64,000 nt of DNA. It comes from Haloplanus aerogenes. Its GTDB lineage: Archaea; Halobacteriota; Halobacteria; Halobacteriales; Haloferacaceae. Positions 1 to 64,000 of the stretch are shown here, one piece after another. Position numbers and translations under genes: made by a program. Numbering within the stretch: position 1 is the first letter of the stretch; every line of letters starts with the position of its first letter. The notes beneath the pieces were generated by a model. The model did not search any database and was not told the DNA's origin. It saw nothing but the letters and a program-made list of their open reading frames with translations. Where the stretch lies: contig NZ_CP034145.1 in NCBI RefSeq assembly GCF_003856835.1, forward strand, positions 3,348,001 to 3,412,000, given 5' to 3'.

Positions 1-452
1 GCGAACTCCTTTTTCGTCCACGCGAGGACGACCTTCTTCTTGTCCGAGCCGATGCCCTCGAAGCGGGGGTCGCCTTCGAGATACTCCCGCATCTGCTGGA
101 AGTTCGAGGCGTTGATGCGGTAGATCTTCACCGCCACGTCCCGATCCTCCGCGCCGAGCGCCTCGTAGACGTTCGCCTCCTTCCCCGTCGAGATGGGGCC
201 GCCGAAGGCCTCGATGTACCCGTCCTGTACCAGTTTGTAGATGGCGGCGAAGGTGGCGTCGTCGAACACCGACTGCTCGACTTTGAACTGGTCGGCGTCT
301 TTCAGGCGCTTGCGGAACTCGGTGAACTCGCGATCCCGCTTTCTGGCGATGCGGTCGGCCTCGGTGTCGGAGACGTCGATTTCCTCCCACTCGTCACCGA
401 AGTCCTCGCCCTCACCTTCCTCGGGATCGAGCAGGCCGTACTCCTCTGTCAT
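1..452 (-). CDS. rio1: RIO1-family serine/threonine protein kinase (N-terminal part, cut by window edge)
   Basis: The reverse strand encodes about 150 residues from the ATG at 452 and runs off the left edge without a stop. The N-terminus is acidic (MTEEYGLLDPEEGEGED). It is followed by the RIO1 linker and ATP-binding loop: GGPISTGKEANVYEALG, then the invariant lysine in VAVKIYR. RIO1 kinases act in maturation of the small ribosomal subunit. The family's N-terminal winged-helix domain of RIO2 is absent, which points to RIO1. The catalytic loop lies outside the window and cannot be checked. The gene lies upstream of, and on the same strand as, the genes that end at 503-1407, but a 50-base gap separates it from the HicA stop. 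Confidence 0.88.
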   Translation of the reverse strand, partial: MTEEYGLLDPEEGEGEDFGDEWEEIDVSDTEADRIARKRDREFTEFRKRLKDADQFKVEQSVFDDATFAAIYKLVQDGYIEAFGGPISTGKEANVYEALGAEDRDVAVKIYRINASNFQQMREYLEGDPRFEGIGSDKKKVVLAWTKKEF

Positions 453-502
453 CTACTCGCGTGTACGCGGGCGAGGGGGAAAAGGATGGGTATCGGTAGC
501 TG

Positions 503-754
503 TCACGCGTTCGCGTCGATCCAGTCACAGAACGCCTCGAAGTCCTGTGCGCCGGCGCTATCCGCGATATCCCGAAGCGTGCCCGTCCGGAGTTCGTCGT
601 GGAGCGGGACCGTCACCCAGCGACGGTCGTTTTCGTTCGTCGGATGTTCGTAGTGCAGTTGGGCGTGGTCTCCGGCAGTTCGTCGCCACTCGAATCCACC
701 GACGTTCACGAGCACTTTCACCACTTCCCGCCCAGAAAACGTTCGGCGCACCAT
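503..754 (-). CDS. hicA: HicA-family toxin (putative mRNA interferase)
   Basis: This 83-residue protein has the HicA/YcfA double-stranded-RNA-binding-like fold signature. The N-terminus reads GREVVKVLVNVGGFEW, and an xGDHAQLHY strand supplies the usual catalytic-type histidine, followed by VTVPLHDELRTGTLRDI. HicA toxins cleave mRNA and are neutralised by HicB. The gene starts 9 bases downstream of the HicB stop on the same strand, so the order is antitoxin then toxin, common in archaea and the reverse of classical hicAB. Nothing looks truncated. Family membership is read from motifs; toxicity is inferred. Confidence 0.85.
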   Translation of the reverse strand: MVRRTFSGREVVKVLVNVGGFEWRRTAGDHAQLHYEHPTNENDRRWVTVPLHDELRTGTLRDIADSAGAQDFEAFCDWIDANA

Positions 755-763
755 CCCGACGGG

Positions 764-1027
764 CTACTTCAGAACGTCCGGCGGTTCCTCGTCTCCCGTG
801 GTGTTGTCGGCTGGGTCGATCCCTGCTTCACGGAGTTCCTCGTCCGTCGGCTCGCACCCGATTTCGCCCTCGTGGAGCGCGACTGCCTCGTCGAGATTCG
901 ACAGGGCAGCCGCGCGGGACGACCCTTGACTGGTGACGCCGGTGGCCACGTCCTTGGCGATCCACCAGCCGTCCTCGCGCCAGAGACGGATTTCGTCGTC
1001 GCGGGCATCGGGCGTCGAACTCGCCAT
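764..1027 (-). CDS. hicB: HicB-family antitoxin
   Basis: This 87-residue acidic protein carries the partial RNase H-like HicB fold. IRLWREDGWWIAKDVATGV forms the first strands, and GSSRAAALSNLDEAVALHEGE matches the helix typical of the family. A C-terminal DNA-binding domain is not obvious, as in short archaeal HicB proteins. It is the first gene of a two-gene unit with HicA and has its own TATA element 28 bases upstream of the ATG. It is expected to bind and block the toxin and to autoregulate the promoter; both are family knowledge, not visible in the sequence. Confidence 0.82.
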   Translation of the reverse strand: MASSTPDARDDEIRLWREDGWWIAKDVATGVTSQGSSRAAALSNLDEAVALHEGEIGCEPTDEELREAGIDPADNTTGDEEPPDVLK

Positions 1028-1050
1028 GCGTATCTGTTGTTTGATTTGCC

Positions 1051-1060
1051 GTATAAGCGT
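1051..1060 (-). promoter_or_regulatory. TATA element of hicBA
   Basis: The reverse strand reads ACGCTTATAC, centred about 28 bases upstream of the hicB ATG. This is the spacing expected of a leaderless haloarchaeal transcript. Confidence 0.55.
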
Positions 1061-1116
1061 TCGGTCGGGGGGGGAGGAATCAACTCCGCCGCCACGCTAC
1101 GGCCGAAAACAAATCG

Positions 1117-1407
1117 CTACTCGATGTGGCCTTCGCGCCGCAACTGGTCCGCCTCCGACTTCTCGTAGCGCCACGAGATGTCGGCCTTCTCGTCCTGCCA
1201 GTCCCACGGTTCGACGAGCACCACGTCGTCCTCGCGAATCCAGATGCGTTTCTGCATCCGGCCGGGAATGCGGGCGGTGCGCTCCGTGCCGTCCGCACAG
1301 CGCACCTTCACCCGGTTCGCACCGAGCATGTCCGTTACGACGGCGAACACCTCGTCGTCGTCGGGCATTCGAAGGTCCTTGCGCCCGCCGTTCTCGTTCT
1401 CGCTCAT
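1117..1407 (-). CDS. eif1A: Translation initiation factor aIF1A
   Basis: This 96-residue protein is the S1/OB-fold initiation factor that helps place initiator tRNA in the ribosomal A/P region. Diagnostic stretches are [20 protein letters not shown], then [19 protein letters not shown] and [15 protein letters not shown], followed by a short basic-acidic tail. Length matches archaeal aIF1A. The start is set by the ATG at 1407, 27 bases after an AT-rich box. It is a single-gene unit: the next gene upstream, tyrS, ends 68 bases away. Confidence 0.96.
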
Positions 1408-1430
1408 GTGTGTAGATTCGGGGGCGCGAG

Positions 1431-1438
1431 TTTTAAAA
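1431..1438 (-). promoter_or_regulatory. TATA box of aIF1A gene
   Basis: TTTTAAAA sits in a GC-rich context, centred about 27 bases upstream of the aIF1A ATG. This suggests a leaderless transcript. Confidence 0.6.
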
Positions 1439-1475
1439 GCGCCGACGTGGCCTCGACACCCCTGCTGCCGGCCGA

Positions 1476-2468
1476 TCAGGCGTCAGAACGAAGCTTCGCC
1501 CGTCCGGGCGCGATCAGGTCGTCGAGATACGTCGCCAGCGCGCTCTTCGCGTCCGCCGGATGCAACTCGCCCGACTCCAGGTCGGCGGCCAGCGACTCGT
1601 ACTCCGCGTACTCCAGATTGCCACCGTACTGGTCGGGGCGTTCGACGACGACCGTCTCGTACCGGGGGAAGACGTGGTACTCGAAAATCTGGAGGACCGG
1701 GTTCTCCCGCTCGTTCCCCGCGTCGTCCGGGTCGGGGTCGCGCGTCGGCGGACAGTACGCGGCGTTGACCTTCTCCTCGATGTCCGCGGCCGAGTCTTCC
1801 ATCGAGATGGAGATGCCTTCGCTGGTGGACATCTTGCCGACCCCCGTCTCGAGGTCGGCGATCAGCGGCGTGTGCAGACAGGTCGGCGCCTCCTCACCGA
1901 TCTTCGGCAAGGTGTCGCGGGCGAGCATATGGACCTTCCGCTGTTCCATACCGCCGACCGCGAGGTCGACGTCGAGGTAGACGATGTCGAGCGCCTGCAT
2001 CAGCGGGTAGACCGCCTGCGAGACGGTCACCGTGTCGCCGCTCTTTATTTCGGCCATCGCCCGCTGGGCTCGGGAGATGCTCGTCTCCAGTTCCAGCGCG
2101 TGCAGGTCGAGGACGTACTCCCGGTCGAACTGGAACTCCGAGCCGTAGACGAACTCAGTCCGATCCTCGTCGAGGCCGTAGGCGAGGAACTGCGCCTTCA
2201 TGCGCTCGGCCGTCTCGCGAATCTCCTCGAAGCTCCCCTTGTCGTTGAGATAGGCGTGGACGTCCGCGAGCAACACGGTCACCTCGAAGCCGGCTTCCTG
2301 CAGATCCATCAGCTTCGTCGCGGTGAGCATGTGGCCGATGTGCAGCACGCCCGACGGCTCGTAGCCGACGTACGCGCGCTTGCCCTCCGGATTCGCGGCC
2401 AGCTCGCGTCCCTCCTCTTCGGTGACCACCTCGGTCGCGTTCCGGGTGATCCGCTCGTAGACGTCCAT
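1476..2468 (-). CDS. tyrS: Tyrosyl-tRNA synthetase
   Basis: This 330-residue class I aminoacyl-tRNA synthetase charges tRNA-Tyr. The HIGH motif is at residues 43-46 ([14 protein letters not shown]) and the KMSTS loop at 212-216 ([10 protein letters not shown]). The archaeal/eukaryotic-type tyrosine pocket and [20 protein letters not shown] stretch follow the family pattern. An upstream in-frame ATG at 2528 would add 20 residues (MTCCPGRKQK...) lacking family similarity and overlapping the promoter region. The start at 2468 ([10 protein letters not shown]) is therefore chosen. It is monocistronic or cotranscribed with the membrane protein gene 37 bases upstream. Confidence 0.96.
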
Positions 2469-2505
2469 ACCATATAGCGCAGGACCGCCGAAATATGACT
2501 TCTGC

Positions 2506-3102
2506 TTACGACCCGGGCAACAGGTCACCCAGCGCCGCGCCGATACTCATGGGGACGAACGCGACGACGATGTTCGCGGCGGCGAGGCTCGGCTCCGTCC
2601 AGTCGACCCGTCCCCACCCGGTCAGGATGAGGGTGGCCATCAACAGGGAGACGCCGATCACGCCCACCAGCCGCCGCGGAATCAGCCCGAAGATCGGTTT
2701 GTGGACGCGCACGTCCTGGAAGTCCGCGACGTAGATGATGCCGATGACCATCCCGACGGCGAAGAGGAACGTGCCGGCGAGATAGCCGGGGCGCGGGGCG
2801 AGGAAGGTTCCCACTTCCTGTGTGCCGCCCTCGACGGCCATCGGGATACCGAACAGGAGGCTCCCGAGCAACGCCTCCGTGAGGTCGCTCCGATCGAATC
2901 CGCGGATGACGCGCCCGAACGGGCTCGCGGCGGCGCTGGCCACCATCGCCACCCGCATCGTCTCGCGGACCTGTTCGCGGGCGGCGTCGGACATCACGAG
3001 GTCTTCGAGTTCTTGCAGTTCGTCGAAGAGGTCGCCCATGTCGGCCGACTCGTCGGCGTCGACGCCACCGTCACTCGCTCCGTCGCCCTCGGCGTCGCTC
3101 AT
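2506..3102 (-). CDS. TIGR02587/DUF2391-like integral membrane protein
   Basis: This 198-residue protein has an acidic cytoplasmic N-terminus (about 60 residues) followed by four or five hydrophobic spans: LLGSLLFGIPMAVEGG, YLAGTFLFAVGMVIGII, LVGVIGVSLLMATLIL, AAANIVVAFVPMSIGAALG. It resembles the DUF2391 group of haloarchaeal membrane proteins of unknown function. The chosen ATG at 3102 follows common haloarchaeal starts (MSDAEGD); an ATG at 3129 would add nine basic residues. It lies 39 bases after the DUF460 gene on the same strand and may form an operon with it. No catalytic motif is visible. Confidence 0.75.
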   Translation of the reverse strand: MSDAEGDGASDGGVDADESADMGDLFDELQELEDLVMSDAAREQVRETMRVAMVASAAASPFGRVIRGFDRSDLTEALLGSLLFGIPMAVEGGTQEVGTFLAPRPGYLAGTFLFAVGMVIGIIYVADFQDVRVHKPIFGLIPRRLVGVIGVSLLMATLILTGWGRVDWTEPSLAAANIVVAFVPMSIGAALGDLLPGS

Positions 3103-3141
3103 ATCCCGTCCGTCTCGTCGGACGACCAAAGCCGTGGGGGG

Positions 3142-5109
3142 CTAGTCACCACTCTCGGCCCGGTGTTCGCTGATAATCTGGTCGACCATCTCCGCCTTCT
3201 GCTCCTTGGAGCGTTCGTCCGCGCGGCGCTCCCAGTCCTCGATGGCCGCCGCCACCTCGCTCTCGCGGGCGACGGCGAGTTCGTCCACCTCCTGTATCGT
3301 CACGTCGTCCGCGGGGGCGACGGGCACCCCGTGCTCGAACAGCACCTCGTCGGCGGCGTCGGAGAGGTTGCCGTCCCGGAGGACGACTCGGGGCTCCGTC
3401 TCGACGAGTCGCTCGGCCGTCGACCGGCCGGCGCCGCTGGCGTCGCGGAGGTAGACCACGTCCCCCGCCGCCAGCCCGTACGCCTCGTCCGCGGCGTCGA
3501 TGGCGTCGCGGGTGAACTGTTCGATCACCTTGACGGGCACGAGATCGCGTCCCTCCGATACGTCCGCGAAGTCGGAGTGATCGAGTTTCCACAGCGTCTT
3601 CAGGCGATCCAGTTTCGACTCCAACTCGTCGGCGCGTTCGCACTCCTCGTCACGTTCGCGCTCCAGTCGCTCGGTTTCGCGCTGGAGGCGGTTGACCTCG
3701 CGGCGCTCGCGGGCTTCCCGGCGCTCCTCGCGGCGGGCCTCGGATAACTCCTCCTCGTACTCCGCGATGCGCTCGTCCTTTTCGGCCAGTTTCCCCTCTA
3801 ACTCCTCGACCTGTGACTCTAGCCGGTCGACCTGCCGTTCGAGTCGCTTGATCCGCCGCTCCTCCGGCGAGAGTTCGCGGGGTTCGTGGGTCGACTCCTC
3901 CTCCTCGCTCTCGTCGTCGTCGGTCAGGTCGCGGAGGACGGCCTCGACGGAGGCGTCGCCGGAGACGACGCGGTCGATCACTTCGCCGCGGTCGAACTGC
4001 GGGGGTACCTTCCGGGTGATGCGCTCGAACCGGTCCTCGTACGCGTCGAACGCGAACAGGGCGGCCGCGAGGGCGTCGCGTTCGTGGTCGTTGTCGTAGG
4101 TGTGATCGCGGGTGCGGTGGAGTTTCTCGTCGACCGGCAGGTCGGTGTCGGGCTTCCAGCCCGCGGCGTCGAAACTCCGGCGGAACTTCTCGACCGTCTC
4201 GGGCATCGGCTCCACGTCCGCGGCGACGACGACGGGCCGGCCGCGGTCGACCAACCACTCGATGACGGCGGCCGTGTCGTCGGTCCGGGTGGAGTACACG
4301 TCGAGTACGTCGCCGTCGAGGGAAACGACGGCGACGGCGGTCGTCGTCCCGGGGTCGATGCCGACGAGGACGCGGTCCCGACGTTTCACGAGGGGTTCGA
4401 ACTCGATGCCGTCGCGGCGCTCGCGCTCGATTTCGATCCGGGTGTCGCCCGACCGCTCGCGGGAGACCGGGAGGTCCTCGGGCGCCGCTTCGACGGTGAA
4501 GGTGGCGTTGGCGTAGCCGCCGTACTTCTCGGTCACGTCGCGCTCGTAGTCGAGGTTCGCCTCGTCCAGCGCGGACTCCACCTCGCGGGCCCGCGCTTTG
4601 ACGTTGCCGTGGATGCGTCGAGTGTAGCGGTCCTGACTCCACCCGCCCTTGCCGGTCGACCGCCCGCGCGACACCTTCACCGTCGTCGTGTCGGTGAAGG
4701 CCGTCACCTCGTGGCCGACGTTCGCGGCCGCGAGGCGGGCGGCAGCCTCGGCTTCCTTCATCGGCTTCTTGCCGTAGGGGACGCCGTGGCGGGACGCGAC
4801 CCGCGAGAGGGGTTCAGGGCGCTCCGCGCCAGTCACCTGCACGAGACGGGTGCCGTCGGGGAGCCACCGCAGAAATCGCACGAGGTCGTCGCGGTCGGTC
4901 GCGAGTTCGTAGACGTTGTCGGTGGCGAGGATGGCCGGTTCCTCGCGCTCGACGAGGCGTCGGAGTTTGCGGAACGACACCACGTCCCGGTCGACGTTCT
5001 CGCCGTCGAAGGCGACCACCGCGTAGGAGGGGGCGTCCCCGCGGACGTCGCCGCTCTGTACGTCGACGCCGAACACCAGCGCGTCGAGCGCACTCGTCCG
5101 GGCGTTCAC
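3142..5109 (-). CDS. DUF460-family protein (RNase H-like/RuvC-like with coiled coil)
   Basis: This 655-residue archaeal protein belongs to the COG2433/DUF460 family, thought to act on nucleic acids. Two RNase H-like segments are visible. An N-terminal VFGVDVQSG (residues 12-20) and a central VLVGIDPGTTTAVAVVSLDG (about 247-266) supply the first catalytic-type aspartate. Further acidic residues lie in NDHERDALAAALFAF near 345. Residues about 395-510 are a long charged coiled coil rich in Arg and Glu. A C-terminal domain follows. It starts with GTG at 5109. Exact substrate is unknown; a role in DNA or RNA repair is family inference. Confidence 0.85.
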   Translation of the reverse strand: MNARTSALDALVFGVDVQSGDVRGDAPSYAVVAFDGENVDRDVVSFRKLRRLVEREEPAILATDNVYELATDRDDLVRFLRWLPDGTRLVQVTGAERPEPLSRVASRHGVPYGKKPMKEAEAAARLAAANVGHEVTAFTDTTTVKVSRGRSTGKGGWSQDRYTRRIHGNVKARAREVESALDEANLDYERDVTEKYGGYANATFTVEAAPEDLPVSRERSGDTRIEIERERRDGIEFEPLVKRRDRVLVGIDPGTTTAVAVVSLDGDVLDVYSTRTDDTAAVIEWLVDRGRPVVVAADVEPMPETVEKFRRSFDAAGWKPDTDLPVDEKLHRTRDHTYDNDHERDALAAALFAFDAYEDRFERITRKVPPQFDRGEVIDRVVSGDASVEAVLRDLTDDDESEEEESTHEPRELSPEERRIKRLERQVDRLESQVEELEGKLAEKDERIAEYEEELSEARREERREARERREVNRLQRETERLERERDEECERADELESKLDRLKTLWKLDHSDFADVSEGRDLVPVKVIEQFTRDAIDAADEAYGLAAGDVVYLRDASGAGRSTAERLVETEPRVVLRDGNLSDAADEVLFEHGVPVAPADDVTIQEVDELAVARESEVAAAIEDWERRADERSKEQKAEMVDQIISEHRAESGD

Positions 5110-5169
5110 ACCCCGAGTTGGCGGGCACGAAATAAATACTCCACGGCGCTCCGGTCTGTGAGTCGGAAG

Positions 5170-5198
5170 TACGTGGACGGAGGTAGCGAGTCCACGTA
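5170..5198. repeat. Perfect 9-bp inverted repeat between usp and DUF460 genes
   Basis: TACGTGGAC at 5170-5178 pairs perfectly with GTCCACGTA at 5190-5198 around an 11-base loop. It lies about 60 bases upstream of the DUF460 start and about 110 bases after the usp stop. It could be an operator or a terminator-like hairpin; no U-tract follows it. Confidence 0.6.
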
Positions 5199-5309
5199 GT
5201 CGTCACAGGACGGCGACGGGGCCGACCGTCACGACCGCCGAGACGCCGGCGTACGCGGCGCGGCGACGACGCCCTCGACGGTCGCTGTCACACTGCGCGG
5301 GTCGGTAGC

Positions 5310-5864
5310 TCACGGGTCGTCGTCGGTCTTCGACCGGGTGACGTGTTCGTCTTCTTTGTCGGGGTAGTAGAAATCGGACTTCGGATCGCGGTCCGGCGAG
5401 GCGTCCGCGAGCCGAGCGATCCGGGCCGGAGTGCGGTTCCGGACGATGACCACGTCGTAGGCCTCGGCGGCGGCGATCGGCCCACCCACGCTACTCACCT
5501 CCGTCACCAGGTGGCCGGCGTTGTCGCTGCCGACGAACACCATCGACACGTCCTCTCGCTGAGCGCGTTGTCGGATGCGCGTCGCGATGGTGCTGGGCGA
5601 CGCGTGCGTATCGACCGTCAGGTGCCAGAAGTTGGCGCTCGGACACAGGTCCGTCACCTGCGTGTGTAGCGTCGCCACGACGGACTGCAGATCGAACGGC
5701 TCGTCCCGGTCCAGCCAGCCACGCTCGCGGGCGTATCCGGTATTCCCCTTGGGGACGACGCTCACCGCCAGTACGTCCTCGTCGAACACGCTCGCGAACT
5801 CGGTCGCACGGACGAGCGCCGCCTCCGCGAGCCCCGACCCGTCGAAGGGAACGAGGAAGGTCAT
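5310..5864 (-). CDS. Universal stress protein (UspA family)
   Basis: This 184-residue protein has one Usp domain. It starts with the strand FLVPFDGSGLAEAALVRATEFA and then shows the typical IRQRAQREDVSMVFVGSDNAGHL region. A strict ATP-binding G-2x-G-9x-G-S motif is not clear: the equivalent region reads VGSDNAGHLVTEVSSVGGPI, so nucleotide binding is uncertain. An extra charged tail of about 40 residues follows the Usp fold. Usp proteins are stress-responsive regulators in haloarchaea. It stands alone on the minus strand, with RNase Z 72 bases upstream. Confidence 0.85.
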   Translation of the reverse strand: MTFLVPFDGSGLAEAALVRATEFASVFDEDVLAVSVVPKGNTGYARERGWLDRDEPFDLQSVVATLHTQVTDLCPSANFWHLTVDTHASPSTIATRIRQRAQREDVSMVFVGSDNAGHLVTEVSSVGGPIAAAEAYDVVIVRNRTPARIARLADASPDRDPKSDFYYPDKEDEHVTRSKTDDDP

Positions 5865-5936
5865 ACCACCTGTCGAAGCGCCGCAGTCAACTACCCACCG
5901 ATCGTTTTCGGCGGACGAGAACCCGACTGCGGCCGA

Positions 5937-6860
5937 TCACTCCGGATACGGCACGTCCAGTTTCTGTCCGTCGCTCGCGACGAAACACTCGCCGTCGAAC
6001 ACCTCGGCGGCCTCGCGTTCGAGACGCTCCCACCCCCCGGCGTACCGGGAGGAGACGTGGGTCAGGGCGAGACGGTCGACACCGGCCCGGGCGGCCACCT
6101 GTCCCGCCTCGCGGGCGGTCGAGTGCCCCGTGTGTCGTGCCCGCTGGCGTTCGTCGTCCGCGAACGTCGCGTCGTGGATCAGGAGATCCGCGTCCGCGGC
6201 CACGTCGACCACGGCGTCCACGGGCCGGGTGTCGCCGGTGTAGACCAGTCGCCGGCCGGGTCGGGGATCGCCCACCACCTGATCCGGTTCGATCACGCGG
6301 CCGTCGTCGAGTTCGACCGCCTCGCCCTCGTGGAGTCGGCCGAACTTCGGGCCGACGGGGACGCCGAGTTCCTCGGCGCGCTGGCGGTCGAACCGGCCGG
6401 GACGGTCGTCTTCGACGAGGGCAAAGCCCATCGACCGCGTGCGGTGGTCGGTTTCGACGGTCCGCACCTCGAACGCCTCGGCGTCGTACGCGACCGACCC
6501 GGGCGTCACCTCGTGGATGCGCACGGGGAAGCCGGGCTGGTGGCCGCCGGCGTGGACCAGATCCTGAATCGCCTCACGGGAGCGCGGCGGGACGTGAATC
6601 GCCAGCGCGTCGGTGCGGTCGTTGAAATCGAGCGACTGGATCAGGCCGGGGATGCCGAGGATGTGGTCGCCGTGGAGATGCGTGACGAAGATGTGGGAGA
6701 TGTCGAAGCCGGTCCCGAAGCGCATCATCTGGCGCTGGGTGCCCTCGCCACAGTCGAACAGGAAGCGCTCGCCCTCGCGGTTGACGAGGACGGCACTCGG
6801 CGCCCGCTGGGTCGTCGGGACCGCCCCGCTAGTGCCGAGAAACGTCACGCGCATCGACAT
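5937..6860 (-). CDS. rnz: Ribonuclease Z (tRNA 3' processing endonuclease)
   Basis: This 307-residue metallo-beta-lactamase enzyme cuts the 3' trailer from tRNA precursors. It has the zinc motif HLHGDH at residues 61-66, LVYTGDTRP supplying the later aspartate, and HSTAREAG with LTHVSSRY near the C-terminus. Length fits the short tRNase Z form. Starts at 6860 (MSMRV) and 6854 (MRVTFLGTSG) are both possible; the second matches most family N-termini. The enzyme is relevant to the unusual tRNA trailers found elsewhere in this window. Confidence 0.96.
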   Translation of the reverse strand: MSMRVTFLGTSGAVPTTQRAPSAVLVNREGERFLFDCGEGTQRQMMRFGTGFDISHIFVTHLHGDHILGIPGLIQSLDFNDRTDALAIHVPPRSREAIQDLVHAGGHQPGFPVRIHEVTPGSVAYDAEAFEVRTVETDHRTRSMGFALVEDDRPGRFDRQRAEELGVPVGPKFGRLHEGEAVELDDGRVIEPDQVVGDPRPGRRLVYTGDTRPVDAVVDVAADADLLIHDATFADDERQRARHTGHSTAREAGQVAARAGVDRLALTHVSSRYAGGWERLEREAAEVFDGECFVASDGQKLDVPYPE

Positions 6861-6997
6861 ATCACGGTGTGCGAGCGGGGGCGGTAAACGCGTGTCGGTT
6901 GGGCGGACGGACGGGTGGGGGTAAGTGTCCGGTCGCGGAACCGGTCGTCGATAGTGTTAGACGCGAATTGGCAGGCGAGCGGAGACGCGACCCGGCG

Positions 6998-7423
6998 TCA
7001 CTCCGACGTGACCCCGAGTTGTTCGAGGACGTCCTGTTGGTCGAAGTAGACCCGATGCTCTCGGATCTTGCCGTTCGAGACGCGGAATTTGGACATCTCG
7101 TCGATTTCGACCTCCCGTCCAGTCGGGCCAATACCGCCGAATGCTCCCTCGTGTGTCATCGTTATCGTCGCGTCGTACATCACCAGACCGTCGCTGGAGA
7201 GCATATCACCGACCGACACTTCGAAATCGGGAAACGCGGTCACCACGTTGCGGATGAACGTCTCCAGCCCGTCGCGCCCGTGTACTTCCCCTTCGGGCGC
7301 GGCGGGGTCGTACATCACGAACGATTCCGAGACGACATCCGGTATGCTCGGATACGTCCGTTCGTTCCACACGTCCACGTAGGCGTTCACGATCCGTTTG
7401 GATTCTGTTGTGGCGTCTACCAT
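6998..7423 (-). CDS. SnoaL-like ester cyclase/NTF2-fold protein
   Basis: This 141-residue protein has the NTF2-like fold of the SnoaL group: RIVNAYVDVWNERTYPSIPDVVSE, then GRDGLETFIRNVVTAFPDFEVSV, and WNE/HE residues in the cavity positions. Family members include polyketide cyclases and many small-molecule hydratases or unknown enzymes; the substrate here cannot be read. The ATG at 7423 gives a normal N-terminus. Another ATG at 7444 adds MVGGDHL and is less likely. It is divergent from rfcC. Confidence 0.78.
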   Translation of the reverse strand: MVDATTESKRIVNAYVDVWNERTYPSIPDVVSESFVMYDPAAPEGEVHGRDGLETFIRNVVTAFPDFEVSVGDMLSSDGLVMYDATITMTHEGAFGGIGPTGREVEIDEMSKFRVSNGKIREHRVYFDQQDVLEQLGVTSE

Positions 7424-7564
7424 GAGGTGGTCTCCCCCCACCACCTATGCGACGCAGCACCAAACAAGTGTCTCACTGCCGACCGCGTCCACGGAACGGA
7501 CACACGATCGTACGCACTGGCCGAGAGAGCAAGCTTTGTACCCCATGCCCGACTAGAGCCGCCA

Positions 7565-8572
7565 ATGGACGCCCCGCTGTGGACGGAGACGCACGCACCC
7601 GACCTCGACGACCTGCCGCAGGCGTCGGTCCGTGACCGCCTCCAGCGAGCCATCGACGAGCCGATGAACCTCGTCGTCCAGGGGCCGCCCGGATCGGGCA
7701 AGACCGCCGCCGTCCGAGCGCTCGCCGATGTGGCCCACACGGACGAGAACGACCTCGTCGAACTCAACGTCGCCGACTTCTTCGACCGGACGAAAAAGGA
7801 GATTCGCGAGGATCCTCGGTTCAAGCAGTTTCTCACCGGCCGCTCCCGGATGGCGAAACGCGACATGATCAACCGCGTGCTGAAGGAGTCGGCCAGTTAC
7901 GCGCCAGTCTCCGGCGAGTACAAGACCATCGTCCTCGACAACGCCGAAGCGATCCGCGAGGACTTCCAGCAGGCGCTCCGCCGGGTGATGGAACGCCACC
8001 ACCGCACCACGCAGTTCGTCATCGTCACCCGCCAGCCATCGACGCTCATCGCGCCCATCCGCTCCCGGTGTTTCCCCGTCCCCGTCCGGGCACCGACGGC
8101 CGACGAAATCGAGACGGTGCTCGCACGCATCCTCGACGCCGAGGAGGTCGCGTACGACGACGAGGGCGTGGAGTTCGTCGCCGGCTACGCCGACGGCGAC
8201 CTCCGGAAGGCGATTCTCGGCGCGCAGACGACCGCCGTCGAGACGGGCGAGGTGACGATGGCGACGGTCCACGAGACGCTGCAGGACGTGGGCTACGACG
8301 ACGAACTGGCGTCGATTCTGGAGGCGGCCGAGCGAGGCGACGTAGCCGACGCCAGAAAGACCGTCGGCACCCTCCTCGACGACGAGGGCTACGACGGCCA
8401 GTCCCTCCTCGTCGACTTGCTCGACGCGGCGCGCAAGCGCTACGACGGCGAGACGCTCGCCGCCCTCCACCGACTCGCGGGCGAGGTGGACCACGACCTG
8501 GTGACCGGCACGGACGACCGCCTCCACCTCACGCACCTGCTGGCGACGTGGGGCCAGCGGGCACGAGCATGA
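7565..8572 (+). CDS. rfcC: Replication factor C small subunit 2-like clamp-loader ATPase
   Basis: This 335-residue AAA+ clamp-loader subunit has Walker A GPPGSGKT at residues 40-47 and the RFC SRC motif (IAPIRSRCFPV). The Walker B position reads VLDNAEA instead of the DEAD/DEAH form: the catalytic Glu is replaced by Asn. This matches a divergent, probably non-hydrolysing, second small subunit, as in haloarchaeal and methanosarcinal RFC complexes. The ATG at 7565 follows non-coding sequence; the reading frame stays open further upstream but without family similarity. The last four bases overlap the pssD start (ATGA), so the two genes are translationally coupled. Confidence 0.9.
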   Translation: MDAPLWTETHAPDLDDLPQASVRDRLQRAIDEPMNLVVQGPPGSGKTAAVRALADVAHTDENDLVELNVADFFDRTKKEIREDPRFKQFLTGRSRMAKRDMINRVLKESASYAPVSGEYKTIVLDNAEAIREDFQQALRRVMERHHRTTQFVIVTRQPSTLIAPIRSRCFPVPVRAPTADEIETVLARILDAEEVAYDDEGVEFVAGYADGDLRKAILGAQTTAVETGEVTMATVHETLQDVGYDDELASILEAAERGDVADARKTVGTLLDDEGYDGQSLLVDLLDAARKRYDGETLAALHRLAGEVDHDLVTGTDDRLHLTHLLATWGQRARA

Positions 8573-9177
8573 CGGGACCCTCGTTCTCGCTCGCGCCCGG
8601 CGCGCGTCGGTTCGCCCTTCCGCCACTCGTCGCCGCACTACCGCTCGCCATCGTGGCGCCGCCACTGGGCGCGCTCGCACTCGCCCTCGGCGGCTTCGTG
8701 ATCTGGTTCTTTCGCGATCCGGAGCGGACGCCGCCACCGAACGGCGTCGTCGCCCCCGCCGACGGCCGCGTCTCCGTCGTCCGTGAGGAGGACGACTGCC
8801 TCCGCGTCGGCGTGTTCATGAACGTCACCGACGTGCACGTCCTCCGGGCGCCGATGGACGGGACGGTGGAGACGGCCACGCACCGCCCCGGTGCGCACCG
8901 CCCGGCGTTCACCAAAGATTCCGACCGGAACGAGCGCGTGGACGTAACCCTCGACACCCACGGCGTATCGATGATCGCCGGCTGGTTCGCCCGGCGCATC
9001 TACCCCTACCTCACCGCCGGCGACGAGGTGGCCCGGGGCGACCGGATCGGCCACATCGCCTTCGGGAGCCGAGCCGACGTGCGCTTGCCCGCCGAGTACG
9101 ACCGGGACGACCTCCTCGTCAGCGAGGGTGACAAGGTGCGCGCGGGCGAGACGGTCGTGGCGCTTCGGTCGAGGTAA
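8569..9177 (+). CDS. pssD: Archaetidylserine decarboxylase (protein-sorting type)
   Basis: This 202-residue pyruvoyl enzyme makes archaetidylethanolamine from archaetidylserine. Two N-terminal membrane spans (residues about 15-47) precede RDPERTPPPNGVVAPADGRV. The autocleavage site is the Gly-Ser at 166-167 (IGHIAFGSRADVRLP), which would give the pyruvoyl alpha chain. In Haloferax, PssD is required for archaeosortase-dependent lipid anchoring of PGF-CTERM proteins. Such a substrate is encoded at 34945-36630. The start overlaps the rfcC stop by four bases. Confidence 0.92.
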   Translation: MTGPSFSLAPGARRFALPPLVAALPLAIVAPPLGALALALGGFVIWFFRDPERTPPPNGVVAPADGRVSVVREEDDCLRVGVFMNVTDVHVLRAPMDGTVETATHRPGAHRPAFTKDSDRNERVDVTLDTHGVSMIAGWFARRIYPYLTAGDEVARGDRIGHIAFGSRADVRLPAEYDRDDLLVSEGDKVRAGETVVALRSR

Positions 9178-9197
9178 TATTTGTCGGTCGACCGTGA

Positions 9198-9209
9198 CTT
9201 TATATCTCG
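9198..9209 (+). promoter_or_regulatory. TATA box upstream of TRAP transporter operon
   Basis: CTTTATATCTCG lies about 50 bases upstream of the first gene of the TAXI transporter unit. It implies a short leader. Confidence 0.5.
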
Positions 9210-9252
9210 TTTGGACAGCGTTAAATGGACAGACTGCTTTGTTATCAGCCGT

Positions 9253-10257
9253 ATGTCAGACGATTCCACTCGACGACGATTCCTTCGCGCAGCCGGAGTA
9301 ACTGGCGTCGCCGCGCTCGCTGGATGTAGCGGCGGCGGCGGTGGCGGCGACGGCGGCGACGGCGACGAGGGGGGCGACGGTGGCAACGGCGGCGGTGGCG
9401 GCGACACCCGCCTCTCGTGGCACGCCGGCGGCACCGGCGGGACGTACTTCCCGCTCTCGAACGAGTTCAAGTCCGTCGTCGAGGCGAACACGGACTTCAC
9501 GCTGAACGTCCAGTCGACGGGCGCCAGCGTGGAGAACGTGGGGAATCTCGCCAGCGGCGACGCGGACTTCGCGCTGATCCAGAACGACATCGCCTACTTC
9601 GCGAAGAACGGCACGGGCATCGAGGCGTTCCAGGGGAACGCCGTCGACAACCTGATGGGCGTCGCGACGCTCTACCCCGAGACGATTACCGTCGTCACGC
9701 TCCAGAGTACGGACGTCGAGACGCTCTCGGACCTCTCGGGCGCGACGATCAACACCGGTGACCTCGGCTCCGGCACGCAGGTCAACGCCCTCCAGATCCT
9801 CGAAGCGGTCGGCATCACTGACTTCAACGAGCAGAACGCTTCCTTCTCGCAGGCGGCCGACCAGCTCCGCAACGGCGACATCGACGCCGCGTTCGTCGTC
9901 GGCGGGTGGCCCGTCGGCGCCATCGAGGACCTCGCGACGACCAACGACCTCCACATCGTCCCCATCCAGGGTGATAATCGGCAGGCCGTCAAGGACGCCG
10001 CCTCGTGGTTCGCGGACGACACCATCCCCGCGGGCACCTACACCGGCGTCGACAGCGCCGTCGAGACGGTGGCCGTGCAGGCGATGATCGCCACCCGATC
10101 CGGCGTCTCCGAGTCGACCGTCGAGACGGTCACCGGGGCCATCTTCGACAACGTCGACGAACTGACGATCAAGACGGACTTCATCAGCCGCGACTCGGCA
10201 CAGGACGGCATGTCCATCGAACTCCACCCCGGCGCGGCCGCGTACTTCGACGCGTAA
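9253..10257 (+). CDS. TAXI-family TRAP transporter solute-binding lipoprotein
   Basis: This 334-residue extracellular binding protein begins with a twin-arginine signal (RRRFLRAAGVTGVAALAGC), with a lipobox cysteine and then a flexible Gly/Asp-rich linker. The mature part has the TAXI signature: WHAGGTGGTYFPLSNEFKSVV, DFALIQNDIAYFA, and a VGGWPVGAIEDLA segment. TAXI proteins capture small organic acids or amino acids outside the cell for the fused TRAP permease. An upstream in-frame start at 9181 would add 24 residues before the Tat motif, so 9253 is preferred. It is the first gene of a three-gene operon. Confidence 0.93.
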   Translation: MSDDSTRRRFLRAAGVTGVAALAGCSGGGGGGDGGDGDEGGDGGNGGGGGDTRLSWHAGGTGGTYFPLSNEFKSVVEANTDFTLNVQSTGASVENVGNLASGDADFALIQNDIAYFAKNGTGIEAFQGNAVDNLMGVATLYPETITVVTLQSTDVETLSDLSGATINTGDLGSGTQVNALQILEAVGITDFNEQNASFSQAADQLRNGDIDAAFVVGGWPVGAIEDLATTNDLHIVPIQGDNRQAVKDAASWFADDTIPAGTYTGVDSAVETVAVQAMIATRSGVSESTVETVTGAIFDNVDELTIKTDFISRDSAQDGMSIELHPGAAAYFDA

Positions 10258-10295
10258 CGCCGGACTGACGGGCCGGGTTCGGCCCGCCTCTCGCT

Positions 10296-10787
10296 ATGAA
10301 GCAGCGATACGTCGCCGCCCTCGTGCTGGTCGTGTTGGTCGCCGCTCTCGGGAGCGCCGCGGCCGTCCCCGACCGGAAGGTGCTCGTCGTCGCGGACGCC
10401 GAGACGGGCGAGACGTATCTCGAAGTCCCGGTGGAGAACGGCACAGTCGTCGCATTAGAGTACATGCACAGCGTCGAGAAGACGCGCATTTACGAGGCGT
10501 ACACCGTCCGCGGCGACCGACTCGTGATGAGCCACATGGAGTTCGAATCGTACGGCTGGGGCCTCCCCAGCCGGGCGAACGTCACCCGTGAGAACGGGAC
10601 CTTTATCTACGATCCACCGGGGAGTTACGAGCGACTGACGGTCGCTCCCGGACGAATCGCCGGCCACACACTCCACGTCGGAGACCGGACCTACGACCTC
10701 GTCGCACTCTCCGACACCCGCTCGGTGACGCTCTCGATCCAGCGTCGATCCGCCCTCACCACTACCCTCGACGGAGTCGATAGATGA
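10296..10787 (+). CDS. DUF1850-domain exported protein, TRAP-associated
   Basis: This 163-residue protein has an N-terminal hydrophobic signal/anchor (YVAALVLVVLVAALGSAAA). A DUF1850 domain follows, marked by LEYMHSVEKTRIYEAY and the MEFESYGWGLPSR stretch. DUF1850 proteins are almost always encoded with TAXI-type TRAP transporters. Their molecular role is not known; assistance to substrate capture is inferred. It lies 38 bases after the binding protein and overlaps the permease start by four bases. Confidence 0.88.
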   Translation: MKQRYVAALVLVVLVAALGSAAAVPDRKVLVVADAETGETYLEVPVENGTVVALEYMHSVEKTRIYEAYTVRGDRLVMSHMEFESYGWGLPSRANVTRENGTFIYDPPGSYERLTVAPGRIAGHTLHVGDRTYDLVALSDTRSVTLSIQRRSALTTTLDGVDR

Positions 10788-13519
10788 CCGACGAACCACC
10801 AGCCGACGAGACAGCCGACGAACCGGATCCCGAGGAGACCGAGGCGATCATCCAGGAGATCGAGCGCAAACGCTCGCTGACTGGCTGGGCGACCGTCGCT
10901 GTCGCCGCCATCGGCATCGCCTTCTCCCTGTTCCAGATGTGGCTCGCCGCGAAGGGCTTCGTCCTCTCCTTGACGCTGCCCGCGGTGGGCGAAGTCGAGT
11001 TCGTCGCGCTCCAGTTACTCCAGATCAACGCCATCCACGTCGCTTTCGGCCTCGTCCTCACCTTCCTGCTTTACCCCTCCAGCACCGGTAACGGGCCGAT
11101 TTCGCGGCGCTGTATCGCCCTCGGCGCGACGCTCGACGACCGTCTCGGTCCCGATCACCCGGTCTCGGGGAGCGTTCACGCCGTCGGCGACGCGCTCCGG
11201 TGGGTCTTCGTCGACCCCGACCTCGACCGCGTAACGCCGTTCGACCTCGCGCTGATCCCCGTGGCCGTCCTCTCGGCGGCCTACTTCGTCACCGACTTCC
11301 AGGAGATTCAGACGATGCGCGCACTGGGGCTGGAGGCCGGCCGTCCCATCCACGAGGTGTTCACGTTCCTCGACCCCGTCGCGGGCCTGCTCGGCCCGCT
11401 GACGGAAACCTCGTACGCGATGGTGCTGGGCGTGATCGGCGTCCTCCTCGTACTGGAGGCGACGCGCCGCGCCATCAGCCTCTACCTGATGCTCATCGTG
11501 GCGGCGTTCATCGTCTACGCCCGGTTCGGCGTCCTCATCCCCCAGAACGCCGCCTACGTTGGCGTCCTCTCCATCCCCGAACTCTCGTGGCCGTCGATCA
11601 TCCAGAACCTCTGGTACAACACGGAGAACGGTGTCTTCGGCATCCCGGTGACCGTCTCCGTGCAGTTCATCTACATCTTCATCCTCTTCGGTGCCTTCCT
11701 CGAGATGTCCGGCGCCGGCAAGTGGTTCATCGACCTCGCGTACGCGGCGACGGGGACGCGTCGCGGCGGCCCCGCCAAGGCCTCCATCCTCGCCTCCGGG
11801 TTCATGGGCACCATCTCCGGCTCCTCCATCGCCAACACGGTGACGACGGGCGCCTTCACGATTCCGCTCATGAAGAAGTCGGGCTACCGGCCCGAGTTCG
11901 CGGGCGGCGTCGAAGCCTCGGCGTCCTCGGGCGGCCAGATCCTCCCGCCGGTCATGGGCGCGGCGGCCTTCCTCATCGTCCAGTACACCGCGACGCCGTT
12001 CGCGGACGTGATCGTCGCCGCCACCATCCCCGCCATCGTCTTCTTCTTCGGCGTCTGGGTGATGGTCCACTTCGAGGCGTCGCGGCTCGGTATCGGCGGC
12101 CTCGACCCCTCGGAACTCGTCGACATCCGGTCTCACCTCACGTCCGGGTGGTTCTACCTCGTCCCCATCGGCCTCCTGCTCTACTACCTCATCGTCGAGC
12201 GCCTGTCGGTCGCGCGGTCGGCGTGGTTCACGCTCATCGCCATCGGCGCGCTGATCACGCTCGTCGCGGCCTACAGCGACGAGACGCGCGGTCGCCTCGG
12301 CGCGCTGTTCGTCGGCCTGTTCGCCGGCAACCTCGCCGCGCAGTACGTCGCCGGCACCGGCATCCTCGGCGCCCTCCTCGGCGCCGGGCCGGGCGGCCAG
12401 TCGCTCCAGGCGGCGTTCGCGGCGACGGTCGGCCAACTCGGCGGCATCAGCATCGTCGCGGGCGTCCTCACGCTGGCAACGCACCCGTACATCGACGCCC
12501 CCTTGCTGGAGTTCGACGACGCCGTCGACAGGGCCGCCGAGACGAACGCGTCGATGATCGGCCAGCCCCGCCTCGCGGACAACGGTCTCCACCGCCTCGG
12601 CGTCTTCCTCGGCAAGTCGATGGAGAGCGGCGCGCGGACGGCCGTGCCCGTCGTCATCGCCGTCGCCGCCGCGGGCATCATCCCCGGCGTCATCAGCGTC
12701 TCTGGCCTCGGGCCGAACCTCGTGGCGCTCATCGAAGCCGTCGCCGGCGGGTCGCTCGTCCTCCTCCTCCTCGTCACCGCCGTCTCCTCCATCCTCCTCG
12801 GGATGGGGATGCCGACGACGGTGACCTACATCATCCTCGTCTCCCTGCTCGCGCCGGCGCTGACCGCCTTCGGCGTGCCCGAACTCGCCGCCCACCTGTT
12901 CATCCTCTATTTCGGCGTCATCGCGGACATCACGCCGCCGGTGGCCGTCGCCGCCTACGCCGCCTCCGGGGTGGCGAAATCCGACGCCTTCCAGACCGGG
13001 ATCGAGGCCTTCTCGCTCTCCCTGAACAAGGCCATCGTCCCCTTCGCGTTCGTCCTCACGCCGGGACTCGTCCTCCTGCGGCGCGAACCGAACGCGGCGG
13101 ACCTGGAAATCGGTGAGAAGTACCGCGTCCTCGGAACTGCCGACCTGTTCGATCTGGCCTACATCGTCCCCGAAGTGCTGATCCCGACCGCCTGCGTGTT
13201 CCTCGGGGTCGTCGCCCTCGCGGCGACGGTCATCGGCTACGTCTACACGCCCGTCTCGCGGCTCGAACGCGCCGCCTTCGCGCTGAGTTCGCTCCTGCTG
13301 ATGGCGCCGGGACTGGGTGTCCGTGGCGTCCTCGACGTCCTCGGCCTCGTCGGCATCGGAAGCGGTGGTGGGAGCGAGGTCGCTCTCGGAGTCGACCTTG
13401 CCCTCCGGGGCGTCGGGCTGGCGCTGTTCGTCGCGCTCATGCTCGGCAACCGCGGACAGGGCGCGTCGGGGTTCTTCCGATCGGAGAGCGACGCCGAATC
13501 GAGCCCCGAGACGGCCTGA
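10784..13519 (+). CDS. Fused TRAP transporter permease (DctQM-type)
   Basis: This 911-residue polytopic membrane protein fuses the 4-TM small and 12-TM large TRAP permease subunits, as is usual for TAXI systems. Key stretches are SGFMGTISGSSIANTVTTGA and ASASSGGQILPPVMGAAAFL in the first half, and the repeat-related GMGMPTTVTYIILVSLLAP and FGVIADITPPVAVAAYAAS in the second. A C-terminal extra four-helix region ends in an acidic tail. Sodium-coupled uptake is expected in this family. The ATG overlaps the DUF1850 stop. Confidence 0.95.
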   Translation: MTDEPPADETADEPDPEETEAIIQEIERKRSLTGWATVAVAAIGIAFSLFQMWLAAKGFVLSLTLPAVGEVEFVALQLLQINAIHVAFGLVLTFLLYPSSTGNGPISRRCIALGATLDDRLGPDHPVSGSVHAVGDALRWVFVDPDLDRVTPFDLALIPVAVLSAAYFVTDFQEIQTMRALGLEAGRPIHEVFTFLDPVAGLLGPLTETSYAMVLGVIGVLLVLEATRRAISLYLMLIVAAFIVYARFGVLIPQNAAYVGVLSIPELSWPSIIQNLWYNTENGVFGIPVTVSVQFIYIFILFGAFLEMSGAGKWFIDLAYAATGTRRGGPAKASILASGFMGTISGSSIANTVTTGAFTIPLMKKSGYRPEFAGGVEASASSGGQILPPVMGAAAFLIVQYTATPFADVIVAATIPAIVFFFGVWVMVHFEASRLGIGGLDPSELVDIRSHLTSGWFYLVPIGLLLYYLIVERLSVARSAWFTLIAIGALITLVAAYSDETRGRLGALFVGLFAGNLAAQYVAGTGILGALLGAGPGGQSLQAAFAATVGQLGGISIVAGVLTLATHPYIDAPLLEFDDAVDRAAETNASMIGQPRLADNGLHRLGVFLGKSMESGARTAVPVVIAVAAAGIIPGVISVSGLGPNLVALIEAVAGGSLVLLLLVTAVSSILLGMGMPTTVTYIILVSLLAPALTAFGVPELAAHLFILYFGVIADITPPVAVAAYAASGVAKSDAFQTGIEAFSLSLNKAIVPFAFVLTPGLVLLRREPNAADLEIGEKYRVLGTADLFDLAYIVPEVLIPTACVFLGVVALAATVIGYVYTPVSRLERAAFALSSLLLMAPGLGVRGVLDVLGLVGIGSGGGSEVALGVDLALRGVGLALFVALMLGNRGQGASGFFRSESDAESSPETA

Positions 13520-13531
13520 ACGCCGCCCTCC

Positions 13532-14527
13532 CTACCGGCGCAACAGCAACACGTACCGCGTGAGCGACCGGTGGACCGGGCGCTCGAACGTCTCCTCGAC
13601 GGTCCATCCCGCGTCGGCGGCCGTCTCGGCCCACGGTCGGTCACCGACGACGACGGCCTGCGGGGCGACCCGGGCCGCCTCCGTCAGGGCGCCGCCCACG
13701 AGGTCGGTCAGGGAGTGGCGTGCAATCTTCGACTGCCGACCGTAGGGCGCGTCGAAGACGACGCCGTCGACGGCGTCGTCTCGGAGGGGGAGGCTGGTGG
13801 CGTCGCCCCGCAGAAGGTGGTACTCGCCGTCGAGATACGCCCGGCAGTTCTCGCGGGCGCCCCGCACCATCTTCCGCTGAGCGTCGACGCCGACGACGCG
13901 CGCGCCGACCAGTCCCGCCTCGATGAGCGTCCCCCCGGTCCCGCACATCGGGTCGAGAATCGTCGCCCCCGGCTCCGCACCGGCGAGGTTGACGAGCGCG
14001 CGGGCGTCGAGGGGGTCCATGCTCCCCGGCTGGAAGAAGGGGCGGTCCGTGGGCCGGCGGTCGCCGTAGTCGCGGACGCTCTCGGCGACCAGCCAGCCCA
14101 CGAGACAGGTGTCGTCGGCACAGCAGACGCGGAGTTCGTGGTCGGGGTCGTCGAGGTCGACAGTGAAGCCGCGGTCGACGAGCGCAGCCCCCAGTTCGCG
14201 TTCGAGGCGGCGGGTGTCGACCGCGGCAGTTCCCCGCACGTCGCGGGCGCGGACGGCGACGGTGCCGGAGCGATCCATCGTCGCCGCCTCGACGAGCGAC
14301 CGCGCGGCGTCGACGCTCGCCGCACACCGACCGAGCAGGCGGCTGGCGCGGTGCGTGTAGGCGAGCGTCCGGAGGCGGTCGGCGTCGACGCCGCGGGCCG
14401 TGGCGAGACCGGGCGCGACCACGTCCACCGCCGACGCCGCACACGCCGCCTCCCGGGCCGCGAAGGCGTCGTCCTCGCCCGCGAGTTCGAGACCGTACAC
14501 GCTCTCCCGTCCGACCGCCGGTGGCAT
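13532..14527 (-). CDS. trmG10: tRNA (guanine(10)-N2)-dimethyltransferase
   Basis: This 331-residue enzyme has an N-terminal THUMP-type tRNA-binding region and a C-terminal Rossmann methyltransferase. The SAM motif is ATILDPMCGTGGTLIEAGL, and the amino-methyl catalytic motif is VVFDAPYGRQSKI (a DPPY variant). It methylates G10 of tRNAs. A start at 14599 would run through the divergent promoter; the ATG at 14527 (MPPAVGRESVYGLEL) fits the family. It converges with the TRAP permease, with 12 bases between stops, and is divergent from tbp. Confidence 0.92.
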   Translation of the reverse strand: MPPAVGRESVYGLELAGEDDAFAAREAACAASAVDVVAPGLATARGVDADRLRTLAYTHRASRLLGRCAASVDAARSLVEAATMDRSGTVAVRARDVRGTAAVDTRRLERELGAALVDRGFTVDLDDPDHELRVCCADDTCLVGWLVAESVRDYGDRRPTDRPFFQPGSMDPLDARALVNLAGAEPGATILDPMCGTGGTLIEAGLVGARVVGVDAQRKMVRGARENCRAYLDGEYHLLRGDATSLPLRDDAVDGVVFDAPYGRQSKIARHSLTDLVGGALTEAARVAPQAVVVGDRPWAETAADAGWTVEETFERPVHRSLTRYVLLLRR

Positions 14528-14576
14528 GAGGGTACCGAACTGGGGTGGCGGAAGCTGTCGACAGTCTGCACCAACC

Positions 14577-14594
14577 TTTTTAAACCTTAAATAC
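14577..14594 (+). promoter_or_regulatory. TATA/BRE region of tbp
   Basis: Overlapping AT-rich boxes (TTTTTAAACC and TTAAATACG) lie 20-35 bases upstream of the tbp ATG, between the divergent trmG10 and tbp genes. TBP may bind its own promoter. Confidence 0.6.
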
Positions 14595-14611
14595 GACATT
14601 TAAACCGTCTC

Positions 14612-15172
14612 ATGACCGATCCCAAGGAGACAATCAACATCGAGAACGTGGTGGCTTCTACCGGCATCGGACAGGAACTCGACCTCCAGAGCGTAGCGAT
14701 GGACCTCGAAGGGGCGGATTACGACCCCGAGCAGTTTCCCGGACTGGTCTACCGGACCCAGAATCCGAAGTCGGCGGCGCTGATCTTTCGGTCGGGGAAA
14801 ATCGTCTGTACCGGCGCGAAGTCGACCGCCGACGTTCACGAGAGCCTGCACATCGTCTTCGACAAGCTCCGCGAACTCAAGATCAACGTGGACGAGGACC
14901 CCGAAATCGTCGTCCAGAACATCGTCACGAGCGCCGATCTCGGTCGGAACCTGAACCTGAACGCCATCGCCATCGGTCTGGGGTTGGAAAACATCGAGTA
15001 CGAACCCGAGCAGTTCCCCGGTCTCGTCTACCGACTCGACGACCCCGACGTGGTCGCGCTCCTCTTTGGCTCCGGCAAACTCGTCATCACGGGCGGCAAA
15101 CAGCCCGAAGATGCCGAGGAAGCCGTCGACGTGATCGTCTCTCGCCTCGAAGAACTCGGCCTCCTGGGATAG
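14612..15172 (+). CDS. tbp: TATA-box-binding protein (TBP)
   Basis: This 186-residue basal transcription factor is built from two direct saddle repeats. Repeat one has INIENVVASTGIGQELDLQS, then EQFPGLVYRTQNPKSAALIF and SGKIVCTGAKSTAD. Repeat two has VQNIVTSADLGRNLNLNAIA, then EQFPGLVYRLDDPDVVALLF and SGKLVITGGKQPED. All DNA-contact positions look intact, so this is likely the housekeeping TBP. Haloarchaea often carry several TBP paralogues; only one is in this window. Confidence 0.98.
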   Translation: MTDPKETINIENVVASTGIGQELDLQSVAMDLEGADYDPEQFPGLVYRTQNPKSAALIFRSGKIVCTGAKSTADVHESLHIVFDKLRELKINVDEDPEIVVQNIVTSADLGRNLNLNAIAIGLGLENIEYEPEQFPGLVYRLDDPDVVALLFGSGKLVITGGKQPEDAEEAVDVIVSRLEELGLLG

Positions 15173-15184
15173 TCAGCGGCCCCG

Positions 15185-15559
15185 ATGGTCCCCTTGCAGA
15201 CCGGCGTCGGGTCGGCGTCTCCCATCGCCGTCGCCGGCACCGCCGCGCTGTTCGCCCTCTTTCTCTCCCTCACGGCGCATCTCGCCGCTCGAAACGTCCT
15301 CGGAGACGTGCCGATTCGGAACGCCTTCCTCGTCGGGCCGCTCCCCGCCGCCATCGCCGTCGTCGCCGCGGCACTCGAACTCCCGTCGCTCCCCGCCGTC
15401 GTCGTCGCCCTCGTCGTCGACGCGGTGCTCGTGCGGTACGTCTACGACCTCGACCGGCGGTTGACCGCCGGCGTCACCCTCATTCACGCCGTCGTCAGCA
15501 TCATCCTCGGGAGCGTCCTCTTCAGCCTCTACGTGCTCGTCCTCTCGGCGCCGGGTTAG
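15185..15559 (+). CDS. Small four-TM haloarchaeal membrane protein
   Basis: This 124-residue, strongly hydrophobic protein has about four predicted spans: AVAGTAALFALFLSLTAHLA, FLVGPLPAAIAVVAAAL, LPAVVVALVVDAVLV and LIHAVVSIILGSVLFSLYVLV. It begins 12 bases after tbp and is probably cotranscribed with it. I recognise it only as a conserved haloarchaeal family of unknown function. Its stop overlaps that of the convergent gene by four bases (TTAG). Confidence 0.75.
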   Translation: MVPLQTGVGSASPIAVAGTAALFALFLSLTAHLAARNVLGDVPIRNAFLVGPLPAAIAVVAAALELPSLPAVVVALVVDAVLVRYVYDLDRRLTAGVTLIHAVVSIILGSVLFSLYVLVLSAPG

Positions 15560-15786
15560 GCGACCGATCGGACGAGCCCCCGCACGCTCCGAAACGTGAG
15601 CGTACCGAGTACGCAGGCGACGCCGATCCACACGCCCAGCGTCGCCGCCTCGACGTTGCCGACGAGAAGCCCCACGACGTACGTCAACACGCCGAGTACA
15701 CCACCGCCCGTGAGGAGCGTGTCGACGGCGTCGAGCGGCGAGTCGACCGACGGGAGCAGGTCGTCGCCGAACGTATGTGTACCCAT
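15556..15786 (-). CDS. Small two-TM membrane protein
   Basis: This 76-residue protein has a short soluble N-terminus (MGTHTFGDDLLPSVDSPLDA) and two spans: VLGVLTYVVGLLVGNV and ATLGVWIGVACVLGTLTF. The ATG at 15786 lies downstream of a clearly AT-rich promoter block. An earlier in-frame ATG inside that block would encode a non-conserved lead-in and is rejected. Function is unknown. It is convergent with the preceding gene. Confidence 0.65.
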   Translation of the reverse strand: MGTHTFGDDLLPSVDSPLDAVDTLLTGGGVLGVLTYVVGLLVGNVEAATLGVWIGVACVLGTLTFRSVRGLVRSVA

Positions 15787-15789
15787 ACC

Positions 15790-15860
15790 ATGTTCTTCGT
15801 TCTCTATTAACACATAATTTACCCATATATTCATTATAGATTCTGCAGAGAAATTCAGAC
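15790..15860 (-). promoter_or_regulatory. AT-rich promoter block between divergent genes
   Basis: A sharply AT-rich stretch (TATA-like ATATAT on the reverse strand near 15829) separates the small membrane protein gene from the divergent CPBP protease gene. It looks like a strong minus-strand promoter. Confidence 0.45.
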
Positions 15861-15934
15861 TGGAGTAGGTGACTGGCCGACCGAGCGTCGCGACCAGCGA
15901 CGGTACTAAGGTCACGCCCGTTCGCAATCCGTCC

Positions 15935-16966
15935 ATGGGCCCCCGTGCGTTGCTGTGGAACGACGCCGAGCGCCGCCCCCGGGCGCTCCTCCGGGTCGTC
16001 CTCCTGATCGTCGTCACGGCGCTTCTGGCCGTCGGGACGAGTCTCGGGGCGAGCGTCGGCCTCGGTCCCGTTCGGTCGTGGCTCGCGACCGTCGTCGGCG
16101 AGGCGACCGCGACGACGGTGAGCGCCGTCGCCGGCATCGCCCTCACCGGCGGCACCGTCTCGCTCGCCGTCCTGATCGCCGGGCGGTACATCGACCGGCG
16201 GTACGTGCGCGATTTCGGCTTTCGGCTCGACCGCGACTGGTGGCTGGACTGCGGGTTCGGCCTCGCCCTCGGCGCCGGTCTGATGACGCTCCTCTTTCTC
16301 GTCGCCCTCGGCGCCGGGTGGGTGCGGATCACCGACACGATCCAGCCGCAGTCGGGCTTTCTCGTCCGATTCGCGGGCCTCGTCGTCGCCTTCGTCGTCG
16401 TCGGCGTCTACGAGGAACTCCTCCTGCGGGGCTACCTGCTGACGAACGCGGCGGAGGGTCTCGTCGGTCGACTGGGAGAGCGCGGCGCCGTCGTCGGGGC
16501 GACGATCCTCTCGTCGCTCGTGTTCGGCCTCGCGCACGCGACGAATCCGAACGCGACGCTCCTGAGCACCGGCGCCATCGTCCTCGCGGGCGGCATGCTC
16601 GCGGCGGGCTACGTCCTGACCGGCGAACTCGCGGTGCCCATCGGCCTGCACACGACGTGGAACCTGTTTCAGGGCGGCGTCTACGGCTTCCCCGTCTCCG
16701 GCCTCGGCGTCGGCGCGAGCGTCGTCGTCGTCGAGGAGACGGGGCCGGATCTGCTCACCGGCGGCGCCTTCGGCCCCGAAGCCGGCCTCCTCGGCCTCGG
16801 CGCGATGGTCGTGGGCACCGCCGCCATCGCCGGGTGGGCGCGGTGGCGGACCGGTACTCTGCGGATCGACGGGGCGGTGACGACACCCGAGTTGCGGACG
16901 GAGGACACGGACTCGGCGCTCGTCGACGCCGACCGGTGGGAGCCGGCACCGGGCGAACGGGAGTAG
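15935..16966 (+). CDS. CPBP-family intramembrane metalloprotease
   Basis: This 343-residue protein has eight or so membrane spans and the CPBP (Abi/Rce1) motifs. EELLLRGYLL holds the glutamate pair and arginine (near residue 160); FGLAHATNPN has the first histidine; GLHTTWNLFQGGVYGF has the second histidine and the tryptophan/asparagine. Members cleave prenylated or bacteriocin-like peptides or act as immunity proteins; the archaeal substrate is unknown. The ATG at 15935 starts the first hydrophobic region after a short basic stretch. Confidence 0.9.
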   Translation: MGPRALLWNDAERRPRALLRVVLLIVVTALLAVGTSLGASVGLGPVRSWLATVVGEATATTVSAVAGIALTGGTVSLAVLIAGRYIDRRYVRDFGFRLDRDWWLDCGFGLALGAGLMTLLFLVALGAGWVRITDTIQPQSGFLVRFAGLVVAFVVVGVYEELLLRGYLLTNAAEGLVGRLGERGAVVGATILSSLVFGLAHATNPNATLLSTGAIVLAGGMLAAGYVLTGELAVPIGLHTTWNLFQGGVYGFPVSGLGVGASVVVVEETGPDLLTGGAFGPEAGLLGLGAMVVGTAAIAGWARWRTGTLRIDGAVTTPELRTEDTDSALVDADRWEPAPGERE

Positions 16967-17012
16967 GGCGTGTCAGCGCGTCGTGCTCGGCACCGATGGC
17001 CGCCGGCCCGAG

Positions 17013-17255
17013 TCAGCGACTGCGCGGCCTGTAGGTGTTCATCCCCAGTACGCTGTTGAGGACGCACTTCCGAGTGTAGCCCGTCACGAGCAGGATGACA
17101 CCGATCAGGACGAGTATCAGCGCCATTAGCGCCTGTGGGACGGGGCCCACAGCGACGCGCATCAGCCCGGCATAGCCAACGATTCCCCCGACGAGGAGCA
17201 ACGCACCGATTACGAGCCGCCCGATTCGATCGTAGCCGCCGACGTTCTTTTCCAT
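17013..17255 (-). CDS. YgaP-like/DUF2892 membrane protein
   Basis: This 80-residue protein starts MEKNVGGYDRIGRLVIG and continues with a two-span hairpin (ALLLVGGIVGYAG, ALMALILVLIGVILLVTGY). It ends with the family's KCVLNSVLGMNTYR cysteine segment. DUF2892 proteins often stand alone or are fused to rhodanese domains; here there is no rhodanese. Function is unknown. The 145 bases before hisG contain no gene that I can see. Confidence 0.85.
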   Translation of the reverse strand: MEKNVGGYDRIGRLVIGALLLVGGIVGYAGLMRVAVGPVPQALMALILVLIGVILLVTGYTRKCVLNSVLGMNTYRPRSR

Positions 17256-17399
17256 GAGACGGTCACCAGCCGACTGTTGGCGCTCTGAAAGGATAACATT
17301 GTGAGTGAGATTTCATTTTTTGGGAAGGAGAACGGTTGGTTGATCGGTCGACCGGTAGCTCACTGGAGTCGGCCGGTGGATTCGAACAGGGACGGGACG

Positions 17400-18245
17400 C
17401 TACTCCACGAGCCGCTCGATTTCGGTGACGAGGATGTCGCTCGCGCCCATCGCCTTGAGGTCGTTGATGATCCCGAACACCGCACGCTCCTCGACGACGG
17501 CGTGAACGGCCACGTCGTCGGTGCCGGCCACGTCCATCACCGTCGGGCCGCCCATTCCCGGGAGCACGTCGCGGACGGCGTCGAGGCGGTCCTCGGGAAC
17601 GTTCAACATCAGATACCGCCTGTCCTCGGCGGCGAGGACCGACTCGAACGCGGTGACGAGTTGCTGCACCTTCTCGTCGTCGACCACGTCCGGGCGAGCG
17701 AACAGGCGGACCGAGCTGGCGAGCACCTCCTCGATTTCGGCCAGTCGGTTGACCCGGAGGGTCGTCCCCGTCGACGTGATGTCGACGATGGCGTCGGCCA
17801 TGTCGACGTGTGGGGTGAGTTCCGTCGCGCCCGTCACCTCGACGACTTCGGCGTCGATGCCTCGCTCCTCGAAAAAGTCGCGAGTGATCCGCGGGAACTC
17901 GGTGGCGACGGTGCCGCCCGCCAGATCCTCGACCGTTTCGATGTCGCCGTCTTCCGGCGCGGCGACGACGAGGCGGCAGCGGCCGAACTCCAGATCGAGC
18001 AGGTCGACGAGGTCGTGGCCCGACTCCCGCACCTGATCGAGGCCCGTGATCCCCACCGCCGCAGCGCCGTCCGCGACGTACTCGGGAATGTCGGCGGCGC
18101 GGGCGAACAGGGCGGTCACGTCGGGATCGACCGTATCCGCGTAGAGTTTCCGGTCCGCGCCGCCTTCGAGATGCAGGCCGGCGCGTTCGAGCAGGTCGAT
18201 CGACGGGTCGTGCAGGCGGCCTTTGTTGGGGACGGCGATGCGCAT
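17400..18245 (-). CDS. hisG: ATP phosphoribosyltransferase (HisG, long form)
   Basis: This 281-residue enzyme performs the first step of histidine synthesis, joining ATP and PRPP. The N-terminus [11 protein letters not shown] is typical. [14 protein letters not shown]-type residues ([18 protein letters not shown]) form the PRPP loop. The C-terminal ACT-like regulatory domain (residues about 205-281, [20 protein letters not shown]) marks the HisG-long form that works without HisZ. Histidine feedback is expected. No other his genes are in the window. Confidence 0.96.
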
Positions 18246-18356
18246 CGAGTCACACGTCTCGTCCCCGAGGCAACTGCCTTTCGGAAGCGAGGCCGAACGT
18301 GGTGAGCCGCGGAGCGCGGTGGCGAGGCGAAATCAGCGACGCGACCGAGGCCTCGC

Positions 18357-19658
18357 CTACTGAAGCGCCCCCGCCACCCGCTCGCTCGCCGCCGGCGTCG
18401 CCCGCGCCCGTGCCGCCGCGACGAGATACGTCGACACCTCGCGCCGGATGCGGGCGGCGGTCACGTCGTCGTCGGCTTTCGATAGTCGCTCGTCGGTGTG
18501 GCCGATCCGCGCCGACACGTCGGTGAGCATCGTCCGCGTCAGCACCGGGACCGACGACTCGTCGGCCGCCGTCCGCACCGCCTCGATGGCGTCGGACCGC
18601 ATCGCGGCCACGTCCTCGGCCGACTCGACAGCGAACGTCTCGCCGTCGGCGACCCGTTCTCGGAGCGACGCGAACGCCCCCAACCCGACGAAGGAGCCGT
18701 GCGCCCAGAGGAGCGCCCGGGCGGGCGTCGTCTCGGCCCACCCGTCGTCGCGCCGCGGGTCGACCGGGCGGTAGAGTTCCTCCAGCGCCGCCTCGGCGGG
18801 CGTCTCCTCCACGTCGACGCCCTCGACCTGCCACGGCTGCTCGGGATCGACCGACGGCAACGCCTCGCGTTCGGCCTCGAACGCGTCGCGCAACGTCTCG
18901 CGAGCGTCGACGAATCGGTCGTGGAGAGGCGTCGGCTCGTCGACGGACTGGACCAGTCGGTCGTAGCAGTGGGCGGCGTCGTCGACGGCGACGCGTGCGC
19001 GTTCGATCTCCTCGGCGATTTCACCGACGCCGAGCGGGTTGCCGAGGCGGTAGCGGCGGGGCTCGCCGAACGCCATATCCGTCCGGCCGGGGTCGGCCCG
19101 GCGCTCGATGGCGGCGTGGACCCGCACCGCTGTGACGGGGTCGCCGCCGACGTACTGCCACCGTTCCCGGAACGCGCGGCGGTCCGCGCGGACGGCGTCG
19201 GCCTCGTCGGACAGGTCCTCGCGGGTTAGCCCCTCGTCGATGGCGCGCCACGCGCCGGCGGCGAAGCGGGCTTCGGCCCGGGCGTGGGCGAACGCCTCCA
19301 GCCGCTCGAACGGCGTCGCGGCCTCGGCGGCCGCGTCGAAACTGTCGACGGCGTGCTCGCGCCGTCGACCGATGCGCTCTCGGATGGCGCCGTTCGGCAC
19401 CTGCTCGGGGCCGAGAGTGGCGGGGACGGCGTCGATCAGCGACCGCGCCCGGCCGCGAGTCGCCGCGAGGTGATCGTCGCCGATGCCGACGGGGAGACGT
19501 TCGGGGATCGACGGCGGAGCGTCCGCCGTGACGGCCGCACGGATCGCCGCCCCGTCGAGTTCCGTTTCGTCGTCGCCGCCGAGCGGGTTCGTGGCGCTAC
19601 AGCCCGCGAGGGCGGCGGAACCGAGGAGGGCGAGTACCCCTCGTCGAGTGGCGGTCAT
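18357..19658 (-). CDS. Haloarchaeal lipoprotein, unknown function
   Basis: This 433-residue protein has the N-terminus MTATRRGVLALLGSAALAGC, a Tat-like signal with a lipobox cysteine. The rest is mostly helical, rich in Ala, Arg and Glu, with no recognisable catalytic motif. The ATG at 19658 overlaps the stop of the upstream lipoprotein gene by four bases, so the two are coupled and probably work together at the cell surface. A longer frame from 19715 would put charged residues before the signal and is rejected. Confidence 0.78.
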   Translation of the reverse strand: MTATRRGVLALLGSAALAGCSATNPLGGDDETELDGAAIRAAVTADAPPSIPERLPVGIGDDHLAATRGRARSLIDAVPATLGPEQVPNGAIRERIGRRREHAVDSFDAAAEAATPFERLEAFAHARAEARFAAGAWRAIDEGLTREDLSDEADAVRADRRAFRERWQYVGGDPVTAVRVHAAIERRADPGRTDMAFGEPRRYRLGNPLGVGEIAEEIERARVAVDDAAHCYDRLVQSVDEPTPLHDRFVDARETLRDAFEAEREALPSVDPEQPWQVEGVDVEETPAEAALEELYRPVDPRRDDGWAETTPARALLWAHGSFVGLGAFASLRERVADGETFAVESAEDVAAMRSDAIEAVRTAADESSVPVLTRTMLTDVSARIGHTDERLSKADDDVTAARIRREVSTYLVAAARARATPAASERVAGALQ

Positions 19659-20281
19659 CGCGACCCCTCGCTCGCGTTTTGCCGCCGCCGAATCCGCTCG
19701 TTCCGCCGCTCGCACGTGCCGGAGCCGTGGCTCGATCCGTAGCTACTGATGTCGCTCGGGTCGAGCACCGTGGGGATGCGGACGAGCGTCGCGACGACAT
19801 CCTCGGCGTCGGTTTCGCAGGCCACGTCGGCGTCGCGGTACCGGCGGGTGTAGCTCGTCTCCACCTCCGTCTCCGACCACTGGACGTAGCAGAGTTCGGG
19901 CGCGAAACACTCCTGCACCGTCGACTGCTCGACGTACACCGTCGCGGCGTCGTAGTCGGTCGAATCGAGGAAGTCACGAGCCTCGTCGGCACCCGGCACG
20001 TCCGCGAAGGAGACGTTCGCGGCGTCGTCGCTGCTGGTGACGAATACGTGACTCCAGTAGTGGGTGGCCCCGTCCTCGTCCGCTGTCGGGCGCTCGTCGG
20101 TCCAGACGGTCGGCTCGGTGCGGGGATTACGGAGACTGTACGCGTCGGGGTCGATAGCGACGTTGTCGACGTCTTCGGGCGGGTAGCTCGATCCCGACGA
20201 CGTTTCGCCGGAACAGCCCGCGAAGCCGGTGAGGAAGGCCACGGCTCCGGAGAGAACGCGTCTGCGCGTGATGGAGGGCAT
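19655..20281 (-). CDS. Tat-type lipoprotein, unknown function
   Basis: This 208-residue protein starts MPSITRRRVLSGAVAFLTGFAGC, a twin-arginine signal with a lipobox cysteine. The mature region is acidic and beta-rich. It has a Cys pair in EQSTVQECFAPELCYVQW and another Cys near the end (DADVACETD), possibly disulfides or metal ligands. I recognise no family. It is the first gene of a two-gene unit with the 433-residue lipoprotein. Confidence 0.75.
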   Translation of the reverse strand: MPSITRRRVLSGAVAFLTGFAGCSGETSSGSSYPPEDVDNVAIDPDAYSLRNPRTEPTVWTDERPTADEDGATHYWSHVFVTSSDDAANVSFADVPGADEARDFLDSTDYDAATVYVEQSTVQECFAPELCYVQWSETEVETSYTRRYRDADVACETDAEDVVATLVRIPTVLDPSDISSYGSSHGSGTCERRNERIRRRQNASEGSR

Positions 20282-20363
20282 CGGTTCGTGCGTCCCGCGC
20301 CGGCGGTAAACGTCTTTTCACCGAACCCCGGAGGCTTAACTCGGCCGGGGGTAAGGGTGGGAC

Positions 20364-21656
20364 ATGGCTACGCTCGCGATTCGTGGTGGGCGCATCCTCC
20401 GAACGGACATGACCGTCACCGAGGCGGACGTGCTCGTCGACCGCGAGGCCGGCGACATCGTCGAAATCGGGGCGGAACTCGGCGGCGACGAGGAACTCGA
20501 CGCCGATGGCTGTCTGGTGATGCCGGGGCTGGTGAACGCCCACACCCACGTCGCCATGACACTCCTGCGCGGCCACGCCGACGACAAACCCCTCGATGCG
20601 TGGCTCCGGGAGGACATCTGGCCGGTCGAGGCGGCGCTCGAACCAGAGGACATCGAAGCCGGTGCCGCACTCGGCGTCCTGGAGATGATCAAGTCGGGGA
20701 CGACGACCTTCGCGGACATGTACTTCGAAATCGACCGCACGGCCGACGTGGTCGAGGCGTCGGGGATGCGAGCGATGCTGGGCCACGGCGCCATCTCCGC
20801 CGGCAAGGACGACGAGGCGGCCCGAGCCGACATCGAGGAGAGCGTCGAAATGGCTCGACAACTCGACGGCGCCGCAGGAGGCCGAATTTCGACGGCGGTG
20901 ATGCCCCACAGTCTCACGACCGTCACGCCCGAGTTGCTGGAACGCGCGGCGGAGGAGGCCCACGAGGCGGGCGTCCCCGTCCACTACCACGCCAACGAGA
21001 CGCGGGACGAGGTCGACCCCATCGTCGAGGAGCGGGGGGCGCGGCCGCTGGCGTGGGCGAAGGAGCGAGGACTCTGCACCGAGGCGGATTTCCTCGCCCA
21101 CGGCGTCCACCTCGACGGGACGGAGATCGACCTCCTGTCCGAAACCGGCACGGGCGTCGTCCACTGCCCGGCGTCGAACATGAAACTCGCGTCGGGGATG
21201 GCGCCGGTGCAGCGCCTCCTCGACGCCGGCGTGTCGGTCGGCCTCGGCACCGACGGCGCCGCCTCGAACAACGACCTCGACCTCTTCGACGAACTGCGCG
21301 ACGCGGCGATGCTAGGTAAACTCGCGGCCGACGACGCGAGCGCGGTCGCCGCGCCCGACGCCGTGCGGATGGCGACGGCTGGCGGCGCCGACGTACTCGG
21401 ACTGTACACCGGCCGGATCGAGGCCGGCGCCGCGGCCGACCTCGCGGTGATCGACCTCGACGCGCCACACCTGACGCCAGAACACGACCTCGTGAGCCAT
21501 CTCGCCTACGCCGTCCGCGGGTCGGACGTGCGCCACACGGTCTGTGACGGGCAGGTGCTCATGCGCGACCGCGAGGTGCTGACGCTGGACGAGGCGGCGG
21601 TGATGGACCGGGCGGCGACACGTGCCGCGGCGTTGCTGGAGCGAGCGGGCGTCTAA
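20364..21656 (+). CDS. mtaD: 5-methylthioadenosine/S-adenosylhomocysteine deaminase
   Basis: This 430-residue amidohydrolase has metal ligands His60 and His62 (GLVNAHTHVAMTLLRG), a later HYHANET histidine and the catalytic Asp in GLGTDGAASNNDLDLF. The N-terminal and C-terminal composite beta-sandwich is complete. Substrates in this family are SAH, methylthioadenosine, 5'-deoxyadenosine or adenosine. SAH hydrolase is encoded 1.3 kb downstream, so the locus serves turnover of SAM by-products. Its stop overlaps that of the convergent receiver-PAS gene by four bases. Confidence 0.9.
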   Translation: MATLAIRGGRILRTDMTVTEADVLVDREAGDIVEIGAELGGDEELDADGCLVMPGLVNAHTHVAMTLLRGHADDKPLDAWLREDIWPVEAALEPEDIEAGAALGVLEMIKSGTTTFADMYFEIDRTADVVEASGMRAMLGHGAISAGKDDEAARADIEESVEMARQLDGAAGGRISTAVMPHSLTTVTPELLERAAEEAHEAGVPVHYHANETRDEVDPIVEERGARPLAWAKERGLCTEADFLAHGVHLDGTEIDLLSETGTGVVHCPASNMKLASGMAPVQRLLDAGVSVGLGTDGAASNNDLDLFDELRDAAMLGKLAADDASAVAAPDAVRMATAGGADVLGLYTGRIEAGAAADLAVIDLDAPHLTPEHDLVSHLAYAVRGSDVRHTVCDGQVLMRDREVLTLDEAAVMDRAATRAAALLERAGV

Positions 21657-22846
21657 CTCGGTGGATCGCCCGCGGATTCGTCGTCGTTCGTGTCCGCGCT
21701 CTCGACCCGCTCCGTGAGGTCGGTCGAGACGGCACAGATACCGCTCGGGTTGCCGTCATCGTCGAAGATTGGGCTCTTGATCGTGAGATGCATGTGGTCG
21801 CCGTCGGTGTGGGGGACCGACTCCTCCGTCCGGATCGTCTCGCCCGTCTCCAACACCCGCCGGTCGTCGGCGCGGAACGCCTCGGCGACCGCGTCGGGGA
21901 ACAGGTCGGCGGCTGTCAGCCCCGTCACGTCGGCGTCGTCGTCGAGCCCCAGCATCTCCCGAGCCGTGTCGTTGAACAGGCGGTAGGTGCCGTCGACGTC
22001 TTTCACGAAGATGGCGGCGTCGACGGTGTCGAGCACCGCCTGCAGGCGCCGGTTCGTCTCCTGCAGTCGCTGCTGGCGCCCCTTGCGGTCGGTGATATCC
22101 TGCACGACGCCGATGGCGTGGACGGGCGTGCCGTCCTCGAATGTAATCTCGGCCCGTTCGCGGACCCACTTCGTCTCCCCGTCGACGACGATGCGGTGTT
22201 CGATGTCGTAGGGTTGGCCGTCCAGCGCCGCCGTCCACTTCTGCTCGACGAACGCCCGGTCCTCCGGGTGGACGTAGGAGAGGAACTGCTCGTGATCGAG
22301 CGGCTCGTCGAGGTCGGTCGTCTCGAAAATCTCGTACACCCCGTCCGACCAGTGGAGGTCGTCGGAAGCGATATCCGTCCACCAACTCCCCAGATTCGCC
22401 ACCGACTGCGCCTGCCGGAGGTGCGCCTCGCGTCGCTTCAGTTCCGCCGCCATCCGCTGGCGCTCGATGGCGTTCGTCACCCGATTCGCGAGGACGGTGT
22501 ACTGGTCGGTCCCCGTCTCCTTCTGGAGGTAGTCGGTGACGCCGTGAGCGATAGCCTCGCTCGCGATGGCCTCGCTCCCTTGCCCGGTAAAGAGGACGAA
22601 TGGGAGGTCGGGATAGTCGTCACGGACGCGGTCGAGGAAGTCGAGGCCGTCCATCTCCGGCATCTGGTAGTCGCTGATGATGGCGTCGATAGACGGCTCG
22701 TCCCCGTCGAGGCGGTCGAGGGCCGCGTGCACACTCGTCTCGGTGACGATCTGGAGTCGATCGTCCGTGCGAGCCAGAAATTCGGCTACCAAGTCGAGAA
22801 CCGCCTCGTCGTCGTCCACGCACAACACCTGGAACTCCTCGTCCAT
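21653..22846 (-). CDS. Response-regulator receiver with two PAS domains, no kinase domain
   Basis: This 397-residue protein has a receiver domain (residues 1-120) with acidic pocket DDD11-13 and phospho-acceptor Asp59 (IISDYQMPEMDG). Next come a PAS domain with PAC segment (about 150-255, IVVDGETKWVRERAEITFEDG) and a second PAS (about 265-385). It ends in an acidic tail. HisKA and HATPase domains are absent, so it cannot phosphorylate itself. It probably relays or modulates a signal from a partner kinase. The gene is divergent from ahcY. Confidence 0.88.
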   Translation of the reverse strand: MDEEFQVLCVDDDEAVLDLVAEFLARTDDRLQIVTETSVHAALDRLDGDEPSIDAIISDYQMPEMDGLDFLDRVRDDYPDLPFVLFTGQGSEAIASEAIAHGVTDYLQKETGTDQYTVLANRVTNAIERQRMAAELKRREAHLRQAQSVANLGSWWTDIASDDLHWSDGVYEIFETTDLDEPLDHEQFLSYVHPEDRAFVEQKWTAALDGQPYDIEHRIVVDGETKWVRERAEITFEDGTPVHAIGVVQDITDRKGRQQRLQETNRRLQAVLDTVDAAIFVKDVDGTYRLFNDTAREMLGLDDDADVTGLTAADLFPDAVAEAFRADDRRVLETGETIRTEESVPHTDGDHMHLTIKSPIFDDDGNPSGICAVSTDLTERVESADTNDDESAGDPPS

Positions 22847-22983
22847 ATCAGTCGTTTGAGAGAGGTTAGGTGGCTAACGACGGCCAATCTACTAATAGTT
22901 TGTCGGTGTGGCAATGTTGGCACGGCCAGCAAGCGAGGCACTGGAGACGGTAGCGTTTTGCCACGCCTGCCGTTACGGAGCGT

Positions 22984-24264
22984 ATGACCGCTCCGACGAT
23001 AGACGAACGACTGGACGACCCCGAGGCCGCCCGTGCCGACGGGCGTCGGAAGATGGACTGGGCGGAGGCACACATGCCCATCCTCGCCGAACTCCGCGAG
23101 GACTTCGAAGCCGACCAACCCCTTGCCGGCGAGCGAATCGCGATGGCGATGCACGTCGAGGCCAAGACGGCCGTCCTCGTCGAACTTCTCGCCGTCGGCG
23201 GCGCGGAGGTGGCCATCACCGGCTGTAACCCGCTCTCGACGCAGAACGACGTGAGCGCGGCGTTGAACGCCGTCGACGGCGTCACCTCCTACGCCGCCCA
23301 CGGTGTCGACACCGACGAGTACTACGACGCCATCGAGGCGGTGGTGGGGGTCGACCCCACCATCACCGTCGACGACGGCGCCGACATGGTGACACACATC
23401 CACGACGAACACCCCGACCTGATTCCACAGCTCAAGGGCGGGTGCGAGGAGACGACCACCGGCGTCCACCGCCTGCGGTCGATGGCCGACGACGGCGCGC
23501 TGGAGTATCCGATGTTCGCCGTCAACGACACGCCGATGAAGACGCTGTTCGACAATGTTCACGGCACCGGCGAGTCCGCCCTGACCAACATCGCGATGAC
23601 GACCAACCTTGCCATCGCGGGCAAGACGATGGTCGTCGCAGGCTACGGCTACTGCGGCCGCGGCGTCGCGAAGAAGGCCGCGGGCATGAACGCCAACGTG
23701 ATCGTCACCGAGGTCGACCCCCGGCGCGCGCTGGAGGCGCATATGGAGGGGTACGACGTGATGCCGATGAACGACGCCGCCGCCGAAGGCGACGTGTTCG
23801 TGACGACGACGGGCAACCGAGACGTGATCACCCGCGAGGACTTCGAGCGGATGCAGGATGGCGTTCTGCTGGCCAACGCCGGCCACTTCGACGTGGAGAT
23901 CAATCTCGACACGCTCGCCGACATGGCCGTCTCGACGCGCGAGGTCCGCGACGGCGTCGAGGAGTACGAACTCCCCGACGGCCGCCGACTGAACGTGCTC
24001 GCCGAGGGGCGGCTGGTCAACCTCGCCGGTCCGCTGTCGATGGGTCACCCCGTCGAGGTGATGGACCAGAGCTTCGGTGTGCAGGCTGTCTGCGTGCGCG
24101 AACTCGCCGCGAATTCCGACGCCTACGACGCCGGCGTCCACGAGGTGCCGGACCGACTGGATCGGGAGGTGGCGGAGGTGAAACTCGACGCCGAGGACAT
24201 CGCCATCGACGACCTGAGCGACGAACAGCGGGAGTACATGGACTCGTGGGATCACGGGACGTAG
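22984..24264 (+). CDS. ahcY: Adenosylhomocysteinase (SAH hydrolase)
   Basis: This 426-residue NAD-dependent enzyme splits SAH to adenosine and homocysteine. The NAD-binding loop GYGYCGRG is at 220-227. Substrate-site stretches are CNPLSTQNDVSAAL and MKTLFDNVHGTGES, and ANAGHFDVEINL closes the active site. The last residues (REYMDSWDHGT) replace the bacterial KPDHYRY tail, as in archaea. It acts with the nearby deaminase in the methyl cycle. Confidence 0.96.
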   Translation: MTAPTIDERLDDPEAARADGRRKMDWAEAHMPILAELREDFEADQPLAGERIAMAMHVEAKTAVLVELLAVGGAEVAITGCNPLSTQNDVSAALNAVDGVTSYAAHGVDTDEYYDAIEAVVGVDPTITVDDGADMVTHIHDEHPDLIPQLKGGCEETTTGVHRLRSMADDGALEYPMFAVNDTPMKTLFDNVHGTGESALTNIAMTTNLAIAGKTMVVAGYGYCGRGVAKKAAGMNANVIVTEVDPRRALEAHMEGYDVMPMNDAAAEGDVFVTTTGNRDVITREDFERMQDGVLLANAGHFDVEINLDTLADMAVSTREVRDGVEEYELPDGRRLNVLAEGRLVNLAGPLSMGHPVEVMDQSFGVQAVCVRELAANSDAYDAGVHEVPDRLDREVAEVKLDAEDIAIDDLSDEQREYMDSWDHGT

Positions 24265-24298
24265 GGGTCGACTGAAAACGGGCGACGACTGATCGACC

Positions 24299-24312
24299 GG
24301 CTATTTATAACC
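24299..24312 (+). promoter_or_regulatory. TATA box of hjc
   Basis: GGCTATTTATAACC is centred about 28 bases before the hjc ATG. It is a near-consensus haloarchaeal TATA element for a leaderless transcript. Confidence 0.7.
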
Positions 24313-24333
24313 TGCCGTCGCCCAGTCCACGGT

Positions 24334-24753
24334 ATGTCCGCGAACCGCAAGGGGGACCGCCGGGAGCGCGAACTCGTCAACGAACTCGACGCCGCGGGCT
24401 TCGCGGTCATGCGCGCGCCGGCGAGTGGGAGCGCAACGGAGCGTGACCTCCCCGACGTCCTCGCCGGCGACGGCGAGAAGTTCTACGCCATCGAGGCGAA
24501 ATCGAGCGCCGGCGACCCCATCTACCTCTCGGGCGAGGAGGTCGAATCGCTCATCTACTTCGCCCGCAACTTCGGCGCGAAGGCCCGGATCGCCGTCCGT
24601 TTCGACCGCGAGGACTGGTACTTCTTCCACCCCGGCGACCTCCACGTCACCGACGGGGGCAACTACCGGGTCAAGAAGGAGACTGCGCTGGCCGATGGGG
24701 AGGATCTGGACGAACTCGTCGGCCACTCGACACAGACGCGGCTGGACGACTAG
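24334..24753 (+). CDS. hjc: Holliday junction resolvase Hjc
   Basis: This 139-residue archaeal resolvase of the PD-(D/E)XK fold has the N-terminal basic helix [16 protein letters not shown] with its catalytic glutamate. The aspartate is in [10 protein letters not shown] and the E-x-K is in [13 protein letters not shown]. It cuts four-way junctions during recombination repair. Its C-terminal end lies in a CTAG shared with the convergent SWIM gene. Confidence 0.95.
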
Positions 24754-25448
24754 GCGGTCGTCGGGGAAGCGGTCCCCTCCTCGGTCGGCGAGGGACGGGA
24801 CTCGGTGTCAGTGTCGTCCGTCACTCTCGTTCCGACTCGCTGGAGTCGGGACGCCGGGAAGGCGTACCGTCGCACGTCGCCGTCGCGCCGGAGCGAGTCG
24901 AGGTAGACCGCCCGGAAGACGGGTTCGTGGGCACCGTAGTCGGCGTTGGTGGGGTAGTTGGCGACGAGACGACCCTCCACGGTCTCGACGCGGTCGGCAC
25001 GTTCGTCGGTCGCCGCGACGACGATCAGACGGGTCCCCGTCTCCCGGTCGCGGACGAGGTCGCCCGGCCGGTGGTCGTGTCGGGGGCAGAGCGCGGGGCC
25101 GCGAAACGCCGTCGGGACGAACGTCCGCCCGCCACAGACCGCACAGACGGCGGTCCGTTCGCCGGGCGGCGGGACGAGGCGCTCGGTCACTTCGAGGGCG
25201 ACCCGACGCAGATGCTTGCACCGGGCGTGTCGCAACTGGTGATCCGGGCAGGTACACGTGTGAGCGTCGAGGTCGACGACGTACGTGCTCCCGTCCGTCT
25301 CGACTGCGTACCGGCCGTCACGAAGCGGCCGGACAGCCATGGGTTCGACGCGGGCGCGACGAGCGCGCCCCGACGTGCCGGCGGCGGGGAAGGTGGTCTT
25401 CGAGCGGGTTGCTGGCAGTGACGCGGGTGTGTGTGCTGGGTGCGTCAT
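24750..25448 (-). CDS. SWIM zinc-finger protein
   Basis: This 232-residue protein carries a SWIM zinc motif [16 protein letters not shown] (CxC...CxH). A CxxC pair (CAVCGG) and a further C/H (LCPRHDH) form a probable second zinc site. SWIM domains bind DNA or proteins; haloarchaeal genomes carry several stand-alone ones. The C-terminus is Thr/Ser-rich. Among several in-frame starts, the ATG at 25448 (MTHPAHTP) is chosen because longer versions read into Pro/Thr-rich unconserved sequence. An ATG near residue 37 (MAVRPLRDG) is a fallback. Confidence 0.82.
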
Positions 25449-25632
25449 GGTAGGTGGGGCAGTCGCGGTCGACCGCGACTGCGGTGTGGGAGCGCCGGTC
25501 GCTCCGTTACTGTTCCTTGGGGCTCGACACATCTAAACCCTCGTTTCGGTGGGGAATACGTGTCGAATACGAACGAATTCGTGATCGGCGTGTCATCGAA
25601 GCCCTTTTGCCGAGGCCGGCGGATGCCCGCAT

Positions 25633-25830
25633 ATGGAACTCGAAGAGGGGATGGTCCGGAAAATCGCCATCTCCGCCGGCGCAGTCGGGCTTTTCGTCGC
25701 GGCTGTCGTGGGCATCGGCACCACCTACAACGACGGCGGCCTGGGTTCGGCCGGCGGGCTAGCGCTCGTCGGCAGTATCGTCCTGTTCATCCTCGTGATG
25801 GCGGGCGTCGGCTTCCTTCTCGCGGACTAA
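25633..25830 (+). CDS. Two-TM small membrane protein next to priL
   Basis: This 65-residue protein has two spans (KIAISAGAVGLFVAAVVGIG and GLALVGSIVLFILVMAGVGFLL) joined by a short TTYNDGGLGS loop. It is a conserved-looking haloarchaeal microprotein of unknown function. The stop overlaps the convergent priL stop by four bases (CTAA). Confidence 0.75.
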   Translation: MELEEGMVRKIAISAGAVGLFVAAVVGIGTTYNDGGLGSAGGLALVGSIVLFILVMAGVGFLLAD

Positions 25831-26903
25831 TCCGCCGCCCCGTCAGCAGTGTCACGCTCAGCGACCGCCGACGCGTAGTAGCGGAGTGGGTGATCGATGG
25901 TCTCGCACCGCGCGTCCGGATTCACGCAGTCGCCGAACGTCTGCATCGTCGCACACGAGGGCGCGGGATACTGGCTCCCCGACCGGTCGTCGAGGACCGT
26001 CACCCGGTAGTCGAGGTGGTCGTCGTCGAGGACGGGCCACCGCTCGGCGATGGTGTCGGCGTCGAGGCCGAGCGAGACGAGGAAAGCGGTCGCCGCGAAG
26101 GCGGCGTGTGGCGGGAGGTCCCCCTGTTCACCGTCGAGCAACGCCTGCATACACGGCGGGAACTGCGCGGGGGCGACGGTGTCGATGTCGGGCAGGCGCT
26201 CCCGCTCTGCGAGTCGGTCACGGAGCGTGCGCACGTCCGCGTCCAGCGCCGCGGCGAGTTCGTCACCCGCGGCGCTCCCCCGCACGTCGAACGGGAGGCC
26301 GTCCGCGACCCGGCGGCGGACGGCCTCCCGGAGCAGGCGATGGAGTTCCTCGCCCGCGATGGGCACCTCGCCGGCGGCCAGATCACGGTTGACGAGCCGC
26401 CAGCCGTCGCCCCAGTCCGGATCGGCGAGTCGGAGATACGCGTCCACGTCGATCCGGTAGCGGGCGCGGTGGCGGTCGTCGTCGACCCGTGTGACGGCGT
26501 CGGTGAGATCGAACTCGTCGAGGACCGTCGCGAGGTCGACGCGGGGTGGCGTCTCGACGCTCCGGAGCGCCTCGTCGTCGGCGGTGAGGTCGTCGGTCAG
26601 ACGGTCGAAGGCCGTCGCCGCCTCCGCCTCGGCGTACTTCTCCACCGCGGCGCGCACGTCGACCAGCGAGACGAGGATGCGCGCGATGGGATAGGAGAGG
26701 AGTTCGTCCCGGTCGCTCCAGCGCTCGGGCGTCTCGGACTCGACGGTGCCCGACATGAGCGCGCGCTCGACGCGTTCGCGGGCGCGCTCGACGGCGGGGT
26801 CGCCCTCGGTGACCAGCCGGGGGGGCGAGATGTCCGCCCGCTGGACCGCCTCGCGGGCGGCGCGGAAGAACGGATACCGGGCGTAGAGCGGGTCGGGACG
26901 CAT
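25827..26903 (-). CDS. priL: DNA primase large subunit PriL
   Basis: This 358-residue regulatory subunit of the archaeal eukaryote-type primase has four cysteines for the 4Fe-4S cluster at 251 (QFPPCMQALL), 317, 326 and 333 (PSCATMQTFGDCVNPDARC). The N-terminal helical domain starts MRPDPLYARYPFF. It partners with the catalytic PriS, which is not in this window. Length is normal. Confidence 0.93.
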   Translation of the reverse strand: MRPDPLYARYPFFRAAREAVQRADISPPRLVTEGDPAVERARERVERALMSGTVESETPERWSDRDELLSYPIARILVSLVDVRAAVEKYAEAEAATAFDRLTDDLTADDEALRSVETPPRVDLATVLDEFDLTDAVTRVDDDRHRARYRIDVDAYLRLADPDWGDGWRLVNRDLAAGEVPIAGEELHRLLREAVRRRVADGLPFDVRGSAAGDELAAALDADVRTLRDRLAERERLPDIDTVAPAQFPPCMQALLDGEQGDLPPHAAFAATAFLVSLGLDADTIAERWPVLDDDHLDYRVTVLDDRSGSQYPAPSCATMQTFGDCVNPDARCETIDHPLRYYASAVAERDTADGAAD

Positions 26904-26984
26904 CGACGGTGGATTGTGGAGCGGGGTGGATAAGCGCGACGGTAGTCGTCACGAACGGCGGTCCCGATACGGGCCACGAATCGG

Positions 26985-27116
26985 TCAAAAGAACCGCTCG
27001 AATAGCCTCCCAACGAGGAGAACAGCGATCAGAATACCGACTACCACCACGAGAGCCACGAGAAAGTCGCCGAGCGTTCCCGAACCGACACCGCCGTATT
27101 GGAGAAGTAGACGCAT
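26985..27116 (-). CDS. 43-residue single-span membrane microprotein
   Basis: An ATG at 27116 opens a 43-codon frame: MRLLLQYGGVGSG, then a strongly hydrophobic segment (FLVALVVVVGILIAVLLVG), then the basic tail RLFERFF and a TGA. The codon bias fits neighbouring genes. Similar short membrane proteins beginning with a Leu-rich LLLQ segment occur in haloarchaea as far as I recall. It lies between priL and the next plus-strand gene; function unknown. Confidence 0.55.
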   Translation of the reverse strand: MRLLLQYGGVGSGTLGDFLVALVVVVGILIAVLLVGRLFERFF

Positions 27117-27278
27117 CCGGCAACAACGGCGTGTTCACCGCACGCCGTTATACGTTTTCTGTCGGTACGCGACGAACTGGCGGCTCTCGCGCGTTAGTAG
27201 CGTTGGACCCGAGCGATGGCGAGACGCTCGCGCCGGTTACGATAACCCCTATACGTTCGCGCTACACAGCCAGCAGTA

Positions 27279-27863
27279 GTGCCGACGTTCGACTACCCCT
27301 GCCCCGACTGCCGGACGACCAACAGCCTCCACGACTCGGACTGCCGGTTCGAGGGAACGCCGTGGGCCGACATCGAGGCCGCCTACGTCGACGTGGTGGC
27401 CGTCCTCTCCGGCGGCGTCACCGACGCGGACGCAGTACCTGAAGCCGTCGAGGAGTGGGGCCCGCTCCGACAGGCGGCAGTCGAACGCCTCCGCCGTGAC
27501 GGCCGCATCGACGACGCGAACGACCGCCTCCGTCTCCTGCCCGCCGAGGAGTACCGCGAGGAAGTGTCGGTGCCGACCCGCGATCCCATCAAGACCATCT
27601 ACGAACGCGGGAGCGTCCCCGGCTGTCACGACAACGCCGTCTTCGCCATGATCGCGTGGTACGAGATGGTGGGGCTGTCGTGGCCGGAGACGAAGGAAAA
27701 CGTCGTCGAGTGGTTGCGCGAGAGCGGCGCGTGGGACCGCGGCGGCTTCGAGGAGGCGAGTCCCGCGGCGCTGGTCGAGAAGAAACGCCACGTCTACGAA
27801 GCGGGCTACGGCTGGAAGGAGAAAGCCGCGGCGGCGAAGCGGATTATCGAGCGACAACGGTAG
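27279..27863 (+). CDS. Conserved haloarchaeal protein with N-terminal zinc-ribbon-like motif
   Basis: This 194-residue soluble protein starts with GTG (the codon before is a stop). The N-terminus has cysteines in DYPCPDCRTTNSLHDSDC, which could bind zinc. The rest is helical with a charged Arg/Glu character and a conserved-looking GSVPGCHDNAVFAMIAWYEM segment. I do not recognise an enzyme family. It precedes the heme-copper operon by 90 bases, but the operator-like palindrome lies between them, so it is likely a separate unit. Confidence 0.75.
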   Translation: MPTFDYPCPDCRTTNSLHDSDCRFEGTPWADIEAAYVDVVAVLSGGVTDADAVPEAVEEWGPLRQAAVERLRRDGRIDDANDRLRLLPAEEYREEVSVPTRDPIKTIYERGSVPGCHDNAVFAMIAWYEMVGLSWPETKENVVEWLRESGAWDRGGFEEASPAALVEKKRHVYEAGYGWKEKAAAAKRIIERQR

Positions 27864-27902
27864 CGATAGCGGTCGTCGATTTTCTTCGGCTTGGAAGCGA
27901 CC

Positions 27903-27914
27903 CGAACACGTTCG
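27903..27914. promoter_or_regulatory. CGAA-N4-TTCG palindrome upstream of heme-copper operon
   Basis: CGAACACGTTCG lies 38 bases before the first ATG of the operon. The same 17-base block (CGACCCGAACACGTTCG) recurs at 31812-31828 before the companion gene at 31868. The motif matches the CGAA-N4-TTCG element reported for NarO-type regulation of denitrification promoters in Haloferax. Confidence 0.6.
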
Positions 27915-27952
27915 CACATAGAGATACGCAGTCAATACACCCACGTTGTCGT

Positions 27953-28111
27953 ATGGCAGGATCGGGTGAGTCGACCGAACAAGCAGGCGAACCGTGGCCC
28001 CAGCAACTACTGGAGAGTCCGTGGCTCCTCGCGGGCGCCGCGTTGCTGTACTTCACGCTCTCGTACATCGTCTGGGGTCTGATCGACCTGATGAGCGTCA
28101 AGCCAGGATAA
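27953..28111 (+). CDS. Small single-span subunit of heme-copper oxidoreductase
   Basis: This 52-residue protein has an acidic, Gln-rich N-terminus and a single span (LLAGAALLYFTLSYIVWGLIDL). It occupies the position of the small CbaD-type subunit in archaeal ba3-like operons. Its stop overlaps the subunit II start (TAATG). By analogy it stabilises the complex in the membrane; this is inferred from position and topology only. Confidence 0.7.
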   Translation: MAGSGESTEQAGEPWPQQLLESPWLLAGAALLYFTLSYIVWGLIDLMSVKPG

Positions 28112-29073
28112 TGAAATCACCAATCGAATCTCCGGACGGCGACTGGTGGAACGAGACGGTGAACAGACGGGAGACCATCTGGCTCGGCGTGTCGGGCGTG
28201 TGGGCGGTGACGCTTTTCGGCTGGATGGTCGGGTGGATGCAGTTCGGCGAGCAGAATCAGGTGGGCGAGACGCTGAAACTCTCCACCGCCGACTACCGGG
28301 AGAAGGTGAACACGTACAAACAGCAGGCTGGCGACCTCGACGGTGCGCTCGTCCCGTCGGGTGACGAGGTGTACATCGGGGCGATGCGCTACGCCTTCGA
28401 CGGGTTGCCCGCCGTGCTGGAGACGGGCCGAGAGTACGTCTTCCACCTCGGCTCCTACGACGTACAACACGGCTTCTCGGTCCGGCAGGAGGACACGCTG
28501 AGCAAACAGCTCTCGCTCCAGATGCTCCCCGGCTACGAGTGGAAGGTGCCGATGGAGTTCGACGAGCCCGGCACCTACCACGTCGTCTGCAACGAGTTCT
28601 GTGGCACCGGCCACCGAACCATGCACGCGACGTTCGAGGTGCGGGAGTCGGTGCCGGACGTGAGCGGGAGCGGCGGATCGAGCGGCGACGACGGCGGCAG
28701 CGGCGCGAGCGGCGCCGCCTACGACGGCTGGTTCACCGGGAACGCCCGCGGCGGCGAGACGAGCAACTGGGAGGGATCGGCGGCCGACGAAACCGGTGCC
28801 GACGAGGTGACGGTCACCGTCGGCCCCGGCGGCGAGTACGTCTACGACCCCGCTGCGGTCCGCGTCTCGCCGGGGACGACGGTCACCTTCGAGTGGGCGT
28901 CGCCGACGCACAACGTCCTCGTCGAGTCGGGACCGACCGACTGGAGCGGGCACGAACCCATCGAGAACGACGGGTTCAGCTTCCAGCACACGTTCGAGAG
29001 CGAAGGGGTGTACAAGTACTACTGCCAGCCACACCTCGCGCTCGGCATGAAAGGTGTCGTGGAGGTGGTCTGA
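28111..29073 (+). CDS. CuA subunit II fused to a halocyanin-like blue copper domain
   Basis: This 320-residue protein has one N-terminal anchor (residues 23-43) and an extracellular CuA cupredoxin with ligands His120, Cys160, Cys164, His168 and Met171 (VVCNEFCGTGHRTMH). A Ser/Gly-rich linker (about 184-203) leads to a second cupredoxin (about 230-320). Its type-1 copper ligands are His267 (PTHNVL), Cys305, His308 and Met313 (YCQPHLALGMKG). The second domain is halocyanin-like, so the electron donor is covalently tethered to the CuA acceptor. In Natronomonas the halocyanin is a separate gene. It overlaps the small subunit gene by one base and precedes subunit I by one base. Confidence 0.93.
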   Translation: MKSPIESPDGDWWNETVNRRETIWLGVSGVWAVTLFGWMVGWMQFGEQNQVGETLKLSTADYREKVNTYKQQAGDLDGALVPSGDEVYIGAMRYAFDGLPAVLETGREYVFHLGSYDVQHGFSVRQEDTLSKQLSLQMLPGYEWKVPMEFDEPGTYHVVCNEFCGTGHRTMHATFEVRESVPDVSGSGGSSGDDGGSGASGAAYDGWFTGNARGGETSNWEGSAADETGADEVTVTVGPGGEYVYDPAAVRVSPGTTVTFEWASPTHNVLVESGPTDWSGHEPIENDGFSFQHTFESEGVYKYYCQPHLALGMKGVVEVV

Positions 29074-29074
29074 G

Positions 29075-30790
29075 ATGTTTGGATTCAGCACGTTCAGCTA
29101 CGACGACGAGGGGTATCGGACCTGCTCGGTGACCGGCCTGCAGATTCACCGGTCCGCCGAGGACATGGTGAAACTGTTCGGCCTGACGGCCATCGTCGCG
29201 CTGTTGATCGGCGGCCTCTTCGCCATCTTCGTCGCGCTGACGCGGTGGGAGCTCGTCGGCCTCCTCGCGCCGGCGGACTTCTACACCTTCCTGAGCATCC
29301 ACGCGTGGAACCTGCTCATCTTCTGGATGATCTTCATGGAAATCGCCGTCCTCTACGTGGGCGGGCCGTACGTCCTCGGCCGACCGCTGTCGCTCCCGCG
29401 GGTGGCGAAGGCGGGCTACGCGCTCATGCTCGGCGGGGCGGTGCTCATCAACGTCGCCATCTGGCTGACGAAACAGCCGAATCAGGCGCCGCTTCTGACC
29501 TCTTATGCGCCCCTCCCGTCCTCGCCGTGGTTCTACCTCGGCGTGGTCGTCTTCCTGGCCGGGGCGCTCGTCGCGGCGCTTCCCTTCCTCGCGACCATCT
29601 GGCACGAGAAGCGGGAGAATCCGGGCGGGACGCTCCCGCTCGTCGCCTTCGGCGCGTTCATCACCTCCATCGTCGCCGCGGAGGCCATCGTCGGCGGCCT
29701 CATCACGTACGTTCCGACCTTCCTCTGGCGGGTCGGGATGCTCGCCCACATCGACGCCGCGTGGTACCGGCAGATGTACTGGATCGTCGGTCACGGCAGC
29801 CAGCAGATCAACCTGCTGGCGATGATCTCGGTCTGGTACTTCATGACCCACGTCGTCGGCGGCGCCGAAGTCGCGAGCGAGAAGGTGTCCCGGTCCGCCT
29901 TCGTCCTCTACCTCTTCTTCATCAACATGGGCGCGGCCCACCACCTGATGTCCGACCCCGGCGTCTCCGCCGCGTGGCGGCTCTGGAACACCTCCTACTC
30001 CGCCTACGGGGCGGTCGTCGCGAGCATGATCCACGCCTTCGCCATCCCGGCGGGACTGGAGATCGGCCGCCGGAAGCGCGGCGAGGGCGGCGGCACCTTC
30101 GGGTGGCTCTGGTCCGCGCCGTGGAAGGACCCCGGCTTCTCCGCCACCATCCTCTCGATCATCCTCTTTGGCTTCCTCGGGGGCATCACCGGCGTCATGA
30201 TGGGCCAGATGCAGTTGAACATGACCTGGCACAACACGCTGGCGACCGTCGGGCACTTCCACGCCACCGTCGCCACGGGCACCACGCTGGCGTTCATGGG
30301 CCTCGGCTACTACGTCCTGCGCCTCGTCTTCGGCCGGGAGTGGATCGCCCGCCCCATCGCGACGATCCAGCCCTACCTCTACGGGGGCGCGATGGGCATC
30401 ACCTCGCTGATGATGATGTATCTCGGCATCCTCTACGGCATCCCGCGCCGGCACCCCTCCGTGATGGACATTCCGGGCACCGAGTTCAGCTTCGCGGCGG
30501 CCCGGCCGCTCTTCGTCATCTTCGGCGTGATGGCGCTCATCTCCATCATCGGCGGCGCGCTGTTCGTCCTCGTCGCCGTCGGTTCGCTCCTCGCTGGCGA
30601 CCGGTACCAGGGCGGCCTCCCGGTGACGCGACCGACGGCCGTCGCCGACGGTGGGGGTCACAAGGACACCGCCCACCACCTCCTGAGCATGCGCGGGACG
30701 TTCATCCTCACCTCCATCTTCCTCGGGGTGTTCGTCGTGATGTGGGCGCTCAACTGGTACCTGCTGAGTCAGCTCTGGCAGGTCGGGTGA
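29075..30790 (+). CDS. Heme-copper oxidoreductase subunit I, probable nitric oxide reductase (eNOR-like) rather than ba3 oxygen reductase
   Basis: This 571-residue protein with at least 12 spans has all metal ligands. The low-spin heme ligands are His76 (FLSIHAWNLL) and His396, the high-spin heme ligand is His394 (TVGHFHATV), and CuB/FeB ligands are His240, His289 and His290 (GAAHHLM). The residue four after His240 is Gln244 (GHGSQQIN). A- and B-type oxygen reductases have the cross-linked Tyr there (HPxxY). That loss is typical of NO-reducing members of the superfamily. A CuA-containing subunit II and a putative denitrification operator support a NOR role. An oxygen reductase using another tyrosine cannot be excluded. 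The ATG at 29075 is 1 base after the subunit II stop. Confidence 0.82.
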   Translation: MFGFSTFSYDDEGYRTCSVTGLQIHRSAEDMVKLFGLTAIVALLIGGLFAIFVALTRWELVGLLAPADFYTFLSIHAWNLLIFWMIFMEIAVLYVGGPYVLGRPLSLPRVAKAGYALMLGGAVLINVAIWLTKQPNQAPLLTSYAPLPSSPWFYLGVVVFLAGALVAALPFLATIWHEKRENPGGTLPLVAFGAFITSIVAAEAIVGGLITYVPTFLWRVGMLAHIDAAWYRQMYWIVGHGSQQINLLAMISVWYFMTHVVGGAEVASEKVSRSAFVLYLFFINMGAAHHLMSDPGVSAAWRLWNTSYSAYGAVVASMIHAFAIPAGLEIGRRKRGEGGGTFGWLWSAPWKDPGFSATILSIILFGFLGGITGVMMGQMQLNMTWHNTLATVGHFHATVATGTTLAFMGLGYYVLRLVFGREWIARPIATIQPYLYGGAMGITSLMMMYLGILYGIPRRHPSVMDIPGTEFSFAAARPLFVIFGVMALISIIGGALFVLVAVGSLLAGDRYQGGLPVTRPTAVADGGGHKDTAHHLLSMRGTFILTSIFLGVFVVMWALNWYLLSQLWQVG

Positions 30791-30796
30791 CCCCTC

Positions 30797-31804
30797 GTGC
30801 TCCGTGATCTCCTCTCGCTGACGAAACCCCGGATCGCCGCGCTCCTGTGTCTGACTGGCACGGGTGCGACGTTCGCGGCCGGGGGACTGCCGCTCGCCGA
30901 GCTCGTCGTGTTCGTCCTCGCGGGCCTCGGCATGGCCGGCGGCGCCGCCGCCTGTAACTGCTACTACGACCGCGACATCGACCCCGTGATGGACCGGACG
31001 GCCGACCGCCCGCTCGCTCGCGGGACGCTCGCGCCGCGAACCGCGCTGGCGTTCGGTGTCGGCCTCCTCGCCGCCGCGACGGGGCTCGGTCTGTGGGCGC
31101 TCCCGCTTCAGTCGGTCGTCTACATGTGGCTCGGCGTCGCCGCGTACGTCGGCCTCTACACCGTCCTGTTGAAGCGACGCCACTGGCTCGGTGTCGTCCT
31201 CGGCGGCTCCGCCGGCTCCTTTCCCGTCCTCGCGGGATGGACGGCCATCCGGCCGCTCTCGGCGGCGGCCGTCGTCATGGCGACGCTGGTGTTCGTCTGG
31301 ACGCCGGCCCACGCGTGGGCGCTGGCGGTCGTCTACCGCGACGAGTTCGCCGCCGCAGGGGTCGCGACGCTTCCCGCGGTCACGTCGCTCGACCGAGTCC
31401 GTCGCGCCGTCTGGGCGTCCGCCCTCGGGACCGTCGCCGTCGCGGCCCTGCTCGTTCCCCTCGCAGGACCCGTCTACGCCGGCACCCTCGCCGCGGGCGT
31501 CCCGCTCTTTCTCGTCGCCTACCGCGCTTACCACCGCGGCGGCGGCGAGCCACGGGCCGTGCGCGCCTTCTTCACCTCGAACACCTTCCTCGCCGTCGCG
31601 TTCGTCGCGTGGGGCGTCGACGGCGTCGTCGCCCTCGAACCAACCGCCGCCTATCTCGTCGCCGCCGCGGCGACGGTCACCGCGTTCGTCGGCTGCTGGA
31701 TCGCTCGGCCGAGCCTCGACGGCGTCCGCGCGTCGCCCCCGCCGACGTGGGTGCGGCGGGCGGTGCGGGCCTACGATCGGCTCCGGGTTCGGGTGACTGG
31801 CTGA
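30797..31804 (+). CDS. ctaB: Protoheme IX farnesyltransferase (heme O synthase)
   Basis: This 335-residue UbiA-superfamily prenyltransferase has the first Asp-rich motif NCYYDRDIDPVMDRTADRPL and the second region YTVLLKRRHWLGVVLGGSAG. It carries eight or nine spans and starts with GTG six bases after the subunit I stop. It converts heme B to heme O, the precursor of heme A/O of the complex encoded just upstream. No ctaA is in the window, so the final heme type is not fixed. Confidence 0.92.
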   Translation: MLRDLLSLTKPRIAALLCLTGTGATFAAGGLPLAELVVFVLAGLGMAGGAAACNCYYDRDIDPVMDRTADRPLARGTLAPRTALAFGVGLLAAATGLGLWALPLQSVVYMWLGVAAYVGLYTVLLKRRHWLGVVLGGSAGSFPVLAGWTAIRPLSAAAVVMATLVFVWTPAHAWALAVVYRDEFAAAGVATLPAVTSLDRVRRAVWASALGTVAVAALLVPLAGPVYAGTLAAGVPLFLVAYRAYHRGGGEPRAVRAFFTSNTFLAVAFVAWGVDGVVALEPTAAYLVAAAATVTAFVGCWIARPSLDGVRASPPPTWVRRAVRAYDRLRVRVTG

Positions 31805-31816
31805 GCGGCGCCGACC

Positions 31817-31828
31817 CGAACACGTTCG
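31817..31828. promoter_or_regulatory. Second CGAA-N4-TTCG palindrome upstream of the 31868 gene
   Basis: The identical CGAACACGTTCG lies 39 bases before the ATG at 31868, inside a 17-base block shared with the operator region at 27903. Matching spacing argues for shared control of the two transcription units. Confidence 0.6.
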
Positions 31829-31867
31829 TACCAACCTCCCTGTCGTTCCAGTCCCTTCCTACACCCA

Positions 31868-32584
31868 ATGAGCGAGGAATCCGTTCAGTCGCCGGGAGCG
31901 TGGATCGCCGGGAGCCTGCGCGACGCCTGGCGGACGATGCGATCCATCTACTACGCCAACTCGTTGAGCTGGCGCTTCCTCAAGAGCGGGGCGCTCGTCT
32001 TCTTCGGGTTCTTCCTGTGGTCGGCGTCGAACCTCCTGCTCTCGTACCAGCCCGCGTGGACGTGGCTCCACTACACCATGAGCTACGGCTTCCTCCTGAT
32101 CCTCTACGGACCGGTGCATCACTTCCTCGTCATCCCGCTGGCGATTCGCTGGCGACGAGGGGGAAGTGACACGCAGGCGCGGATCGGCCGCCGCCTCCCC
32201 ACCGCCGGCCTCGCGCTGTTTCTCGTCGCCGTCGTCGTCCTCGGCACCGCGCCGACGGCGCCCGTCGTCTTCGACTTCCAGTCGTCGCTGGAGGGGACGA
32301 GCGCCGACATCAACCCCGACCTGCTCTGTACGCAGTCGACGAGCGACGGCGAAACGGTGATTCACTGCCATCTGACCGAATCCGACGGCATCGACCACGT
32401 GGTCGTGATGAGCGGCGGCGAGCGGATCACGGTGGATCGCCAGCCGCCGTTCGACTTCGATATCCGCGAGAACCAACTGACGAGCGTCACGGGACAGAAG
32501 CAGTTCCAGGTCATCCTCAAGGACGCCGACGGGAACACCATCCGGCGGTACACCCGGACGCTGTCGATGGTTCCCGAGGGGTAG
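31868..32584 (+). CDS. Membrane protein co-regulated with the heme-copper operon
   Basis: This 238-residue protein has a cytoplasmic N-terminus (about 35 residues), three spans (LKSGALVFFGFFLWSASNLL, LHYTMSYGFLLILYGPVHHF, GLALFLVAVVVLGTAPTA) and an extracellular C-terminal domain of about 110 residues. That domain holds two cysteines and an HCH stretch (LLCTQS..., VIHCHLTE) that could bind metal. I recognise no family. The promoter shares the palindrome of the oxidoreductase operon, so a role in assembly or electron transfer to that complex is plausible but inferred. Confidence 0.75.
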   Translation: MSEESVQSPGAWIAGSLRDAWRTMRSIYYANSLSWRFLKSGALVFFGFFLWSASNLLLSYQPAWTWLHYTMSYGFLLILYGPVHHFLVIPLAIRWRRGGSDTQARIGRRLPTAGLALFLVAVVVLGTAPTAPVVFDFQSSLEGTSADINPDLLCTQSTSDGETVIHCHLTESDGIDHVVVMSGGERITVDRQPPFDFDIRENQLTSVTGQKQFQVILKDADGNTIRRYTRTLSMVPEG

Positions 32585-32643
32585 GTGCGGTCGTCACTAT
32601 GGTCGGCCGAAAGTATTTGCGTCGGCCGGCCGACCGTAGCCGC

Positions 32644-33012
32644 ATGGTCTCCGACTCCACGCTCCACGCCCTGATCGGTGCCGTCGTGACCGTCGTCTTC
32701 TCGTTCGTGCCGTTCTCGCCGGTTCTCGGTGGCGGCGTCGCGGCCTACCTGAACGACGCCGACACCAGCGACGGCGTCCGCATCGGCGCGCTCTCCGGAC
32801 TGCTCGCCTCGGTACCGCTCCTCCTCCTCGGCTTCCTGCTGTTCGCCATCTTCGGCATCTTCACCGTCGGCGGACCGGGCATGAACGGCATGGCGTTCGG
32901 CATCGGCGGCCTGTTCGTCCTCCTCCTCGTCGGCCTCGTCGCCATCGCCTACACGGTCGGTCTGAGTGCACTCGGTGGGTATCTGGGCGCGTACTTCGTG
33001 GACGGAGTGTGA
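32644..33012 (+). CDS. DUF5518-like four-TM membrane protein
   Basis: This 122-residue protein has the Gly-rich four-span layout of haloarchaeal DUF5518 proteins: ALIGAVVTVVFSFVPFSPVLGG, then GGVAAYLNDADTSDGVRIGALSGL, and two further spans with GGLFVLLLVGLVAIAY. Function is unknown. The ATG at 32644 is preferred over one at 32599 that would add a basic lead-in. Confidence 0.78.
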   Translation: MVSDSTLHALIGAVVTVVFSFVPFSPVLGGGVAAYLNDADTSDGVRIGALSGLLASVPLLLLGFLLFAIFGIFTVGGPGMNGMAFGIGGLFVLLLVGLVAIAYTVGLSALGGYLGAYFVDGV

Positions 33013-33084
33013 GGCGAGTCGTCGGTGTCAGTGAACGCGACCGAGTGCAGACGGGGTCGAGCACGGGTGGTCGGGACGCGACTC

Positions 33085-34839
33085 TCAACCGCCGTCTATC
33101 GAGCGTTTCAGGCACCATTCGGCGGCATTCGTGATCGGGAACACTACTGTCGGCGCCACGTAGAGCGCGTGAACGTGCCACGGCACAGCCGGGACCAAAG
33201 ACTCCAGAAAGATCACGGCACAGACGGCGAGAACCGTCATCGTGATCGGCAGCACGCTGGAGATGCTCGCACCGGTACGCCGCTTCAGCCACGCGTCGAC
33301 GTCGGGGCCGTAGATCACGAGCCACAACAGCATCGCTCCGACGACGAACATCGACACGAACAGCGACGGGGAGCCGGTCGAAGAGCGGAGACCGAACGCT
33401 ACGAAAAGCCCGATCTGACCACAGACCGTCAGGAGTACGTCCCGCGACTCGTGTGCCAGCGACTGACGCCGGTCCGGTCCCGCCCGCCGAGCGACACGGA
33501 GGGCCCACACCATCACCGCGACCGCAACGCCGAAGAAGATCGTCACGGCAGCGAACAGGATCATCGGACGCTGTCGGACGGCCGCGGGTAACAGGGAGTA
33601 GCCGATGAGCCCGAGAAAGGGGAGATGGGCCGGAAGGAGCAGGCCGGGCGGCCGCGCGACTGGGGCGACCCAATCTTCCGCCTCGTCGTCACTCTGCCGG
33701 ACGGCGTCCCAGTATCGAGCGTACGGTTCGATGCGTTCGAACTGTCGGAGCCAATGGACGAGCGAATAGACGCCGCTCAAGCCGATGGCGGCGGGGAGCA
33801 AGAGCATGACCAGCACGCCCCACAGCACTTTCACCGACAGCACGGCGTTCGGAACGGTGATCGCGACGCTCGACAAGACGCCCCACCGAACGTCGGCGAG
33901 AGACTGCCGGACGACGCCGACGGTCGGGATCAGAAGGGCGGCGACCGTGACCGCGGACAGGACCATCCCGAAGGTAGCGACGAAGAAGACGACCCATCCT
34001 TTGAAATTTTGGACGGCGCCCGAGAGGTCGTCGAGGAACCTGTAGTCGACCTCGTACGGTGACACGCTGCTCCGTACGGCACCCATCCACTCCGCGCCCC
34101 GCCACCGCGAGACGGTCAGTCCGACGAACAGCATTGCCTCCGGAATCGGGTAAAACAGGTTGAGCACGGCACCGACGAAGGCCGCCAGACACGCGACGGC
34201 GACGGGTAAGGCGGCGTTCGCGAGCGCCGCCTGCCCGTACATGAACGTCCGTCCCCATCGTGGCAGTTCGTCCCACCGCCGTTCCGGAACGTCCGTTTCG
34301 TACGGGAAAAACTCGAACAGCCGGTGCAGGCCGCCGGCGTCCACCAGCGGCGCGTCCGGAACGAACACGCGAAAGTACACCCAAAACGAGACGCTTCCGG
34401 CGATAAATCCGAAATAAAGGACGATAGCCGCCCATCGGAGCGTCGTGACGACCGTCCGTCCGACGAGTAGCAGGGGATCGCCGGGGACCACTTGCGGGGC
34501 GATTACCCCACAGAACATGCCGAAATACAGCGTCCAGACGGCGGTGAGAACGCGGAAGCCGGGCAGACCGACGACGGCGGCGACCCGGTCGGGAAACAGA
34601 TTCGCGACGTACGAAAACACCGCGTACCCGACGAGAAGCCACGCCATCGCGAGTCCGAAGTCGGGATGCCCGGCGACCGGCTGTATCGCGACGACGGCGG
34701 CGAGTATCGGATCGAGGGAACCGGCGGGCCACGAGGCGACAGCCCGACCGACGACGTCCGGGAACACGCTGACGACGGCGAGCAGACTCACCCCTTTCCA
34801 CGGGGGTATCGACGGGAGCCGCGCCCGGACACCCACCAT
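33085..34839 (-). CDS. Large polytopic membrane protein, unknown
   Basis: This protein of about 584 residues has roughly twelve hydrophobic spans and no large soluble domain. Features include repeated Trp/Pro-rich loops and a central cytoplasmic-looking segment RRWDELPRWGRTFMYGQA. I recognise no transporter signature. The codon use is slightly less GC-biased than neighbours. A start at 34869 would cross the promoter palindrome; ATG 34839 (MVGVRARLPSIPPWKG) is chosen. Confidence 0.7.
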   Translation of the reverse strand: MVGVRARLPSIPPWKGVSLLAVVSVFPDVVGRAVASWPAGSLDPILAAVVAIQPVAGHPDFGLAMAWLLVGYAVFSYVANLFPDRVAAVVGLPGFRVLTAVWTLYFGMFCGVIAPQVVPGDPLLLVGRTVVTTLRWAAIVLYFGFIAGSVSFWVYFRVFVPDAPLVDAGGLHRLFEFFPYETDVPERRWDELPRWGRTFMYGQAALANAALPVAVACLAAFVGAVLNLFYPIPEAMLFVGLTVSRWRGAEWMGAVRSSVSPYEVDYRFLDDLSGAVQNFKGWVVFFVATFGMVLSAVTVAALLIPTVGVVRQSLADVRWGVLSSVAITVPNAVLSVKVLWGVLVMLLLPAAIGLSGVYSLVHWLRQFERIEPYARYWDAVRQSDDEAEDWVAPVARPPGLLLPAHLPFLGLIGYSLLPAAVRQRPMILFAAVTIFFGVAVAVMVWALRVARRAGPDRRQSLAHESRDVLLTVCGQIGLFVAFGLRSSTGSPSLFVSMFVVGAMLLWLVIYGPDVDAWLKRRTGASISSVLPITMTVLAVCAVIFLESLVPAVPWHVHALYVAPTVVFPITNAAEWCLKRSIDGG

Positions 34840-34862
34840 AGTTGTTAGATATCTATCGTTTT

Positions 34863-34882
34863 GTGGCATAATTCTGTGCCAC
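34863..34882. promoter_or_regulatory. Inverted repeat in promoter of the polytopic membrane protein gene
   Basis: GTGGCA at 34863-34868 and TGCCAC at 34877-34882 form a 6-bp palindrome with an 8-base AT-rich spacer, 24-43 bases upstream of the ATG at 34839. Its placement over the expected TATA/BRE region suggests an operator. Confidence 0.45.
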
Positions 34883-34944
34883 GCGAGCGTTCCGGGGGTC
34901 GGATCGAAACGGAACGGCGACGCGAGAACGGTCGATCCCGAACC

Positions 34945-36630
34945 CTACCGGCGGGAGAACAGCAGTCCGGCGACGACGAGGGCGACGACGACCAGCCCGA
35001 CGCCGAATCCGGGGGCCGAACCTTCCGTGCCGGTCGGCGTGGCCGTCGCCGTCTCGGTACTCTCCGTCGCGGTTCCTGCCACGTTGCCGGCGTCGGTCGT
35101 CGTCGGGGTCTCGACCTGCGGCGCGGCGCCCGACCGCACTTCCGAGAGTTCCCCGACGGTCGGCGCGTTGACGATGACGACCGTCGACCCCTGCACGGAG
35201 ACGTAGAAGGCGTCGTTGAAGGGGTGGTCGTCGGGGAGGCGCCACGTGTTCGCGTGGCCGGGGACGGGTTCACCGGCGCCGGCGAGGGTGGCCCGGTACG
35301 CGCTGGCGAACTCCTGGGCGTCTTCCGGTGTGTCCCAGACACTCTTCCAGACGTAGCCCATTTCGCCCGTCTCGGCGGACTCGTCGGTCACGTACGGATA
35401 GAACTTGTCACCGTCCCACCCGGCCGAGGCCGGATGGTCGTAGTCGTACGGATCGAGTTGGCGCTGGGTCAGGATATCTTGGCGCGGCACGGCGGAACTC
35501 GCGAACCACAGCATGGAGTACATCCCCGCCTCGCCGAACACGGCGTAGTTCACGCCACCCTCCAACTGGGGCACGTACCACTCGTCGTTCGAGCGGTCGG
35601 CGACCGTCACGTCGGTCGGTGGGTCCTGCAGGTACTTCTCGGGGTGGATGAACTGCTCGGTACTCCGTGGGGGATTCGCGTACGCCCGGTCGACCGCCTC
35701 CCAGCCACCCTGCCGCTGGAGGTCGTGAACCCACGCCGGCCCCTCCGAGTACTGGACAAAGGAGTACACCAACAGGCCCAGATTCGGCCGGGGAGCGTTC
35801 TGTCCATCGCCCTCCGACTGGCTAGACGGCTGGAAACAGGTCCACTCGCTGCCGCATCGCTGTTCGTAGAGGTAGTCGACGTAGTTGCCGTCGCCCTCGA
35901 TGATGGCGTCGATCCGCCGCGAATCCTCCTCGGTCGACCGGTTGTACTGGCCGATCCGCAGGTTCTTGTCCTGATACGAGTGGAAGAGCTCCTGTGCGAG
36001 GGTGATCTCCGAGAGCTGTGGATTCTCCGCGTTCTCCGAGATGAGAACGATCTCACCCTGTTCGATGGAGTCGGTTCCCGAGGCGTTGCCGAGCACGTAG
36101 AACCCGCCGATGGTGCTCGACTGGAGTTGCTGCTGGGCCTCGAAGTAGTCGGTCTCCTCGCCGGTCATGAGCAACGCCTCGAACTTGGCGTTCTGGTGGA
36201 GGCGCGCGGCGGTGGAGATGTTCACCCCCTGTCGCCGCTCGCGGACGTTGTTGACGTATTCCTCGCGCGAGATGACTCGAACCGGCGGGGTCTCCTCGAA
36301 TTCGACATCCCTGACGACCTCGATGCGGGCCATCGACCGCGCCCTGACCTTGTCGATCTCGGCGTCGGTGTAGCCGTCGTCGGGCGTCACGTTCGCGAGC
36401 GTCTCGTTGTGCCAGTAGCCGTTCTCCCACCCTTGGACGTCCTCGTCGGGGTCCGGCCGAGAGTCGACCATGTCGGTGGCGGTGTCGCCGGTCGAGATCG
36501 CGGCCGGTCGCGGCGACGTGGTCGTCGTGTCCGTTGCGCCGCTCATCCCCGAAGCCGTCGCCCCCACGGCCGGAGCGACGAGCAACGACGCCGCCAGTAG
36601 CGTCAGCAGGATGGTCCGTGGTATCGACAT
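34945..36630 (-). CDS. Hvo_1808-family surface protein with PGF-CTERM anchor
   Basis: This 561-residue exported protein has a Sec signal (ILLTLLAASLLVAPAVGATA), a large extracellular domain, and a Thr/Glu-rich stalk (about 505-538). It ends in a PGF-CTERM tail: APGFGVGLVVVALVVAGLLF followed by SRR. PGF-CTERM proteins are cut by archaeosortase ArtA and lipid-anchored. That process needs PssD, encoded at 8569-9177. The domain resembles the Hvo_1808 surface family; a peptidase-like LAQELFHSYQDK segment (ExxxH-like, not a clean HExxH) is present. Function unknown. Confidence 0.85.
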   Translation of the reverse strand: MSIPRTILLTLLAASLLVAPAVGATASGMSGATDTTTTSPRPAAISTGDTATDMVDSRPDPDEDVQGWENGYWHNETLANVTPDDGYTDAEIDKVRARSMARIEVVRDVEFEETPPVRVISREEYVNNVRERRQGVNISTAARLHQNAKFEALLMTGEETDYFEAQQQLQSSTIGGFYVLGNASGTDSIEQGEIVLISENAENPQLSEITLAQELFHSYQDKNLRIGQYNRSTEEDSRRIDAIIEGDGNYVDYLYEQRCGSEWTCFQPSSQSEGDGQNAPRPNLGLLVYSFVQYSEGPAWVHDLQRQGGWEAVDRAYANPPRSTEQFIHPEKYLQDPPTDVTVADRSNDEWYVPQLEGGVNYAVFGEAGMYSMLWFASSAVPRQDILTQRQLDPYDYDHPASAGWDGDKFYPYVTDESAETGEMGYVWKSVWDTPEDAQEFASAYRATLAGAGEPVPGHANTWRLPDDHPFNDAFYVSVQGSTVVIVNAPTVGELSEVRSGAAPQVETPTTTDAGNVAGTATESTETATATPTGTEGSAPGFGVGLVVVALVVAGLLFSRR

Positions 36631-36828
36631 ACGACCTATTCGTTACGAGGGCGAAAAAACCTTCGAGCGGGACGATTCGCTGCGTACGGGAACGAAGCGG
36701 CGGATCAGCGGTCACGATGGGATCCGGTTCTTTGGGGATATGCAACCCCGAAAGTAGCGACTGCAGTTCGCCTACCGAAACCTTTTGCCTGTAAGCGTTG
36801 TAAGGATTGAACAGAGGCATCAGCACGT

Positions 36829-37026
36829 ATGCCCAACGCCAGCAAACGAATCCCGGTCACGGAGGAACGGTGGAAAGAATTGAACGAACTCAAGGGGGCG
36901 GGCGAGACGTATGACGACCTGCTTGGGAAACTGATCCAGGAACACCAGCGCCGACAACTCGTCGAACGAGCGAAGGAAGTCCGTGAAGCAGACACTGAAG
37001 AACTGACGGCGCTCGATGAGTTATGA
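36829..37026 (+). CDS. Antitoxin of RelBE/VapB-like module
   Basis: This 65-residue protein starts PNASKRIPVTEERWKELNELKG, a ribbon-helix-helix-like N-terminus, and continues with a charged helix (LIQEHQRRQLVERAKEVREADTEE) suited to masking a toxin. It overlaps the toxin gene by 11 bases. This is the usual order and coupling for type II toxin-antitoxin pairs. The promoter region has a repeated GTAAG (GTAAGCGTTGTAAGG near 36794) that might be an operator. Confidence 0.78.
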   Translation: MPNASKRIPVTEERWKELNELKGAGETYDDLLGKLIQEHQRRQLVERAKEVREADTEELTALDEL

Positions 37027-37312
37027 GGTTCTCCTCGCGGAGGAAGCCCGTGAGTACGTCGCCGCGCTAGACGAGAAGAGCACACGCATCGTAAAGGACA
37101 ATCTCCAGAAATTAGCGGACGATCCGTATCCGAGACCGGATTCAGGATCCGGTGACAAGGAGAAGCTAGTGATCGAGGGACAGGAACTCTATCGTCTGCA
37201 TATCGGGCGGACTCACACCGCGTTCTACGACGTACTCGAAGCGGACGAGGAAGTCCGCGTAATCGAGATCGTGGATATCGACGAGGCACACAAGCGCTAC
37301 GGGTTCGATTGA
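37016..37312 (+). CDS. RelE/ParE-superfamily toxin
   Basis: This 98-residue protein has the compact RelE fold: YEVLLAEEAREYVAALDEKS, KDNLQKLADDPYPRPDSGSG, LYRLHIGRTHTAFYDVL, and the C-terminal VIEIVDIDEAHKRYGF. RelE-type toxins cleave mRNA on the ribosome or block gyrase (ParE); the sequence does not decide. The module sits just before the repeat zone trailing tRNA-Arg(UCU), consistent with an accessory insertion. Confidence 0.85.
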   Translation: MSYEVLLAEEAREYVAALDEKSTRIVKDNLQKLADDPYPRPDSGSGDKEKLVIEGQELYRLHIGRTHTAFYDVLEADEEVRVIEIVDIDEAHKRYGFD

Positions 37313-37764
37313 ACGGGTATGTGGCTGCGTTGGTCAGTTTCTCGAAATAGATGGACTCCGTTCGGAAAGACGGGATCCGAGTCCGACGGCTCCCGTATTC
37401 GAAACTTCGAAGTAAACCCTCTTTGCGGCCAAATTCTGACGTTTTGGTACTGCCACGGGCACGGTGAGAGTCCCGTGAGTGAGCAGCGCGAACGAACGGG
37501 ATGGTTCGAGACGGTGGAGCCGTCTCGTCATGCCGAAAATCTCCGATTTTCGAGCACTACATCGGGGCCGTGAACGACCAACGGAAGTGAGCGGGTGCGA
37601 TGGGATGTGAACCACGGTCGCGGCGAAGCCGCTCCCTGATTCAAATCCCAGTAGCCGCTACTGCCCACTTCGTTCGCAGATAGCGGGCACGATGGGAGTC
37701 CCGTGAGCGAGGGAAACGAGCGAAGGGGACTACATCGGGGCCGTGAACGACCGAAGGGAGTGAA
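37313..37764. repeat. tRNA-Arg(UCU) trailer zone: partial tRNA 3' copies and hairpins
   Basis: This 450-base stretch has no convincing gene. A block of about 60 bases ending in the tRNA T-arm and acceptor is present at the real tRNA (37729-37790) and, with a few changes, again at 37556-37616. A third fragment of the acceptor end is at 37683-37697. Between them are hairpins: CGAGACGG/CCGTCTCG (37507-37527), CGAAAATC/GATTTTCG (37534-37552) and GCGGC/GCCGC (37620-37632). The pattern is repeated at the other two tRNA genes. Confidence 0.75.
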
Positions 37765-37863
37765 CGGGCACGATGGGATTTGAACCCACGACCGTCGGAT
37801 AACTTCCTCCGCGGGGCTCGGAGTTAGAAGTCCGACGCTCTATCCGGACTGAGCTACGTGCCC
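37765..37863 (-). tRNA. tRNA-Arg(UCU) with 24-nt intron
   Basis: The reverse strand folds into a full tRNA: acceptor GGGCACG/CGTGCCC with discriminator G, D-arm, anticodon loop CTTCTAA (anticodon UCU) and a standard T-arm. CCA is not encoded. A 24-base intron (37801-37824) interrupts the anticodon loop after position 37. A bulge-helix-bulge motif supports this: central helix CTTC/GAAG, 3-base bulges TAA and TTA, inner helix CTCCG/CGGAG. Without the intron the tRNA is 75 nt. A T-rich TATA-like box lies near 37886-37896 upstream. Confidence 0.93.
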
Positions 37864-37906
37864 TCGATGGCGAAAAAGACAGGCGAGTTAAAAAACCGTT
37901 CGATGG

Positions 37907-38284
37907 TCACCCGTCGAATCGGTACAGCGACGTGACGAGCGGGAGACGGTCGAACATCGGAATGGCGAGGGGAAGGCCGACGATGGTGACGGCCAGAAAA
38001 CTCGCCACGTTCGCCCAGAGCCAGCCGAGCCACCAGCCGACGAAGACGAAATAGAGGATCCGAACCGCGAGCGACCGCTGGCCGGCGGCCGCGTCGGGAT
38101 CACCGAGCGACCGGGGTTCCTTCAGCGTCAGGACGGTCGGGACGAGGTTGATCAGTTTGACGCCGAGTGGTGCGCCGACGACGGTCGCACAGAGGAGCCA
38201 CGCGACGTTGACGACGGCGGGCGTGGCCCACCAGCCGACGACGACGAACCAGAGGGCACGGGTGAGGAGGGAACGCTGTGCCAT
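37907..38284 (-). CDS. YccF-domain membrane protein
   Basis: This 125-residue protein contains two tandem YccF (DUF307) halves. Each has a WWxxxxxxNVAxFL-type span: FVVVGWWATPAVVNVAWLL with VVGAPLGVKLIN, and FVFVGWWLGWLWANVASFL with IVGLPLAIPMFD. The linker LTLKEPRSLGDPD is typical of the family. It is an inner-membrane protein of unknown function. Confidence 0.9.
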   Translation of the reverse strand: MAQRSLLTRALWFVVVGWWATPAVVNVAWLLCATVVGAPLGVKLINLVPTVLTLKEPRSLGDPDAAAGQRSLAVRILYFVFVGWWLGWLWANVASFLAVTIVGLPLAIPMFDRLPLVTSLYRFDG

Positions 38285-38370
38285 GCGAGAGAGAGGCGGA
38301 GCGCGGGGAAAAGGCTGGCGCGCGGCCGAGGTCAGAGAGTATAAGGCCGCGAGGCAGGTAGGCGAGAGCG

Positions 38371-38916
38371 ATGAAAGTACTCGGTACCGTCGGCCTCCCG
38401 GGGAGCGGCAAGGGCGAGGCCGCGGCGGTCGCGCGGGAGGTGGGCGTCCCGGTCGTCACGATGGGCGACGTGATTCGCGAGGCGTGTCGCGACCGGGGGC
38501 TCGACCCGGCGGAACACCACGGATCGATGGCGCGAGCCCTCCGCGAGGAAGGCGGCGAGGCGGCCATCGCCGAGCGCTCCCTGTCGCACATCCGGTCGGC
38601 GCTCGACGGGGCCGACGCGGTGCTCGTCGACGGGCTACGCGCCCCTGCCGAAGTAGAGCGCTTCGAGGAGGCGTTCGGCGACGCGTTCACCATCGTGAGC
38701 ATCGAAGCGCCGTTCGAGACGCGAGTCGAACGACTGGCCGACCGGGGGCGCGACGACTCCGACGTGGACCGCGAGGCGCTCCGCGCCCGCGAGGAGCGCG
38801 AACTCGGCTTCGGCATGGGTGAAGTGATGGACGAGGCGGACGTGACCGTCGAAAACACGGGGACGCTCGACGAGTTCCGCCAGCGAATCCGCGCGTTGCT
38901 GGAGGAAGACCTATGA
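38371..38916 (+). CDS. UPF0200-family P-loop nucleotide kinase
   Basis: This 181-residue archaeal protein has a Walker A loop near the N-terminus (GLPGSGKGEA, residues 8-17) and a dephospho-CoA/adenylate-kinase-like lid. Other segments: VTMGDVIREACRDRGL, then a nucleotide-binding DGLRAPAEVERF. The substrate is unknown. Its stop overlaps the UPF0201 start by four bases (ATGA), a conserved archaeal pair. Confidence 0.9.
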   Translation: MKVLGTVGLPGSGKGEAAAVAREVGVPVVTMGDVIREACRDRGLDPAEHHGSMARALREEGGEAAIAERSLSHIRSALDGADAVLVDGLRAPAEVERFEEAFGDAFTIVSIEAPFETRVERLADRGRDDSDVDREALRAREERELGFGMGEVMDEADVTVENTGTLDEFRQRIRALLEEDL

Positions 38917-39326
38917 TCTACCGGATCGACGTGCGAGTGATCGCGCCAGTCCGCGATACGGAGGTCACCGATCGCGTCGCCGACGCGGTCCGAAACCTGT
39001 TCCCGAACGCCGAGATTCGGGAGGAACCGGGGCAGGTCGTCGGCGAGGCGCACTCGATGGATGCGTTCTCCGAGCGCCTACACGAACAAGAGATTCTCGA
39101 CACCGCCCGCCGCGAGTTCTTCCGCCGGGCCGACGAGGACGGGTTCGCCTTCGCCCTGAAGAAACAGGCGGCGTTCGAGGGCGTGATCAACTTCGCCGTC
39201 GGCAACCCGGACGAACTCGGCGACATCGAAGTGCAGGTGACGGTCCACGAGCCGGACGTGGAGGCGGTCGTGGATCACGTCGCGCCGCCGACGGAAGATG
39301 GCAAACCGATTCGGCCCGACGAGTAG
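38913..39326 (+). CDS. UPF0201-family protein
   Basis: This 137-residue protein begins MIYRIDVRVIAPVRDTEVTD, with the UPF0201 beta-alpha-beta core and QEILDTARREFFRRADEDGF. The family resembles ribosomal L5-like RNA-binding folds; role unknown. It is translationally coupled to the UPF0200 kinase. The last 56 or so coding bases are copied again just after the stop codon. Confidence 0.9.
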   Translation: MIYRIDVRVIAPVRDTEVTDRVADAVRNLFPNAEIREEPGQVVGEAHSMDAFSERLHEQEILDTARREFFRRADEDGFAFALKKQAAFEGVINFAVGNPDELGDIEVQVTVHEPDVEAVVDHVAPPTEDGKPIRPDE

Positions 39327-39413
39327 GCGAGGCGCTTCGAGGCGCGACGTGGCCGCGGTCGTGGATCACGTCGCGCCGCCGACGGAAGATGGCAAACCGA
39401 TTCGGCCCGACGA
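39264..39413. repeat. Perfect 59-bp direct duplication of the UPF0201 gene tail
   Basis: Bases 39264-39322 (end of the UPF0201 coding region) recur exactly at 39355-39413, with 32 bases in between. The second copy is out of frame with the gene (offset 91) and lies in the convergent intergenic region. Lack of any mismatch means the copy is young. Confidence 0.9.
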
Positions 39414-39419
39414 CGGGGA

Positions 39420-39935
39420 CTAGAACAGATCCTCGTGACGCGCGGCGAGGTCGGTGTACCCGCCCGTGCTGTAGTCCTCGAAGATGGCCTCGGCGTCGAT
39501 AGTCGTCTCGGCAAGCGGCGTCGCCCGCGCGGGAACGCCGCGAACGAACGACTCGGGTGGGATGTCGTAGCCCTGTGGGACGACGGTCCCGGAGGCGACG
39601 ATACAGCGCTCGCCGACGTGGACCTCGGCGTTGACGGTCGTGTTGAACCCGACGAGTGCGCCGTCGTCGACGGTTGCCTCGTTCAGGACGGCGCCGTGTC
39701 CGACCATCACCCGGTCGCCGAGCGTCACCGCGTGCAACACGGCGTTGTCGCCGACGTGTGACTCCCGACCCACCTCGACCGGCGCCACGTCGCCGCGGAG
39801 GACGACGCCGGGCCAGATGCTCGCGTCGGCGTCGACGCGTACGTCACCGACGAGCGTCGCCTCCTGACTCACCCTGGCGTCCGCGTGAATCTCCGGTCGA
39901 ATCCCCTCGAACGCGTACTCGCGGCTGTCGACCAT
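39420..39935 (-). CDS. Gamma-carbonic anhydrase-like hexapeptide-repeat protein
   Basis: This 171-residue left-handed beta-helix protein has repeated hexapeptides (ADASIWPGVVLRGDV, VGDNAVLHAV, GHGAVLNEATV). Metal-site histidines appear in SHVGDNAVLHAV and MVGHGAVL. C-terminal helices close the trimer. It may be a zinc carbonic anhydrase or a related acyltransferase-fold protein; activity cannot be decided. The ATG at 39935 (MVDSREYAFEGI) is preferred. Confidence 0.88.
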   Translation of the reverse strand: MVDSREYAFEGIRPEIHADARVSQEATLVGDVRVDADASIWPGVVLRGDVAPVEVGRESHVGDNAVLHAVTLGDRVMVGHGAVLNEATVDDGALVGFNTTVNAEVHVGERCIVASGTVVPQGYDIPPESFVRGVPARATPLAETTIDAEAIFEDYSTGGYTDLAARHEDLF

Positions 39936-40026
39936 AGTCGGCCTACAGCACGCGACGCCGAATAGTTTGTGCCACGATACCACACCACTCATCGGCGTTT
40001 TTGCCCGTGCCGGCCGACGACCGGAC

Positions 40027-40401
40027 ATGGCATTCACCGTCTCGACGGACGCCCGTCTCGACGTGGTGGACGTGACCGACGACGTCGCCGCGGCGGTGCC
40101 GGACGACGCGACGGGGACGGTCACCGTCTTCGTCGAACACACCACGGCGGGCGTCGTGGTCAACGAGGCCGAACCGCGTCTGTTGGACGATATGCGCACG
40201 TTCCTCTCCGACGTGGTCCCGGACGAGGGCTGGAAGCACGACGAACTCGACGGCAACGCCGACTCGCACCTGCGGGCGATGCTGCTCGGCCCGTCGGAGA
40301 CGATTCCGGTCGACGGTGGGGAACTGTCGCTCGGCCGGTGGCAGTCGGTGTTACTGATCGACTGCGACGGCCCGCGCGAGCGGACGGTCCGGGTCGTCTA
40401 G
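40027..40401 (+). CDS. YjbQ/UPF0047 family protein
   Basis: This 124-residue protein has the YjbQ fold: TVTVFVEHTTAGVVVNEAEPRLLDDM, NADSHLRAMLLGPS, and the closing LGRWQSVLLIDCDGPRERTVRV. Bacterial YjbQ has weak thiamine-phosphate-synthase-like activity; the real archaeal role is unknown. It converges with the MgtE half-gene through a shared CTAG. Confidence 0.92.
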   Translation: MAFTVSTDARLDVVDVTDDVAAAVPDDATGTVTVFVEHTTAGVVVNEAEPRLLDDMRTFLSDVVPDEGWKHDELDGNADSHLRAMLLGPSETIPVDGGELSLGRWQSVLLIDCDGPRERTVRVV

Positions 40402-40955
40402 ACGAAAACGAGGACGGCGAGATAGAGGAGCACCACCCCGAGGACGTCGCAGGTGTTGGTGACGACGGGGATCACCACGTCGTCGGGGTCGAGTTCGAGG
40501 CGGTAGGCGGCGTAGGTGGCGACGACGGTGACGAGGACGGCGAGGACGGCCAGCGAGAGGCCGCTGGACAGCGAGACGGCGAGGACCGTCCACGGCGAGA
40601 GGGCGGTCGACCCGGTGAGCGCACTCAGGGCCCACGCGCCGAGGCCGACAAGGGGGAAGATGGAGGCGGCGAGGGCGACGGTGGCGAGGGCGTTGCCCGC
40701 GAGCGTCTCGTCGTCGGGAGCAAAGGAGAGGGTCCCGAGGTGGAAGGCGGTGGAGAGGCGGGCCGCGAGGATGCTTCCCAGATTCCCCGCGGTGCCGATG
40801 GTGACGGGGACGAGGACGAGAAGCGAGGGGTAGCGGAGCAGCGTCGACTCGAAGCTCCCGAGCACGAGGCCGCTCCCGATTTCGACGAGCGTCAGGAGGA
40901 GGAGGACGGGCAGCATCGCCCGCGTGATGGCGCGGACGGTCCAGTCGGTCGCCAC
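40398..40955 (-). CDS. MgtE-like divalent cation transporter half (second)
   Basis: This 185-residue membrane protein with five or so spans matches one MgtE channel domain (LVLVPVTIGTAGNLGSILAARLSTAFHLG). The gating soluble N and CBS domains of full MgtE are absent. It starts with GTG directly after the stop of the neighbouring half-gene, so the two probably form a heterodimer equivalent to one MgtE dimer. Confidence 0.85.
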   Translation of the reverse strand: MATDWTVRAITRAMLPVLLLLTLVEIGSGLVLGSFESTLLRYPSLLVLVPVTIGTAGNLGSILAARLSTAFHLGTLSFAPDDETLAGNALATVALAASIFPLVGLGAWALSALTGSTALSPWTVLAVSLSSGLSLAVLAVLVTVVATYAAYRLELDPDDVVIPVVTNTCDVLGVVLLYLAVLVFV

Positions 40956-41537
40956 TCAGACACCCCCCAGCACGAGCGTGACGGACCGAACGGCGATCAG
41001 GAGAAAGAGGATGCCGAACACGTCGCCAGTGGTGGTGACCAGCGGCCCGACGAGGGTGTCGGGGTTGTAGCCGCGGCGGTAGCCCGCGAAGACGACGGTG
41101 ATGACGACGATGACGAGCGTGACCCCCGAGAGCAGGCCGGCGACGAGGGCGATGCCGATCAGACGGCCGAGCGCCGCGACGGGAGCGTCGAGCATCGACA
41201 GGATGGCGAACGCGGCCGTCGCGGCGAACAGGGAGGCGACGAGTCCGTTTCCGAGCGCCGCGGCCGCGGCCGCCCGCAGGCGACGGTCGCCAGCGCGGAC
41301 GCGCGGTTCGATCAACCCCTGATGCAGGCCGGTCGCGAGTCGCGCGCCGAGCGAGCCGTAGACGTTGCCACGAGTGGCGAGAAGGGCAGGAACGAGGACG
41401 AGCAATCCCTCGACGGCGCGCAGGTCGGAGCGCATCCCGCCGAGTACGAGGCCCGCGAGGAGGCCGCCGACGAGGCTGGCGCCGAGGGCGGGGAGTGCCT
41501 CGCGGTACGCCTCGACGGCGACCTCTCGGACGGTCAT
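40956..41537 (-). CDS. MgtE-like divalent cation transporter half (first)
   Basis: This 193-residue partner of the next gene has the MgtE membrane motif (LVLVPALLATRGNVYGSLGARLATGLHQG) and five spans. Presence of two stand-alone MgtE halves with no CBS domain suggests transport not gated by cytoplasmic magnesium as in bacteria. Substrate (magnesium or other divalent ion) is inferred from family. Confidence 0.85.
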   Translation of the reverse strand: MTVREVAVEAYREALPALGASLVGGLLAGLVLGGMRSDLRAVEGLLVLVPALLATRGNVYGSLGARLATGLHQGLIEPRVRAGDRRLRAAAAAALGNGLVASLFAATAAFAILSMLDAPVAALGRLIGIALVAGLLSGVTLVIVVITVVFAGYRRGYNPDTLVGPLVTTTGDVFGILFLLIAVRSVTLVLGGV

Positions 41538-41583
41538 CGTCGGAGTCAATGCGGGCCGGGATGAAAAGTCGGGGGGAAGGCGA

Positions 41584-42984
41584 TTAGCCGAACGGCCCCA
41601 TACCGCCCATACCGCCCATGCCGCCACCGCCGTCGCCGCCCTGCTGTTGCATCTTCTTCATCATCCGCTGCATATCGCCGTCGCCCATCCCCTGGAACTG
41701 TTTGATGGTCCGCTCCATCATCTTGTGCTGTTCGAGGAGTTCGCGGATGGACTCCGCGGGGACGCCGGCGCCGCGGGCGATGCGCTCGACGCGTTCCTGC
41801 CCGATGATCCGCGGGTTCTCCAGTTCCTCGTCGGTCATGGAGTCCATTGCCACGTCGAACGTGCGCATCCGATCCTGGGTCACGTCCATGGCGTCGTCGG
41901 GCAACTGGTCCATGAGGCCGCCGCCCATGCCGGGGATCATGTCCATCACCTGATCCAGCGGCCCCATGTTGTTCATCGCCTCCATCTGCTTCTGCATATC
42001 CTTCAGCGTAAAGGACCCCTTCATGATGTCCTGGGGGTCCCAGTCGTCGTCCTCCTCGCCCGTCTCGGCCATCGCGCGCTCGACCCGTTCGGAGAGCTGT
42101 TTGAGGTCGCCCATCCCCAGCAGCCGGGAGATGAAGCCGTTGGGCTCGAAGCGCTCGATGTCCTGCACCGTCTCGCCGGTGCCCAGGAAGGCGATGGAGG
42201 AGTCCGTCTCGTTGACGGCGGTCAGGGCGCCGCCACCCTTCGCCGTCCCGTCGAGTTTCGTGATGACGACGCCGTCGATGCCGATGGAGTCGTCGAACTG
42301 TCGGGCCTGCTCTTTCGCCCCCTGCCCGATGGCGGCGTCGAGGACGAGGAGGGAGCGGTCGGGGTCGACCGCCGATTCGATCTCCTCGATCTCGTCGATC
42401 AGGTCGTCTTCGAGGGCGTGGCGACCGGCGGTGTCGACGATGTGCACGTCGGCGTCTTCGGTCGCTTCCAGCCCCTCACGAGCGATCTGGACCGGATCGT
42501 CCGAGTCGGGATCGCCGTAGAACTCCACCTCGGCGCGGTCGGCCATCTGCTCGGCCTGATCGTACGCGCCGGGACGGAAAGTGTCGGTCTGGATGACCGC
42601 GGGGCGAAGCCCTTTCTTCGAGAACCACCACGCCATCTTGGCGGCGGAGGTGGTCTTCCCCGATCCCTGCAGGCCGGCGAGCAGGATCGTCTGCGGTTCC
42701 AGCGGAATCTCCGTCGACTCGCCGATCAGGTCGACCAGTTCCTCGTAGACGATCTTGAGGACGTGATCGCGGGCGCTCGTCCCACCCGGCGGTTCCTCCT
42801 CCAGCGCCCGCGTCTCGATGGAGTCCGAGAGGTCCATCACGAGGTTTACGTCGACGTCGGCCTGGAGCAAGGAGCGCTGGATCTCCTTGACGACCTCGTT
42901 GACGTCGTCCTCGTCGAGACGGGACTTCCCCTGGAGTTTCGAGAGGGTCCCCCGGAGAGAACTCCCGAGATTGTCGAGTACCAT
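41584..42984 (-). CDS. srp54: Signal recognition particle 54 kDa protein (SRP54)
   Basis: This 466-residue GTPase of the archaeal SRP has an N domain starting [17 protein letters not shown]. The G domain shows [26 protein letters not shown] and [10 protein letters not shown]. The M domain is rich in methionine and ends in Gly-Met repeats ([10 protein letters not shown]). It binds signal peptides on ribosomes and 7S RNA. A start at 43026 is rejected; ATG 42984 matches the family. Confidence 0.97.
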
Positions 42985-43076
42985 TACCCCTCGATACGCG
43001 CTGGCGCCGGTAAAGGCTTTGTTCACGACTGAGCGGCGAGGACGGGTCGTGACGGCCGATCACACCTCGACCTGCA

Positions 43077-43084
43077 GTATAAGT
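43077..43084 (+). promoter_or_regulatory. TATA-like box of the 43108 lipoprotein gene
   Basis: GTATAAGT lies about 27 bases before the ATG at 43108 in the SRP54/lipoprotein divergent region. Confidence 0.45.
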
Positions 43085-43107
43085 CACCCCGGTCCCAACG
43101 CGGGGCG

Positions 43108-44094
43108 ATGCAGCGGCGTGTGTACCTCCGACGAGTCGGCGCACTCACCCTCGGCACCGCCGTCGCCGGCTGTTCGGAGTCGGGGTCGGCGGCGTCGACG
43201 CCCGACGAGAGCGGGACGAACACGGCACCACCGAGCGAGACGGCCACGACGACAGCCACCGCCACCGCCACCGCCGAACCGACACCGACACCCGGTCCGC
43301 GCTCCCTTGCCCCCTATCGCTCGTGGCTCGTCGCCCCGACGCCGGTGACGCCGTACACCTACGAGTTCACCCACCTCTCGCTGTCGGCGGTCCGCGAGGA
43401 CGCCACTCGATCGTTCGCCGAGAGCCTGAACACCTACTGGCGCCAGCGGTCCACGGCGTACTTCGGGTTCGACGTCCCCGTCGAGAGCCTCGACGCCGTC
43501 CTCACGGTGAACCACTCCCGCGTCGCCAACGAATCCTACCGCGTCGCCAGCGGGTCGTTCGATCCCGCCGCGCTCCGGGGTCCCCTCGTCGACGCCGGCT
43601 TCACCGCCGACGGCTGGGTGGACGACGTGCAGCGGTTCACCCGCACCGAGAACGGCCAGCTCCGGGCCGTCGGTCTCCACCCCGACCTGCTCGTCAGCAT
43701 CGGGACCGACGCGTCCGCGACCGCACCGCTCGAAACCGCCGTCGAACAACACACGGGCGGCGACGTGCGCACCGAAGACGACGAGGCGCTCGCGCTCCTG
43801 ATCGACCACTACGGCACCGCCGACTACGTCACCGGCCGCGAACTCGAACCCGCCGCCGAGGATTACCCGCTGAGCAAGGCCGTCGCCACCGGCCGCCGCC
43901 TCGACGTTCGAGGGGCGACCACGTGGACCGAACGCACCTACGTCCTGCCGCCCGACGCGACCATCGACGAGGAGGCGGTGCGGGAGGAGATTCGGACGCG
44001 CCACGTCGGCCAGCCCATCAAGGAGTTCCGCCGCGACGGCCGCCTCCTCACCGCCGCCGGCGAAGTGGAGAACTCGCTGATCCGGCTCATATAG
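43108..44094 (+). CDS. Secreted lipoprotein, unknown function
   Basis: This 328-residue protein has the N-terminus RRVYLRRVGALTLGTAVAGC (lipobox cysteine) and a Thr/Ala/Pro-rich linker typical of haloarchaeal lipoproteins. The mature domain is about 260 residues, beta-rich and without known motif. The two halves show weak internal similarity (WVDDVQRFTR, WTERTYVLPP). It is divergent from srp54. Confidence 0.75.
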   Translation: MQRRVYLRRVGALTLGTAVAGCSESGSAASTPDESGTNTAPPSETATTTATATATAEPTPTPGPRSLAPYRSWLVAPTPVTPYTYEFTHLSLSAVREDATRSFAESLNTYWRQRSTAYFGFDVPVESLDAVLTVNHSRVANESYRVASGSFDPAALRGPLVDAGFTADGWVDDVQRFTRTENGQLRAVGLHPDLLVSIGTDASATAPLETAVEQHTGGDVRTEDDEALALLIDHYGTADYVTGRELEPAAEDYPLSKAVATGRRLDVRGATTWTERTYVLPPDATIDEEAVREEIRTRHVGQPIKEFRRDGRLLTAAGEVENSLIRLI

Positions 44095-44137
44095 GCGGGC
44101 CAGAAGGCCCTTATTCGCTCGCTGCTGAGACCACGCT

Positions 44138-44482
44138 ATGCCTTCCAGACGTGCCGTCGTGAGCGGCATCGGCGTGGCACTCTCGGCCGGTCTCGCCGGG
44201 TGTGGTGCGCTCTCCGGGCCGGATCCGACCGTCGTCGAAACGGAAGTCGACGAGGGGATCGACGCCCTGATCGGTGACACCGATATCTTCGTCACCGTCG
44301 AGAACGAGGGGAGCGCCGGCGAGGTGTCCGTGACGCTCGAACTCCTCGACGGCGAGGGGACCGTCCTCCTCGACGAGACGCAGACGACGCACATGGAGGC
44401 CGACGAGCGCAAGCGCGTGACGTTCTCGGTGGACGTGCCGGAGGGGACGGAAGACGTGCGGGCGAGTGCGAGTGCGGCGTAG
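44138..44482 (+). CDS. Small lipoprotein with CARDB/FxLYD-like beta domain
   Basis: This 114-residue protein has the signal AVVSGIGVALSAGLAGC with lipobox. One beta-sandwich follows (IFVTVENEGSAGEVSVTLELLDGEGTV...). Such domains occur in adhesion and binding proteins of archaea. It lies 43 bases after the 328-residue lipoprotein and may share its transcript. Confidence 0.72.
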   Translation: MPSRRAVVSGIGVALSAGLAGCGALSGPDPTVVETEVDEGIDALIGDTDIFVTVENEGSAGEVSVTLELLDGEGTVLLDETQTTHMEADERKRVTFSVDVPEGTEDVRASASAA

Positions 44483-44570
44483 ATTCGAGAATGCGGCCCT
44501 GTCGAAACCCTTGCCGAGTTATGACGGTCTGTGCGCGCGACTCTGCCAGTAACAAACTCCCCTGACAGGC

Positions 44571-45059
44571 TTACTTCTGCCGCGTGAGTTCCCGAAGGAG
44601 AACGTATATCGCGATACCAACGAGTGCAATGGCGCTAGCGAGACAGCGCGGACAGTTGGACAGCGTTCGTTTCGGTGTCTCTACTGTCCGTTCCTTCTCC
44701 CGTGGTTTCTGCGGTCGCTCCCGAAGTCGTCTCAGGAGGATTGGTTGCTCAGGCTCTTCTTCCTCCGCTTCCGGGCGGTCTTCCTCCTCAGAGTACGGGG
44801 AGCCACCATGTATGATTACGCACACCACCCACACGATATCCCACAAGATGATGAAGAAGATGGACGCAAGAACGTAATAGAAGTAGACAGAGATCACACA
44901 AAGCCATCGGAGAGGGTGCCACCAAGGCCGTTTCTTACAACGTTTTTTGTACGCTGTGACCAGTTCTTCCCATATAAGCTCGAATACTTCGGCCAGATAC
45001 GTTATCAACGTCCAACAACTACGCCACGGATTTTCCGATACGACATCTGAATTTGACAT
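44571..45059 (-). CDS. Orphan membrane protein near tRNA-Val, low GC
   Basis: This 162-residue protein has a basic segment (AYKKRCKKRPWWHPLRW), a span (LCVISVYFYYVLASIFFIILWDIVWVV), a Glu/Pro-rich charged stretch, a CPRC pair, and a second span (AIALVGIAIYVLLREL). Base composition is clearly more AT-rich than nearby genes, and codons differ. No family is recognised. It lies beyond the tRNA-Val repeat zone on the same strand, consistent with an acquired gene. Confidence 0.6.
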   Translation of the reverse strand: MSNSDVVSENPWRSCWTLITYLAEVFELIWEELVTAYKKRCKKRPWWHPLRWLCVISVYFYYVLASIFFIILWDIVWVVCVIIHGGSPYSEEEDRPEAEEEEPEQPILLRRLRERPQKPREKERTVETPKRTLSNCPRCLASAIALVGIAIYVLLRELTRQK

Positions 45060-45133
45060 GATCGTATCGTGCGGCCTCCATCGCCTTTGTTAAGGTTCCA
45101 CTAACCACGGTAATGAGCGCGTACCTGTTCAGC

Positions 45134-45158
45134 GCTGAATACGCACCCTGTATTCAGC
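45134..45158. repeat. 9-bp inverted repeat before orphan gene
   Basis: GCTGAATAC (45134-45142) pairs with GTATTCAGC (45150-45158) around a 7-base loop. It lies about 75 bases upstream of the orphan gene start, between it and the tRNA-Val repeats. The 336 bases from 45060 to 45395 hold no gene. Confidence 0.6.
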
Positions 45159-45225
45159 ATGATCGGAGGTAACGACCGCCGAGAGAGAGTTTTGAGGCCA
45201 GAAATGCAGTTCGCCGGGATGAACG

Positions 45226-45419
45226 GGCTCGGGCGGATTTGCGACTCACCGTTCGGTTCGTCGCAAAATCCGAGTGGGCTCGGGTGGATTCGAACCACGG
45301 TCACTCCGCTCACTGCGTTCGCTTCGTTCCCTGATTCGAACCGCCCTCACGTTACGGATTTGTGACTCACCGTTCGGTTCGTCACAAAATCCGAGTGGGC
45401 TCGGGCGGATTCGAACCAC
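45226..45419. repeat. tRNA-Val trailer zone: two 65-bp repeats with conserved hairpin
   Basis: Copies at 45234-45298 and 45355-45419 differ at three positions. The second includes the 3' end of the real tRNA-Val; the first carries the same acceptor/T-arm fragment. A third acceptor fragment begins at 45226. Each copy holds a 12-bp hairpin (CGGATTTGCGAC/GTCGCAAAATCCG with one bulge). One stem pair is C-G in copy one (45242/45263) and T-A in copy two (45363/45384), a compensatory change. Confidence 0.8.
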
Positions 45420-45469
45420 CGATTTCGGCCTTGTAAAGGCCGCGTCATAACCAACTAGACCACGAGCCC
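45396..45469 (-). tRNA. tRNA-Val(UAC)
   Basis: The reverse strand folds with acceptor GGGCTCG/CGAGCCC, discriminator A, D-arm GTC...GAC, anticodon stem CGGCC/GGCCG and loop TTTACAA giving anticodon UAC (valine, codon GUA). The T-arm is GGTGG-TTCGAAT-CCGCC. CCA is not encoded and there is no intron. Confidence 0.93.
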
Positions 45470-45555
45470 TCGTCGGGAACACCGATCCCCGGCCGAATAA
45501 CGGTTTCTGTATCCGTCCGCGAAACGCTTACCCCGGCGCGGCCGATTCGTCCACT

Positions 45556-46101
45556 ATGCCCCGTCGAGCGATTCACCTCCTCCTCGTCTGCCTCGTCGCC
45601 CTCGCGGGCTGTTCGGGGATGGGGACGACGGCCCCGACGACCACGCCGACGGCAACGGACTCGGGCAGTGCGGAGACCGCGACGACGACGGCCACAGCGA
45701 CGGTATCGACCCCCGGCAGCAACTACGACACGGCGACCGTCGTCGTCAGCGACGAGAACGGCACGCAGTTGGTGACGGTCGACGCGTGGGTGGCCGACTC
45801 GTTCTCGAAACAGTACACCGGGCTGAGCGACACGAGCACTCTCGACGACGGACAGGGGATGCTGTTCGTGTTCGACGGCGAGGACGACCGTGCGTTCGTG
45901 ATGCGCGACATGGCCTTCCCGCTCGATATGATCTTCATCGACGCCGAGGGGACGATCACGACCATCCACCACGCCCCGCTGGAGTCGGACGGCGACCTGA
46001 CGCGCTACAGGGGGCAAGCGAAGTACGTCCTCGAAGTGCCGATGGGCTACACGAACCGGACGGGGATCGACGTGGGCGATCAGGTGCGGATCGAGGAATG
46101 A
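45556..46101 (+). CDS. DUF192-domain lipoprotein
   Basis: This 181-residue protein has the lipobox signal HLLLVCLVALAGC and a Thr-rich linker, then the DUF192 beta-barrel. That domain shows QYTGLSDTSTLDDGQGMLFVF, RAFVMRDMAFPLDMIFIDAEG and AKYVLEVPMGYTNRTGI. DUF192 proteins are common exported proteins of unknown role. It overlaps the next gene by four bases. Confidence 0.9.
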   Translation: MPRRAIHLLLVCLVALAGCSGMGTTAPTTTPTATDSGSAETATTTATATVSTPGSNYDTATVVVSDENGTQLVTVDAWVADSFSKQYTGLSDTSTLDDGQGMLFVFDGEDDRAFVMRDMAFPLDMIFIDAEGTITTIHHAPLESDGDLTRYRGQAKYVLEVPMGYTNRTGIDVGDQVRIEE

Positions 46102-46361
46102 CGGTCGAATCGCTCGCGGAACGCGAGGGCTGGCGCGCCGAGGACTTCGCGGCCCGCGTCCACTACCAAGGCGAGGGCGACCGGTACTCGGTCGAGTATT
46201 ACGCCCCGAGCGACTGCATCCTCTACTGGAAGGTGAAGGGTGACGGCGAGACGGCGGTTCCCGTGGGTCGGGAGACGGTGCCCGACCCGCTCCGGGAACG
46301 GGTGCGGATCGATCTGGAGGCGGCGGGAATCGATCCGGCGGTCGAGGGGCGGTCGCTATAG
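46098..46361 (+). CDS. Small conserved haloarchaeal protein
   Basis: This 87-residue soluble protein starts MTVESLAEREGWRAEDFAAR. A single-domain beta-rich core follows (YSVEYYAPSDCILYWKVKGDG). It is coupled to the DUF192 gene by an ATGA overlap and converges with the chemotaxis transducer gene through a 6-base CTATAG shared by both stops. Function unknown. Confidence 0.72.
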   Translation: MTVESLAEREGWRAEDFAARVHYQGEGDRYSVEYYAPSDCILYWKVKGDGETAVPVGRETVPDPLRERVRIDLEAAGIDPAVEGRSL

Positions 46362-47303
46362 CTCCGCGACCAGATCCTCGATGGCGCGGTCGATGTCCTC
46401 GATCTGTTCGGTCTGTTCGTCGACCTCGTCGGCAATCTCCTCGGTCTCCTCGACGACACGCTGGGCGTCGTCGGTGACGTTCTCGGTCATGCTGGCGATC
46501 TCCTCGTGCCCGGCGGCCTGTTCGTCGGTCGCTTCGGCCACCTCGTCGATGCCGTCGTTCACCTCCGACACGGAGGAGTCGATGTCGTCGAGGATGTCGA
46601 GCGCCTCGTCGGCGGCGTCGACGCCCTCGCTGACGGCGTCCTGCGTCTCGTCGAGGCTCTCGGCGGCGGTCGAGGTGGAGGACTGGATGCCGTCGACCCG
46701 CTCCTCGATGTCGGCGGCGTGTTCCTGTGACTCCTCTGCGAGGCTCTTGACCTCGTTGGCGACGACGGCGAAGCCCTCGCCGGCATCGCCGGCCCGCGCC
46801 GCCTCGATGTTGGCGTTGAGGGCGAGCAGGTTCGTTTGATCCGCGATGTCGTTGATGATCTCGACCACCTCGTCGATCTCGGCGACCGCCTCCTCGACGG
46901 CGCGCACGTCGTCGACGACGTTCGTCGTCGACTCCTCGATCTGCTCCATCGCGGCCGCGACCTGTTCGACCGCCTCGTGGCCCTCGCCGGTCAGGTCGTC
47001 GGCGCGGTCGCTGGCGGCCGCCACCTGTTCCGCCGAGGACGCCACCTCCTCGACGGCGGCGCTCAGGTTCGAAATCTCGCTCGCCACCTCCGTCATGCGC
47101 TCGTACTGCTCGGTCGTATGCTCGGTGATCTCCCGCGTCCGCACCGCAATCTCCTCGGAACTCCCCTGCAGTTCGGCGATGGATGTCTGAATCTCGCTGG
47201 CAGCCTCGTGGTCGTACCCCTCCTGCCGGTCGATGTCCTGTTCGATGGTCTCGTCGAGTTCGGCACCAACGTCTGCGTCGAGGTCAGTCGAGGCATCCGA
47301 CAT
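46356..47303 (-). CDS. Soluble methyl-accepting chemotaxis-type transducer
   Basis: This 315-residue protein consists almost wholly of the MCP signalling coiled coil. Its hairpin tip, DQTNLLALNANIEAARAG followed by DAGEGFAVVANEV, binds CheA/CheW. Flanking Glu/Gln-rich heptads carry candidate methylation sites. There is no membrane span, HAMP or obvious ligand domain; the N-terminal 40 residues are acidic. It is a cytoplasmic transducer that must sense through a partner or through its short head. No che genes are nearby. Confidence 0.9.
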   Translation of the reverse strand: MSDASTDLDADVGAELDETIEQDIDRQEGYDHEAASEIQTSIAELQGSSEEIAVRTREITEHTTEQYERMTEVASEISNLSAAVEEVASSAEQVAAASDRADDLTGEGHEAVEQVAAAMEQIEESTTNVVDDVRAVEEAVAEIDEVVEIINDIADQTNLLALNANIEAARAGDAGEGFAVVANEVKSLAEESQEHAADIEERVDGIQSSTSTAAESLDETQDAVSEGVDAADEALDILDDIDSSVSEVNDGIDEVAEATDEQAAGHEEIASMTENVTDDAQRVVEETEEIADEVDEQTEQIEDIDRAIEDLVAEL

Positions 47304-47408
47304 ACGCAACCCTGTTCGCGATACCGTCAAAAAAGAGAGGGTTCAGTTATCAGTCATGAAAGTGGGCGGCGAGTCAGCCTTTTGGCCGCGCATCCCCGAG
47401 TACGGGTG

Positions 47409-49358
47409 ATGGATGTCCCCGCGGCCGCGGACGATGACCCCTTCGAAGAGCAACGGGAGCGGACGGCCAACCCGATGCGACGCCTGTTCACCGAGTACGG
47501 CGGCGAGCAGGCCGGCCCGTTCTCCGTCGGTGTCGCCGCCAGCGTCTTCGCTCGTCTGCTCGACTTGCTGCCGCCCCTCCTCCTCGGCATCGCCGTCGAC
47601 GCCATCTTCCTGAACGAGAGCGAGTTCTCCCTCCCGCTAGTGCCCGACGCGTGGCTCCCGACGGACACCGAAGCGCAGTTCTGGCTGGTGGTCGGCATCG
47701 TCCTCTTCTCGTTTCTCGGCGGCGCTGGCCTCCACTGGGTGCGCAACTGGGGCTGGAACCGCTTCGCCCAGTACGTGCAACACGCCGTCCGTACCGACAC
47801 GTACGACGCGATGCAGCGGCTGAACATGACCTTTTTCGCCGACAAGCAGACCGGCGAGATGATGTCGGTGCTGTCGAACGACGTGAATCGGCTGGAGCGG
47901 TTCCTCAACGACGGCCTGAACTCGGCGTTCCGGCTGGGCGTGATGGTCGTCGGCATCGCCGCGCTCCTCCTGTGGATGAACTGGCAACTCGCCCTCGTGG
48001 CGCTCCTCCCCGTGCCGCTCATCGCTTTCTTCACCTACCGGTTCGTGAACACCATCCAGCCCAAGTACGCCGAAGTCCGGTCGACGGTCGGCCAGGTCAA
48101 CTCCCGGCTGGAGAACAACCTCGGCGGCATCCAGGTGATCAAGACGAGCAACACCGAAGCGTACGAAGCCGACCGCGTCGAGGACGTGTCCGGCGACTAC
48201 TTCGACGCCAACTGGGACGCCATCGAGACGCGCATCAAGTTCTTCCCCGGTCTCCGGGTGCTCGCCGGCATCGGCTTCGCGCTCACGTTCACCATCGGCG
48301 GCTTCTGGGTGTTCCGCGGCGAGGGGCCGTGGTTCTTCACCGGTACCCTCCGTCCCGGCGAGTTCGTCGCCTTCATCCTCTACAGCCAGCGGTTCATCTG
48401 GCCCATGGCGCAGTTCGGCCAGATCATCAACATGTACCAGCGGGCGTACGCCTCCACCGCGCGCGTCTTCGGCCTGATGGACGAGGACGCGGGCATCGAG
48501 GAGCGCCCGGACGCCGAGGGCCTCGTCGTCGACGAGGGCCGCGTCGAGTACGACGACGTGACCTTCGGCTACGACGACGACCCCATCCTCGAGGGCGTGA
48601 GCTTCACCGCCGAGGGCGGGAATACGCTGGCGCTCGTCGGCCCCACCGGCGCCGGCAAATCCACCGCGCTGAAGCTCCTGCTCCGGATGTACGACGTGGA
48701 TTCGGGTGCGGTTCGGGTCGACGAGCAGGACGTGCGCGACGTGACGCTGGCCAGTCTCCGGGGCGCCATCGGCTACGTCAGTCAGGAGACGTTCCTCTTC
48801 TACGGGACGGTCCGCGAGAACATCACGTACGGGACGTTCGACGCGAGCGACGAGGCGGTCGTCGAGGCCGCCAAAGCCGCGGAAGCCCACGAGTTCATCA
48901 CGAACCTCCCCGACGGCTACGACACGATGGTCGGGGAGCGGGGCGTGAAGCTCTCGGGCGGCCAGCGGCAACGGCTCGCCATCGCCCGAGCGATGCTGAA
49001 AGACCCTGAAATCCTGATCCTCGACGAGGCGACGAGCGACGTGGACACGGAGACGGAGATGCTGATCCAGCGGTCGCTCGACCGCCTCACCGCCGACCGC
49101 ACCACGTTCGTCATCGCCCACCGCCTCTCGACGGTGAAAGACGCGGATCGGATCGTCGTCCTCGACGACGGCGAGGTGGTCGAACGTGGCACTCACGAGG
49201 ATCTGCTCGCGGCCGACGGCCTCTACGCCAACCTCTGGGGCGTGCAGGCGGGAGAGATAGAGGACCTGCCCGAGGAGTTCGTCGAACGGGCGATGCGACG
49301 TGGTGCGCGAACGGACGGCGTGGAACTCCGCTCGACGGAGTCGAGCGACGACGACTAG
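47409..49358 (+). CDS. ABC exporter (fused permease-ATPase)
   Basis: This 649-residue type IV (MsbA-like) ABC protein has a six-span transmembrane domain (about 40-365) and an ATPase with Walker A GPTGAGKST, Q-loop SQETFLF, signature LSGGQRQRL, Walker B ILILDEATS and H-loop IAHRLS. It works as a homodimer or with a partner not seen here. The substrate is unknown (lipid, drug or peptide). Its stop shares CTAG with the convergent kinase gene. Confidence 0.94.
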   Translation: MDVPAAADDDPFEEQRERTANPMRRLFTEYGGEQAGPFSVGVAASVFARLLDLLPPLLLGIAVDAIFLNESEFSLPLVPDAWLPTDTEAQFWLVVGIVLFSFLGGAGLHWVRNWGWNRFAQYVQHAVRTDTYDAMQRLNMTFFADKQTGEMMSVLSNDVNRLERFLNDGLNSAFRLGVMVVGIAALLLWMNWQLALVALLPVPLIAFFTYRFVNTIQPKYAEVRSTVGQVNSRLENNLGGIQVIKTSNTEAYEADRVEDVSGDYFDANWDAIETRIKFFPGLRVLAGIGFALTFTIGGFWVFRGEGPWFFTGTLRPGEFVAFILYSQRFIWPMAQFGQIINMYQRAYASTARVFGLMDEDAGIEERPDAEGLVVDEGRVEYDDVTFGYDDDPILEGVSFTAEGGNTLALVGPTGAGKSTALKLLLRMYDVDSGAVRVDEQDVRDVTLASLRGAIGYVSQETFLFYGTVRENITYGTFDASDEAVVEAAKAAEAHEFITNLPDGYDTMVGERGVKLSGGQRQRLAIARAMLKDPEILILDEATSDVDTETEMLIQRSLDRLTADRTTFVIAHRLSTVKDADRIVVLDDGEVVERGTHEDLLAADGLYANLWGVQAGEIEDLPEEFVERAMRRGARTDGVELRSTESSDDD

Positions 49359-51280
49359 GCGGTCGAGTCGTCGTCGTCGAACTCGACGCCACGGACCTCG
49401 AACCGGGCGCCGCCGGCGTCGCTGTCGGTCACACCGACCGTCCAGCCGTGTGCCTCGGCGACCTGTTCGACGATCCGCAGGCCGAATCCAGTGCCGTCCC
49501 GTTCTGTCGAGTAACCGGCGTCGAACACCACGTCGCGCTCGTTCGGGGGAATACCGGGGCCGTCGTCCGCGACGTAGAAGCCATCGTCGAGGGCGCCGAC
49601 GCTGACGGTCACGGTCGATTCGTCGTCGTCCATACCGTGTTCGGCGCTGTCGTCGGACTTCGTCCGACTGCTCGTGGAGCCATGCTCCACACTGTTTCGA
49701 AGCAGGTTCTCGACGAGCTGGCGGAGACGACTCCGGTCGGCCCACATCCGTCGGTCGGTGTCGACCACGAGCGTCGCGCCAGCCGTCTCGATGTTGGCCC
49801 AACAGCGGTCGACGAGGTCCGCGAGGTCGACGGACTCCACGTCGTCGAGAGCGTCGCCGCCACGCGCGAGCGTCAGCAGATCCTCGATCAGCGCTTCCAT
49901 GCGGTCGTGGGCGCGGATAGCGACGTCGAGGTGGGAGCAGTCGTCGTCTCGTTGGGCCAGTTTCACGCGACTCTGGGCAACGTTCAAGGGGTTGCGCAGG
50001 TCGTGGCTGACGATGCTGGCGAACTCCTCCAGTCGCTCTTTCTGGCGCTCCAGTTCCTTCCGTCGGCGAACGTCGAGATAGAGCGCGAGGGTGCCGACGA
50101 TATCGTCGCGGGCGTCACGTCGGGGGACGGCACGCAGCCGCGTCTCGACGACGTCGCCGTCGGCGGTCACGAGTTCTCGATCTTCGCGCATGAACTCGCC
50201 ATTCAGCGCACGTTCGTACCCGCCGCACTCGATCAGTCTGCGCTCCGACTCGGGCGTGTAGAAGTCCCCGAGTTCTCGGTCGACGAGTTCCTCGCGCTCG
50301 TATTCCAGCGTCTCGGCGAACCGCTGGTTGCAGTCGTCGATGACCGGGAGCCGATTCTCGGCGCGCGTGACGACCGCCATGACCGGCGCCTCCTCGAAGA
50401 GATACCGGTACTGCGCTTCGAGTTCGGCCGTCAGTTCCTCCAGTTCCTCGGTCCGGCGTTCGAGTTCCCGCTCCCGCTCTTTCCGCTCGGTGATGTCGGT
50501 GATGAAGCCCTCCAGCACCTCCCAGTCGCCGTCGGAGCGACTCACGACGCGGCCCCGTTCCCACATCCACTTCGTCTCCCCGTCTGCGGTGACGATCCGA
50601 TAGGTGACTTCGAACGCGTCATCGGCGTCGAGGGTGTCCTGTACGGCGTCCCAGATCTCCATCCGGTCGGCCTCGTGGATGAGGTCGTCACCCCACGATA
50701 CGTCGCCCCGCTCCAGTTGTTCGGCGGCGTAGCCGGTGATCGCCTCGATTTCGCCTTCGACCACCTCCATCGGCCACCCGGACTCGTTCCGACATCGATA
50801 GACGATACCGGGGAGGTTGCTGATCAGCGTCTCCAGTCGACGGGTCCGTTCGGCGAGGAGCCGCCGGGATCGGTGGGCGTCGACGACGTTGCTGATCCGA
50901 TTGGCGAGAACTTCGTACTGCTCGGTGTTCGCCCCTTTCTGGAGGTAGTCGGTCACGCCGGCCGAGATGGCTTCGCTGGCGACCGACTCGGAACCTTTCC
51001 CCGTGAACAGGATGAACGGCAGGCGGGGGTGATCCTCGCGGACGGTTTCGAGAAATTCGATGCCGTTCATCCCCGGCATGTCGTAATCGGAGACGACACA
51101 GTCGATGTCGGCGGCCGCGAGGCAGTCCAGGCCCGTCTGGACGTTCGTGGCCGTCTCGACCACGAACCGCTCGTCGGCGCGTTCGAGGAAGATGGCCGCC
51201 ATCTCCGCGAAATCCGGATCGTCGTCGACGTGGAGGATCCGAATGGTTTCGGCCGCGTCGCCGGCGATACCGTCGGTCAT
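49355..51280 (-). CDS. Hybrid histidine kinase: receiver-PAS-PAS-HisKA-HATPase
   Basis: This 641-residue cytoplasmic sensor kinase has a receiver (1-120) with phospho-acceptor Asp65 (CVVSDYDMPGMNG). Two PAS domains follow (about 155-285 and 300-415). The dimerisation/phosphotransfer helix has its His in IVSHDLRNPLNV. The ATPase has an N-box (LLRNSVEHG) and G-boxes (DDGPGIP, GTGFGLRIVEQV). It resembles the receiver-PAS protein at 21653-22846 but is catalytically complete. ATG 51280 is chosen. Confidence 0.92.
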   Translation of the reverse strand: MTDGIAGDAAETIRILHVDDDPDFAEMAAIFLERADERFVVETATNVQTGLDCLAAADIDCVVSDYDMPGMNGIEFLETVREDHPRLPFILFTGKGSESVASEAISAGVTDYLQKGANTEQYEVLANRISNVVDAHRSRRLLAERTRRLETLISNLPGIVYRCRNESGWPMEVVEGEIEAITGYAAEQLERGDVSWGDDLIHEADRMEIWDAVQDTLDADDAFEVTYRIVTADGETKWMWERGRVVSRSDGDWEVLEGFITDITERKERERELERRTEELEELTAELEAQYRYLFEEAPVMAVVTRAENRLPVIDDCNQRFAETLEYEREELVDRELGDFYTPESERRLIECGGYERALNGEFMREDRELVTADGDVVETRLRAVPRRDARDDIVGTLALYLDVRRRKELERQKERLEEFASIVSHDLRNPLNVAQSRVKLAQRDDDCSHLDVAIRAHDRMEALIEDLLTLARGGDALDDVESVDLADLVDRCWANIETAGATLVVDTDRRMWADRSRLRQLVENLLRNSVEHGSTSSRTKSDDSAEHGMDDDESTVTVSVGALDDGFYVADDGPGIPPNERDVVFDAGYSTERDGTGFGLRIVEQVAEAHGWTVGVTDSDAGGARFEVRGVEFDDDDSTA

Positions 51281-51384
51281 ACCAAACAGTCCGTCCACAG
51301 GGTAGTAACGAAGGGGCCTAACGCTGTTGGCAGATGGCACGGAACTGGCCGGGCGTTGAAGGCCCCCGCCGCCGAGGAGTCGAT

Positions 51385-52128
51385 ATGCAACTCGACCTCA
51401 CCGACGCGACCTGGACCGACGTTCGCGACGCCGACACCGACCTCGCCCTCCTGCCGGTGGGAAGCACCGAACAGCACGGTCCCCACGCCCCGCTCGGCAC
51501 CGACGCCCTCCACGCCGAGACGGTTGCCGAGGCGGGGGCGGAACGGTACGACGGGACGGTGGCCGTCGCGCCGACGATTTCGGTCGGCATCGCGGAGGAA
51601 CACCGACAGTTCCCGGGGACGCTCTGGGTGTCACCCGACACCTTCCGGCGCTACGTCCGCGACGTGGTCGGAAGCCTCGCCTACCACGGCCTCGACCGGG
51701 TCGTCGTCGTCAACGGTCACGGCGGCAACGTCCCCGCGCTCGGGGAGGTGACGGCGACGATCACCCGCCACGACGACGCCTACGCCGTCCCGTTCACGTG
51801 GTTCGACGCGGTGGACGACCACGGGAGCGACATGGGTCACGGCGGGCCACTGGAGACGGCACTGTTGCGGGCGACGCATCCCGAACTCGTCCGCGAAGAC
51901 CGGATCGAGGAGGCGCGCGAGGGGGCGAGCGAAGGCTGGGGCGACTGGGTGTCGAGTACGAATCTCGCTCACGACTCCGCGGAGTTCACGGAGAACGGCG
52001 TCGTGGGCGATCCGGGCGCTGGCGACGCCGACCGGGGCGAGGAACTGCGGGAGTTGGCGGCCAACGCGCTGGATCGACTGCTGCAGGCGGTCGCGGAACG
52101 AGACGTGTCGCGGCCGGCCGACCGGTAG
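51385..52128 (+). CDS. arfB: Creatininase-family enzyme, probable ArfB deformylase
   Basis: This 247-residue protein has creatininase-family metal motifs: LLPVGSTEQHGPHAPLGTD, then VNGHGGNVPAL, and a late MGHGGPLETALL. Archaeal ArfB is a deformylase of this family that opens the riboflavin and F420 pathways; haloarchaeal single-copy members are usually assigned so. The neighbouring MptD homologue strengthens a pterin/flavin context. Creatininase or mycofactocin-type roles are less likely. ATG at 51385. Confidence 0.8.
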   Translation: MQLDLTDATWTDVRDADTDLALLPVGSTEQHGPHAPLGTDALHAETVAEAGAERYDGTVAVAPTISVGIAEEHRQFPGTLWVSPDTFRRYVRDVVGSLAYHGLDRVVVVNGHGGNVPALGEVTATITRHDDAYAVPFTWFDAVDDHGSDMGHGGPLETALLRATHPELVREDRIEEAREGASEGWGDWVSSTNLAHDSAEFTENGVVGDPGAGDADRGEELRELAANALDRLLQAVAERDVSRPADR

Positions 52129-52129
52129 G

Positions 52130-52540
52130 TTACTCCTCGTCGTCCTCGTCCGTCTCGAACTCTTGGAGCGCTCCCCGGAGTTCCGGCACCGCGTTCGTGA
52201 GGTCGCTCACATCCGCATGGGCTTCGTCGATGTCGGCGATGAGGGATTCCAGTTCTTCGATGGCGGCCGCGAGGTCGTCGGCGTCTTCGAAAGCGTCGGC
52301 GCGTTCGCCCATCGTGTACCACTTCTTCGCCTGCCGGAGGTGGTCCTCGGCGTCGCCCACGTCGAGCGCCGACCGGAGGCCGTTCAGGACGCCGAGGACG
52401 TTGTTGGCTTCCGTCTCCCACACGTCGGCGGCGGCGGGGAGTTCCGCGCGTGCTTTCGTCAGATGTTCTTCCACGTCGGCGCGCATCTCTTCTGCCGCCT
52501 CGCCGAAGAGTTCGTCGTCGCCAAGCGTCGTCTGACTCAT
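52130..52540 (-). CDS. DUF5790-like helical protein
   Basis: This 136-residue, very acidic and helical protein starts MSQTTLGDDELFGEAAEEMR and has heptad-like helices (FEDADDLAAAIEELESLIADI). It is a conserved haloarchaeal family of unknown function. Its stop lies one base from the convergent arfB stop. ATG 52540 avoids a long upstream extension. Confidence 0.78.
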   Translation of the reverse strand: MSQTTLGDDELFGEAAEEMRADVEEHLTKARAELPAAADVWETEANNVLGVLNGLRSALDVGDAEDHLRQAKKWYTMGERADAFEDADDLAAAIEELESLIADIDEAHADVSDLTNAVPELRGALQEFETDEDDEE

Positions 52541-52623
52541 ACACCTCGGTTCACCGGCGTGTGAGTTAAACGCACGCCCGAAAGTGAAAGTGAAACCGCA
52601 GGTGTCGGCGGGGCGAGCGACGG

Positions 52624-52959
52624 CTATTCCACGTCGACCAGCCGCATCAGCGGGTAGCCGTCCTCCATCGTCATCGCCGTGCGGACGACCACGTCCTCGT
52701 ACTCGACCCGCATCTCCACCTCCATGAAGCGGCCCGTGAGTTCGACGTAGCCGTGGTCGTCGGTCGCCGCGGCCAGCGCTGCCTCGTCGATGTCGACGGT
52801 GACCGACTCGCAGAACGGCTGATTCTCGATGGCGTCGGCCATCGCGCGTTCGAGACTCGGGGCGCTGTCGGGCGAGACGGGCGTCCCCGCGAACTGGTGG
52901 TAGAGCGAGCCGAACTTGATGCCGGCTTCGAAGCAAGCCTGCTGTTCGTCGGTGGGCAT
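52624..52959 (-). CDS. mptD: Archaeal dihydroneopterin aldolase MptD
   Basis: This 111-residue protein matches the MptD family: MPTDEQQACFEAGIKFGSLYHQF at the start, PSLERAMADAIENQPF, and the beta strands GRFMEVEMRVEYEDVVVRTAM. MptD converts dihydroneopterin (phosphate) derivatives to 6-hydroxymethyl-dihydropterin in methanopterin or folate synthesis; haloarchaea use it for folate-type cofactors. Probably cotranscribed with the DUF5790-like gene. Confidence 0.85.
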   Translation of the reverse strand: MPTDEQQACFEAGIKFGSLYHQFAGTPVSPDSAPSLERAMADAIENQPFCESVTVDIDEAALAAATDDHGYVELTGRFMEVEMRVEYEDVVVRTAMTMEDGYPLMRLVDVE

Positions 52960-53053
52960 ACGACCCCGTCGCGACGGCGGGAGTAAGACCTGTCGCCGGC
53001 GCCCACCGCGGAATCGGTTGTTACTTGGGTTCGGTCGTCCCATTGACGCCCGA

Positions 53054-53842
53054 ATGGACGACCCGGTGTTACTGACAGGCGCGGGTGGGCGCGTCGGGCA
53101 GGCCATCCTGAACGGGGTCGGCGACGCCCACGAGTGGCGACTACTCGACCGGGAACCGCTGTCGGACGACCGCCTCCCGGCCGGTGTCGACGAGGACGAC
53201 GTCGTCGTCGCGGACGTGACCGACGACGAGGCGATAGCCGAGGCGATGCAGGGGGTCGGCGCCGTGATCCACCTCGCGGGCGACCCCCGGCCCGAGGCTC
53301 CGTGGAACTCGGTGCTGTCGAACAACATCGACGGCACGCAGACGGTGTTCGAGGCGGCGGTCGACGCGGGGGTCGAAAAGGTCGCCTTCGCCTCCTCGAA
53401 CCACGCCGTCTCCGCCTACGAAACCGACGAGCGCACGCCCGAGATGTATCGCACCGACGACGACTACCGCCTCGACGGGACGGAACTCCCCCGCCCCGGC
53501 AACCTCTACGGCGTGAGCAAGGCCGCGGGCGAGACGCTCGGCCGCTACTACCACGACGCCGAGGGACTCTCCGTCGTCTGTGTCCGCATCGGCAACCTCA
53601 CCGAGGGCCATCCACCGCGTAACTACGAACGCGGGCAGGCGATGTGGCTCTCCCACCGCGACTGTGCCCACCTCTTCGACCGCTGTATCCGCGCCGACTA
53701 CGACTACGAAATCGTCTACGGCATCTCCGACAACGAGCGGAAGTACTACAGCATCGAGCGCGCGAAGGCGGTGCTGGGCTACGACCCGCAGGACGACTCG
53801 GCGGCGTACACGCTTTCGGGCGAACCGACCGAGGAGGCGTAG
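53054..53842 (+). CDS. azf: NAD-dependent glucose-6-phosphate dehydrogenase (Azf type)
   Basis: This 262-residue extended short-chain dehydrogenase has NAD loop LLTGAGGRVGQAIL, aspartate for NAD selectivity, and catalytic SxxxxxxYxxxK (SSNHAV..., NLYGVSKAAGETL). It closely resembles the Haloferax archaeal zwischenferment Azf as I recall it, including RIGNLTEGHPPRNYERGQA. It oxidises glucose-6-phosphate in the oxidative pentose phosphate pathway, unlike bacterial Zwf. ATG 53054. Confidence 0.92.
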   Translation: MDDPVLLTGAGGRVGQAILNGVGDAHEWRLLDREPLSDDRLPAGVDEDDVVVADVTDDEAIAEAMQGVGAVIHLAGDPRPEAPWNSVLSNNIDGTQTVFEAAVDAGVEKVAFASSNHAVSAYETDERTPEMYRTDDDYRLDGTELPRPGNLYGVSKAAGETLGRYYHDAEGLSVVCVRIGNLTEGHPPRNYERGQAMWLSHRDCAHLFDRCIRADYDYEIVYGISDNERKYYSIERAKAVLGYDPQDDSAAYTLSGEPTEEA

Positions 53843-53923
53843 CGACGCGACTCTACGACCAACACCGCGCCACCGAGAGTCGCAGACGAAAACTACTCCC
53901 CGTCCAAACGTGAAGGGGACGAT

Positions 53924-54007
53924 ATGGATCGCCAGCAACTGATCGCCCTCGTCTTCGTGGGCCTCATGCTGTTCTCGTCGTTCGCCTACGCCCTCTCGTT
54001 CGTCTGA
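53924..54007 (+). CDS. 27-residue membrane microprotein
   Basis: ATG at 53924 opens a short frame: MDRQQ, then LIALVFVGLMLFSSFAYALS, then FV and a TGA. It has a single hydrophobic span like many haloarchaeal microproteins. Codon usage fits neighbours and an AT-poor promoter precedes it. No homologue can be confirmed here. Confidence 0.45.
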   Translation: MDRQQLIALVFVGLMLFSSFAYALSFV

Positions 54008-54154
54008 GCCACAGTCGGCGAGCGCCGACGGCAGCACGTGGTGCTCGGGGTGGACGAAACGTTGCGCTCGTCGGTGCGCTGTCGTTACCAAAATCGAAAA
54101 TTGAAGGGGAGGGATTAAGGCCCCTCTCTGGATCAAAGGGAACTGAGAGTTATC

Positions 54155-54256
54155 ATGCGACGAACGTGTCCGTTCTGTGGGGACCGAGTCGAAATTCTGC
54201 CCGAACATCTCGAAGACTGTCAAGAAGCCCCTCGCGACGACCCGCGAGTGCCCTGA
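54155..54256 (+). CDS. 33-residue zinc-finger microprotein
   Basis: The frame encodes MRRTCPFCGDRVEILPEHLE, then DCQEAPRDDPRVP, with a CPFC pair followed by H and C ligands, suitable for one zinc ion. Haloarchaea are rich in such short zinc-finger proteins, several of which affect swarming or biofilm formation. An AT-containing box (GGGATTAAGG) precedes it. The frame ends three bases before the convergent DUF309 stop. Confidence 0.65.
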   Translation: MRRTCPFCGDRVEILPEHLEDCQEAPRDDPRVP

Positions 54257-54259
54257 TCG

Positions 54260-54877
54260 TTACTCCTCGAACAACCCCGCTACGTCCGCGTACTCCCGCG
54301 CCCGCCGGTCGACGTGTTCCGTGAGACGCTGGTAGACGAGGGGCCGCTCCGCGTCGGCGGTCACGAACTCCAGCAGCGTGGTGGTAAAGAGCGTCCGCTC
54401 ACCGCCCTCGATCTCTTCGCGGGCGAACTCGATGGCTCGTTCGACGGTCGCCACGTCGTAGCCGTACTCGTCGGCGAGAACCGTCGCGGCGACGGCCGCG
54501 GCCTCGAACCGCAGATCTTCGGGTGTGAGCGCCGCACCCTCGTAACGGAGCGCCGGCGGCCGGTGACGCTCGATCACTTCGGGATCGGCGGCGAGCGCCG
54601 TCAACGACCGCCGGACAGGATCGAGGTCGACGCCACGGTACGGCGAGGGGAGACCCGCGAGATAGTCGCCGGCGCTCTCGGCGAGGCCCGTCGCGCCGCT
54701 CCAGTTGCGGGTCCGAGCGTGGTAGACGGCGGCGGTGAACTGGATCAATCCGTGCAGGAATCGCTCGTCGTCGATGCCCGAATCGAGCGCGAGCCACGGC
54801 TCCTCCCATGCGTCGTGCGCGGCGTGATACTCGCCGGCGTTGTAGATGGCGATCCCCGCCCGGAGTGGCGCCTCCAT
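54260..54877 (-). CDS. DUF309-domain protein
   Basis: This 205-residue helical protein contains the DUF309 motif YNAGEYHAAHDAWEEPW, with GLIQFTAAVYHARTRNW as the second conserved helix. These histidines and acidic residues form a putative metal or ligand site; function unknown. ATG at 54877 (MEAPLRAGIAIYNAGEY) is preferred over 54937. Confidence 0.85.
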   Translation of the reverse strand: MEAPLRAGIAIYNAGEYHAAHDAWEEPWLALDSGIDDERFLHGLIQFTAAVYHARTRNWSGATGLAESAGDYLAGLPSPYRGVDLDPVRRSLTALAADPEVIERHRPPALRYEGAALTPEDLRFEAAAVAATVLADEYGYDVATVERAIEFAREEIEGGERTLFTTTLLEFVTADAERPLVYQRLTEHVDRRAREYADVAGLFEE

Positions 54878-54952
54878 AGATGGGGTAGACGCCCGAGGCT
54901 GAAAAACGGCGTCGTCGCAACGCACATACCTTGTCACACGGTATCATAAACC

Positions 54953-55378
54953 ATGGTCGAGTCCGACGACACCGGCAAGTTGACCGAGCGCGAACGCGAG
55001 GCGCTCCACGAGGTGGAACTGGGCGTCGAACACCTGCACCGCGCGCACGGCCACCTCGTCTCGTTTCACCACAGTACCGGCCGAGCGATGGACCACCTGG
55101 CGGCCGCCGAGGACCTGTTGCGGGAGGCTGGCCACGACGAACTCGCGGACCACCTGCGCGACGAACACCTCCCGCGGGGGGTCGTACCGCCCTGCGACGG
55201 CGACCGGGCGACGGCCGGGCGGTGGTCGTACGACATCCTCGAGAAGTTCCAGGAGACGTTTCTCGACGACGTGGTGGGCTTCGGTGACCGAGTCCGTGAC
55301 CAGGTGGCCGACGGACGGCGACACGTCACCGAACGTCGACAGGAGGCGGAGTGGAAACGGCGCGCACAGCTCGAATGA
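54953..55378 (+). CDS. Conserved helical haloarchaeal protein, His-rich
   Basis: This 141-residue protein is made of charged helices with many His residues (VELGVEHLHRAHGHLVSFHH). It has Arg-rich ends and no known catalytic motif. The start codon follows an AT-rich sequence (GGTATCATAAACC) typical of a promoter at the divergent junction with DUF309. Unknown function. Confidence 0.7.
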   Translation: MVESDDTGKLTEREREALHEVELGVEHLHRAHGHLVSFHHSTGRAMDHLAAAEDLLREAGHDELADHLRDEHLPRGVVPPCDGDRATAGRWSYDILEKFQETFLDDVVGFGDRVRDQVADGRRHVTERRQEAEWKRRAQLE

Positions 55379-55484
55379 GAGAGATGGCCGTCCCATACGA
55401 TCGGTAGGGAGTCGTTAGCGCCGACAGATCGTGTTGTATGCTACCCATACTCATTATCTATGCCGTCCTCGGGCCGAGTGAACC

Positions 55485-55625
55485 ATGTACACCTGTTACA
55501 ACTGCGACGGTGCCGTGAGCAAGGATTTCGTGCGCGTGTTCGGCGACGAACAGGGACGCGTGGACGGCTGTCCCAACTGCGAACTGCGAGCGGGACCGGT
55601 CGACCGAGCGGCAGAACCGTCCTGA
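55485..55625 (+). CDS. 46-residue zinc-finger microprotein (DUF7563-like)
   Basis: The frame encodes MYTCYNCDGAVSKDFVRVFG, a linker, and GCPNCELRAG, giving CxxC...CxxC ligands for one zinc. It resembles small haloarchaeal zinc proteins of the DUF7563 type. The stop codon lies inside the 26-bp tRNA-Arg-derived repeat (55618-55643), so the end of the gene may have been reshaped by an insertion. Confidence 0.65.
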   Translation: MYTCYNCDGAVSKDFVRVFGDEQGRVDGCPNCELRAGPVDRAAEPS

Positions 55626-55643
55626 CGGAGTCCCACGCGAGCG
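55618..55643. repeat. Left copy of 26-bp tRNA-Arg-derived direct repeat
   Basis: This block starts with the 13-base 3' end of tRNA-Arg(GCG) (CGTCCTGACGGAG) and continues TCCCACGCGAGCG. It is identical to 57800-57825. The two copies bracket the pentapeptide-channel gene. Downstream, 55655-55680 reads like a worn tRNA T-arm on the reverse strand, and CCTGACG pairs with CGTCAGG at 55681-55687. Confidence 0.8.
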
Positions 55644-55857
55644 TGAGATGTAGCCTGATCGGGATTCGAACTCGCCGGCGCGTCAGGTCTCCACGAAGTG
55701 ATGGACCAGTTGGCGTGCACAGAGGAGTATCGTGGCTGTTGTAGATTCTCGCCGGACCGTCCTGACGAAAATCCTCGTGAATACGGGGCGCACATTCGTG
55801 GCGAACAGTTCAGTTGGGTATACAGTTTGAAGTGGGAATCGCTGATTGGCAGTATAT

Positions 55858-57666
55858 ATGTCAGGGGGGGAAGACACCTGTGGCTACGTCCTCGATCCGG
55901 ACGACCCCGAGACGTGGGGTGGGGAGGAGGGCGAGGAGTGCCGTATCGACGAGGAACTTCTGAACGAAAGGGGCGTTTGGACCTGTCCGCACGGTGCTGA
56001 AGCGGGAGAGAAGTTGTGCATCTTCCACCAACGGGTAGAGGACAAAGAGAACGGCGACGTAGTTGAGGCACTCTCGAACGCCGTCGAAGCGGTGGGCGGC
56101 AGCGACGCAGAGTCGGAAAGTGACCGGACGAACGAGTTCATCGGGGCGAAGTTCGAGAGGGTCGAAATCGAAGCGGGGACCGTCATCGAGGCTCAGATCC
56201 GATTCGACCACGCTTCGATCAGGGAGGGCTTCCTCGCAGAGGAGGTCGATTTCGAACGCGGCATGAGTGCGAAGGGGGCAAGGGTGGGCACCGAACATCC
56301 GAACGATCACACGCCCACCGCGACTGACCACGGTGGGTGGGCTCCACTGGAAGCCAGCATCGGCAGAGACCACCACGGCTCTTTCCCGTCCACACACTCG
56401 CCGCGGCACGTGTCCTTCTGCGGTGCGGAGTTCAGTGGAGACGTACTGTTCGAGAGCACGAAATTCGAGGGAACTCGGCACGTCTCGTTCGCTCACGCCG
56501 ACTTCGGTGGCGACGGCGACGTGTCATTTGCGGAGACGACCTTCGAGAATGAGGGACACGTCGCGTTCAATAAGGCGGATTTCGAGAACCACGGTGAAGT
56601 CTCCTTCGAGGGTGCCGTCTTCGAGCACCGCGACGCGTCGTTCTCCGTGATCGATTTCGAGAACGGTGGGGATGTGTCCTTCGAGGAGGTGGCGTTTCGA
56701 GACGGTGGGAACGTGGCCTTCCACGATACCGACTTCGTCAATGACGCAGGCGTGTCGTTCACAGACGTAACTGTCGAAGATGTCCGAACGCTCGACTTTC
56801 GGGGAGCTACCTTCACCGAAGATGTCACGATCGATATCACAGCCGACAACGTCGAGACGATTTCCTACTTCGACGCGGATTTCTCGAGAGCGACTCTGAA
56901 CGTCGAGTCAATTCCAGAAGTGTCGTTCGAGTCGGCCAATCTGACTGGTGTCGACCTCTCGGAGGTAGATCTCTCGGGGGCGAATCTGGAGCGCGCGCAA
57001 CTCACGGGCGCGGACCTGTTCGGGACAGACCTGAGTGGGACCCGGATCTATGGAGCTCGTATCGGTGACGCCGCGATCAACACGGAAACGGAATTCGACG
57101 AACACGGCGAAGACCGGTGCATATACGACCCAGACTCGAAGTACGAGTACGATCGGGACCCAGACGAAGAGGTCGGTCAGATCAGGAAAGCGATGGGTGC
57201 CTACCACGTTCTCGAACAACTGACACGCGCAAACACGCTGCCGGACAAGCAAGCGAGATTCTTCGCTCGACGACAGGATATGCGCCGGGAACAACTTCGT
57301 CGAGATGGACGACGTCTGGACTACTGGTTCGCAAAAGTGCAAAACATGATTTTTCGACACGGAGAAAGTTTTTCTCGAGTGGTTGGTTGGAGCGTCGGAA
57401 CGATAGTGGTATTTGCGTTCATATTTCCGTTAGGCGGCTGGTTACAGAGTGATTCGACGGGGGCACTCACCTACAGAGCTATCGCTGACTCACCGGTATT
57501 GCTATGGAAGTCATTCTATCACAGCGCGCTTCTCTTTCTGACTGGGAACGGATCACTCGCCCCGACCGGATTCGTTGGAGAGGTTCTCACGACGATCGAG
57601 GCAATGATAGCGCCGATACTGTTGGCCCTCCTCGTGTTTGTACTCGGTCGCCGCGCTGCAAGATAG
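55858..57666 (+). CDS. Pentapeptide-repeat protein with C-terminal two-TM ion-channel-like domain
   Basis: This 602-residue protein starts with a Cys-rich head (Cys near residues 8 and 29, TCPHG and LCIFH) that could bind zinc. About 300 residues of loose pentapeptide repeats follow (SFAHADFGGDGDVSFAETTF, later LTGVDLSEVDLSGANLERAQ). Then come a charged linker, span one (VVGWSVGTIVVFAFIFPLGG), a pore-like loop and span two (IEAMIAPILLALLVFVLGRR). The loop has FLTGNGSLAPTG in place of a TVGYGD-type potassium filter. GC is lower than in neighbours. It lies in a cassette between tRNA-Arg-derived repeats. A TTG at 55846 is an alternative start. Confidence 0.85.
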   Translation: MSGGEDTCGYVLDPDDPETWGGEEGEECRIDEELLNERGVWTCPHGAEAGEKLCIFHQRVEDKENGDVVEALSNAVEAVGGSDAESESDRTNEFIGAKFERVEIEAGTVIEAQIRFDHASIREGFLAEEVDFERGMSAKGARVGTEHPNDHTPTATDHGGWAPLEASIGRDHHGSFPSTHSPRHVSFCGAEFSGDVLFESTKFEGTRHVSFAHADFGGDGDVSFAETTFENEGHVAFNKADFENHGEVSFEGAVFEHRDASFSVIDFENGGDVSFEEVAFRDGGNVAFHDTDFVNDAGVSFTDVTVEDVRTLDFRGATFTEDVTIDITADNVETISYFDADFSRATLNVESIPEVSFESANLTGVDLSEVDLSGANLERAQLTGADLFGTDLSGTRIYGARIGDAAINTETEFDEHGEDRCIYDPDSKYEYDRDPDEEVGQIRKAMGAYHVLEQLTRANTLPDKQARFFARRQDMRREQLRRDGRRLDYWFAKVQNMIFRHGESFSRVVGWSVGTIVVFAFIFPLGGWLQSDSTGALTYRAIADSPVLLWKSFYHSALLFLTGNGSLAPTGFVGEVLTTIEAMIAPILLALLVFVLGRRAAR

Positions 57667-57691
57667 TTAGTCCGTGTTCAACACACCGACC

Positions 57692-58135
57692 TTTTCAGGA
57701 GCAGGAACGCCTGCTTGCTCACGGCTACGCCGTTCGCTAGTCCGAGATGCTCACTGCGTTCGCATTTCGCACCGCTCGTCGTCGTTGTACTCCTGAAAAC
57801 GTCCTGACGGAGTCCCACGCGAGCGAACGCGAGCGTGGGGCACGTCAGGGCGTGAACAGTGCGAGACCGACGGTCTCGCATGCAGCCGGCCGACGTAGTA
57901 GTCGGCCGGTGATGAAGGAGTGACCTGACGAAGTCAGGTCACGACTGAAATGAACGTCCTGACGGAGTCCACACCGTCTGGTGTGGGTACGGAAGACCCG
58001 AGCGAAAGGAGCGTCTTCCGGAGATTTGAACTCACTCACTTCGCTTCGCTCGTTCGCTGCTCAAATCTCCGTGTTCCCGTTTCCTTTCAGCAGACACTCC
58101 TCGCTACGCTCGTCGTGTTATGCTGAAAGGAAACG
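57692..58135. repeat. Hairpin array downstream of tRNA-Arg(GCG) with embedded tRNA-end copies
   Basis: No gene is found in 57667-58133. The zone holds a chain of perfect inverted repeats. Stems are 57692-57701/57790-57799 (long loop); 57803-57809/57843-57849 with nested 57814-57820/57833-57839; 57860-57868/57872-57880; 57886-57894/57901-57909; 57920-57929/57933-57942; 57969-57975/57980-57986; 57990-57997/58013-58020; 58019-58029/58061-58071; 58078-58092/58121-58135. Copies of the tRNA end CGTCCTGACGGAG begin at 57800 and 57954, and again as the real tRNA at 58134. The 15-bp last stem reaches into the tRNA end. Confidence 0.85.
57800..57825. repeat. Right copy of 26-bp tRNA-Arg-derived direct repeat
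   Basis: Identical to 55618-55643 over 26 bases. The repeats are 2182 bases apart and bracket the pentapeptide-channel gene; see the left copy. Confidence 0.8.
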
Positions 58136-58206
58136 TCCTGACGGAGATTTGAACTCCGGTCCCTGGCTCCGCAAGCCAAGAGGATAGTCCACTACCCTAT
58201 CAGGAC
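58134..58206 (-). tRNA. tRNA-Arg(GCG)
   Basis: The reverse strand folds with acceptor GTCCTGA/TCAGGAC, discriminator G, D-arm GGGT...ATCC, anticodon stem TTGGC/GCCAG and loop TTGCGGA, giving anticodon GCG (codon CGC). The T-arm is CGGAG-TTCAAAT-CTCCG. No intron or CCA is encoded. Its 3' end is the source of the repeated CGTCCTGACGGAG blocks that follow. Confidence 0.92.
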
Positions 58207-58349
58207 TCATTCATCCATACCGCGGAGTCGCTTAAGACGGTTACGATACGCCGGCGACGAACGAAGTGAGTCGAGTGAACTCGGCGGAAATGTCAAAGAC
58301 GGTTTTGAGAGTACCGAAAGGGTATGCCGCCGGGTCACGGAGCGAAGGT

Positions 58350-58802
58350 ATGGATCGTCGAAACCTGCTCCGGGCGGCCCCACTGCTCGTACTTGCTGGG
58401 TGTGTCGGTCGCGGTGGGAGTGGTGGTGACGACGGCGACGGCGGCGACGATAGCGACGACCAACCCCGCGTGACCGACCGAACGTTCGACGACACGGGCG
58501 AGTGTTCGTTGCCCGAGACGGCGACGGTCGACGCGTCGGCGTCGGAGGTTCGGGTCGACGGATGTATCACGGGTCCCAACGGCTGCGCGGTCGCGCGCCT
58601 CGACGCCGCGACGGTCGACGGCGACGAACTGACCGTGGTCGTCACGACGGAGCGGGACGCACCGCCGGACGTGGCGTGTACGGAGGCGCTGGTCTACCGA
58701 TCCTACACGGCGACGATCACCCTCGACGGGAGCGTGGGGTCGGTGCGGGTGGTCCACGACGCGGCAGGTGGTCGGGAGACGGTCGTCGACCGGTCGGTGT
58801 GA
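58350..58802 (+). CDS. Small Tat/Sec lipoprotein
   Basis: This 150-residue protein starts MDRRNLLRAAPLLVLAGC, a signal with lipobox cysteine. A Gly/Asp linker and a beta-rich domain follow, with several cysteines (TGECSLPE, VDGCITGPNGCAVAR, DVACTEAL) that could form disulfides. Function unknown. ATG 58350 is preferred over 58266, which would put a charged stretch before the signal. Confidence 0.75.
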   Translation: MDRRNLLRAAPLLVLAGCVGRGGSGGDDGDGGDDSDDQPRVTDRTFDDTGECSLPETATVDASASEVRVDGCITGPNGCAVARLDAATVDGDELTVVVTTERDAPPDVACTEALVYRSYTATITLDGSVGSVRVVHDAAGGRETVVDRSV

Positions 58803-58941
58803 CAGCCGAAGGTTGATACGTGAAAGCGACCCCAGTTCGGGTCGTGATCGGCCAGCGACGACGAACGAAATCGAGAGACCGAAGCGCGGTGTTCGGGCAA
58901 GGACAACGCTTAACCGGAGGGTTCGCCTGTTGCACGGTACT

Positions 58942-60405
58942 ATGGGCGTAATCGAGGACGTGTACGAGGACCTCGACACGGACGTGGAGTTCGAGGAGTT
59001 CGAGGCCGCCGTCCACGACAAGGTCGAGCAGATGGGAGGGCTCGCCGACGAGGAGACGGCGGCGATGCTCATCGCCCACGAGTTAGAGGACGAGGAGGTG
59101 AGCGGCGTCGCGGACATCGAACCCGGCATGGACGAGGTGAAGTTCCTCGCGAAGGTAGTCGGCGTCGGTGACCTGCGGACGTTCGAACGCGAGGGCGACG
59201 GTGACGACGACGAGGAGGAGGTCGACGAGGGACGCGTCATCAACGTCGAGGTGGCCGACGAGACCGGACAGGTGCGTATCTCCTTCTGGGACCGCATGGC
59301 GCAGTCCGTCGCCGACGGCGAACTCGACGTGGGCGACGTGTTGCGGATCAAGGGCCGACCACAGGAGGGGTACAGCGGCGTCGAAGTGAGCGTCGACCAA
59401 GCGGAGGTCGACGAGGACGCCGACGTGGACGTACAGGTGCAGGACACCTACCGCATCGACGACCTCTCGCTCGGCCTCTCGGACGTGAACCTGCAGGGGC
59501 GAGTGCTGGCGACGGATTCCGTGCGGACCTTCGACCGCGACGACGGGAGCGAGGGTCGCGTCGCCAACCTGACCCTCGGCGACGAGACGGGGCGCGTGCG
59601 GGTGACGCTGTGGGACGAAAAAGCCGACCGGGCCGAAGAACTCGACTCCGGTACGTCGGTCGAAGTCGTCGACGGGTACGTCCGGGAACGCGACGGCGAC
59701 CTCGAACTCCACGTCGGATCGCGCGGCGCAGTCGAAGAGATCGACGACGACATCAGCTACGACCCGGAGACGGACGACATCTCGTCGCTGGAACTCGGCC
59801 AGACGGCCGACCTCGCCGGCGGCGTCATCGAGACCGATCCCAAGCGAACGTTCGACCGCGACGACGGGAGCGAGGGACAGGTGCGGAACGTGCGTATCAA
59901 AGACGAGACGGGCGACATCCGGGTCGCGTTGTGGGGCGAGAAAGCCGACCTCGATATCGACCTCGCGGACTACGTCGTCGTCACCGACGCCGAGATTCAG
60001 GAGGGGTGGCAGGACGACCTGGAGGCCTCCGCCGGGTGGCGTGCGACGGTGACGGTGACCGATCCGCCGAGCGACGCGCCGGGGACCGACGCGAGCGGGT
60101 CGGGGGATACGGCGAACGCGGGCGGCGTGAGTGGGAGTGGCAGTCCCGGCCTCGACGCGTTCGGAGACGAGGGGGCAAGCAGCGCGGACACGGCGACGGG
60201 AGGATCGAGTGCGAACGCGACGACCGCCGACGGCGAGACCGTCCAGTTCACGGGGACGGTCGTGCAAGCAGGGAATCCGGTCGTCCTCGACGACGGGACG
60301 GAGACGCGAAGCGTCGAGACGGACGCCGATCTCCGACTGGGTGAGGAGGTAACCGTCCGCGGACCGATCCACGACGGCCGGATCGACGCGGACGAAGTGT
60401 ACTGA
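58942..60405 (+). CDS. rpa: Replication protein A-like ssDNA-binding protein (multi-OB)
   Basis: This 487-residue protein has an N-terminal acidic helical domain (1-60), then three OB folds (about 70-165, 180-275, 290-385), each opening with a FxxxVxxVGDLRTF or RTFDRDDGSEG-type strand. A Ser/Gly linker (about 405-445) and a C-terminal OB-like segment follow. RPA protects single-stranded DNA in replication and repair. The second and third OB folds share a 25-base identical stretch, the result of domain duplication or gene conversion. The TATA-like CGCTTAACC precedes the start. Confidence 0.9.
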   Translation: MGVIEDVYEDLDTDVEFEEFEAAVHDKVEQMGGLADEETAAMLIAHELEDEEVSGVADIEPGMDEVKFLAKVVGVGDLRTFEREGDGDDDEEEVDEGRVINVEVADETGQVRISFWDRMAQSVADGELDVGDVLRIKGRPQEGYSGVEVSVDQAEVDEDADVDVQVQDTYRIDDLSLGLSDVNLQGRVLATDSVRTFDRDDGSEGRVANLTLGDETGRVRVTLWDEKADRAEELDSGTSVEVVDGYVRERDGDLELHVGSRGAVEEIDDDISYDPETDDISSLELGQTADLAGGVIETDPKRTFDRDDGSEGQVRNVRIKDETGDIRVALWGEKADLDIDLADYVVVTDAEIQEGWQDDLEASAGWRATVTVTDPPSDAPGTDASGSGDTANAGGVSGSGSPGLDAFGDEGASSADTATGGSSANATTADGETVQFTGTVVQAGNPVVLDDGTETRSVETDADLRLGEEVTVRGPIHDGRIDADEVY

Positions 60406-60430
60406 TACTGGTGGTTGTACCGATTTCGAG

Positions 60431-60516
60431 CTATAGTAGCGTTTGGAACTGTTTGCACACCTGATCGCCAGACCGCGTGCGATCAGGTGTGCGATGACTT
60501 ACAAAGGCTACTATAG
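60431..60516. mobile_element. 86-bp palindromic element (candidate MITE or IS end relic)
   Basis: Outer arms CTATAGTAGC (60431-60440) and GCTACTATAG (60507-60516) are perfect. An inner 14-bp pair GCACACCTGATCGC/GCGATCAGGTGTGC lies at 60455-60468 and 60479-60492 around a 10-base loop. The segments between arms are loosely complementary. Nothing in it is coding. Similar palindromes are, as I recall, dispersed in haloarchaeal genomes; that must be checked. It lies between the convergent rpa and surface-protein genes. Confidence 0.55.
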
Positions 60517-60615
60517 TCGTCAGCCCGGAGTGGCGACTAGCTTGCTCGACGTACAGCCGACAGTACGAACGCTCGCGTCGAGGAAGCGGAGAAGGGGGTG
60601 GGCGGGGCGCTGGGT

Positions 60616-62616
60616 TCAGGGGTCGACTTCGTCGTCGTCGACGCCGTCGTTGTTCATCCCGGAGCCGTCGTTGTGGCGGCACTGCTCGGTGTAGAAGCCG
60701 AGGTCGAAGGTGACGGAGTCACCCTGCACCTCGTTGCCGTGGTCGATGGGGAGCCACCACTGGAAGGCGACGTAGTGCACATCGGGAGATTCGGAGTAGC
60801 AGTCCCGACTGGTGTCGGCGCCACCACCCTGCGGAGCGGGCTCGTTGCCGCCGAGTGGCACGCCGTTTCCGGCGGAGAGCGCGTTCAGCACTTCGCGGAG
60901 GGAGCCCTCGATGAACACGTCCTCGTCGTCCTGGTGGACGTTGTCGCCGTCGTCGTACCACGCGCGGGCACGGAGTTTGTCGGCGAGTTCGGGACCGCCC
61001 TGCGTCGGCGGTTCGGGCGTCGGCGTTCCGGGGCTCTCCTGACAGATCTCCGTCTCGAAGTCGGACTCGTTCTCGTTGTAGACGAAGGAGTTGCGGAAGG
61101 AGGTGGTCTCGCCGGGGGCGAGTTCGCCGAGGCTCCACTCGAAGGCGAGGCCGACGTCGCCCGTCCCGCTGTCGGGGTACTGGTCGTCGTTGTTGTAGCC
61201 ACCGTTCCGCCAGCGGCTGAGCGTCGTCGACCAGAAGTCGAGGTCGTGGTTGACACTCAGGTCTTCACCGGTGAAGCCAGCGAACAGTCCCAGCCCCTCG
61301 TCCTCCTGGAAGATGAACTCACACTCCGTCGTCGTATCGAGGTAGTACTCCCCGACCTCACCTCCCGGCGCGTCGATGTCGTAGTCGACGTACTGGGAGA
61401 TGCGGAGGTCGTCGAACGTCGCACCGCTCCCGCTGGGGTTGGTGACCTCGTACTCGACACGCAGGGTCGCCTCGTTCGGATCGAGGGTGACGTTCCGGTC
61501 CACTTCGAGGGTGACCGTCGTTCCACCCGAGGTTTGGACGGGGATCGTGATGGTCGATTCGGCGGTCGTCCCGGCACTAACGGACCCGGGGAAGGGAGTG
61601 TCGAGCGAGCCGTCCTGCTCGGCGTTCGCGAGGGACCCCGTCCCGTCACGGAAGCCGTAGGTTTCGCGATAGAGCGTCCCCACGCCGTTGAAGTCCCAGT
61701 TCGTCCCCTGGACGGTCGTCCCCGATCCGAGTTCGCCGACGTTGACGTCGAGGCTCGAATTGCTGATGTTGATGTCGTACGGGCCGTCGGGATCGGTCGG
61801 GCCCTCACTTCGCTTCGAATCGGTGGCCGAAGCCGCCTTCGAGGCCGCAGCCAGTCCGGCCGTCCCGGCACCCGCCGCCGCGGCGCCTTTCCGGAGCGCC
61901 GAGCGACGGTCGCTCGGGTCGTCGGGGGTGGTAGTGTCCGCCTCCGTCTCCGTCTCCACGCTCGCGTCGCCGTCGTCACCGCCACCGAGCGCCGGCACCG
62001 CACCGAGCAGAGCGAGCGGCCACAGCGACGCCTGTGCCCCGTCCTCGTCGGGGTCGTCGGCTTCGGGTTCGGTGAGACCGTTCTCTGCCTCGTCGACGAG
62101 GCGGCCGTTCATCCAGAGGAGCGCGGGGTTGTCACAGGCGGCGAAGTCGAAGGTGACCTCGCCGAAGTCGCCGGGTTTCACGTCGTCGATGGTGATGACG
62201 GGCGCTTCCATGTCGTCGTCACCGACGTCGGCGAGGGCTTCACAGGGGCCTTCTTCGGACCCCAGCCCGCCCGGTGGGAACTGTTCTTGCCGGGTGGCGT
62301 CCATGAACGCCGTGCGGTCCGAGAAGACGAGTTCGATGGGTCGCCCGTTCGGATCGGCCGCCGGAAGCGAGAGGTCGGGAATCTCGCCGTCCTCGGGCAT
62401 TCTGGCGTAGTCCGTCTCCTCGCCCATCCAGTCCGAATAGTGCTCGTCCCAGCTCACCTTGAGGTCGAGTTCGCCGGCCACCAGCCGGTTGTTTTCGAAC
62501 GATTCCTGATCGCTGAAGTACGCGCTCGTCCCGAGGCCGGCGCCGGCCGACGCCGCGCCGATGGTGCCGAGCGCGGCCAGCGTCTTGCGCCGCGAGATGT
62601 TGAAGTCGTCTTGCAT
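60616..62616 (-). CDS. SipW-type surface protein interrupted by an inserted extracellular domain
   Basis: This 666-residue protein starts NISRRKTLAALGTIGAASAG and AYFSDQESFENN, the camelysin/TasA-like (SipW-dependent type) opening. The first half of that beta domain (1-192) ends at LTEPEADDPDEDG; its second half resumes near 540 (GGPELADKLRARAWYDDG) and ends in EVQGDSVTFDLGFYTEQCRHN. In between, about 350 residues include a hydrophobic piece (ASLWPLALLGAVPALGG) and an internal RR-signal-like segment (DRRSALRKGAAAAGAGTAG), then a beta-rich domain. This looks like insertion of another exported gene into a loop. ATG 62616 is chosen. Confidence 0.8.
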   Translation of the reverse strand: MQDDFNISRRKTLAALGTIGAASAGAGLGTSAYFSDQESFENNRLVAGELDLKVSWDEHYSDWMGEETDYARMPEDGEIPDLSLPAADPNGRPIELVFSDRTAFMDATRQEQFPPGGLGSEEGPCEALADVGDDDMEAPVITIDDVKPGDFGEVTFDFAACDNPALLWMNGRLVDEAENGLTEPEADDPDEDGAQASLWPLALLGAVPALGGGDDGDASVETETEADTTTPDDPSDRRSALRKGAAAAGAGTAGLAAASKAASATDSKRSEGPTDPDGPYDINISNSSLDVNVGELGSGTTVQGTNWDFNGVGTLYRETYGFRDGTGSLANAEQDGSLDTPFPGSVSAGTTAESTITIPVQTSGGTTVTLEVDRNVTLDPNEATLRVEYEVTNPSGSGATFDDLRISQYVDYDIDAPGGEVGEYYLDTTTECEFIFQEDEGLGLFAGFTGEDLSVNHDLDFWSTTLSRWRNGGYNNDDQYPDSGTGDVGLAFEWSLGELAPGETTSFRNSFVYNENESDFETEICQESPGTPTPEPPTQGGPELADKLRARAWYDDGDNVHQDDEDVFIEGSLREVLNALSAGNGVPLGGNEPAPQGGGADTSRDCYSESPDVHYVAFQWWLPIDHGNEVQGDSVTFDLGFYTEQCRHNDGSGMNNDGVDDDEVDP

Positions 62617-62973
62617 CGTATGCCACTCCCCTCTCGGGGACGCCCACCGGTGGCGTCGAACCACCACCGGTCGCCGGCCACCCGAGTGAGACAGTCTTGT
62701 TACATACACCTATACCCATAGCTAATCACCACTTTCAGGAGGTTAACGCACGATTTTGTGGAATAATTACCGATTATCCAGTTTGATGAAACGACGAACC
62801 ACGGCCGAAATCGAAAGACTGCGTCGCCATACATCTAAACGACAATTAAACTACAACTATGCGTGACACTTCTGGCGAGGATCGACGCGCAGACAGTACC
62901 GGCGAGCGGAATGGGGCACAGGGTCGCTCGGCTGACGGAAAGGATTATACGCGCCACGGACACCTATCGGAGT
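62617..62973. promoter_or_regulatory. Divergent promoter region between surface protein and histone genes
   Basis: These 357 bases hold no credible gene. They are AT-rich near 62700-62860 (several TATA-like boxes, one serving the minus-strand surface protein). The histone TATA (GGATTATACGCGCC, 62942-62955) is about 27 bases before the histone ATG, suggesting a leaderless histone transcript. Confidence 0.55.
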
Positions 62974-63405
62974 ATGAGTGTCGAGTTACCGTTCGCCCCG
63001 GTAGACACGATCATCCGTCGGAACGCGGGTGACCTGCGGGTGAGTGCGGGTGCGGCGGAGGAACTCGCCCGTCGCATCCAGCACCACGGGGCGGATCTCG
63101 CCGTCGACGCGGCCGAACGAGCGACGGCGGACGGGCGGAAGACGCTGATGGCCGCCGACTTCGGCGTGGAGCAGGTGGTCGACCGGGACGACCTCGAACT
63201 CCCGGTGGCGCCGGTCGATCGCATCGCTCGCCTCGAAATCGACGGGCACTACCGCGTCTCGATGGACGCGCGGATCGCGCTCGCCGACATCCTGGAGGAT
63301 TACGCCGATAACGTCGCCGCCGCGGCGGCGACACTCGCCAATCATGCCGATCGGCGGACTATCCAGGCGGAGGATATCGAGACGTACTTCGCACTCTTCG
63401 AATAG
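62974..63405 (+). CDS. hstA: Archaeal doublet histone
   Basis: This 143-residue protein has two fused histone folds: residues about 1-70 (LPFAPVDTIIRRNAGDLRVS, ELARRIQHHG, KTLMAADFG) and about 75-143 (LPVAPVDRIARLEIDGHYRV, ADRRTIQAEDI). Haloarchaeal histones have this end-to-end fused form and act more as gene regulators than DNA packers. The HDAC gene begins at the next base after the TAG. Confidence 0.95.
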   Translation: MSVELPFAPVDTIIRRNAGDLRVSAGAAEELARRIQHHGADLAVDAAERATADGRKTLMAADFGVEQVVDRDDLELPVAPVDRIARLEIDGHYRVSMDARIALADILEDYADNVAAAAATLANHADRRTIQAEDIETYFALFE

Positions 63406-64000
63406 ATGCAGTTTGGCTACAGCGAGGCCTGTCTCGACCACGACACCGGCGCCCGACATCCGGAGACGGCCGACCGACTGCGAGCCATCCGCCAGCAACT
63501 CGCGCGGCGCCACGGCGTCGAGTACGTCGACGCCGATCCGGCCTCGGTCGACGCCGTCACCGCCGTCCACGACAACGACTACGTCGACGAATTCCGCGAG
63601 TTCTGTACCGATGGCGGCGGCAACTGGGACGCCGACACCGTCGCTTCAGAGGGGACGTGGAAGGCCGCCCTCGCGAGCGCCGGCCTCGCCCAGTGGGCGG
63701 CGGAGCGCGCCCTCGCCGGCGACGACGGGCGCGAGACCCCCTTCTCTATCGGCCGCCCGCCCGGCCACCACGCCGTCGAAGCCGACGCCATGGGCTTCTG
63801 TTTCTTCAACAACGCCGGCGTCGCGGCCCAGCACGCCCTCGACGACGGTGGCGCCGACCGCGTCGCCATCTTCGACTGGGACGTCCACCACGGCAACGGC
63901 ACGCAGGATATCTTCTACGACCGGGGCGACGTGTTCTATGCCTCGATCCACGAACAGGGACTGTTCCCCGGAACCGGCGACGTGAACGAAATCGGGACCG
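63406..64000 (+). CDS. Histone deacetylase-family amidohydrolase (cut by window edge)
   Basis: At least 198 residues of an HDAC/AcuC-fold zinc hydrolase are visible. The start is MQFGYSEACLDHDTGARHPE; RPPGHHAVEADAMGFCFFNN gives the active-site histidines, and FDWDVHHGNGTQDIFY the zinc Asp and His. It directly follows the histone stop with no spacer, so the genes are cotranscribed. It may deacetylate proteins or small molecules. The C-terminus lies outside the window. Confidence 0.93.
   Translation, partial: MQFGYSEACLDHDTGARHPETADRLRAIRQQLARRHGVEYVDADPASVDAVTAVHDNDYVDEFREFCTDGGGNWDADTVASEGTWKAALASAGLAQWAAERALAGDDGRETPFSIGRPPGHHAVEADAMGFCFFNNAGVAAQHALDDGGADRVAIFDWDVHHGNGTQDIFYDRGDVFYASIHEQGLFPGTGDVNEIGT

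Follow-up and report, generated by a model that had tools for sequence, protein, structure and literature searches.

The window analysed here is a stretch of 64,000 nucleotides from Haloplanus aerogenes (contig NZ_CP034145.1, positions 3,348,001 to 3,412,000), and it contains a self-contained five-gene module built around a heme-copper subunit I of the eNOR family. The genes and their main features are the following:

27864..32598, forward strand: the whole module of five genes, delimited by comparison with a congener (G248, L095)
27953..28111, forward strand: small single-helix membrane subunit of 52 aa, first gene of the operon, read in the sequence
28111..29073, forward strand: subunit II, with membrane anchor, CuA domain and C-terminal halocyanin (blue copper) domain, from profile matches
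28588..28623, forward strand: CuA ligand motif C-x3-C-x3-H-x2-M, CNEFCGTGHRTM, read in the sequence and kept with the same spacing in all subunit II genes examined
28756..29067, forward strand: fused halocyanin domain, with copper ligands THN...YYCQPHLALGM (TIGR03102 over cut-off)
29075..30790, forward strand: subunit I of eNOR, the heme-copper catalytic subunit, from a COX1-family match, alignment, tree and model
29792..29806, forward strand: codons of His240-Gly-Ser-Gln-Gln244, the CuB ligand and the Gln replacing the cross-linked Tyr, from the alignment
30797..31804, forward strand: heme o synthase (CtaB/CyoE-like), with a UbiA fold and NF003349/TIGR01473 matches just below cut-off
31868..32584, forward strand: membrane protein of 238 aa, an eNOR-linked partner, from co-occurrence and a structure model

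The stop codon of the 52-aa gene shares one base with the start codon that follows it (TAATG), and a counterpart of this gene upstream of subunit II is found in most eNOR loci, with 43-83% identity. Subunit II is matched by the profiles CoxB TIGR02866 (below cut-off), Copper-bind PF00127 and halocyanin TIGR03102, and its anchor bears the Glu of the proton-channel mouth (RRETIW). The halocyanin fusion is present in only a subset of eNOR subunits II, the others stopping 8-18 residues past the CuA motif. Elsewhere in the genome, the true B-type oxidase gene of the host (L005, around C1:392329-393714) lies downstream of a repeated-halocyanin protein with glycine-rich linkers.

Subunit I is a protein of 571 aa that belongs to the COX1 family (Pfam PF00115, E=3e-55). 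NCBIfam holds no eNOR model, and the protein obtains there only a CtaD match far below cut-off. In the alignment, His76, His240, His289, His290, His394 and His396 line up with the residues that bind the metals in A- and B-type oxidases and in qNOR, as the initial annotation had read them; all six are kept in the 55 distinct eNOR-type homologues, except that the low-spin heme ligand His396 is a Lys in Thermus thermophilus. Gln244 aligns with the Tyr that is cross-linked in ba3 oxidase. The residue is Gln in 55/55 homologues and Tyr in every A- and B-type oxidase of the panel (7/7 B-type, and 4/4 A-type of the host's own genome), which bears out the claim that the active-site Tyr has been replaced. 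The motif HPxxY, given in the initial annotation for haloarchaeal B-type oxidases, is indeed present as GHPVVYF in the host's L005 and in Haloarcula (L080). The seven COX1-family genes of the host comprise four A-type (Tyr), one B-type (Tyr), one qNOR, with Glu in the column of Gln244, and the gene described here (Gln). Besides Gln244, the residues E89, Q243, N246, N284, Y308 and H320 are invariant in eNOR and differ in B oxidases.

An alternative Tyr, of the kind found in C-type oxidases, had been named as evidence that would speak against an NO reductase. Alignment with CcoN places Ile283 at the relevant position, six residues before the His-His pair, where a rhizobial CcoN (L087) has Tyr. 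Compared with ba3 oxidases (those of Thermus thermophilus and L005), the operon shares the fold, the CuA subunit II, the small helix subunit, the channel-mouth Glu, Ser317 and Tyr255, but its subunit I lacks the active-site Tyr, is about 24-33% identical, and carries His320 and Ile251 in place of the channel Thr (Thr312) and the second channel Tyr (Tyr244) of ba3. The polar residues of the K-type path are invariant in eNOR and, with the Glu in subunit II, would form a single conserved conducting channel. This residue pattern, together with the missing C-type Tyr, agrees with an NO reductase that has a single channel, the arrangement predicted for eNOR (PMC8756737).

The structure model of subunit I is of moderate quality (pLDDT 76.6, weak at 381-395), and the nearest solved structures, both by sequence and by fold, are ba3 oxidases. 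Together with databases that call its relatives cytochrome oxidase, this speaks for a B-type (ba3-like) oxygen reductase that has lost the Tyr and retains O2 reduction as its main function. However, the Gln is invariant across bacteria and archaea, and the phylogeny proposed in the initial annotation recovers the Gln family as a single clade (support 99/99) separate from the Tyr-bearing B-type oxidases, with cNOR and qNOR remote. The clade comprises 26 rows, including members from Rhodothermus, Thermus, Thermomicrobium, a myxobacterium and proteobacteria; in this tree the deep branching order of A, B and eNOR is without resolution and long branches are flagged.

The homologues of subunit I in 242 Halobacteria genomes are bimodal: those at 44 loci in 43 genomes share 62-100% identity with it, and the rest do not exceed about 34%. 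Outside this class, close relatives belong to Rhodothermota/Bacteroidota (67-69% identity; Rhodothermus 67-68%, also Salinivenus), and more distant ones (39-45%) are found in Thermus, Thermomicrobium, Defluviimonas and a myxobacterium. Murali et al. (PNAS 2024) reportedly characterised the eNOR from Rhodothermus marinus, which would presumably be about 67% identical to the present protein. The Rhodothermota/Bacteroidota proteins (L052, L055, L046, L047) group with the haloarchaeal ones with support 100/100, a grouping that suggests transfer between domains.

The eNOR family, attributed to Hemp and Gennis (2008), has members in Halobacteria, Chloroflexi and other groups, and is defined by a Gln at the Tyr site, a cupredoxin subunit II and one predicted channel, with Halobacteria among its hosts (PMC8756737). 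It is described or reported as characterised in four papers (PMC8756737, PMC11388526, PMC12569097, PMC13274419), of which a 2024 paper states that it has been biochemically characterised (PMC11388526). The Haloplanus operon shares with known eNOR the Gln for Tyr, the six His, the separate clade, the upstream CuA subunit II, the residues of one channel and a host among Halobacteria; it adds a halocyanin fused to subunit II, an in-operon heme o synthase and the 238-aa partner. Its subunit I has neither the B-type Tyr (four residues after the helix VI His), nor the C-type Tyr, nor the Asn of sNOR, nor the Glu that in cNOR and qNOR accompanies an absent CuA. The initial annotation had named both eNOR and sNOR; the class can be narrowed to eNOR, since Gln is its published mark and sNOR carries Asn (PMC8756737). 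Both sNOR and bNOR (CuANOR) are likewise CuA-linked, B-type-related NO reductases, but have Asn at the active site; they are set apart here by the literature table (PMC8756737) and not by alignment, and sNOR, bNOR and gNOR sequences were left out of the tree. qNOR and cNOR presumably catalyse the same reaction, and qNOR also co-occurs with nirK, but unlike eNOR they have Glu at the site, no CuA, and a position in a remote clade. The product of 29075-30790 is almost certainly an NO reductase of this known family, where automatic annotation would say "cytochrome oxidase".

Genomic context agrees with this assignment. Within the Halobacteria, NirK (scored as present when a match exceeds the family cut-off) is found in 42/43 eNOR genomes and in 85/199 others (Fisher p=1e-12). 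To allow for the relatedness of the genomes, the comparison was repeated within genera having both states, in which NirK is present in 30/31 eNOR genomes and 18/58 others, a difference reached by 0 of 200,000 within-genus shuffles (p<1e-5). Physical linkage follows the same pattern: at least 17 of the 44 eNOR loci lie no more than 15 kb from nirK, as against at least one of the 104 B-type loci, so that among the matches listed this linkage is almost absent for B-type genes.

The plasmids of Thermus thermophilus provide a second line of evidence. In some, an eNOR cassette consists of genes for a NirK-like multicopper protein, DUF454, a small subunit, a CuA subunit and eNOR; others carry norC-norB-norH-nirS in that position, with adjoining Rrf2/DUF542 genes and flanks about 97% identical (L074 11815-16691 compared with the reverse complement of L084, 9552-13808). 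Read from these sequences, the plasmids present a natural swap of cNOR for eNOR. In the isolate TTHNAR1, nirS is retained alongside the eNOR cassette. The T. thermophilus eNOR carries its Lys for the helix X low-spin heme His in the motif HFK on three plasmids (L074:14983-16668, L096:5983-7668, L097:983-2665).

The tree, the CuA subunit II, the co-occurrence and linkage with nirK and the Thermus exchange with cNOR all favour the original proposal of a CuA-type NO reductase over a ba3 oxidase. An enzyme still devoted mainly to O2 reduction is highly improbable, and the product of the operon is very probably an eNOR, one of the heme-copper NO reductases related to B-type oxidases, and is expected to turn over NO. 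Electrons would enter via the halocyanin domain fused to subunit II and pass to CuA, then to the low-spin heme (His76/His396) and on to the high-spin heme (His394) and CuB (His240/289/290) in subunit I, at whose active site two NO would be converted to N2O and water. The Tyr that helps to split O2 would not be needed for this reaction, and Gln sits in its place. The rewired K-type channel (the subunit II Glu, Tyr255, Ser317, and His320 for the ba3 Thr) probably supplies protons from the cytoplasm, so that eNOR may conserve energy.

Altered sites also raise a different chemistry, for example the dismutation of NO into N2 and O2: in NOR-like proteins such as the qNOR-like Nod proteins, active-site substitutions may alter the product. 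The CuA and the channel residues speak instead for a supply of electrons and protons from outside, for which dismutation has no use, and NO reductase function is reported for one member of the family (PMC11388526); dismutation is extremely improbable.

The host itself has genes for a NarG-like protein, three NirK, qNOR and NosZ, a repertoire that would make it a potentially complete denitrifier with two NO reductases. In this pathway eNOR would serve denitrification with NirK and NosZ, beside qNOR. The nirK genes lie at least 75 kb from eNOR and, as the host also carries qNOR, eNOR is not needed to complete the pathway. The presence of both enzymes is consistent with a dual role, in which eNOR reduces NO and, slowly, O2, and mainly removes NO at low oxygen while qNOR sustains anaerobic respiration; eNOR is said to reduce NO under microoxic conditions (PMC11388526). 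Against this division of labour, 13 eNOR genomes have nirK and no qNOR match at E<=1e-100, meaning that the role cannot be merely secondary in every host. The dual role is an unlikely alternative, though one of appreciable weight, to an eNOR that serves denitrification.

The boundaries of the module are defined by the congener G248, in which the flanking genes are adjacent, about 35 bp apart, with nothing between them. The same five genes occur amid unrelated neighbours in another genome (G086, L094), and some of the eNOR loci also have the heme o synthase in this position. eNOR was not found in any of the four other members of the host genus in the 242-genome Halobacteria sample. The empty site alone gives no direction, but this patchy distribution within the genus favours gain, and the module was most likely gained as a unit. 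The five genes would be transferred together from one species to another, the set bringing along its own heme o synthase and a membrane partner dedicated to it.

This partner, the product of 31868-32584, has no Pfam or NCBIfam family over cut-off and gives only a weak hint of an Ig domain. Its AlphaFold model (mean pLDDT 88.7) consists of three long membrane helices and an Ig-like outer β domain; a fold search with it found no whole-fold match, only scattered ones to potassium channels and Ig/FnIII modules (TM 0.2-0.27 by query). Two Cys, C154 and C167, are invariant and could form a disulfide. Among the 242 Halobacteria genomes, the partner search matches 42/43 eNOR genomes and gives, in addition, one weak partial match (G036). 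In G034, the eNOR genome without a partner match, the eNOR match reaches no further than query residue 527, probably because the contig ends there. G207 has two eNOR copies (C1:1664168-1665898, C1:2570100-2571842) and two partner copies, and across haloarchaea the partner tracks eNOR one-to-one. It lies downstream on the same strand, at 26-410 bp in 31/41 loci measured and at 1.1-1.5 kb in the other ten, which leaves room for heme o synthase.

The partner also follows eNOR in Rhodothermota loci. In the Thermus, Thermomicrobium, Defluviimonas and myxobacterial eNOR loci examined no copy was found, so eNOR chemistry cannot require the partner in every case. It is probably an accessory subunit or an assembly factor, and its gene offers a direct handle on how eNOR is built. 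We lean, by a little, towards the broader reading that it is an unnamed subunit or assembly factor dedicated to eNOR in haloarchaea and Rhodothermota, and that the five genes together make up a mobile unit for energy-conserving NO reduction, supplied with a blue-copper donor of its own.

As an enzyme kind eNOR is already known, and for the operon the present assignment is a correct re-annotation; new are the module boundaries with their clean insertion, the 238-aa partner gene and a conflict with a survey of haloarchaeal denitrification. That survey gives qNor as the sole NO reductase class in haloarchaea and accordingly counts many species as potential NO or N2O emitters (PMC8400030). Contrary to it, eNOR is found in 43/242 sampled Halobacteria species. 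For the 13 with NirK and without detectable qNOR, the expected end product becomes N2O instead of NO, and these species offer simple hosts for studying eNOR where it would be the sole NO reductase of the heme-copper type, and for asking whether it conserves energy.
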